Of a stretch of 35,068 nucleotides of DNA, positions 1 to 35,068 are shown piece after piece. Made by a program: the position numbers and the translations under genes. Source of the DNA: Deltaproteobacteria bacterium (lineage in GTDB: Bacteria > Myxococcota_A > Polyangia > DRWM01); contig JAFDER010000014.1 in the NCBI GenBank assembly GCA_019310245.1, forward strand, positions 1 through 35,068, read 5' to 3'. A model generated the notes under the pieces. That model ran no database searches and was not told the DNA's origin. It saw nothing but the letters and a program-made list of their open reading frames with translations. How positions within the stretch are numbered: the first letter of the stretch is position 1; each line of letters begins with the position of its first letter.

Positions 1-1047
1 CTCGCGCAGCACGGCCATCTCGCCGCTCACGATGAGGAAGATGCCCTTGCCCTCGTCGCCCTGGGCGATGGCCACGCTTCCCGGATCGAAGTACTGGCGG
101 TCGAACAGCGCGACGACCCTGCTCCGATCGACTGGGTCGAGTGGGTTGAGGATGGCGGACACGGTCATGAGATTCTCGAGCAGGCGGATCTCGCAGAACT
201 TCACGATCACGTCGCCCACCTCGGGGATGTCGTCGGCGATGGCCTCGATCACGTCGATGGGCGCGCTGAGCGCGATCCCGTCCGTCCGCGCCTCCACCGT
301 GGCGGAGCGCGGCGTGCGCGCCACCATGCCCATCTCGCCGAGAAGCGTGCCCGGACCGAGCACGGCCAGCTCGTTCCTCTCCTCCTCGGGCGCGGCCACG
401 TACACCACCACTTCCCCGCGGGCCAGCAGCAGGAGCTCGTCGCTCGGCTTGCCCTGCTCCATGAGGATGTCGCCGCGAGAGAAGCGCTTGAGCGTGAAGA
501 CGTTCACGAGCCGCAGAAAACCCTCCGCGCCCAGGGCGCCGAACATGGGGAAGTAGGGCAGGTGCGGAAGCTTGCCGCCCATCTCGCGGGCCAGGCGGGC
601 GGACTCCGTGGCGGCGCTCATGATCCTGTCGGCCTCCTGGACGAGGAAGCTCTTCTCGGGCCTGTAGTTCTCCAGCTTCTCCTCGTCGATCGAGCCCGGC
701 AGGGGCGGAGGCGGCATGAGCCGGTCCTTGAGCCTGCTCGAGCCCTTCCCGTACAGGACCGAGACGAGCCCCTTGAGCTCCGAGGAGTCCCCCCCGGCGT
801 CGTCGATCTCCCGGATGCAGGCCAGGGCCATCGACAGGTTCCCGCTCTCGGCCAGCTCCGTGCCCACGCCGTTGAGGCCGGCAAAGCCCACCTTGGCGCC
901 TCCCAGCTCGATGCACAGGCTGGCCGCGCAGTACCAGGCATAGTGATCCGCTGCACTTTCGGACAGGAATGCGAGCGCCGTGCGGAGGGCCTCTTCGGGC
1001 CGTCCGGCGCACCTTTTCGCCATCATGGAATCATGTGTCAGCGACAT
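1..1047 (-). CDS. Tandem cyclic-nucleotide-binding domain protein (partial, C-terminus beyond window)
   Basis: Read on the minus strand this frame is open from 1047 to the window edge (349 residues, no stop). Residues about 1-180 are helical and unassigned. Residues about 182-285 form a cNMP-binding beta-barrel domain. Its phosphate-binding cassette at 237-250 reads GEMGMVARTPRSAT, matching the family pattern with the key Glu and Arg kept, so it is probably able to bind cAMP or cGMP. A second such domain starts near 315 and is cut by the edge. There is no signal peptide, so a cytoplasmic sensor or regulator is likely; the output domain, if any, is not visible. ATG at 1047 is the longest start. 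ATG 1026 or 1023 is possible, because a promoter at 1054-1082 would place the transcript start almost at 1047. It is divergent from nuoE. Confidence 0.85.
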   Translation of the reverse strand, partial: MSLTHDSMMAKRCAGRPEEALRTALAFLSESAADHYAWYCAASLCIELGGAKVGFAGLNGVGTELAESGNLSMALACIREIDDAGGDSSELKGLVSVLYGKGSSRLKDRLMPPPPLPGSIDEEKLENYRPEKSFLVQEADRIMSAATESARLAREMGGKLPHLPYFPMFGALGAEGFLRLVNVFTLKRFSRGDILMEQGKPSDELLLLARGEVVVYVAAPEEERNELAVLGPGTLLGEMGMVARTPRSATVEARTDGIALSAPIDVIEAIADDIPEVGDVIVKFCEIRLLENLMTVSAILNPLDPVDRSRVVALFDRQYFDPGSVAIAQGDEGKGIFLIVSGEMAVLRE

Positions 1048-1053
1048 GCGCAG

Positions 1054-1082
1054 ATACTGCCCGAGGCGGGTAAAAGGGTCAA
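1054..1082 (-). promoter_or_regulatory. Sigma70-like promoter for the cNMP-binding gene
   Basis: On the minus strand a TTGACC -35 box (1082-1077) is followed by exactly 17 bases and CAGTAT (1059-1054). The -10 is only a moderate match. Transcription would start near 1047, so the message is either almost leaderless or begins translation at the inner ATG at 1026. Confidence 0.4.
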
Positions 1083-1107
1083 GGTTTCAAGACCATACGA
1101 TGCAGGG

Positions 1108-1136
1108 TTGACAGTCCATTTCAACTCAAATACAAA
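1108..1136 (+). promoter_or_regulatory. Sigma70-like promoter of the nuo operon
   Basis: A perfect TTGACA -35 (1108-1113), a 17-base spacer and a TACAAA -10 (1131-1136) lie in a locally AT-rich stretch upstream of nuoE. The start of transcription would be near 1143, leaving a leader of about 50 nt. No operator or riboswitch-like fold was recognised between it and the ATG. Confidence 0.65.
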
Positions 1137-1193
1137 AGGTCCCGATATCTAGACACAAGAACCTATTAATCAATTAACGAAGACAGAGTCAGT

Positions 1194-1676
1194 ATGAGCT
1201 GGAAGCCCACACCTCAAACCGAGGACAAGCTCACCAAGCTACTCGGCGCATACCCGGACAGGAAGGCCGCCTGCATCCCCGCGCTGTTCCTCGCGCAGGA
1301 CGAGCTGGGATGGGTGCCGGACGACGCCATCGCATGGGTGAGTGAGAAGCTCGGAATGGCCAAGAGCATGGTGGAGGGTGTGGCTACCTTCTACACCATG
1401 TTCAACATGGAGAAGATCGGCAAGCACCACCTGGAGCTGTGCACGAACATCTCGTGCTCCCTGTGTGGGGCCGAGCAGGTGCTGGAAGCCCTCGAGAAGG
1501 AGCTCGGCATCAAGGCGGGCGAGACCACGCCCGACGGTCTGTTCACGCTCCACGAGGTCGAGTGCCTGGCCACCTGCGGGATGGGCCCAGCGATGCAGGT
1601 GCACGACCGCATCTTCGAGGGCATCACGCTCGAGAAGGTGCCCGAGATCATCAAAGAGCTGAAGGGGGAGGGCTAG
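1194..1676 (+). CDS. nuoE: NADH-quinone oxidoreductase subunit E
   Basis: 160-residue NuoE, the small 24-kDa-type flavoprotein-module subunit of respiratory complex I that holds the N1a [2Fe-2S] cluster next to NuoF. It has the expected thioredoxin-like ferredoxin pattern: Cys83 and Cys88 (CX4C) and Cys124 and Cys128 (CX3C, in CLATC), with the N-terminal helical region including an EGVATFYTMF segment typical of the family. Length is normal. It is the first gene of the operon. nuoF starts 2 bases after its stop with a strong purine-rich Shine-Dalgarno inside the nuoE tail (1661-1672). Its own ribosome site is weak (AAGACAGAG just upstream of ATG 1194). Confidence 0.97.
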   Translation: MSWKPTPQTEDKLTKLLGAYPDRKAACIPALFLAQDELGWVPDDAIAWVSEKLGMAKSMVEGVATFYTMFNMEKIGKHHLELCTNISCSLCGAEQVLEALEKELGIKAGETTPDGLFTLHEVECLATCGMGPAMQVHDRIFEGITLEKVPEIIKELKGEG

Positions 1677-1678
1677 GC

Positions 1679-2965
1679 ATGGACAGCTACCTCACCCGGA
1701 ACTTCGACAGGCCCGACGCCAAGACACTGGCCGGGTACGAGAAGCTCGGCGGGTTCCGCACGGCCCGCAAGGCCCTGGGCATGAAGCCCGAGGACGTGGT
1801 GGCCCAGGTCAAGGCCGCGAACCTGCGCGGGCGCGGGGGAGCGGGCTTCCCGGCAGGGGTCAAGTGGGGGTTTCTGCCTGACAACGGCAAGCCGCGCTAC
1901 CTCGTCGTGAACGCGGACGAGGGCGAGCCCGGCACGTTCAAGGATCGCCAGCTGATGGAGCGCGACCCCTACCAGCTCCTGGAGGGGATCCTCATCACCT
2001 GCCACGCCATCAAGGCCAAGGTGGCCTACATCTACGTCCGGGGCGAGCTCGTCCACGCGGCGCGCTTCCTCGAGGAGTGCATCGAGGAGATGCGCTTCAA
2101 GCACTACCTGGGCAAGCGCTGCATGGGCATGCCGATGGAGCTCGACGTCTTCGTGCACCGGGGAGCCGGGGCATACATCTGCGGCGAGGAGACGGCGCTC
2201 CTGAACTCGCTCGAGGGCAAGAGGGGCGAGCCGAGGCTCAAGCCTCCCTTCCCCGCCGTCGAGGGCGCCTTCGCCGACCCCACCATCGTCAACAACGTCG
2301 AGAGCATCGCCAACATCCCCCACATCCTGGAGCACGGCGGCGAGTGGTTCGCCAAGCTGGGCGTGGAGGGCGACGGCGGCACCCGGATCTTCGGCGTGAG
2401 CGGGCACGTGAGAAAGCCCGGCCTCTACGAGAGGCCCGTGGGGTACAACCTGCGCACCCTGCTCTTCGAGGACTGCGGCGGCATCCGGGGCGGCAACCAG
2501 CTCAAGGCCGTGATCCCGGGAGGCAGCTCCACGCCGGTGCTGCTGCCGAGCGAGATCGACATCCCCCTGAGCATCGAGGGCCTGCAGGGCGCGGGCTCCA
2601 TGGTCGGCTCGGCCGCCATCATCGTGATGGACGAGACCGTGTGCACGGTCAGGGCCATGTGGAGGCTGTCGCGCTTCTACCACCACGAATCGTGCGGCCA
2701 GTGCACGCCCTGCCGCGACGGGTGCGGGTGGATCGAGAAAATCATGGAGCGCATCGAGTTCGGAAAGGGAGTGCCCGAGGACCTCGAGACGCTCGAGAAG
2801 ACGGCGCACGGCCTGAGCGGCACCACGATCTGCCCGCTGGCCGACGCGTGCGCCATGCCCACACTGGGATTCCTCGGGAAGTTCCGCAAGGAGTTCGAGG
2901 AGCACATCGAAAAGAAAGAATGCCCCTACGGGAACGCGTTCGTGCCCCCGTGGGAGGTGGACTGA
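1679..2965 (+). CDS. nuoF: NADH-quinone oxidoreductase subunit F (NADH- and FMN-binding)
   Basis: 428-residue NuoF, which oxidises NADH, carries FMN and the N3 [4Fe-4S] cluster, and faces the cytoplasm at the tip of the peripheral arm. The glycine-rich nucleotide loop GRGGAGFPAG is at 51-60, the conserved acidic stretch NADEGEPGT at 79-86 and GAGAYICGEETAL at 162-174. Cluster ligands Cys339, Cys342 and Cys345 (CGQCTPC) plus Cys385 are all present. The frame stays open upstream through nuoE, but ATG 1679 is chosen because a GGGGGAGGG ribosome site precedes it and the protein then starts as NuoF usually does. nuoG, the usual next gene, is absent; nuoJ follows 35 bases after the stop. Confidence 0.97.
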   Translation: MDSYLTRNFDRPDAKTLAGYEKLGGFRTARKALGMKPEDVVAQVKAANLRGRGGAGFPAGVKWGFLPDNGKPRYLVVNADEGEPGTFKDRQLMERDPYQLLEGILITCHAIKAKVAYIYVRGELVHAARFLEECIEEMRFKHYLGKRCMGMPMELDVFVHRGAGAYICGEETALLNSLEGKRGEPRLKPPFPAVEGAFADPTIVNNVESIANIPHILEHGGEWFAKLGVEGDGGTRIFGVSGHVRKPGLYERPVGYNLRTLLFEDCGGIRGGNQLKAVIPGGSSTPVLLPSEIDIPLSIEGLQGAGSMVGSAAIIVMDETVCTVRAMWRLSRFYHHESCGQCTPCRDGCGWIEKIMERIEFGKGVPEDLETLEKTAHGLSGTTICPLADACAMPTLGFLGKFRKEFEEHIEKKECPYGNAFVPPWEVD

Positions 2966-3000
2966 GCCGCGGCTCGATCCGCTGGCAGGAGAGGCGAGAC

Positions 3001-3522
3001 GTGACGAATCAACTCTTCACCCTGATCATCTTCTACGTCCTGGCGGCCATTGCCGTCATGGGCGGCGTGACGGTCATCCTGTCGCGCCGGCCCATGCGCT
3101 GCGCCGTGGGCCTGCTGGCCACCCTGCTGAGCCTGGCTGGCGTGTACGTGCTCATGCACGCGCACCTCGTCGCCATCCTCCAGATCCTGGTCTACGCGGG
3201 AGGCATCACGGTGCTCTTCGGCTTCGCGATCATGTTCCTCAGGCAGGGCGGTCCGCAGCGGTACCGCGGCCCGTTCATGCCCGTGTGGGTCATCTCGCTC
3301 TTCACGGCGGGTTACCTCGTCTACCTCGTGCTGCCCGTGATCAGGGCGGCCGAGGCGGTCAAGGAGACGGTCCCACCCGACTACGGGACGATCCAGCTCA
3401 TGGGCAAGGTGCTCCTCAGCGCCCAGCTGGTCCCCTTCGAGGCCGTGGCGATTCTCCTGCTCATGACCATGGTGGGGGTCATCGCGCTCGCGCGTCGGCC
3501 GAGGAAGGAGGCCGCGTCATGA
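3001..3522 (+). CDS. nuoJ: NADH-quinone oxidoreductase subunit J
   Basis: 173-residue NuoJ with a GTG start at 3001, preceded by AGGAGAG at 2987-2993. It has five hydrophobic segments; the third contains the family-typical LVYAGGITVLFGFAIMFL stretch (TM3, with its conserved Tyr and Gly residues and pi-bulge region). It is a core membrane-arm subunit at the junction between quinone site and proton pumps. Its stop overlaps the nuoK start (ATGA at 3519-3522), so translation is coupled. The open frame runs on upstream into nuoF DNA but has no support there. Here nuoJ directly follows nuoF; in the standard order nuoG, H and I lie between them. Confidence 0.95.
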   Translation: MTNQLFTLIIFYVLAAIAVMGGVTVILSRRPMRCAVGLLATLLSLAGVYVLMHAHLVAILQILVYAGGITVLFGFAIMFLRQGGPQRYRGPFMPVWVISLFTAGYLVYLVLPVIRAAEAVKETVPPDYGTIQLMGKVLLSAQLVPFEAVAILLLMTMVGVIALARRPRKEAAS

Positions 3523-3824
3523 TCACCCTGTCGCACTGCCTCGTGCTCTCCGCCGTTCTGTTCTTCACCGGCATGACCGGATTCCTTCTCAGGCGCAACA
3601 TGCTGGTCTCGCTCATGTGCATCGAGCTGATGATGAACGGCGCGTTCGTCGCCCTGGTGAGCTACAACAGGTTCAACCCCCTGACGCAGGACGGCCAGGT
3701 GATGACCCTCATCGGCATCGTCATCGCCGCGGCCGAGGCTGCAGTGGGGCTGGCCATCGCGGTCAACCTCTACAAGTTCACGGGAGAGGTCAGGACCGAC
3801 CGGGCCAGCGAGATGAAGGGGTAG
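3519..3824 (+). CDS. nuoK: NADH-quinone oxidoreductase subunit K
   Basis: 101-residue NuoK, the MnhC/MrpC-like membrane subunit with three transmembrane helices. Conserved membrane glutamates are visible in the CIELMMNG segment (helix 2) and in AAAEAAVGLAI (helix 3), as required for proton transfer along the membrane arm. Length equals the family norm (about 100). The start is set by the 4-base ATGA overlap with nuoJ. nuoL begins 10 bases downstream after a GGGGTGG ribosome site. Confidence 0.96.
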   Translation: MITLSHCLVLSAVLFFTGMTGFLLRRNMLVSLMCIELMMNGAFVALVSYNRFNPLTQDGQVMTLIGIVIAAAEAAVGLAIAVNLYKFTGEVRTDRASEMKG

Positions 3825-3834
3825 GGGTGGCGAG

Positions 3835-6174
3835 ATGAACTACACCGCAGACACGTTCTGGCCCCTCGCGATCATCCTGGCCCTGCCGCTCGTCGGGGCC
3901 ATCCTCAACGGGTTCCTGCTCGACTGGATCGGAATGGTCCTGGGCGAGCGCGCGCGCAAGGCGCTCACGAGCCGCCCCGTGGTCCACGGCGTGGCCATCG
4001 CGGCCGTGGGGGTCTCGTTCCTCATCGCGGCCTTGTCGATCTTCGGCGCGCTCATGGCGTTCGCGAAGACGGGGCACCACGGCGAGCACGCCGAGGCGCC
4101 GTTCTTCGTGATGACCATGTGGAAGTGGATCCAGGTGGGTGGCGTGGACCTGGACGCCAAGCTCCTCCTCGATCCCCTCTCCTCCGTCATGATCCTCGTG
4201 GTCACGGGCGTGAGCTCGATCATCCACATCTACTCGACTGGATACATGGCCCACGACCCGGCCTACCGCCGGTTCTTCACGTACCTCAACCTCTTCGTCT
4301 TCTTCATGAACTGCCTCGTCCTGGGCGACAACCTCGCGGTCATGTTCGTGGGCTGGGAGGGCGTGGGCCTGTGCTCGTACCTGCTCATCGGCTTCTGGTA
4401 CGACGACAGGGCCAAGGCGCTCGCCGGCAAGAAGGCCTTCATCACGAACCGCGTGGGTGACTTCGGGTTCATCCTCGGCATGTTCCTCATCGGAACGCTC
4501 ACCGGGCATCTCGACTTCGCGGGGATCAAGGAGAACCTGGGAGCGCTCACGGGGGCGGGCGAGATCTCCATCCTGGGCATCGTCTCCATCTCCACGATCA
4601 CGCTCACCTGCCTGCTGCTGTTCCTGGGCGCCACGGGAAAGAGCGCCCAGATCCCCCTCTTCGTCTGGCTCCCCGACGCCATGGCCGGACCCACGCCGGT
4701 CTCGGCCCTCATCCACGCCGCCACCATGGTGACGGCGGGCGTGTACATGGTCGCGAGGCTGAACTTCCTCTTCCTCGCCTCCCCGCCCGCCATGACGGTC
4801 GTGGCGATCGTCGGCGCGGTGACGGCCATCACGGCGGCCCTCATCGGGTTCGCGCAGAACGACATCAAGAAGGTGCTGGCCTACTCCACCGTGAGCCAGC
4901 TGGGATACATGTTCCTGGCAGTGGGCGTGGGCGCCTACACGGTCGCCATCTTCCACCTCATGACGCACGCCTTCTTCAAGGCCTGCCTGTTCCTCGGCTC
5001 CGGATCGGTGATCCACGGCATGCACGCGCGGCAGGACATCCGCGAGATGGGCGGCCTGCGCAAGAAGATGCCTCACACGCACTGGACGTTCGCGGTGAGC
5101 GTGGCGGCGATCTCCGGCCTGCCCCTGCTCTCGGGTTTCTTCTCCAAGGACGAGATCCTCTGGCGCGCGTTCGCCAACGGCAACGACTACGCCCCCTGGG
5201 CGCCGAACCTCGTCTACACCGTCGGGCTCATCACGGCGGCGATGACGGCCTTCTACATGGGCCGTGTCTACTTCATGACGTTCTGGGGCAAGTTCCGCGG
5301 CCCGGCCGAGCTCTGGGACAAGGTGCACGAGTCGCCCTACTCCATGACCGTGCCTCTCATGGTCCTGGCGGGGCTCGCCGTGGTCGGGGGCTACATCGGC
5401 ACGCCGGCCTGGTTCCCCCTGCCCAACTGGTTCGAGCACTGGCTGCACCCCGTTCTCAGCGAGGTGCACGTGCGCGAGGCCATGCACCACAACCTGACGA
5501 TGGAGTTCGGGCTGATGGGTGCGAGCATCGCGCTCGCGTTCTGCGGCCTGTTCCTGGGCTACTACCTCTACGGCAACGGCCCCCATCCGCTCGTGGGCAA
5601 GGTCACGGGCGCAGTGCCGTGGCTGTACAAGTGGGTGGCCGGCAAGCTCTGGGTGGACGAGCTCTACGGGCTGTTCATCTACAGGCCGCTGGGATGGTTC
5701 GCGGCGCTCTGCCACAGGGTCGGCGACCGGTTCCTCATCGACAAGATCATGGTCGAGGGGTCGGGCTGGCTCGCCAGCTCCGGCGGGTGGATGGCCAGCA
5801 AGCTGCACGGCGGCCGGGTCCAGCGCTACGTGGGCGCCATGGCGCTCGGCATGGCCGTGATCCTGTACTTCGTCGCCACGCCGCGCACCGAGGTCGAGAT
5901 CGAGCACCAGGGCAACAACACGGTGCGGTTCGTCGCGCCTTACAAGGACGCACCCTACAGCTACTCGTGGGACTTCGACGGCGACAGCCTCGAGGCCAAG
6001 GGCGACGAGAGGTGGGCCCGCTACGAGCAGGTCTGGACCACGTCGAGCTCGGTCCAGCACCGCTATCCCGGCCCGGGCACGTACCAGGTCGTGATGCGGG
6101 TGCGAACGCCATGGAAGTTCGAGCGAAAGCGGGTCATCGAGGTCCAGGTCGGCGGACCCGGGGAGGAGGACTGA
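3835..6174 (+). CDS. nuoL: NADH-quinone oxidoreductase subunit L with C-terminal PKD-like domain
   Basis: 779 residues, about 165 longer than E. coli NuoL (613). The antiporter-like core is intact: N-terminal helices, the WEGVGLCSYLLIGFWY segment, the conserved SAQIPLFVWLPDAMAGPTPVSALIHAATMV pump region (cited in part here), FSKDEI, and the long amphipathic helix region before a last transmembrane helix near 665-681. After this helix come 98 extra residues (682-779; bases 5878-6171). They contain YSYSWDFDGD and HRYPGPGTYQVVMRVR, the hallmark strands of a PKD (polycystic-kidney-disease) immunoglobulin-like domain. Known NuoL topology places the C-terminus in the periplasm, where PKD domains normally act. 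nuoM starts one base after the stop. No frame break separates core and domain, so it is a true fusion in this sequence. Confidence 0.95.
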   Translation: MNYTADTFWPLAIILALPLVGAILNGFLLDWIGMVLGERARKALTSRPVVHGVAIAAVGVSFLIAALSIFGALMAFAKTGHHGEHAEAPFFVMTMWKWIQVGGVDLDAKLLLDPLSSVMILVVTGVSSIIHIYSTGYMAHDPAYRRFFTYLNLFVFFMNCLVLGDNLAVMFVGWEGVGLCSYLLIGFWYDDRAKALAGKKAFITNRVGDFGFILGMFLIGTLTGHLDFAGIKENLGALTGAGEISILGIVSISTITLTCLLLFLGATGKSAQIPLFVWLPDAMAGPTPVSALIHAATMVTAGVYMVARLNFLFLASPPAMTVVAIVGAVTAITAALIGFAQNDIKKVLAYSTVSQLGYMFLAVGVGAYTVAIFHLMTHAFFKACLFLGSGSVIHGMHARQDIREMGGLRKKMPHTHWTFAVSVAAISGLPLLSGFFSKDEILWRAFANGNDYAPWAPNLVYTVGLITAAMTAFYMGRVYFMTFWGKFRGPAELWDKVHESPYSMTVPLMVLAGLAVVGGYIGTPAWFPLPNWFEHWLHPVLSEVHVREAMHHNLTMEFGLMGASIALAFCGLFLGYYLYGNGPHPLVGKVTGAVPWLYKWVAGKLWVDELYGLFIYRPLGWFAALCHRVGDRFLIDKIMVEGSGWLASSGGWMASKLHGGRVQRYVGAMALGMAVILYFVATPRTEVEIEHQGNNTVRFVAPYKDAPYSYSWDFDGDSLEAKGDERWARYEQVWTTSSSVQHRYPGPGTYQVVMRVRTPWKFERKRVIEVQVGGPGEED

Positions 6175-6175
6175 G

Positions 6176-7954
6176 ATGGCATACATCCTGACACTCCTCA
6201 TCTTCTGTCCCCTGGCCGTGGGCCTCACGCTGCTCTTCTTCCCGGCCAAGGCCAAGCGGGCCATGTACGGCTTCTCGCTCGTGACGAGCGTCGCGATGTT
6301 CTTCCTGTCGCTGGGGCTGCTCACGGGGGACTACTCGCAGGGAACGTTCCAGTTCGTGACGATGCGCAACTGGGTGCCCGCCTTCGGCATCACGTACTCC
6401 GTGGGCGTGGACGGCATCACGCTGTGGCTCGTGCTCCTGACGACCCTGCTCCTGCCGATCGTCGTGCTGTCGAGCTACTCCTACATCAAGGACCGCATCC
6501 GCGAGTACCTCTTCGCGCTGTTCCTGCTGCAGACGTCGATGATCGGCGCGTTCCTGGCGCTCGACCTCTTCCTCTTCTTCGTGTTCTGGGAGCTGATGCT
6601 CATCCCGATGTACCTCATCATCGGCATGTGGGGGGGCGAGCGGCGCATCCACGCCACCGTCAAGTTCTTCATCTTCACCATGGTTGGCTCGGCGCTCATG
6701 TTCGTCGCCATCCTCTTCCTGGTGGCGCAGTTCAAGGAGCTGACCGGCGTGACCACGTTCAGCTACCTCGAGCTGCGCAGGGTCATCCTGCCTCCCGCGA
6801 TGCAGTGGTGGCTGTTCCTCGCCTTCGCGCTGAGCTTCGCCATCAAGGTGCCGTTCTGGCCGCTGCACACGTGGCTGCCGGACGCGCACACCGAGGCACC
6901 CACGGGGGGCTCGGTCATCCTGGCGGCCGTCCTGCTGAAGATGGGCACCTACGGGTTCCTTCGCTTCGCCATGCCGCTCTTCCCGCAGGCCTCGCACGAG
7001 CTCGGACCCACGCTGGCCATTCTCGCCATCATCGGCATCATCTTCGGATCGCTCGTCGCGTGGATGCAGAAGGACGTGAAGAGGCTCGTGGCCTACTCGT
7101 CCGTGGCCCACCTGGGCTTCTGCATGCTGGGCCTCTTCGCCCTCGAGAACCGGGCCATGGCCGGGTCGGTCTTCCAGATGCTCAGCCACGGCATCTCCAC
7201 CGGAATGCTGTTCCTCCTCGTGGGCGTGATCTACGAGCGTCGTCACACTCGCCTCATCTCGGAGTTCGGCGGGCTGGCGAAGGTCATGCCGGCCTACGCC
7301 GCGGTGTTCGTCATCGTCACCCTCTCGTCCATCGGGCTGCCGACGACGAACGGCTTCATCGGCGAGTTCCTGATCCTCTGGGGCACGTTCAAGTCCCAGG
7401 TTCTGCCGCACGCTCGCTGGATGGCCACGCTCGCCGCAACGGGCGTGATCCTCGGGGCCGTCTACATGCTCTCGGTCGTGCTCAGGATGTTCTTCGGCAG
7501 CCTGAAGAACCCGCGCAACCGGGACCTCAAGGACCTGAGCGCGCGCGAGTGGCTGTACCTCCTGCCGGGAATCATCCTCATCTTCGCGATGGGGCTCTTC
7601 CCCACGCCGTTCCTCAAGAAGATCGAGCCGTCGGTGGAGCTCATGCGCATGGACTATCTCAGGAAGGGCGCGGCCTCGCTCACGATCGATCAGCCGGTCC
7701 TGAGCAAGCCCGTCACGTGGCTGCTCCCGCCTGACCGCAGGCCGCTGCCCATCGCGGCGAAGCCCCGGCAGATCAAGGCGGGCCCCGGACAGAGCATCAC
7801 CAAGCTCACCGCGAACCATCCCCTCCGCAAGGGCGGCAAGATCAAGGGATACAGGCCGGGCAGCCCCCTTCCCACGGGGCACAAGCCGAACCTGCCGAAG
7901 GTGCCGCCGGTGATGCCGGGCGGAGGCAAGCCCGCGAAGGGAGGTGTGCAATGA
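6176..7954 (+). CDS. nuoM: NADH-quinone oxidoreductase subunit M with Pro/Lys/Gly-rich C-terminal tail
   Basis: 592-residue antiporter-like proton-pumping subunit of complex I, about 80 residues longer than E. coli NuoM (509). Family marks include FVFWELMLIPMYLIIGMWGG (with the pumping Glu), FAIKVPFWPLHTWLPDAHTEAPT, and the HLGF and SHGISTGMLF segments. The extra part is residues 517-592 (bases 7724-7951): hydrophilic, low complexity, rich in Pro, Lys and Gly, ending in PGGGKPAKGGVQ, and with no recognised domain. With the usual 14 helices the tail should be periplasmic. nuoN overlaps by the 4-base ATGA at 7951, giving coupled translation. Confidence 0.96.
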   Translation: MAYILTLLIFCPLAVGLTLLFFPAKAKRAMYGFSLVTSVAMFFLSLGLLTGDYSQGTFQFVTMRNWVPAFGITYSVGVDGITLWLVLLTTLLLPIVVLSSYSYIKDRIREYLFALFLLQTSMIGAFLALDLFLFFVFWELMLIPMYLIIGMWGGERRIHATVKFFIFTMVGSALMFVAILFLVAQFKELTGVTTFSYLELRRVILPPAMQWWLFLAFALSFAIKVPFWPLHTWLPDAHTEAPTGGSVILAAVLLKMGTYGFLRFAMPLFPQASHELGPTLAILAIIGIIFGSLVAWMQKDVKRLVAYSSVAHLGFCMLGLFALENRAMAGSVFQMLSHGISTGMLFLLVGVIYERRHTRLISEFGGLAKVMPAYAAVFVIVTLSSIGLPTTNGFIGEFLILWGTFKSQVLPHARWMATLAATGVILGAVYMLSVVLRMFFGSLKNPRNRDLKDLSAREWLYLLPGIILIFAMGLFPTPFLKKIEPSVELMRMDYLRKGAASLTIDQPVLSKPVTWLLPPDRRPLPIAAKPRQIKAGPGQSITKLTANHPLRKGGKIKGYRPGSPLPTGHKPNLPKVPPVMPGGGKPAKGGVQ

Positions 7955-9474
7955 CGCTCACGACCTTCATCGCCCTCTCCCCCATCCTGATCATCGCGGC
8001 CGGCGCCGTCGCCATGATCTTCGTCGACGCGCTGCTGCAGAAGAGCGGCAAGACGGCGGGCAGCCTGTTCCGCTCCATCCACACGAAGGGCGAGCCTCCC
8101 GTGGACGAGATCTCCTACGCGTCCTCCATCGACCGCGCGCTCGTCTCGGCCACGATCCTCGGCGCCGCGGCGATCGTGAGCGCCGTGCTGTGGTTCGGAG
8201 GCCAGCTCGGCGGGGTCATCGAGATCGGAGGCGCCCTGCAGGTGGACAAGCTGGCGCTGTTCGGCTTCATGCTCTGCGCCCTGGGCGGGTCGCTCGCCTC
8301 CCTCATGTCCAGCCACCACCTCTACGAGATCAAGGCGGACGAGGGGCAGTTCCACCCCGTGCTCATGCTCGCCACGTGCGGGGCGATGCTCCTGTGCGCG
8401 AGCTCGAGCTTCATCATGTTCTTCCTCGCGCTCGAGACCATGAGCCTGGGCGCGTACATCCTCACCGGCATGCGCCGCGCCTCGCCGCGCTCGACCGAGG
8501 GTGCAATGAAGTACTTCCTCATGGGCGCCTTCGCCTCGGCCATCTTGCTCTACGGCCTCGCGCTGCTCTACGGCGAGACCGGAGTCTCCTCGTTCGAGGC
8601 CATGGGCAAGGGCCTCGCGGGAGCCGGGGCCAAGCCCCTCGTGATGCTGGGCGGCGTGCTCGTGCTGGTCGGGCTCGCGTTCAAGGTCTCGGCCGTGCCG
8701 TTCCACATGTGGACGCCCGACGCGTACCAGGGAGCCCCCACGCCGGCCACCAGCTTCATGGCGGCCGTGGTCAAGACCGCGGCCTTCGTGGTCATGCTGC
8801 GCTTCCTCTCGGTGGTCCTCACGGGCGGGATCCTCGCCGGTCCGCCCTTCGGCTGGGCTTCCGTGCTGGCGGTCCTCGCCGTGCTCACCATGTTCTGGGG
8901 GAACATGGCGGCGCTCAAGCAGAAGAACATCAAGCGCATGCTCGCCTTCTCGTCCATCGCCCACGCGGGCTACATCCTCATCGGCGTGGTGACGATGCAC
9001 AAGGCGGGCGAGGCGGCCATGGCCGGCGTGCTGTACTACCTGTTCGCGTATCTCGCGGCCAACGCCGGTGCCTTCGCCATCGTGTGCTCCGCCGTCAAGG
9101 GAGGCAGCGAGGCCACGGACATCGACGACTACCGCGGCTTCGGCAGGCGCCACCCGCTGCTCGGCGCCGCCATGGGCATCTTCCTCCTGTCCATGCTCGG
9201 CATGCCGCCGCTCGCCGGCTTCTTCGGCAAGCTCTACATCTTCGCCTCGGCCGTGGAGCACGGCCTGTGGCTCCTGGCCGTGCTCGGCATGATCGCCTCG
9301 GTGGTGAGCGCCTACTACTACATCGGCGTCATCGTGGTGATGTTCATGCGCGAGAGCGAGGAGGGCAAGCCCGTGGCGGTGCCCGTGCGCTCGGGCCAGA
9401 TCATCGCGGCCATCCTCGTGGCCCTCATCCTCGTGCTCCAGCTGGGCCTCTACCCCACCCCCTGGCTACGATAG
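7951..9474 (+). CDS. nuoN: NADH-quinone oxidoreductase subunit N
   Basis: 507-residue third antiporter-like subunit. The FALSSSFIMFFLALE-type helix with its Glu, the FKVSAVPFHMWTPDAYQGAPTP pump segment (cited in part), KQKNIKRMLAFSSIAHAGY and GMPPLAGFFGK are all typical of NuoN. Length is near normal (E. coli 485), so unlike NuoL and NuoM it has no added tail. It is the last gene of the operon. The 197-base gap that follows has no strong intrinsic terminator, only a weak GGCGAT/ATTGCC hairpin at 9546-9564, and then a new promoter. Confidence 0.96.
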   Translation: MTLTTFIALSPILIIAAGAVAMIFVDALLQKSGKTAGSLFRSIHTKGEPPVDEISYASSIDRALVSATILGAAAIVSAVLWFGGQLGGVIEIGGALQVDKLALFGFMLCALGGSLASLMSSHHLYEIKADEGQFHPVLMLATCGAMLLCASSSFIMFFLALETMSLGAYILTGMRRASPRSTEGAMKYFLMGAFASAILLYGLALLYGETGVSSFEAMGKGLAGAGAKPLVMLGGVLVLVGLAFKVSAVPFHMWTPDAYQGAPTPATSFMAAVVKTAAFVVMLRFLSVVLTGGILAGPPFGWASVLAVLAVLTMFWGNMAALKQKNIKRMLAFSSIAHAGYILIGVVTMHKAGEAAMAGVLYYLFAYLAANAGAFAIVCSAVKGGSEATDIDDYRGFGRRHPLLGAAMGIFLLSMLGMPPLAGFFGKLYIFASAVEHGLWLLAVLGMIASVVSAYYYIGVIVVMFMRESEEGKPVAVPVRSGQIIAAILVALILVLQLGLYPTPWLR

Positions 9475-9585
9475 CCATCGATATATTCCCTTAGAAGCAG
9501 GTCCTCGCGTCTCCTCGACAAAATCCCGTCTGCGTGCAGGGGGAAGGCGATCCCTACCATTGCCAATGACACTGAAAAAAACGAG

Positions 9586-9615
9586 TTGACCATCCCTATC
9601 GTTCTCGCTGATAAT
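9586..9615 (+). promoter_or_regulatory. Sigma70-like promoter of the giant TPR gene
   Basis: TTGACC (9586-9591), an 18-base spacer and GATAAT (9610-9615) in an AT-rich patch. Expected transcript start is near 9622, giving a leader of about 50 nt before a GAGGA ribosome site (9664-9668) and ATG 9672. It makes the large gene separately transcribed from nuo. Confidence 0.6.
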
Positions 9616-9671
9616 ATTCGTCCGCGCCGGGGATGGGCGCTTTGACAACTCTCTGAAATACTTGAGGAATC

Positions 9672-12600
9672 ATGGGGAAGAAGTCCAAAGCAAAAAGCAA
9701 GAACAAGGACGGATCCGAGACGCTGGACAAGTCCTTCGCAGCGGCTCTCAAGGCGGTCGAGTCCTCGCCCGACAACGAGGACGCCTGGAATCACGCCGAG
9801 GATCTCGCCGACAAGATGCAGAGGCCCGAGGACGTGGCCGCCCTGTACAGGCAGGTGCTCGGCACGGCATCCGGCAGCCAGACCATCGAGGTCGTCTCGC
9901 ACCGCGCCGTCCAGTTCCACGAGGAGTGGTTCGGTGACGACCCCGACGCCATGAGCAGCCTGTTCATCCAGGTCATGGAGGTCGACCCCGAGGCGGAGTG
10001 GGCCTTCGACAGGCTCGTGGTGGAGCTCACGTCGGCCAAGAAGTGGGACGATCTGCTGAGCGTCTACGACAGGACGCTCGCGTCCACGCAGGAGCCGGAC
10101 AAGCGAAAGAGGCTGCTGAACGACGCCATGCAGGTGGCCAAGGACTTCGCCAACGAGCCGGGCCGCGCGGCCGACTACCTCAAGCAGCTCCTGGTGATCG
10201 AGCCGGACAACAAGCGGCTGATGACCTCTCTCGAGAGGCTGCTCGAGAGGCAGGACCGGTGGCAGGAGCTCATCGACCTGTGGCGCGAGAGGATCCCGAC
10301 CCTGCCCGCCAAGGAGGTCCGGGAGATGCGGGTGCGCATCGCCACCTGCTACCTCGAGAAGGTGGGCGAGCCCGCCTCGGCCCTCGAGGCGCTCAGGGCC
10401 CTCTTGGGCATCCGCCCGGGGCACGAGGAGGGGCTGGCCCTGCTCGAGCAGATTCTCGAGCTGGACTCGGCCGAGCAGGAGGTGCGAATCGACGCCCTGG
10501 CGCTGCTCAGGACGAACTATGACGCCATCGACAAGCCCGAGGACTCCGTCAGGGTGATCGAGTCTGCCATCGGGTTCTCGGAGGGCGAGAGGACGATCGC
10601 CCTGCACGGAGAGGCGGGCGACCGGCTCACGGAGATGGGCGAGGACGGCAGGGCCATGGAGCACTTCTCCGCCGTGCTGCTCCTGCAACCCACGCACGCC
10701 GCCGCGCGCAAGAACATCCGGAGGCTCGCGGAACGCTCCGACCGGCAGGACCTGCGCGCCAAGGTCCTGGCCGAGGCGGCCCAGGCCTGCACAGAGGAGG
10801 CGGCCAAGGTGCCCCTGCTCATGGAGGCTGCAAAGGTCCACAGCGCCGAGCTGAAGCAGCCCGACAGCGCCATCGAGCTCTACACGAACGTGATCACGAA
10901 CCCCGAGGCGGATCCCGCCGTGGCGCTGAGCGCGGCGCAGATCCTCAACGACCTGCTCGCCGAGACGGGCCGCTCGAGCGAGCGTCTGGCGGTCCTCGAC
11001 CAGCTGGCGAACCTCGAGCAGGCCTCGTCGATGAAGAGGCACGTGCTCGGGCAGGCGGCGCACCTGGCGCAGGAGCTGGGAGAGACGGACCGCGCCCTGG
11101 CCGCGTGGAATGCGCGACTCGAGGACGACCCGGGCGACGTGGAGGCCCTCGGGGCCACGATCGAGCTGTTCGAGGCCACCGAGCAGTGGAAGCAGCTCGT
11201 CGAGGCCCTGCAGAGGCGTGCCGGCCTGGACATGCTCCCGGAGCAGCGCAGGGCGGACCTCGTGCGCGCGGCGCGCACGCTCACCGACAGGCTCGACGAC
11301 GCCACGGCGGCCATCGACGCCTGGACCGCGATCCTGGAGGAGTTCGGCGAGAAGCCCGACGCGATCGAGGCGCTCGATGCGCTGCTCGCCGGAGCGGCGC
11401 GCTGGTCCGAGCTCGCGACCATCCTGGAGAAGACGTCGGTCTCGGAGCACAGCCGCGCCGGCGCCCTGCTGGCACGGCTCGGCGAGGTGTACGGACGTCA
11501 CCTCGAGCAGCCGAAGGAGGCATCACGCTACTACGGGCTGGCGCTGGGCGACGACCCGTCAAGCGAGATCGCGCGTGGGGGAATGAAGGACCTTCTCGAC
11601 GTGCCGGAGTGCGCGCTCGAGGCGGCGCAGGCCCTCACGAGCGCCTACGAGGCCACCGACGCCTGGGAGGCCCTGCTCGCGCTCGTCGAGCCGCATCTCG
11701 CGGCCACGAAGGACGCCGGGGGGCAGGTCACGATCCTGCGCCGCGCCGCGCGGCTGCAGGAGGAGCGGGCCGAGGATCCCGCGGTAGCTCTCGGATCCAT
11801 CTCGCGTGCGTTCTGCATCGAGCCGACGGACCTGGCGCTCGAGGCCGAGTTCGAGCGCCTCGCCAAGGCAGCCGGCGAGTGGCAGACGGCGGCCGACACC
11901 TACCGCACCGCAGCCGGGGCCCTGGAGGGCATCCCGGCGCGTGCCGCCCAGCTGCGACTCGAGGAGGGCCGCATCCTGGACGAGGAGCTCGACGATCCCG
12001 CAGGGGCCGTCGTGGCCTACACCGCCTCGTTCGGACTCGACTCGACGCACGTCGAGGTCAACAGGAACATCGCCCGCGCCGCAGCCCGTGCCGGACAGTG
12101 GGACACGAGCGCCGCAGCCGTGGTGTCCCTCGCCGAGGCGCTCGACTACGTCGATGGCGTCCTGCTCGAGGACCTGGAGAAGGCGGCAGAGGGGGACGAT
12201 GCATGGGACCAGCTCGCCGTTTCGCTCGGCACGAGCGTCGCGGGCCGGGCCGACTCGCTCCGCCAGGAGATCACGAGCGAGCTCGAGCTCAAGATCGCCG
12301 TCTGGCACCGTGATCATGGACAGGATCTCGCCGTGGCCGAGAGCGCGGCACAGATGGCCGTCGCGCACGGCGCGAGCCACCCCGAGGGCCTGCGGCTGCT
12401 CGCCGAGCTGCAGCGGCGCGTCCCGGGCAAGGACCTCGTCCAGACCCTGCTCAAGATGGACGATCTGGCAAAAAGCAACCTCGATGCGCTCTACGAGGCC
12501 GCCGAGGTCGCGATCGAATCGAGTGGAGACAGGGAGCTGTCGCGCACGACCCTGCAGAAGCTCTACCAGCGCGCCACGGCCATGTGGAGGGGGTCGCGTG

Positions 12601-15600
12601 ATGCGACGGGGCAGCGTTCGGTGGAGGACGCCTCGGCATGGGCGCACGGCAAGCTCGTGGCATCGAACATCGAGGACGGTGACAGGCGGCGCGCCGCACA
12701 GCTCCTCATCGACGGGGCGAAGCTGCCGTTCGACATGACACGGAGGCGCGAGTTGAGGCTCGAGGCCGCGACCATGCTCTCCGAGATAGGCGAGGGCCGG
12801 CGCGCCATCGAGCTCTACCAGGAGATCCTCGAGGAGACGCCTGACGACATGGAGACGATCCGGCTCGCGGCGGCGCTGTGCGAGAGGGCCGACAGGCTCG
12901 CGGACCTCCTCGCCCTGAAGATGAAGGAGCTCGCGCTCACCGGGGAGGTGGAGCCCAAGCTCGAGCTGCGCATGGAGATCTCGCGACTCACCGGCGAGTT
13001 CGAGGAGCGCGGAGGCCGCGTCGAATCGCTGCTCGCGAATCTCCGGGACATGCCGGGGCACGAGGCGTCCATCGTCGCGCTCGGCGAGATCCTGGGCTCG
13101 CGCGGCCAGATCGACAGGCTGGCGGACATCTACACGGAGCAGGCCAGGAAGCTCGAGGAGATGGACGACCCCGAGCGCGCCGCCAAGCTGTGGACGCGCG
13201 CGGCCCGGCTGGCCGAGAAGAGCCTCCGCGACGTGGAGCGGGCCATCGATGCCTACTCGCGCGTCGTGGACCTGTCCTGCACGAACGAGGCCCTCGACGC
13301 CCTCGCCCGACTCAGCATCGGGCGGGACGAGCCGGCCGAGGCCATCCCCTGGCTCGAGCGCCGGCTCGAGGCGGCGAGCGAGAAGGAGCGCGTGGCGATC
13401 CGATTGCAGCTCGCCAGGGCCTGCCTGCGCGCCGAGCGCAACGACAAGGCCATCGCCTCTCTCGAGACGGCCTTCGAGGAGGCCCCGCGCAACACCGAGG
13501 TCCGCAGACTGCTCATCGAGAGGTACAGGGAGCGGGAGAACTGGAAGCCTCTCGCGGCCGTGCTCGTCACGGCCGCCGGTATCGCCAAGAACGAGGCCTC
13601 CGTCATCGCGTATGCGAGGGAAGCCTACGAGATCTACGAGGAGCACCTGGGCACGCCGGGCGAGGCGCTGGAGGTGCTCGAGAAGGCCGTGGGCCTCGAG
13701 CCTGACGACCGCGATCTCAAGCGCATGCTGGCCGACAGCCTGCTCGCCACGGGCAGGCACGACGAGGCCCGCGGGATCATCCAGGAGCTGATCGAGGGAT
13801 TCGGCCGGCGCCGGTCGCCCGAGCGTGCCGGCATGCACCTCAGGCTCGCGCGGGTGGCCCACGCGCTGGACGAGATGGACCTCGCACTCGACGAGCTCGG
13901 GACCGCATCCAAGATGGACCACGGCAACGTGGACATCATGACGGAGCTGGCCGAGCTGGCCCGCGAGTCGGGCAACCACGAACGCGCCGAGGCGGCCTAC
14001 CAGTCGCTGCTGATGACGGTGCGTCGCAGGCCCGAGGACGAGCCGGAGCCAGACCAGATCGGTCCGGCCGAGGTCCTGCTCGAGCTGAGCCGCATCGCCG
14101 CGGACCAGGGGCAGGAGGAGCAGTCCTCCGAGCAGCTCGAGTCCGCCATCGAGGCCATCGCACAGAACGACGCCGAGGCGATGCGCATCCAGAACAACCT
14201 CCGGCGCCACGAGCAGTACGGCCTGCTCAAGCGGGTGCTCGAGACCCGGCTGGAGCACGTCAAGAACCCGCGCAAGAAGGGCAGGATCCTCTCCGAGCTG
14301 GCCGACCTGCTCGAGAGCTCGCTCGAGCAGCCCGAGGAGGCGCTCGAGATGCGTCTGGGCGTGATCGAGAGCGACCCGGTCTCGCCGCTGCACCACGACG
14401 CGGCGCGCGAGCTGGCCGTCCAGCTCGAGCAGACCGACAAGTACGTCAAGGTCCTGGAGAAGTCGCTCAAGAAGGCCCGCCGCGATACGGACACGTACGT
14501 GCGCTGCGAGCTCCTGCTCCGGCTGGGCGAGGTGATGGAGAAGGACAAGGAGGACCTGAAAAAGGCCGCCAAGTTCTACGCGCAGGCCGAGGAGACCGGC
14601 GTGCGAGAGATCGACGTCTGGCGCGCCGCCGAGAGGGTCCAGGGCGCGCTTGGCAACACGGAGGAGCAGATGAGGCTCCTCGGCCGGCTGGCGAGCATGG
14701 GCGAGGACCAGGTGGAAACGCGCGCCAGCGCGCTCTACTCCATGGCCGAGGTCATGCTCGCCCACCAGGACACGCTGGCAGAGGGGCTCTCCACCCTGCG
14801 CAAGGCGCTCGAGGACGACGCACGCTACGAGCGGGCCGGCCTCATCATGGGCCGCGCGGGAGAGAAGCACGCGGAGAGCGACGAGTTCATGGACCTCTAC
14901 GGGCAGGTCGCCCGCAACTCGGGCGACGAGAAGATGCTGCTCGACTACCTCGTGCTCAAGACGGGCCGCGACGAGGCCGCTCCCGAGGACGCGCACGAGG
15001 CCGCCGACCTGGCGCTCAAGTTCGAGGAGTGGGACCGCGCCGAGGCACTCATGCTGCGGGCCGTGGAGATCGGGCACGCCATGCCAGAGGACCTGGGCAG
15101 GATCGAGTGGGCCCTGCTGGCGCTCGCCGAGAGACGCATGGAGGCCGGGGACCTTGCGGGCGCCGTCAAGTGGCTCAGCGAGGCCAAGGAGGTGGGCGAG
15201 CCCGAGCACGTCTTCGCCCTGGGCAGGCGTGTCGCCGAGCTCGCGGCCGGGCCGGAGGGTGACCTGACGCTCGTGGCCAAGCTCTACGAGAGCCTGCTCG
15301 AGCGCTACCCCACGGCACGCGGTGCGTGGGAGCCGCTGGCCGGCATCTATGGCCAGCTCGGCGACGTGGAGAGGCTCCAGGAGCTCGTCGACCAGACGCT
15401 CGACAGCCTGCACGAGATCTCGGAGCGCAACGCCCTGCGCCTCACGCAGGCGCGGGCGCTCCTCCAGATCGAGAACCAGATCGAGACGGGTGTGGAGACG
15501 CTGCGCAACATCCTGATGGAGGACCCTGAGCACGCGGAGGCCCAGGACCTGCTCATCGGCCACTTCGAGGCGGAGGGAAGGACCGAGGACCTGATCGAGC

Positions 15601-17462
15601 TCCTGCAGGCGAACCTCATGGCCGCCCAGGGACGCAGGGACATCCCGTCCATCACGTCCATGTCACTGAGGCTCGGCAAGATCCTCGAGAACGTGACCCA
15701 CGAGGAGGCCGTGACCGTGTACCGCTCGTCCCTGGAGTGGGCGCCCAAGGATCCCGACCTGCTCGAGGCGCTGCTCGACAGCCTGGGCGCGGATCACGAT
15801 CCGCCCGAGCGCGCGGAGCTCATGGAGCGGCGGCTCGGGTCGCTGGAAGCTGCGGACGCCTCGGCGCTCGCGCTCGATCTCACGGCGCTCTACGAGTCCA
15901 TGGACAACGACGCCGGGGCGATGCGGGCGCTCGAGCTGGGCTACCGCGGCGATCCCGCGAACGAGGAGATCCTCAGGAGCCTCCAGGGCAAGTACGAGGA
16001 CAGGGGCAACCACACGGGCCTGGCCAGGCTCATCGAAGACGCGGCGGCGGCGCAGGAGGACCCGGACGAGAAGGTCCCCATGCTCCTCAGGGCCGCCGCG
16101 GTCTACCGAGACGCGCTCGGCGACGCCGAGGCCGCGCTCAAGCTCCTCGATCAGGCTTCCGGGCTGGCGCCGGACGACGTCAGGATTTCCATCCAGCTGG
16201 CGGCCTGCATGCTGGCCGCCGGCGACCTCGACGAGGCAACGGGCAAGCTCACCGAGATCCTCGAGTCCGTCGCGGGAGAGGAGCGTCTCGAGGTGCTCAG
16301 GATGCGCGCCGCCATCCACCTCCAGGCCGGCAGCGACGCCGACGCGCTCATGGATCTCGAGGAGGCGTTCACGATCGACACGGCCGTGGCTCCGGAGCTC
16401 GAGCAGGCGCTCGCGAAGAGGCGCAGGAGCACTCGGGAAAGCGGCGACGTGGAGGCCGAGCGCACGACGACCTTCAGGCTGGTCGAGCTCGAGAACGCCC
16501 AGGACAAGAGAGCCGAGGCGCGCGAGAACCTTCACAGCTGGATCGAGTCGAACCCGCAGGACATCGAGGCCCTGCACCTCCTGCGCGACATCGACACGGA
16601 TGACGGGTACTGGGAGGGCGTGGCCGCCACCTGCGCGTACCTGGCGCAGATCGAGGAGGGCGACGCCGGGATCGAGGCCGTGCTCGGCATGAGCCGCGCC
16701 TACTCCGAGCTGGGCCGGCCCGAGGACGCGCGTGCGGGGCTCGAGAAGGCCCACGAGGAGAATCCCGACAACGAATCCATCCGGGCGGAGCTGCGCTCCG
16801 TCTACGAGCAGGCCGGCATCCTCGTGGAGCTGGCCCACCTGCTCGTCGAGGACGCGATGTCGACGGACGACACGGACGAGCAGGCGGAGTTTCTCAGGCG
16901 CGCGGGCGAGCTGCTCACGCAGGCCGGCAAGGTCGACGAGGCGATTCCCATCTTCCAGGACATCCTCGACATCAAGCCCGGAGACGCACCCACCGCCGGG
17001 GCGCTCGTCGATGCCTACATCGCGGGAGGGAACATCGAGGAGGCGGGAAGGATCCTGGACGCCGCGATCGAGGAGCTCGGCAGCAAGAGGTCGCCCGAGC
17101 TCGCCGCGCTCATCTACCGCAAATCGCGCGTGGCCGAGGCCGCGGAGGACATCGAGCAGCAGCTCAAGTGGCTGCACGACGCCTTCAAGATGGACCGGCA
17201 CAACGGCATGGTTGCCGCCGAGCTGGCGAACATCGCCGAGATGATCGAGGACTGGGATCTGGCCCAGCAGGCCCTGCGCGCCATCGCGCTCATCAAGGAG
17301 GGCTGCCCGATCTCGCTGTGCCAGTCGCTCGTCAGGCAGGGACGCATCTCGCTACGCACGGGCGACGAGAAGCGAGCCCTGTTCTTCGCTCGCAAGGCCA
17401 AGAAGGAGGATCCGGAGGACACGGAGGTCATCGAGCTGCTCAGCATGATGGGTGAGACCTAG
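9672..17462 (+). CDS. Giant TPR-repeat protein (2,596 residues)
   Basis: A single uninterrupted frame encodes about 2,600 residues. There is no signal peptide or transmembrane segment; the N-terminus is a short Lys/Ser-rich stretch (MGKKSKAKSKNKDG), so a cytoplasmic location is likely. From about residue 20 to the end it is paired helices of TPR type. Units of about 34-40 residues recur with signatures such as W-x-x-L(I/V)-x-L, A-x-x-x-Y-x-x-(I/V)L and D-P-x-(D/N), for example RWQELIDLWRERI, QWKQLVEALQRR, RWSELATILEKT and AIELYQEILEETPDD. Cysteines are rare. No catalytic domain was seen, so a scaffold or solenoid role is inferred, partner unknown. ATG 9672 follows a clear GAGGA. The gene is convergent with the FHA-sigma54 gene across a 65-base gap with a hairpin. 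Similar giant TPR proteins occur in Myxococcota by my recollection, with no defined function. Confidence 0.93.
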   Translation: MGKKSKAKSKNKDGSETLDKSFAAALKAVESSPDNEDAWNHAEDLADKMQRPEDVAALYRQVLGTASGSQTIEVVSHRAVQFHEEWFGDDPDAMSSLFIQVMEVDPEAEWAFDRLVVELTSAKKWDDLLSVYDRTLASTQEPDKRKRLLNDAMQVAKDFANEPGRAADYLKQLLVIEPDNKRLMTSLERLLERQDRWQELIDLWRERIPTLPAKEVREMRVRIATCYLEKVGEPASALEALRALLGIRPGHEEGLALLEQILELDSAEQEVRIDALALLRTNYDAIDKPEDSVRVIESAIGFSEGERTIALHGEAGDRLTEMGEDGRAMEHFSAVLLLQPTHAAARKNIRRLAERSDRQDLRAKVLAEAAQACTEEAAKVPLLMEAAKVHSAELKQPDSAIELYTNVITNPEADPAVALSAAQILNDLLAETGRSSERLAVLDQLANLEQASSMKRHVLGQAAHLAQELGETDRALAAWNARLEDDPGDVEALGATIELFEATEQWKQLVEALQRRAGLDMLPEQRRADLVRAARTLTDRLDDATAAIDAWTAILEEFGEKPDAIEALDALLAGAARWSELATILEKTSVSEHSRAGALLARLGEVYGRHLEQPKEASRYYGLALGDDPSSEIARGGMKDLLDVPECALEAAQALTSAYEATDAWEALLALVEPHLAATKDAGGQVTILRRAARLQEERAEDPAVALGSISRAFCIEPTDLALEAEFERLAKAAGEWQTAADTYRTAAGALEGIPARAAQLRLEEGRILDEELDDPAGAVVAYTASFGLDSTHVEVNRNIARAAARAGQWDTSAAAVVSLAEALDYVDGVLLEDLEKAAEGDDAWDQLAVSLGTSVAGRADSLRQEITSELELKIAVWHRDHGQDLAVAESAAQMAVAHGASHPEGLRLLAELQRRVPGKDLVQTLLKMDDLAKSNLDALYEAAEVAIESSGDRELSRTTLQKLYQRATAMWRGSRDATGQRSVEDASAWAHGKLVASNIEDGDRRRAAQLLIDGAKLPFDMTRRRELRLEAATMLSEIGEGRRAIELYQEILEETPDDMETIRLAAALCERADRLADLLALKMKELALTGEVEPKLELRMEISRLTGEFEERGGRVESLLANLRDMPGHEASIVALGEILGSRGQIDRLADIYTEQARKLEEMDDPERAAKLWTRAARLAEKSLRDVERAIDAYSRVVDLSCTNEALDALARLSIGRDEPAEAIPWLERRLEAASEKERVAIRLQLARACLRAERNDKAIASLETAFEEAPRNTEVRRLLIERYRERENWKPLAAVLVTAAGIAKNEASVIAYAREAYEIYEEHLGTPGEALEVLEKAVGLEPDDRDLKRMLADSLLATGRHDEARGIIQELIEGFGRRRSPERAGMHLRLARVAHALDEMDLALDELGTASKMDHGNVDIMTELAELARESGNHERAEAAYQSLLMTVRRRPEDEPEPDQIGPAEVLLELSRIAADQGQEEQSSEQLESAIEAIAQNDAEAMRIQNNLRRHEQYGLLKRVLETRLEHVKNPRKKGRILSELADLLESSLEQPEEALEMRLGVIESDPVSPLHHDAARELAVQLEQTDKYVKVLEKSLKKARRDTDTYVRCELLLRLGEVMEKDKEDLKKAAKFYAQAEETGVREIDVWRAAERVQGALGNTEEQMRLLGRLASMGEDQVETRASALYSMAEVMLAHQDTLAEGLSTLRKALEDDARYERAGLIMGRAGEKHAESDEFMDLYGQVARNSGDEKMLLDYLVLKTGRDEAAPEDAHEAADLALKFEEWDRAEALMLRAVEIGHAMPEDLGRIEWALLALAERRMEAGDLAGAVKWLSEAKEVGEPEHVFALGRRVAELAAGPEGDLTLVAKLYESLLERYPTARGAWEPLAGIYGQLGDVERLQELVDQTLDSLHEISERNALRLTQARALLQIENQIETGVETLRNILMEDPEHAEAQDLLIGHFEAEGRTEDLIELLQANLMAAQGRRDIPSITSMSLRLGKILENVTHEEAVTVYRSSLEWAPKDPDLLEALLDSLGADHDPPERAELMERRLGSLEAADASALALDLTALYESMDNDAGAMRALELGYRGDPANEEILRSLQGKYEDRGNHTGLARLIEDAAAAQEDPDEKVPMLLRAAAVYRDALGDAEAALKLLDQASGLAPDDVRISIQLAACMLAAGDLDEATGKLTEILESVAGEERLEVLRMRAAIHLQAGSDADALMDLEEAFTIDTAVAPELEQALAKRRRSTRESGDVEAERTTTFRLVELENAQDKRAEARENLHSWIESNPQDIEALHLLRDIDTDDGYWEGVAATCAYLAQIEEGDAGIEAVLGMSRAYSELGRPEDARAGLEKAHEENPDNESIRAELRSVYEQAGILVELAHLLVEDAMSTDDTDEQAEFLRRAGELLTQAGKVDEAIPIFQDILDIKPGDAPTAGALVDAYIAGGNIEEAGRILDAAIEELGSKRSPELAALIYRKSRVAEAAEDIEQQLKWLHDAFKMDRHNGMVAAELANIAEMIEDWDLAQQALRAIALIKEGCPISLCQSLVRQGRISLRTGDEKRALFFARKAKKEDPEDTEVIELLSMMGET

Positions 17463-17494
17463 AAGCCCGCTGCCTATTGCCGCTGCCCATATCC

Positions 17495-17521
17495 GCTGCC
17501 CTGAGCTTATCGAAGGGCAGC
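17495..17521. terminator. Hairpin between convergent genes (GAGCTTATCGA loop)
   Basis: An 8-bp perfect stem GCTGCCCT / AGGGCAGC flanks the 11-nt loop GAGCTTATCGA. It lies between the stops of the giant TPR gene (plus) and the FHA-sigma54 gene (minus), so it could act on both transcripts. There is no U-run, so efficiency as an intrinsic terminator is uncertain. It is one of four related hairpins in the window. Confidence 0.55.
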
Positions 17522-17527
17522 AGGCTT

Positions 17528-21078
<3,551 letters not shown>

Positions 21079-21084
21079 GGCGGA

Positions 21085-22522
21085 CTAGGGGCAGGCCTCG
21101 TGAGCCACGATGGACAGGTAGATCTCCTCGTTGCCCTCGCGATCGTCGTTCCACGCCACGCCGAAGCCCGTGTCGATCACGACGAGCACCGGATCCTTCG
21201 AGTCGCCGCCGCCCGAGATCTCCTGCTCGCAGAGCAGCGGGTGGCCCGCCCCCTCGAACGCCTGCAGGTGGATGCCGGCGCCCTGCTGCCAGGCGACGCC
21301 GAGCGCCGATCCCGTCCAGGCGATGGACGGGGCCGTGGCGTCCTCCTCGGCGTGCGTGATCTGCACCTCGACCTCGGGCTCCGTGCCCGTGAGGTTGAAG
21401 CGCGTCAGGAAGATGTTGCCCGTGCCCGTGCGCCCGTCGCTCCAGGCCACGGCGAACGTGGATCCGTCCCAGACGACCGCGGGCTGCTCGGAGTCGGCAG
21501 GATCATCGGTGAGCGGGAAGACCCCGGGGGGGTCAACCAACTCGCCGGACGAGTCCACCACGGCCGCGTAGATCTCGGGGTTGCCGTCGCGCTCGTCCAC
21601 CCACACCACCCCGTAATGGGTGCCGGGAGGCGAGGTGGGCGTCACGCGACACGTTGCCGTCCGTGACCAGGTCGAACGGCCCACTGGTGGGGTTTCCCAG
21701 CAAGTTCGTGAGCACGAGGTGGATGTCGAAGCTCGAGTCCCACGTCACGGCAAACCCGCCGCCTCCGGTGCGCTCCACGATCGACGGCGCGCGCAGGTCC
21801 GTGCTGGGGATGCTCCCGGCCGTGCGCACCGGGCCAGTCGTGTCCCCGACTCCGTCCATGCGCTGGAATAAGACGTGCCGGCCCGCCCCGCCGGTCTCGT
21901 CCGTGGCGACCACGTTGAACACGTCATTCGCCCACACCATGGCGGGCGCGAGCGTGCTCGTGTCCGCGGACACGAACAGGTCCTCCCCGAAGGGGATGGA
22001 CGCGTCGGCCGCCACGATCGCCGAGTACAGGTCCTGCTGGCCACCCCTCTCGTCCACCCACACGAGACCGAACTCGGTATCGGTCCAGGCGAGGGAGGCC
22101 TGGGTCGAGGGGGCGTCGTCCTCGGTGACCCGGACGGTCGTGGCCGTGGTGAACCGGCCAGACTCGTCGATCATGTCGTCGCAGTCGTCGTCAGCGCCGC
22201 TACAGGTCTCGCAGGGCGGGACGCACTCGCTCCAGGAGCACTCCACGCAGGTTTCGATCCCGGTGGAGTCGCAGGAGGTCGTGCAGTCGCGCGGAAGATC
22301 CCCGTCGCACTCCTCGCCGTCGTCGATCGTGCCGTTTCCGCAGTCGGGAAGCGGGCCGTCCTCGACGGGCACGTCCGTGGAGTCGACCTCGCCCTCGTCG
22401 GGCGGCGCGTCGGGCCACCCGTCACGCTTCTCGATGCCCAGATCCGTGGCGCAGGACGCCATCCAGAAGGCGCAGAAGGCCGGCAGGAACGCTGCCGGCA
22501 ATGCTGTGCACACCTTTGCCAT
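21085..22522 (-). CDS. Beta-propeller-like lipoprotein, frameshifted in this sequence
   Basis: The gene reads as about 478 residues if one extra G in the GGG run at 21625-21627 is removed; as given it splits into two frames. The start ATG 22522 gives a lipoprotein signal ending MAS|C (Cys24). An acidic Asp/Glu/Pro linker follows, then a cysteine-rich segment (CGNGTIDDGEECDGDL and CSGADDDCDDMIDESG, the Myxococcus-type Cys-rich style). After that come at least five repeats of about 45-55 residues, with cores such as FGLVWVDERGGQQDLYSA, YGVVWVDERDGNPEIYAA and FAVAWSDGRTGTGNIF, resembling propeller blades. The repeat pattern continues cleanly across the break, so the frameshift is likely an assembly error. 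It is probably displayed on the outer membrane or periplasmic face. It lies 6 bases upstream of kinase 1, so it could be a sensory partner. Confidence 0.8.
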
Positions 22523-22558
22523 GATCGTCTGGGCACATAGATTACCACACTGATCATC

Positions 22559-22584
22559 GATCTTCACGAACCATATTGAAGATC
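22559..22584. promoter_or_regulatory. 8-bp inverted repeat upstream of the lipoprotein gene
   Basis: GATCTTCA (22559-22566) and TGAAGATC (22577-22584) form a perfect dyad separated by 10 bases. It lies between the stop of the PEGA/TPR gene and the lipoprotein start. A weak -10-like TAATCT (22544-22539, minus strand) puts the dyad over the matching -35 position, so it could be an operator. It could instead be a weak terminator of the upstream gene, though no U-run follows. Confidence 0.35.
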
Positions 22585-22601
22585 TGTTCAAGTAGGCGGG
22601 C

Positions 22602-23629
22602 TTAGAACTTGATCAGGGCCTCGATCCCGATCGTGGGATTCTCTCCCGGGGCGATGATCGGGAGCACGGAGACTTCCGGCTTGGCGGGCTCCGCGAGCGC
22701 TTCCTCGGCGGCGGGCTTGCTCGTCAGGTACATGACGAGGCCCGCGACGGCCGCGGCGCCGGCCAGGCCCCAGAGCACGTTCGTGGCTATTCTGAGACCC
22801 TCGGCCGTGTCCTGGTGCTTGTATGCGCTCGGGCAGTCGTCGCGGGTCATCGTGGACTCACAATCAGCGGCCGCGCTGTCCATCTTCTTCTTGGTGGAGA
22901 GCACGGCGCCGCCGGTCGCGGCCGCGGCGATGGCGAGCCCGCCCCCGGCGCCGAGCCCGATCCAGATGCCCGTGAGCGGCTTCTTGCTCTTCTCCCCGGG
23001 GTCGTCGGGGGGGGTGACCTCGTCCCACGTGAACGGCTCGTCGCTGCCGCCGTCCTTCTCGACGAGCTCCACCTCGTGCGTCACCTCCTCGCCCGAGGTC
23101 ACGGTCACCTTGGCGCGGTAGACCTCGAACCCCTCCTTGCGCACCTCGATGGTGTGGAAGCCGGCCTCCACGGGCACGGGATCGGTGATGGGCGTCATGA
23201 ACTTCCGGAAGTCGTCGATCAGGATCTGCGCGTCCACCTCGTCGATGTCGAAGACGAGGAACCCCATCTCCTGCTCGAGGTCCATGACGTGCGCCTCCAC
23301 CTCGGCGCGCCGGTCCTCCGGCACCTTCTCGCCACCCTCCACGAGGTAGAGGTTGAACTCGTCGAGGGCCTCCACGGGGTGACCCGTCTCCTCGTAGCAC
23401 ACGCCGATGTTGTAGCGCAGGGCCCAGTTCGGCCTGTACTCGTGGGATTTGAGGAACTCGACGAGCGCCGCCTCGAACTTGCCCTTCTCGAAGAACTGAA
23501 GTGCTTGATCGCCTTCTCGGTGTCGGGGTCGATCTCCTTGGCCGGCTCCGCGGGCTCTTCCTGCGCGTGCACGGGCACGGCCGCGAGGAGCACGGCCGCG
23601 AGCAGGGAAGCTGACAGGCGTGCTGGCAT
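22602..23629 (-). CDS. PEGA and TPR-like exported membrane protein, frameshifted in this sequence
   Basis: Restoring one missing G at about 23498 gives a continuous 342-residue protein; as given, the N-terminal 45 or so residues and the rest are in different frames. The N-terminus is a signal peptide cut after VHA (residue 22). A TPR-like helical region follows (AALVEFLKSHEYRPNWALRY, then GVCYEETGHPVEALDEFNLY; residues about 50-85). A PEGA domain contains FHTIEVRKEGFEVYRAKVTV. Two hydrophobic segments come next, one Gly/Ala-rich (LTGIWIGLGAGGGLAIAAAA) and one near the C-terminus. ATG 23629 follows a strong GGAGGAGAG site. It lies 16 bases after the kinase 2 stop, so it is co-transcribed. It is likely a cell-envelope partner of the PEGA kinases; the exact function is unknown. 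Confidence 0.8.
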
Positions 23630-23645
23630 CGAGCTCTCCTCCGGA

Positions 23646-25535
23646 TCAGATGAGTCCCGGGTAGCTCTTGTCGATCTTCGGCCTCTTCTGCGCCCGGGTC
23701 TTCTTCGACTTCTTCTTCTTCTTGCTCTTATGCACCGGATCGGCGGCCGGGATCAAGTCGGGGACGAGCTCCATGTCCGCGTGGATCGCGATCTCACGCT
23801 CCCAGGGCTCGAATCCCTCGCACAGGATGCGCAGCGTGCTCGCGCCCCGGGTCCGGGCGACGGCCAGGGGACGCTCGGGGTGCAGGGCGCCGTCCACATA
23901 GACCTCCGCGGCGTCCGGCAGGTCCTCCAGGACCACGCTCCAGGCCTCCGGCACGGCGGGCTCCGGCTCCACGGCCTGGACGGGGCCGGCGTCCGCAGCC
24001 TGCACGGCGCTCACGCGCTGCTCGAGCCCGCGCGCCTTGATGAGCACGAGGGTCAGGGCCCCGCTCGCGGCGAGCAGGAGCAGGGCGGCGGAGGCAACGA
24101 GGAGCCATCGGGGCACGGGGAGTCTGCGCGGCCGGGGCGGAGGCGCGGACACGGGCCCCTCCCAGCCGTCCAGCGAGATCGACGTGTCCGGCGGGACCGA
24201 GAAGAGCGACCGGCCGGCGCCCGTCCGGCCGTGCTCGTGCCATGCACCCGCCCCGGGCACCGGGTACGGCGTGTTGCCCCTCTCGACGCAGGGGTCGATC
24301 GTGATCACGAGATCCTGGTGGCCCACGGAATCGGGTGTGGGAGAGCGGTGGCGCCCGGCGGATGGAGTCTCGAGCAGTGACACGCCTCTCGGGGCGATCT
24401 GGTCGAGCGACGAGTCCCTGATGAAGGCCGAGTCGTTCGAGGGCAGCGCCGCCCGGCCGGCGGGCCGCCCGGATCCGGCGGCCCCGGACCAGTCGAGCAT
24501 GGCCCTCGGCCGTTGCGTGGTCGCCGGCTCGGAGGCGTATGCCTCGGGCGAACGGAACGGCCTGAGGGCCTCGAAGAACTCGGCGGCGCTGTCGGGCTCG
24601 CGGGAGATGGCACGCATCACCACGTGCATCAGGCCGTCCGGCAGCGAGATGCCGTGCCGCCCGACGTGGATGGGCATCTCGGTGGTGATGGCGATGATCA
24701 TCTCGTTGTAGTTCTCGACGTTGAACGGCAGGGAGCCGGTGAGCATCTCGTAGAGCATGACGCCGCAGGCGTAGAGGTCGGTCCTGCGATCGATGTGCTT
24801 GCTGCCGCGGGCCTGCTCCGGCGCCATGTATCCGGGCGTGCCGAACACGGCGCCCGTGCGCGTGAGGTTGAGGTTCGCGTAGTCCTCGCGGCCCAGCCTG
24901 GAGATGCCGAAGTCCAGGATCTTGACGCTCAGGCCCGTGCCGGGCTCCGCCCCGACGAACACGTTCTCGGGCTTGAGATCCCGGTGGATGATGCCCTGCT
25001 CGTGCACGGCCTTGAGGGCCGAGAGGATCTGGATGACGAGGTCCACGGCCACGTGCGGGGTGAGCCTCACTGACTCGTCGAGGATCTCGCCCAGATCCCG
25101 ACCGTCGAGGTACTCCATGATCATGAAGTGCATGGAGTCCTCGGTCTCGCCCATGTCCAGGATCTCGACGATGTTGCGGTGTCCCACCGAGGCCGCGAGC
25201 CGTGCCTCGTTCTGGAACCTGGTGAGCATCTGCTTGCTGGCGTGGTACTCGCTGAGCAGGAACTTGATGGCCACCTTGCGATCGAGGCGCTCGTGCGTTC
25301 CCTCGTAGACGACGCCCATCCCGCCCTTGGCGATCATCCGGTCCACGCGGTACTTGCCGTCGAGGAGCGCACCCTTCATCTTGAAGGCGCGGTCCACGTG
25401 CTCGCCCGTCTCGGTGCAGCGCGACACGAATGCCGGGTGCACCTTCTTGCAGTGCGGGCAGTCGAACGAGCCCGTCGCGAACTGCTCGCCAGCCTTGCCG
25501 TCGGCTGGTGTTTTTGTGTGTGCCTTCTCGATCAT
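23646..25535 (-). CDS. Membrane-anchored Ser/Thr protein kinase with PEGA domain (kinase 2)
   Basis: 629 residues with the same plan as kinase 1. A putative zinc knuckle (Cys26, Cys29, Cys40, His46) is followed by the kinase domain with AKGGMG (69-74), Lys91, HRDLKPEN (184-191), DFG (208-210) and YMAPEQARG. The linker is longer and less ordered. A transmembrane helix lies at about 477-498 and a PEGA domain at about 532-596, sharing VDGALHPERPL with VDGTLHPERPL of kinase 1. The Lys-rich tail ends KIDKSYPGLI. ATG 25535 is chosen over the upstream ATG at 25595 because it makes all motif positions equal those of kinase 1 and because a -10-like TATAGA lies between the two. It is the first gene of the five-gene signalling cluster and diverges from the monooxygenase-like gene. 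Confidence 0.94.
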   Translation of the reverse strand: MIEKAHTKTPADGKAGEQFATGSFDCPHCKKVHPAFVSRCTETGEHVDRAFKMKGALLDGKYRVDRMIAKGGMGVVYEGTHERLDRKVAIKFLLSEYHASKQMLTRFQNEARLAASVGHRNIVEILDMGETEDSMHFMIMEYLDGRDLGEILDESVRLTPHVAVDLVIQILSALKAVHEQGIIHRDLKPENVFVGAEPGTGLSVKILDFGISRLGREDYANLNLTRTGAVFGTPGYMAPEQARGSKHIDRRTDLYACGVMLYEMLTGSLPFNVENYNEMIIAITTEMPIHVGRHGISLPDGLMHVVMRAISREPDSAAEFFEALRPFRSPEAYASEPATTQRPRAMLDWSGAAGSGRPAGRAALPSNDSAFIRDSSLDQIAPRGVSLLETPSAGRHRSPTPDSVGHQDLVITIDPCVERGNTPYPVPGAGAWHEHGRTGAGRSLFSVPPDTSISLDGWEGPVSAPPPRPRRLPVPRWLLVASAALLLLAASGALTLVLIKARGLEQRVSAVQAADAGPVQAVEPEPAVPEAWSVVLEDLPDAAEVYVDGALHPERPLAVARTRGASTLRILCEGFEPWEREIAIHADMELVPDLIPAADPVHKSKKKKKSKKTRAQKRPKIDKSYPGLI

Positions 25536-25557
25536 CCCCGGGGAACCCCGCGCATTG

Positions 25558-25563
25558 TCTATA
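25558..25563 (-). promoter_or_regulatory. Possible -10 box for the kinase 2 cluster
   Basis: On the minus strand TATAGA lies about 22 bases upstream of the kinase 2 ATG. The best -35 candidate is TTGCTA with a 19-base spacer, which is weak. This is the only AT-rich promoter-like site in the 207-base divergent gap on that strand. Confidence 0.25.
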
Positions 25564-25680
25564 CGATCCGTGCCACAACGTCTAGCAATGAACATGCCTG
25601 CCGCGCGCGCATGAAAATATCATTGCATTCAGTCTGTTACACTGACTTCAACGGCAGCGGACGTGACCCCCGCTTCCCGG

Positions 25681-25711
25681 TTGGGCAGAATCCCCGCAAC
25701 CTGGATATACT
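25681..25711 (+). promoter_or_regulatory. Possible promoter of the monooxygenase-alcohol dehydrogenase operon
   Basis: A good TATACT -10 (25706-25711) lies 32 bases before ATG 25743. The matching -35 (TTGGGC, 25681-25686) is weak and the spacer is 19 bases, so confidence is low. Confidence 0.3.
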
Positions 25712-25742
25712 GGAGTGCCACTCAGCTCCATGGAGGACGATC

Positions 25743-26048
25743 ATGTACGTCGTGTGCGTCACCATCTGGGCCAAGCCCGGCCACGAGGACGAGTTCATCG
25801 AGGCCACGCGCCGCAACCACGAGGGCACCCGCGCGGAGCCGGGGAACGTGAGGTTCGACGTGCTGCGCAAGGTGGACGAGCCGGGCCGGTTCTTCCTCTA
25901 CGAGGTCTACCGCGATGCGGAGGACTTCGCGCGTCACCAGCAGACCGACCACTACCTCGAGTGGAAGAAGACTGTGGCCGGCTGGATGGACCGCGATCGC
26001 GAGGGCGTCAAGCACGAGAGCCTGCTTCCATCCGACGAGAGCTGGTGA
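25743..26048 (+). CDS. Antibiotic biosynthesis monooxygenase (ABM) domain protein
   Basis: 101 residues, the size of single-domain ABM/YgiN/LsrG-type proteins, which adopt a dimeric ferredoxin-like fold. Typical elements are the first strand YVVCVTIWAKPGHEDEFIEA, the NHEGTRAEPGNVRFDVLR turn with the family Glu-Pro-Gly, FFLYEVYRDAEDFARHQQTDHY, and W at the end of the helix. Members range from quinol monooxygenases to autoinducer-2 processing enzymes and haem-degrading enzymes, so the substrate cannot be assigned. The start has a strong GGAGGA site (25732-25737). Its stop overlaps the GTG start of the alcohol dehydrogenase (GTGA), indicating coupled translation and a shared pathway. The frame is open upstream but without a ribosome site. 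Confidence 0.9.
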   Translation: MYVVCVTIWAKPGHEDEFIEATRRNHEGTRAEPGNVRFDVLRKVDEPGRFFLYEVYRDAEDFARHQQTDHYLEWKKTVAGWMDRDREGVKHESLLPSDESW

Positions 26049-27217
26049 CGGTGGCCGGGCTCACGTTCCGCTCGGCGGGCGAGATCGTGTTCGGGCGCGG
26101 GACGCTCGAGCGCATCGGCGGGATCGCGGCCGGCCTCGGCTCGCGCGCCATGGTGGTGCGCGGCGGCAGGCACCTGGACGCCTCGCGCAACATCGCGCGC
26201 CTCGAGGCGCTGCTCGGGGACACGGGCGTCGAGGCGATCTTCTTCACTGTCCGGGGCGAGCCCGACGTCGAGGTGGTGGACGGGGCCGCGGAGGCCGCGC
26301 GCGGCGCACGCTGCGACCTCGTCATCGGCATCGGCGGAGGCAGCGCGCTGGACGCGGCCAAGGCCGTGGCCGGGCTGCTGACCAGCGGCGGAAGCGCCCT
26401 CGACTACATGGAGGTCGTGGGCAGGGGCAGGACGATCGATCGGCCGGCCGCGCCGCTCGTGGCCGTGCCCACCACCGCGGGTACGGGCACGGAGGTGACG
26501 AAGAACGCGGTCATCACGAGCCGCGAGAAGAGCTTCAAGGCGTCCATGCGCAGCCCGCACCTCGTCCCGGCCGTGGCGCTCGTGGACCCGGCGCTCACGG
26601 ACTTCATGCCCAGGCGCGTGACCGCGGCCACGGGCCTCGACGCGCTGACCCAGCTCGTGGAGGCCTACGTGACGAGGAAGGCCAACCCCTTGACCGACGC
26701 CCTGGCGCTCCAGGGGATCACGCTCGCGTCGCGATCGCTCGTGCGCGCCTGCGACAACGGCGACGACCACGAGGCGCGCGACGACATGGCCCTCGCCGCT
26801 CTGCTGAGCGGCCTGTGCCTCGCCAACGCGGGCCTGGGCGCCGTGCACGGATTCGCGGCGCCGCTCGGCGCGGCCTTTCCCGTGCCGCACGGCGTGGCCT
26901 GCGCCGCGCTCCTGCCTCACGTCATGGAGGCGAACGTGGCCGCGCTGAGGCGTGAGGACGCCGGCGGCCCCGCGCTGGCGCGCTACGACCGGGTGGCCGT
27001 GGCGCTCGGCGCCGGCGACGCGGACGGGGCCGTGGCCCTGGCGCGAGAGCTCGTGCAGAAGCTCGAGATCCCGCCGCTGTCCCGCTACGGGATCGGTGAG
27101 GGAGACGTGGCCGTGCTCGTCGAACGCGCGCGGCAGGCCAGCTCGATGAAGGGCAACCCGGTGGCGCTCGGAGACAAGGTCCTCGCGGACGTCCTGCGCA
27201 GGGGAATCGGGGCATGA
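26045..27217 (+). CDS. Iron-containing (type III) alcohol dehydrogenase
   Basis: 390 residues starting at GTG 26045, which overlaps the preceding stop by 4 bases; GTG 26051 is an alternative. The N-terminal Rossmann-like half has GIGGGSALDAAKAVA (95-109) for NAD(P) and VPTTAGTGTEVT (141-152). The C-terminal helical half has the metal site: Asp199, His268 (GAVHGF) and His282 (PHGVA). The fourth ligand, His in FucO-type enzymes, is Gln203 here (DALTQLVEAYVT), a variant I recall from other members of the family. It probably oxidises or reduces a small alcohol/aldehyde, with the substrate unknown. Metal could be Fe, Zn or other given the Gln. It lies in an operon with the ABM protein and probably the following lipoprotein. 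Confidence 0.93.
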   Translation: MTVAGLTFRSAGEIVFGRGTLERIGGIAAGLGSRAMVVRGGRHLDASRNIARLEALLGDTGVEAIFFTVRGEPDVEVVDGAAEAARGARCDLVIGIGGGSALDAAKAVAGLLTSGGSALDYMEVVGRGRTIDRPAAPLVAVPTTAGTGTEVTKNAVITSREKSFKASMRSPHLVPAVALVDPALTDFMPRRVTAATGLDALTQLVEAYVTRKANPLTDALALQGITLASRSLVRACDNGDDHEARDDMALAALLSGLCLANAGLGAVHGFAAPLGAAFPVPHGVACAALLPHVMEANVAALRREDAGGPALARYDRVAVALGAGDADGAVALARELVQKLEIPPLSRYGIGEGDVAVLVERARQASSMKGNPVALGDKVLADVLRRGIGA

Positions 27218-27264
27218 GCACCAAGGTGACGCCTGCCCGGATGTCTGACAGGCAGGAGCGTGCG

Positions 27265-27972
27265 ATGACGAGGCCCCTGCATGCCATGGTGATGATAACC
27301 GCGCTCGCAGCCTGCGGAGCGCCCTCGAGCGCGGCCGCGCCCGAGCCGGAGCCGGCCTCCCCCGCCCCACCGGAGGCGAAGAAGACGATCGAGAAGCCGG
27401 AGCCCGAGGCGCGGACCCTCGAGATCCAGCCTCTCGGCGACATCGGCGAGAAGGACATCGAGCACGTGCGCACGTCCATCGAGACCATCTTCGGGTGGAA
27501 CGTCGTCGTGCTGGAGGGGGCCAAGCACCCGAAGAGCGCGTGGTACAAGCCGCGCAAGCGCTGGCGGGCCGAGAAGATCCTCGACTGGCTCGCGCCCAGG
27601 ATGGGCGAGGGAGCGGACAGGATCATGGCCTTGACGAAAAGGGACATCTCCACGACCAAGGGCGAGGTCTACGATTGGGGCATCTGCGGACTCGCGGAGA
27701 TGGGAGGACCGTCCTCGGTGGTCTCCACGTACAGGATCAAGAAGAAGATGGGCAAGATCACGCCCAAGGAGCGCAAGAAGAAGTACCTGCAGAGGCTGAG
27801 GGACCTGGCGGCCCACGAGTTCGGCCACACCCTCGACCTGCCCCACTGCCCGACGGCGGGCTGCATCATGGCCGACGCCCAGGGCACGGTCCTGACGTTC
27901 GACGAGTCCTCGGGCAAGCTCTGCGACCTGTGCCTCGAGATGCTCGCCGAGGCCGGGTTCCCCATGCCCTGA
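27265..27972 (+). CDS. Archaemetzincin-like zinc metalloprotease, predicted lipoprotein
   Basis: 235 residues. ATG 27265 follows AGGAG and gives a lipoprotein signal ending LAA|C (Cys17), then a Pro/Ala/Glu linker to about residue 50. The rest matches archaemetzincins: GICGLAEMGGPSSVVSTYR at 139-157 and a metal site at 184-223 in which HEFGHTLDLPHC, C200, M202, C220 and C223 fit the family spacing HExxHxxGx3Cx4CxMx17CxxC at every position. The one exception is Asp191 in place of the family Gly. The four Cys suggest a second structural zinc. It is likely a membrane-anchored periplasmic or surface peptidase. An earlier in-frame ATG at 27214, overlapping the dehydrogenase stop, would bury the signal sequence and is less likely. 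It lies 47 bases after the dehydrogenase and may be co-transcribed. Confidence 0.88.
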   Translation: MTRPLHAMVMITALAACGAPSSAAAPEPEPASPAPPEAKKTIEKPEPEARTLEIQPLGDIGEKDIEHVRTSIETIFGWNVVVLEGAKHPKSAWYKPRKRWRAEKILDWLAPRMGEGADRIMALTKRDISTTKGEVYDWGICGLAEMGGPSSVVSTYRIKKKMGKITPKERKKKYLQRLRDLAAHEFGHTLDLPHCPTAGCIMADAQGTVLTFDESSGKLCDLCLEMLAEAGFPMP

Positions 27973-27983
27973 CTCCCGCCTAT

Positions 27984-28003
27984 CCCTGGAGCTCGTCGAA
28001 GGG
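27984..28003. terminator. Hairpin between convergent genes (GAGCTCGTCGA loop)
   Basis: CCCT / AGGG closes the 11-nt loop GAGCTCGTCGA with one bulged G. It sits between the stops of the archaemetzincin-like gene (plus) and proline dehydrogenase (minus). It is a weaker stem than its relatives at 17495 and 34105 but the same loop type and the same kind of location. Confidence 0.4.
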
Positions 28004-28032
28004 TCAAAGAATCTCGTTTCCCGGACAGGCTC

Positions 28033-28932
28033 CTATTGCCGGGTGACGAGGCCCTTGAGCACGTGGCCCGCGATCTCGGGGTTCTCCCTCAGCCTGCGCA
28101 CGGAGTATGCCTCCCAGTCCCGTCCGTAGGGCACGTAGACGCGCACGGCGTGGCCCGCATCGAGCAGCCTTCTGCGCAGGGCGGGTCTGACGCCCAGGAG
28201 CATCTGGAACTCGTAGTCCGCGGCCGACATTCCGCGGCTGCGCACGAGCGCCTCGGCCTCCTCGACGAGGCGGGTGTCGTGCGTCGCGATGCCGACGCGG
28301 GCGCCGCCCTCGACGAGCCGCCGGAGCACGGCCAGGTAGCTGTCCTGGATCTCCTCGAACCCCTGGAACGCCATGTCCCCGGACTCGAGGTAGATGCCCT
28401 TGCACAGCCGCACCTCCGCGCCCGCAGAGGCGAGAACGTCCGCGTCGTCCAGCGTGCGCCTCAATCTGGCCTGCAGCACCGCGCCCGCGTTGCCGTGCCT
28501 CTTCTGCATCCGCCGGTAGAGCTCCAGCGTGGCGTCCGTGGCCGTGTGGTCCTCCATGTCGATCTGCACGAGCAGGCCGCGGCGGGCCGCGGCCGCGAAC
28601 ACGCGGTCCATGTTCTGGCGTGCCGTCTGCTCGTCGATCCGCAGTCCCATGAGCGTGGGCTTGAGCGAGATGGTGGCGTCCGGCCGGGCGTCTGCCAGGG
28701 CGTCGACGAGCCTCAGGTACTCCTCGACCGCCTCGTCTGCCCGGCCCGCCTCGGTGACGTCCTCGCCCAGCACGTCCACCGTGCTCAGGGCCCCCTCTTC
28801 GCCCAGCGCGCGCACGGTCTCGAGCGCGTCTTCCACGTCCTCGCCGGCCACGTACCGCCGGCCCACGCTCCTGATCAGGAAGCCGGGCACGGCGGGCAGG
28901 CCCGCGGAGACCATGCGATCGAGGAATCCCAC
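28033..28932 (-). CDS. Proline dehydrogenase (monofunctional, FAD-dependent)
   Basis: 299 residues, the size of stand-alone PRODH (TIM barrel, proline to pyrroline-5-carboxylate). It has SLKPTLMGLRID, LLVQIDMEDHTATDATLELYR, VRLCKGIYLE, RVGIATHDTRLVEEA, DYEFQMLLGVR and VRVYVPYGRDWEAYSVRRLRENP, which correspond to the conserved flavin- and proline-binding strands of the family. GTG 28932 is preferred: an AGAGGCGG site lies just upstream and the protein then begins VGFLDRMV like relatives. An in-frame ATG at 28956 is the alternative. No P5C dehydrogenase gene is nearby. It is convergent with the archaemetzincin-like gene and divergent from the lipoprotein at 29063. Confidence 0.93.
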   Translation of the reverse strand: MGFLDRMVSAGLPAVPGFLIRSVGRRYVAGEDVEDALETVRALGEEGALSTVDVLGEDVTEAGRADEAVEEYLRLVDALADARPDATISLKPTLMGLRIDEQTARQNMDRVFAAAARRGLLVQIDMEDHTATDATLELYRRMQKRHGNAGAVLQARLRRTLDDADVLASAGAEVRLCKGIYLESGDMAFQGFEEIQDSYLAVLRRLVEGGARVGIATHDTRLVEEAEALVRSRGMSAADYEFQMLLGVRPALRRRLLDAGHAVRVYVPYGRDWEAYSVRRLRENPEIAGHVLKGLVTRQ

Positions 28933-28995
28933 TTTACCGCCTCTTTCCAGACACATAGGGCGGGAGCGTCCGCACGCCCCGGCAGTCTGTTCTTT

Positions 28996-29023
28996 TTGCT
29001 TCGGCGCTGATTCGTCGTATCCT
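28996..29023 (+). promoter_or_regulatory. Possible promoter of the cysteine-rich lipoprotein gene
   Basis: TTGCTT (28996-29001), a 16-base spacer and TATCCT (29018-29023) lie 40 bases upstream of the ATG at 29063 in a less GC-rich patch. Both boxes are imperfect. Confidence 0.35.
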
Positions 29024-29062
29024 GTACGGACGGCCATGCGCCGATCCAAAGGGAGGCTGAGG

Positions 29063-29929
29063 ATGATGAGAAAGCTCCTTCTAACGGTGATCGTCACAGC
29101 GCTCGCGCTTCCGGCCTGTGGCAGCTCCATCAAGTCGACGGGAGACGCGAACGACGATGCCGCCGGGGACGCGGGCGGGGACGCGAACCTCGACATGACG
29201 CCCGAGGACGGCGCGGACGATCCGGTGGGCGACATGGTCCCGGAGATCCCTCCAAACTGCGGGGACGGCGACGTGGACGATGACGAGGAGTGCGACGACG
29301 GAAACGAGACGAGCGGCGACGGATGCGAGAACGACTGCACGTGGACCTGCGAGGGGGCCTCCGAGTGCGACGACTCCGACGCGTGCACGGACGACGCGTG
29401 CGACACGTCCTCACACACCTGCTCGCACGAGACGATCACCTGCTCGGACTCGGACGACTGCACGGTCGACGGCTGCGACTCGAGCACCGGATGCACGTTC
29501 ACGTCCCTGCCCGACTGGTACCTTGACGGGGACGACGACGGGTACGGATCGCCTCTCGCGGAGAGCGTGTGCGCGGAGACGGCGCCCACCGGGTACGTGG
29601 ACAACGACGACGACTGCTGCGACGCCTACCCCATCGTGAGGCCCAACCAGACGGCCTACTTCGTCGAGCCCTACTCCTGCCCTGGAGGCACGACCACCCA
29701 TCCCACGCACGACTACAACTGCGACGGGGTGGAGGAGCGGCGCTACACCGTGGCCGGCTACTGCGACACGGGCATGGGCGGCGCCTGCTCCGTGCACGAG
29801 GGCTGGGCAGGGGACTCCATCCCCGGCTGCGGCTCGACCGGCGACTGGCTCGTCTCCTGCGCCATGGACTCGGGCGGCGGCGGGTGCCTCCCCAGCGCCG
29901 GGCGGTCCCAGATCCAGACCTGCCGCTGA
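29063..29929 (+). CDS. Cysteine-rich lipoprotein with Myxococcus Cys-rich repeat and MopE-like motif
   Basis: 288 residues. ATG 29063 follows GGGAGG (29051-29056). The signal ends LPA|C (Cys19) and is followed by an acidic Asp/Gly/Ala linker to about residue 63. Residues 66-96 (CGDGDVDDDEECDDGN ... GDGCENDC) are the Myxococcus cysteine-rich repeat (DUF4215 type). The next 50 residues hold further Cys pairs (CDDSDACTDDACD, CSDSDDCTVDGCD). DWYLDGDDDGYG at about 151-162 and VDNDDDCCDAYP resemble the MopE-type putative metal-binding motif, rich in Asp and calcium-like. It is probably a surface lipoprotein stabilised by disulfides and metal; its role is unknown. The lipobox sequel CGSSIKST resembles CGSTIKAT of the lipoprotein at 31902. 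Confidence 0.88.
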   Translation: MMRKLLLTVIVTALALPACGSSIKSTGDANDDAAGDAGGDANLDMTPEDGADDPVGDMVPEIPPNCGDGDVDDDEECDDGNETSGDGCENDCTWTCEGASECDDSDACTDDACDTSSHTCSHETITCSDSDDCTVDGCDSSTGCTFTSLPDWYLDGDDDGYGSPLAESVCAETAPTGYVDNDDDCCDAYPIVRPNQTAYFVEPYSCPGGTTTHPTHDYNCDGVEERRYTVAGYCDTGMGGACSVHEGWAGDSIPGCGSTGDWLVSCAMDSGGGGCLPSAGRSQIQTCR

Positions 29930-29950
29930 TCACCCCCCCTCTCCAACCAC

Positions 29951-29979
29951 TTGTCGAACCCCCCCTCCGGTGATATAGA
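29951..29979 (+). promoter_or_regulatory. Extended -10 promoter of the histone-fold gene
   Basis: TTGTCG (29951-29956), 17 bases, then TGATATAGA, that is a TG-n-TATAGA extended -10 with the hexamer at 29974-29979. Transcription would start near 29986, about 35 nt before ATG 30021. The placement argues against translation starting at the upstream ATG 29979, which lies inside the promoter. Confidence 0.5.
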
Positions 29980-30020
29980 TGGGCCCATCTCCAGCCATGA
30001 AGCTGGGGTGGATGTGGAAA

Positions 30021-30221
30021 ATGGCCAAGAAGAAGCAGGTGGAGACGCTGATCGTAGGTAGCAAGGTCAAGGCAGCCCTGCGCGAGGCAGGCGTGAACGT
30101 GGGTGGAGGCACTCTCGAGGCGCTCAACGGCATGCTGCACTGGTACATCGAGCAGGCCGCCAAGCGCGCGCAGGCCAACGGCCGCAAGACCGTCAGGCCG
30201 CACGACGTGATGATCCCCTGA
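30021..30221 (+). CDS. Small bacterial histone-fold protein
   Basis: 66 residues and nothing but a histone fold, like archaeal histones (HMfB, 69) and the Bdellovibrio histone. Helix 1 covers about 12-22 (VGSKVKAALRE), the long helix 2 about 30-53 (GTLEALNGMLHWYIEQAAKRAQAN), then the loop GRKTVRPHDV at 54-63. This loop carries the Arg-x-Thr and Asp pattern (RKTV..xD) that pins the histone dimer and contacts DNA in the HMf/CBF-NF-Y family. Helix 3 is very short, as in known bacterial histones. The protein is basic at its N-terminus (MAKKKQ). It is likely a DNA-binding dimer, architectural or nucleoid-associated. ATG 30021 follows GGGGTGG; the in-frame ATG 29979 is rejected because it overlaps the promoter. 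It has its own promoter and two downstream hairpins, so it is a single-gene unit. Confidence 0.87.
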   Translation: MAKKKQVETLIVGSKVKAALREAGVNVGGGTLEALNGMLHWYIEQAAKRAQANGRKTVRPHDVMIP

Positions 30222-30239
30222 CGAGGTCGTGACCGGACC

Positions 30240-30258
30240 GGACGCTACTTTGGCGTCC
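30240..30258 (+). terminator. Hairpin 1 after the histone-fold gene
   Basis: GGACGC / GCGTCC stem of 6 bp with a 7-nt loop (TACTTTG), 19 bases after the stop. No U-run follows; together with the next hairpin it may stop or stabilise the short histone transcript. Confidence 0.4.
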
Positions 30259-30274
30259 ACGGCCTTGCGAGGCG

Positions 30275-30291
30275 CCGGGGCATCGCCCCGG
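30275..30291 (+). terminator. Hairpin 2 after the histone-fold gene
   Basis: A compact GC stem, CCGGGGC / GCCCCGG (7 bp), closes a 3-nt ATC loop and is followed by TTGATC. It lies between the histone gene and the hydrolase gene at 30339. Confidence 0.45.
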
Positions 30292-30338
30292 TTGATCGTC
30301 TCCTTCATCTCCCTGCCGACCCTGAAGAAGGGCATGCG

Positions 30339-31235
30339 ATGATCTTCGACCAGGCGGGCGAAGTCGCGCCCGGCTTCCACGTTCTGGGGGCCCGAGAGGT
30401 GCCCTCGTACCTGCTCGACGGCGAGAGGCCTGTGGTGTTCGACGCCGGGTTCACCTGCCTGGGCCCGCTCTACGAGAGGGACCTGAGGACGATCCTGCAG
30501 GGCCGCTCCCCGCACATGATCCTGCTCACCCACGTGCACTTCGACCACTGCGGCTCGGTCTCCCGGCTCAAGAGGGCCTTCCCGGGCGTCCGCGTGGCCG
30601 CCTCCCGCAGGGCGGCCGAGATCCTCGCGAGCGACAGGGCCGTCTCGCTCATCCGCCTGCTCAACGAGCAGGCGGCGGTGCTCGCCCGGAGCATGGGCGC
30701 CCGGGACCTGGACGAGGACCCGTTCGAGCCCTTCGAGGTGGACACGGTCCTCGAGGACGGCAGCATTGTGGACCTCGGCTCGGGCCGGTCCCTCTCCGTC
30801 ATCGCGACGCCGGGCCACACGAGGGACTTCCTGAGCTACCACGAGCCTCGCAGCGGGCTTCTCGTGGCCTCGGAGGCGGCCGGGTGCGCCGACTCCACGG
30901 GCTACATCTTCAGCGAGTTCCTCGTCGATTACGCGGCCTACGTGGACTCGATCGAGCGGCTGGCCTCGCTCGGGCCCGAGCTCCTGTGCCAGGGCCACTT
31001 CTTCGTCTACTCGAGCGCGGACGCGCGAGCGTTCCTCGGCCGCTCGCTCGAGGCGGCCAGGCAGTTCAGGGCCTGGCTGGAGGAGCTGCTCGAAGCCGAG
31101 TCGGGCGACCTGGAAGCGGTGGCGGCCCGGATAAAGGCCGTGGAGTACGATCCCAAGCCCGGTCCCAAGCAGCCCGAGATGGCCTACATGCTCAATCTCA
31201 GGGCCAGGGTGGCCCACATCGCGTCTCTGGCTTGA
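30339..31235 (+). CDS. MBL-fold metallo-hydrolase
   Basis: 298 residues with the metallo-beta-lactamase superfamily metal motif THVHFDH at 64-70 (His65, His67, Asp69, His70) and later ATPGHTRDFLSYH and CQGHFFVY, which supply further His ligands. The position usually held by a bridging Asp reads VASEAAG, so Glu may replace it. The N-terminus (VAPGFHVLGAREVPSYLLDGERPVVFDAG, cited in part) is the usual first strand pair. There is no signal peptide, so it is cytoplasmic. The substrate is unknown; glyoxalase-II-like or thiolester/lactone hydrolysis are possible. ATG 30339 has GAAGAAGGG just upstream. Its C-terminal 60 residues are extra helices. Confidence 0.9.
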   Translation: MIFDQAGEVAPGFHVLGAREVPSYLLDGERPVVFDAGFTCLGPLYERDLRTILQGRSPHMILLTHVHFDHCGSVSRLKRAFPGVRVAASRRAAEILASDRAVSLIRLLNEQAAVLARSMGARDLDEDPFEPFEVDTVLEDGSIVDLGSGRSLSVIATPGHTRDFLSYHEPRSGLLVASEAAGCADSTGYIFSEFLVDYAAYVDSIERLASLGPELLCQGHFFVYSSADARAFLGRSLEAARQFRAWLEELLEAESGDLEAVAARIKAVEYDPKPGPKQPEMAYMLNLRARVAHIASLA

Positions 31236-31259
31236 TCGCGAGCCCAGTTCCCCTACAAT
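31232..31259 (+). promoter_or_regulatory. Sigma70-like promoter of the repeat lipoprotein gene
   Basis: TTGATC (31232-31237), 16 bases, TACAAT (31254-31259). The -35 overlaps the stop codon of the hydrolase gene. The start would be near 31266, about 55 nt before ATG 31321. Confidence 0.5.
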
Positions 31260-31320
31260 GTCCGTATCCGGCCGCCGCCGGGGCGATCCGGCGCCGAGGC
31301 GGACCAGTTAGGGAGGGAAC

Positions 31321-31815
31321 ATGAAGCACGCAACTATCCTGTCACTGTGTCTCGCATTGGCCTTCGCGGCAGGCTGCGACCAGGATACGAACACGTGGGG
31401 CGACGCCATCACGGACACGATCACCGAGACGCCGGGCGACACGATAGGCGACACCACACCCGACGTGCCGGCCGATGCACCGGTTGACACGCCGGCGGAC
31501 ACCCCCGTGGACACTCCGGCGGACACCCCCGTGGACACCCCGGCGGACACCCCCGTGGACACCCCGGCGGACGAGGGCGGCTCGTCCGAGATCGCACACT
31601 TCTGCAACGTGGTCTGCATCCAGTGCTTCGGAGGCTCTGCGCCCTGGATGTCCCGACCCGCGGACCAGTGCGTCGACGAGTGCATCGACGACTTCTCGGA
31701 CTGCTCGTCGAGCGTCATCCCCGCCATCCTCGCCTGCCCGGGCGGGGACGACTGCCCGGCCGGCGTGATGGGCTTCGCCACGTGCGTGTCGCCTTACACC
31801 TGCCTGCTGTCCTAG
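31321..31815 (+). CDS. Small lipoprotein with Asp-Thr-Pro repeat linker and Cys-rich C-terminal domain
   Basis: 164 residues. The signal ends AAG|C (Cys19). An Asp/Thr/Pro linker to about residue 85 includes 4-5 copies of an 8-residue unit (DTPADTPV) encoded by a 24-bp tandem repeat. The C-terminal 75 residues hold about ten cysteines (CNVVCIQC, CVDECIDDFSDC, CPGGDDC, TC, TC), suggesting a small disulfide-bonded domain. No family recognised. ATG 31321 follows GGGAGGG. The linker presumably spaces the domain from the membrane; copy number of the repeat may vary between strains. Confidence 0.85.
   Translation: MKHATILSLCLALAFAAGCDQDTNTWGDAITDTITETPGDTIGDTTPDVPADAPVDTPADTPVDTPADTPVDTPADTPVDTPADEGGSSEIAHFCNVVCIQCFGGSAPWMSRPADQCVDECIDDFSDCSSSVIPAILACPGGDDCPAGVMGFATCVSPYTCLLS
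31462..31572 (+). repeat. 24-bp in-frame tandem repeat (about 4.6 copies)
   Basis: The unit GACACCCCGGCGGACACCCC + CGTG starts at 31486, 31510 and 31534, with a partial copy at 31558-31572 and a degenerate copy at 31462. Because 24 is a multiple of 3, gain or loss of units keeps the frame of the lipoprotein gene. Confidence 0.9.
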
Positions 31816-31866
31816 CGCTCTGCACGGGCTGAAACCCCGGCCTCACTACACGGCACATGGATCTAG

Positions 31867-31875
31867 TGCTACACT
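31867..31875 (+). promoter_or_regulatory. Extended -10 for the lipoprotein gene at 31902
   Basis: TG-C-TACACT (hexamer 31870-31875) lies 26 bases upstream of ATG 31902. No -35 match is visible at the right distance, as is common for extended -10 promoters. Confidence 0.35.
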
Positions 31876-31901
31876 GCATACGACAAGACAGGAGGCTCGA
31901 C

Positions 31902-32651
31902 ATGAGAACAGTGCGTTCCCTCTCACTGGCCGCCGCGGCCGTCGCCCTCCTCCTGGGCTGCGGCTCCACGATCAAGGCGACCTTTGACGGCTTCAGCGAC
32001 TCCTCCACGGACGGAACGGGTGACACCTCCGGCGATACGGGCTCGGACACGCCGGGCGATGCGCCCGTCGACGCCCGGCCTGACGGCACAGGTGAGGGCG
32101 AGTGCGAGGACGGCCTGGACAACGACGGCGACGACCTCATCGACATGGACGACTGGGACTGCGAGCACATCTACGACAGCGTGGAGGGGCCCGAATCGGA
32201 CGACTGCACCATGGACACCCACTGTGCGGACGGCTGGGAGGAGTGCAACGACGAGACGGGCGAGTGCTACGACCCGCCGCAGGGCGAGCTGTGCGACGAG
32301 TGCGGCGACAGCGCCGACTGCGGCGACGGCGTGATGGGAGAGAGTCCCGACCGCGACTTCTGCGTCAACTACGGCTACAACTGGAACTGCTCCAAGGACT
32401 GCGACGGCGGCTGGGACTGCCCGCGCGGGTTCCGGTGCGACCTCGGCGACGACGGCCTCCCGCCCGGCTTCTGCCGGCCGTACACCATCTCGTGCAACGC
32501 CATGGACCTCATCGGCGAGGGCTGCACCGGCGAGTACGACTGTCTCGGCGCCATGCCCTGCCACGGGGGCATCTGCACGTACGAGTGCGAGACCAACCGC
32601 GAGTGCCCCGACACCACCACCTGCACGGGCGGCTGGTGCATCCCGGACTGA
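31902..32651 (+). CDS. Cysteine-rich acidic lipoprotein
   Basis: 249 residues starting at ATG 31902 after AGGAGG (31890-31895). The signal ends LLG|C (Cys20), followed by CGSTIKAT and an Asp/Thr/Gly linker. ECEDGLDNDGDDLIDMDD at about 82-99 is the Asp-rich CxDGxDND motif common in myxobacterial surface proteins (MopE-like, metal-binding by family expectation). The remaining 150 residues carry about 20 Cys in patterns like CDECGDSADCGDG, CSKDCDGGWDC and CETNRECPDTTTCTGGWC, suggesting several small disulfide-rich modules. Function unknown; probably surface exposed. It is related in style, and in the residues right after the lipobox, to the lipoprotein at 29063. Confidence 0.87.
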   Translation: MRTVRSLSLAAAAVALLLGCGSTIKATFDGFSDSSTDGTGDTSGDTGSDTPGDAPVDARPDGTGEGECEDGLDNDGDDLIDMDDWDCEHIYDSVEGPESDDCTMDTHCADGWEECNDETGECYDPPQGELCDECGDSADCGDGVMGESPDRDFCVNYGYNWNCSKDCDGGWDCPRGFRCDLGDDGLPPGFCRPYTISCNAMDLIGEGCTGEYDCLGAMPCHGGICTYECETNRECPDTTTCTGGWCIPD

Positions 32652-32698
32652 ATCTGCCCGCTTGACGGACGGCGCCTTCTCGTAACAAATGGATCCCC

Positions 32699-33952
32699 AT
32701 GACCCGCACGGTCACAGCGGCCGCTCTGATGGCCTCTGTCCTGCATGCGTCCTGCGGGCCGGCCACGGGGCCCGGGCCGGAGGCCCCGCAGACGCCGAAG
32801 CCGAGGAGCTCCTCGGCGGCGCTCGTGGATCACGCGGAAGCGGCCGCCGGAGGCTCGCGGGCGACCGTCCCGGTGGGACCCGTGCTCCTGCTCATGACTC
32901 CCAAGGAGCTGTGGCACTACTACAAGGAGGAGACCGAGGTCGACGTGGTCGAGCGCGTGGTCACCATCAACGCGGTGCCCGTGGGCCTCGACCTGGTGGA
33001 GGCCGGCCCGGAGACCGCGTCCTCGCTCATCGCCCAGCACCCGGCCGCGGCTCCGGCCATCCGGATCGACTGGGACACCCTGTGCAACACGCTGGTGCTC
33101 GACGCGCTCAACGACACGACCTCCGACAGGTTCTCGATCGTGGTCACGGGCGGCGAGCCCACCGTGTTGCACATCGGCGACTGCCTGCGCGCCCTGGAGA
33201 CCGATCAGCTCCACCTCAAGCTCGAGCAGGCCACTGACGAGACCCTCGCGCACCTGGCCGGACTGCGCGGGCTGTGCGGCCTGGACCTGGCGCAGACCTC
33301 GATCACGGACGTGGGCATGGAGCACCTGTCCGGCCTCAAGGACCTGCGCGTCCTGGACCTCTACGACACCGACGTCTCGGACGCGGGCCTCTCGCGCATC
33401 GCGGGCCTGACGAACCTCGAGAAGCTCGTCCTGTGGTCCACCCGCATCACCGACATCGGCCTCTCGCACCTCAGGCACCTCGACTCCCTGAGGGTTCTCG
33501 ACCTGGGCGCCATGGACCTCACCGACGCCGGCATGGAGCACCTGTCCGGCCTCACCGAGCTGCGCGTGCTCGACCTGTGGCTCACCGAGGTCTCGGACGA
33601 GGGCCTCGAGCACCTCGCGGACCTCGAGAACCTGCGCGTGCTCGACCTCGGCTGGGCCAACATCACCGACGCGGGCCTGTACACGATCGCGGGCTTCGGG
33701 AACCTGCGCGCCCTGGACCTCGGCCTCGCGAACGTGACCGACGAGGGCCTGTGGTACCTGCGCGAGCTCACCGAGCTGCGCGTGCTCGACCTCGACCTCA
33801 CGTCCGTCACCGACGCCGGCCTCGCCAACCTCACCGACATGAAGAACCTGCGCGAGCTCAGCCTCCTCGAGACCGACGTCACCGAGATCGGAACCGCCGC
33901 GCTCGCCAAGTTCCTGCCCGGCGTGCAGATCAACCTCTACCACGAGGAGTAG
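32699..33952 (+). CDS. Leucine-rich repeat lipoprotein
   Basis: 417 residues. A short N-terminal hydrophobic stretch ends HAS|C (Cys19), a weak lipobox, then a Pro/Ala linker. Residues about 60-170 form an unassigned N-terminal domain. From about 172 to the end there are some ten repeats of 24 residues with the pattern L-x-x-L-x-x-L-R-V-L-D-L-x-x-T-x-(V/I)-(T/S)-D-x-G-L-x-x-L, as in bacterial LRR proteins of the ITDxGL type. These usually make a curved protein-binding surface. The start has no clear ribosome site. A weak TTGACG at 32662-32667 would place the transcript start almost at the ATG. Envelope-located binding protein is the best guess; ligand unknown. Confidence 0.88.
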   Translation: MTRTVTAAALMASVLHASCGPATGPGPEAPQTPKPRSSSAALVDHAEAAAGGSRATVPVGPVLLLMTPKELWHYYKEETEVDVVERVVTINAVPVGLDLVEAGPETASSLIAQHPAAAPAIRIDWDTLCNTLVLDALNDTTSDRFSIVVTGGEPTVLHIGDCLRALETDQLHLKLEQATDETLAHLAGLRGLCGLDLAQTSITDVGMEHLSGLKDLRVLDLYDTDVSDAGLSRIAGLTNLEKLVLWSTRITDIGLSHLRHLDSLRVLDLGAMDLTDAGMEHLSGLTELRVLDLWLTEVSDEGLEHLADLENLRVLDLGWANITDAGLYTIAGFGNLRALDLGLANVTDEGLWYLRELTELRVLDLDLTSVTDAGLANLTDMKNLRELSLLETDVTEIGTAALAKFLPGVQINLYHEE

Positions 33953-33966
33953 GGGACGGGCCCCCA

Positions 33967-33988
33967 GCCCCTGAGCCCGGCGAAGGGC
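33967..33988. terminator. Hairpin after the LRR gene (GAGCCCGGCGA loop)
   Basis: CCCT / AGGG closes the 11-nt loop GAGCCCGGCGA, 14 bases after the LRR stop. It is the most degenerate of the four related hairpins. Confidence 0.35.
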
Positions 33989-34014
33989 AGCACCGGTTGC
34001 ATGAGCTGGCAGGA

Positions 34015-34067
34015 GTGCGGGGCACTCCACCACCCGACGGAATTTCAGGGTGGCTCCGACCCCGCAC
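34015..34067. repeat. REP-like imperfect palindrome
   Basis: Outer arms GTGCGGGG (34015-34022) and CCCCGCAC (34060-34067) pair perfectly. Inner arms CCACCC (34030-34035) and GGGTGG (34048-34053) close a 12-nt loop (GACGGAATTTCA). Unpaired bases between the arms make an internal loop. The pattern (AATTTCAGGGTGGCTCCGAC then CCCC) resembles REP palindromes spread by RAYT transposases; no transposase is in the window. Confidence 0.5.
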
Positions 34068-34104
34068 CCTGCCCGCTCTGATGCCTCTCGTGGTCAGTTC
34101 TCGA

Positions 34105-34127
34105 GGCCGTGAGCTTGTCGAACGGCC
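34105..34127. terminator. Hairpin (GAGCTTGTCGA loop) in the gap before the metallopeptidase-like gene
   Basis: Perfect 6-bp stem GGCCGT / ACGGCC with the 11-nt loop GAGCTTGTCGA. It lies in the 227-base convergent gap together with the hairpin at 33967 and the REP-like palindrome. It is 53 bases beyond the minus-strand gene stop. Confidence 0.5.
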
Positions 34128-34179
34128 CGCCGAAGGGCCCGTCCGCGAGCCTGGCTCCGCACCTACAAACGGTTGCGAT

Positions 34180-34887
34180 TCACTTCCCCGTCCAATCGTC
34201 GAATAGCGAGAGCTGGACCGGCTTGCCCTTCTCGGGCTCGGCACTCCTCGGCTTTGGTGTGGCCTTCTGTTTTACCCTGGCCTTGGGCTTCGACTTGGCC
34301 TTGGGCTTCGACTTCGCCTTGGGCTTCGACTTGGCCTTGGGCTTCGACTTCGCCTTTGCCTTCGACTTGGCCTTGGGCTTCTTCGCCTTCCTGGGCTCCG
34401 GAGGAGCCAGGATGCGCATCAGGCTCGACTCGCGCTTGAAGAAGCCCTCTGTGTGGAACGTGTCGGCAAGCCTGAGAAGCTCGAAGTCGATGTGGTGGCA
34501 GAGCTCGTGCAGCAGCGTGCGCAGGAAGGTGCGGAAGGTCACGACGCGCTTGTGCCTCGCCGTGCGCATCCAGACCTGGATGTGCGCCTGCTTGCCCTCC
34601 TCGCGCTCGTAGAGGCCGTGCAGCTCCTCGCCGCGGCTCGTCGGCCTGCGCGAGAGCACTTTCACCGCCACGGGCGTGAAGCGCAACTCGCGCGCGAGCA
34701 GGCCGCACAGCCTGGCCGTGGCCACGTCCACGTCCCGCGTCCTCTCCGTGCCGAGCGACGCGCGCACGGCCTGGACGGCCTGCGCGAGCTCCGGCGTGCG
34801 CTCCAGCTTGAAGCCCGCGACGCCATCGCTCTTGCGGTACGTCGCCCTCTGCGTCGCGTTCAGGTTCTCGTAGTAGTCGAAGGGCAT
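34180..34887 (-). CDS. HExxH metallopeptidase-like protein with Lys/Pro/Ala repeat tail
   Basis: 235 residues. The core (about 1-165) ends with LLHELCHHIDF, a zincin HExxH motif, followed by DTFHTEGFFKRES, whose His could be the third zinc ligand, as in SprT-like proteins. The rest of the core is not recognised. Residues about 165-215 are a tandem six-residue repeat (KPKAKS), strongly basic, then a short C-terminal QLSLFDDW segment. There is no signal peptide. The basic tail may bind nucleic acid (inference). It is 27 bases downstream of the partial gene at 34915, same strand, so perhaps an operon. No clear ribosome site precedes ATG 34887. Confidence 0.82.
   Translation of the reverse strand: MPFDYYENLNATQRATYRKSDGVAGFKLERTPELAQAVQAVRASLGTERTRDVDVATARLCGLLARELRFTPVAVKVLSRRPTSRGEELHGLYEREEGKQAHIQVWMRTARHKRVVTFRTFLRTLLHELCHHIDFELLRLADTFHTEGFFKRESSLMRILAPPEPRKAKKPKAKSKAKAKSKPKAKSKPKAKSKPKAKSKPKARVKQKATPKPRSAEPEKGKPVQLSLFDDWTGK
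34279..34380 (-). repeat. 18-bp in-frame tandem repeat (about 5.7 copies)
   Basis: On the plus strand the unit GGCCTTGGGCTTCGACTT (variants begin CGCC or have TTTGCC) starts at 34279, 34297, 34315, 34333, 34351 and partly 34369. It encodes the Lys/Pro/Ala/Ser tail of the metallopeptidase-like protein; length changes would stay in frame. Confidence 0.88.
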
Positions 34888-34914
34888 GGTGCCGCAAGGC
34901 CGGAGTGGGTCCGG

Positions 34915-35068
34915 CTACTCCAGGTCGCAGGATACCAGGACCATGTCCCTGTTCGCATCCATCTTTGGTGGGTCGAGCTTGTAGCCGTTGAAAGCCGAGT
35001 AGGTGACGATGCCCTGCGCGTTCTGGCATGAGGTGTGGGCTCCCTCGGGCGTCTGGAAGCACTTCGTG
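34915..35068 (-). CDS. C-terminal fragment of an unidentified protein (runs off right edge)
   Basis: An open minus-strand frame enters from the edge and ends at TAG 34917-34915. The visible 50 residues include three Cys (TKCFQTPEG, SCQNAQG, LVSCDLE), suggesting an exported disulfide-containing protein. No family recognised. It lies 27 bases upstream of the metallopeptidase-like gene on the same strand. Confidence 0.6.
   Translation of the reverse strand, partial: TKCFQTPEGAHTSCQNAQGIVTYSAFNGYKLDPPKMDANRDMVLVSCDLE

Follow-up and report, generated by a model that had tools for sequence, protein, structure and literature searches.

Only two bacterial histones have been characterized both structurally and functionally, according to PMC12701072. 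HLp from Leptospira perolatii (PDB 9QT0-9QT2) is described in that paper as a DNA-wrapping, face-to-face (FtF) tetramer in Leptospira, which is without HU. The HLp tetramer is made by R49, N53, and R55, with R55 and D62 forming a clamp, and DNA is contacted by residues 13-15, 17, 21, 27, 29, 56, and 57 (PMC12701072). PMC11390915 takes a short third helix as the definition of alpha3 histones and the face-to-face tetramer as that of FtF histones; the FtF signature given there is a conserved R and N together with an RxTxxxxD motif, with the R and N missing from dimer-type histones. The published partners of R49 include the end of the opposite chain, namely, F63 in HLp and the residue-55 carboxyl in D4GZE0 of Haloferax. 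A chain end one residue past the motif D that contacts R49 of the opposite dimer is thus described for D4GZE0 and seen in HLp, in accounts that do not state it as defining.

FtF histones have already been published from Myxococcota; what the protein examined here adds is a branch character, a tryptophan at position 41 (W41) together with a C-terminal tail. Neither PMC11390915 nor PMC12701072 uses the word tryptophan in its main text, and their passages on the C terminus describe no such tail.

The histone gene and its start codon

The window (the entire 35-kb stretch of DNA that we analyzed) contains a 66-codon open reading frame (ORF) plus TGA that sits exactly at 30021-30221 on the plus strand and encodes MAKKKQVETLIVGSKVKAALREAGVNVGGGTLEALNGMLHWYIEQAAKRAQANGRKTVRPHDVMIP, with a pI of 10.2 (Table 1). 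Judged by its sequence and its predicted fold, this ORF codes for a genuine bacterial histone. A chance ORF was rejected, given E values of 7e-10 against the solved histone HLp and down to 8e-22 against proteins of other genomes. Two points favor the start at 30021: relatives begin with MAK(K/A)K at the matching place, and the upstream ATG at 29979 coincides in part with the -10-like site. That ATG is the only one farther upstream that would give a long form (80 amino acids), which we rejected on the same two grounds. In close relatives, AGGGGTA or GGAGG stands at a position comparable to that of the GGGGTGG of the histone gene.

Table 1. Features of the histone locus (window coordinates)
Feature	Position	Strand	Basis
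Promoter-like TTGTCG-N17-TATAGA, with TGA ahead of the -10 (extended -10)	29951..29979	+	Pattern search; putative function
Possible Shine-Dalgarno-like GGGGTGG, 9 nt upstream of ATG	30005..30011	+	Sequence; weak, putative
FtF-type alpha3 histone, 66 aa	30021..30221 (stop codon counted)	+	Sequence, homology, fold
W41 codon, branch marker residue	30141..30143	+	W41 in 28/79 R49/N53 histones
Codons R49 to D62: R49, N53, R55 (HLp tetramer), T57 (DNA), D62 (R55 clamp)	30165..30206	+	HLp numbering, ungapped
C-terminal V63-M-I-P past D62, branch-specific extension	30207..30218	+	Tail survey of R49/N53 histones
Hairpin 1, GGACGCTACTTTGGCGTCC	30240..30258	+	-12.4 kcal/mol; 0/200 shuffles equally low; without T-run
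Hairpin 2, GCCGGGGC-ATC-GCCCCGGT	30274..30292	+	2/200 shuffles equally low for 43-nt stretch; tail TGATCGTC, T-poor

Profile searches and predicted fold

None of the curated Pfam and NCBIfam models scored above its cut-off for the window protein. The NCBIfam model archaea_histone (NF043032) scored 20 bits, with its cut-off at 50; among the Pfam models, Bromo_TP and CENP-T_C matched under cut-off, and no match to CBFD_NFYB_HMF was reported. In the profile comparison that the original prediction had proposed, these curated models were weak, but a family profile matched the solved histones (HLp, 4e-26; HBb, 3e-21; HTkC, 8e-16), where the HLp and HBb values are partly circular because fragments of both proteins were rows of the profile. 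A phmmer search against solved histones placed the same three proteins in the same order (7.3e-10, 2.4e-5, and 5e-3, respectively).

The single chain, predicted from an input of four sequences, has helices at residues 10-22, 31-52, and 60-63 (mean pLDDT, 79; residues 1-8 of low confidence). Foldseek ranked HLp first (E value, 3.7e-4; TM score, 0.75/0.88; target TM score, 0.88; 45% identity), followed by HBb and HTkC, while nucleosomal histones reached TM scores of ∼0.5 to 0.6 on the query and HMfA reached ∼0.5. The predicted order of helix, loop, middle helix (31-52), loop, and short helix is in line with the fold that had been anticipated. In the model the third helix has only 4 residues, short of the 10-residue third helix that accompanies a long second helix in the HMf type, and the 66 residues hold one histone fold, where a DUF1931 pseudodimer has two per chain. 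The truncated third helix (3 to 4 residues) and shortened second helix are those of FtF histones. On this modeled and sequence evidence, the window protein is a truncated, alpha3-type histone and not a nucleosomal archaeal histone. Of the archaeal-type histone fold originally proposed, the histone fold itself is retained by the modeled helices, but the archaeal nucleosomal form is not, with alpha2 and alpha3 both shortened.

Signature residues and comparison with known histones

The window protein aligns with HLp over 63 residues without gaps, 27 of which are identical (43%). Both proteins have R49, N53, R55, T57, D62, S14-K15, K17, G29, and a short third helix, and all five FtF profile residues (R48, N52, R54, T56, and D61, corresponding to R49, N53, R55, T57, and D62 here) are present. 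They differ at W41/A41, Q45/D45, K56/T56, H61/T61, and R21/K21 (window protein/HLp), and the window protein runs three residues further at its C terminus. Because of the ungapped HLp alignment and the shared signature and DNA-contact residues, we assign the window protein to the FtF type by its residues, with the tetramer itself taken from HLp. The exception is the chain end, which in HLp and D4GZE0 lies one residue past the motif D; here, MIP extends beyond V63.

HTkC (PDB 9F2C; PMC11390915) and haloarchaeal FtF histones have the RxT....D motif and R49, as does the window protein, but they are without W41, and HTkC has E at position 53. The four haloarchaeal FtF proteins that we compared also have N53 and RKT; they differ in being without a lysine-rich start and in ending at RDL, one residue past D62. 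Plasmid matches occur among the haloarchaeal FtF histones. Short-ending FtF-type histones of the same class (for instance, L074, LRSDGELIQAVS...NNRSTVRPYDL) share R49, N53, R55, T57, D62, the basic start, and a downstream hairpin with the window gene, but they mostly have D or E at position 41 and an RST or RGT loop, end at position 63, and occupy a separate branch of the tree.

HBb of Bdellovibrio (Bd0055; PDB 8CMP and 8FVX; PMC10627809, PMC11317129), the histone to which the locus had first been likened, resembles the window protein in its alpha3-type fold, the SK of helix 1, GRKTV, and residues past D62. However, it is a dimer type without R49/N53, has a one-residue insertion near position 24, and binds DNA as a dimer; that likeness gives way to HLp, with which the window protein groups by sequence clustering, signature, and fold rank. 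We consider it unlikely that the window histone works as an HBb-like, DNA-bending dimer without a stable tetramer: R49 and N53 are both present (the pair occurs in 79/96 aligned sequences, and 16 of the 17 rows without it have D or E at position 53), HLp stands above HBb by both sequence and fold, and a tree built on few columns (56) groups HBb with the dimer-like rows and away from the W41 side, even though HBb is the second-best fold match, RKT (K56) and residues past D62 are as in HBb, and the extra C-terminal residues might obstruct face-to-face closure.

Distribution and the W41/C-tail branch

A histone match was found in 21/59 near genomes, 79/241 genomes of the same class, and 47/189 genomes of a phylum sample. 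Bacterial histones had been called still few, which holds only in a relative sense, since 79 of the 241 genomes sampled in this class have a match. The four other genomes of the same order, one of them 99% complete, gave no histone match, and so near kin manage without one. The window's own genome (70% complete) has a single histone by the family profile. One close relative lies on a Planctomycetota-labelled contig; a search of 12 genomes from that class found such a histone in 8 of them.

We collected 79 R49/N53 histones, the window protein counted among them. Three to five residues past D62 were present in all 27 complete W41 members, compared with 2 of 50 other R49/N53 histones; the remaining 48 stop exactly at position 63. 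The two exceptions (L040 and L043), which have the tail without W41, were placed on the W41 side of the tree. W41 rows also mostly share N26 (27/28), N36 (27/28), Q45 (24/28), and K56 (27/28), and all eight histones of the Planctomycetota-labelled class have both W41 and the tail. Since the sequences share ancestry and do not count as independent cases, the pairing of W41 with the tail marks a clade and not repeated coupling. HTkC and its neighbors also fell within the W41 side of the tree, a placement that is probably a long-branch artifact.

Several related loci depart from the single-domain arrangement or combine types. Two genomes, G075 (L024 and L053) and G141 (L022 and L069), hold W41/tail and short-ending FtF-type histones together, which could permit mixed tetramers. 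In L119:7022-7399 (G103:C194:26521-26898), two R49/N53-type folds, the second with W41, are fused head to tail in a 140-amino-acid ORF, a natural doublet of the FtF-type family. L075 (G044:C195:2881-3045, minus strand) has a divergent fold with W41 but H49/Q53; upstream in the same open frame is the apparent end of a helix-turn-helix domain, a possible regulator-histone fusion.

Promoter-like site, hairpins, and neighboring genes

The site at 29951-29979 is the window's only TTGNNN-N16-18-TATA and its only TGNTATA (two loose patterns, both strands of the 35 kb), and the stretch ahead of the histone gene has a lower GC content (59%). A stricter sigma-70 consensus scan made no promoter call at this site. 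The proposed extended -10 promoter was recovered as a promoter-like element with TGA, the sole match of its pattern in the window. Downstream of the stop codon, the two hairpins had z scores of -4.5 and -3.1 in the shuffle comparison. The hairpins of the original prediction are therefore real features of the sequence, but their reading as terminators stands only in part, since both are without a T-run and a terminator scan called neither. In many relatives a strong hairpin follows the gene, frequently with a T-rich tail, and a single-gene unit accordingly looks common to the histone relatives at the level of sequence. Overall, the proposal of a stand-alone histone gene preceded by a promoter-like site of its own was borne out, with the histone supported by sequence and fold comparison and the layout isolated. 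Rfam gave no match near the histone gene.

The upstream neighbor is a lipoprotein-like ORF ending at 29929, and the downstream neighbor, from 30339, is a metallo-beta-lactamase-fold gene (Pfam Lactamase_B). Asp-rich lipoprotein-like ORFs surround the histone (29063-29929, 31321-31815, and 31857-32651), one of which has the simple repeat DTPVDTPADTP; the ORF at 29063-29929 has a Dicty_CTDC match and a DUF4215 match under cut-off. We found no conserved neighborhood like the SMC/MAP one of Leptospira: kinase matches aside, no tested window gene adjoins the histone genes of relatives. This absence of shared neighbors fits a general DNA protein and not a part of an operon. A contaminant contig was likewise not supported, as the tetranucleotide pattern of the window is closer to the other contigs of its own genome than to the DNA of most relatives.

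Discussion

The best reading of the window histone, by analogy with HLp, is probably a sequence-independent nucleoid protein that wraps DNA as a tetramer. The chain is predicted to fold as two helices and a short third helix joined by loops and would dimerize head to tail. Two such dimers would then close face to face through R49, N53, and R55 into a ring-like tetramer, as in HLp. By comparison with the HLp-DNA crystals, the positively charged rim would be encircled by ∼60 bp of DNA, with S14, K15, K17, and R21 in helix 1 and G29, K56, and T57 in the loops holding it in place. The gene would be transcribed alone, and the protein would act in the nucleoid beside several HU proteins.

By their spacing, positions 41, 45, 49, and 53 share one face of helix 2, the tetramer-contact side of HLp. 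The window chain is three residues longer, so the known contact between R49 and the chain end cannot recur here in identical form. Because W41 and Q45 lie on the R49/N53 side of helix 2 and because the contact uses the chain end, it is a reasonable inference, from sequence and from the HLp analogy, that the dimer-dimer contact is enlarged or altered in the W41 branch. More tentatively, the W41/C-tail branch may be an FtF structural variant of this class and of the Planctomycetota-labelled class. In such a variant, Trp41 and Gln45 would join with the hydrophobic residues at the C terminus in a different dimer-dimer interface, either tighter or open so that further tetramers could be added, and the complex with DNA would not resemble the 60-bp ring of HLp; we consider this possible, at less than even chances.

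Four HU-family genes, all above the Pfam cut-off, are present in the window's own genome (L121-L124, on G000 contigs C419, C474, C436, and C384), and so the window histone is not the sole candidate nucleoid protein, unlike in Leptospira, from which HU is absent. We consider it unlikely that the gene instead encodes an accessory histone, scarce or of recent arrival (carried in by a phage or another mobile element, for example), that serves few sites or special conditions, since no phage genes occur among the ten neighbors scanned, the window's composition matches its genome, many families of the class have relatives, and the promoter-like site of the gene is an isolated one, despite the patchy presence within the order, the four HU-family genes, similar-core histones on viral contigs, and close kin in the Planctomycetota-labelled class that suggest transfer or deep ancestry.

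With a narrower family alignment (A2), we found that two viral contigs encode single-domain histones that have R49, N53, and RKT..D, L134:3977-4171 (IMGVR_UViG_3300009506_000024) and L135:3974-4165 (IMGVR_UViG_3300023444_000001). Genes resembling those for DNA polymerase and RecA lie next to one of the two. Both differ from published phage histones, which are described in PMC11390915 as without the RxTxxxD motif and with a C-terminal helical domain. Annotated phage records held no match to the histone.

For the window histone as a DNA-wrapping nucleoid protein, strong expression is plausible, with an abundance that we presume. Because the tetramer residues are conserved in this branch while the chain end that contacts them is changed, it would allow a direct test of what determines the assembly state of bacterial histones, and the genome described here would offer a case of a histone coexisting with several HU proteins.
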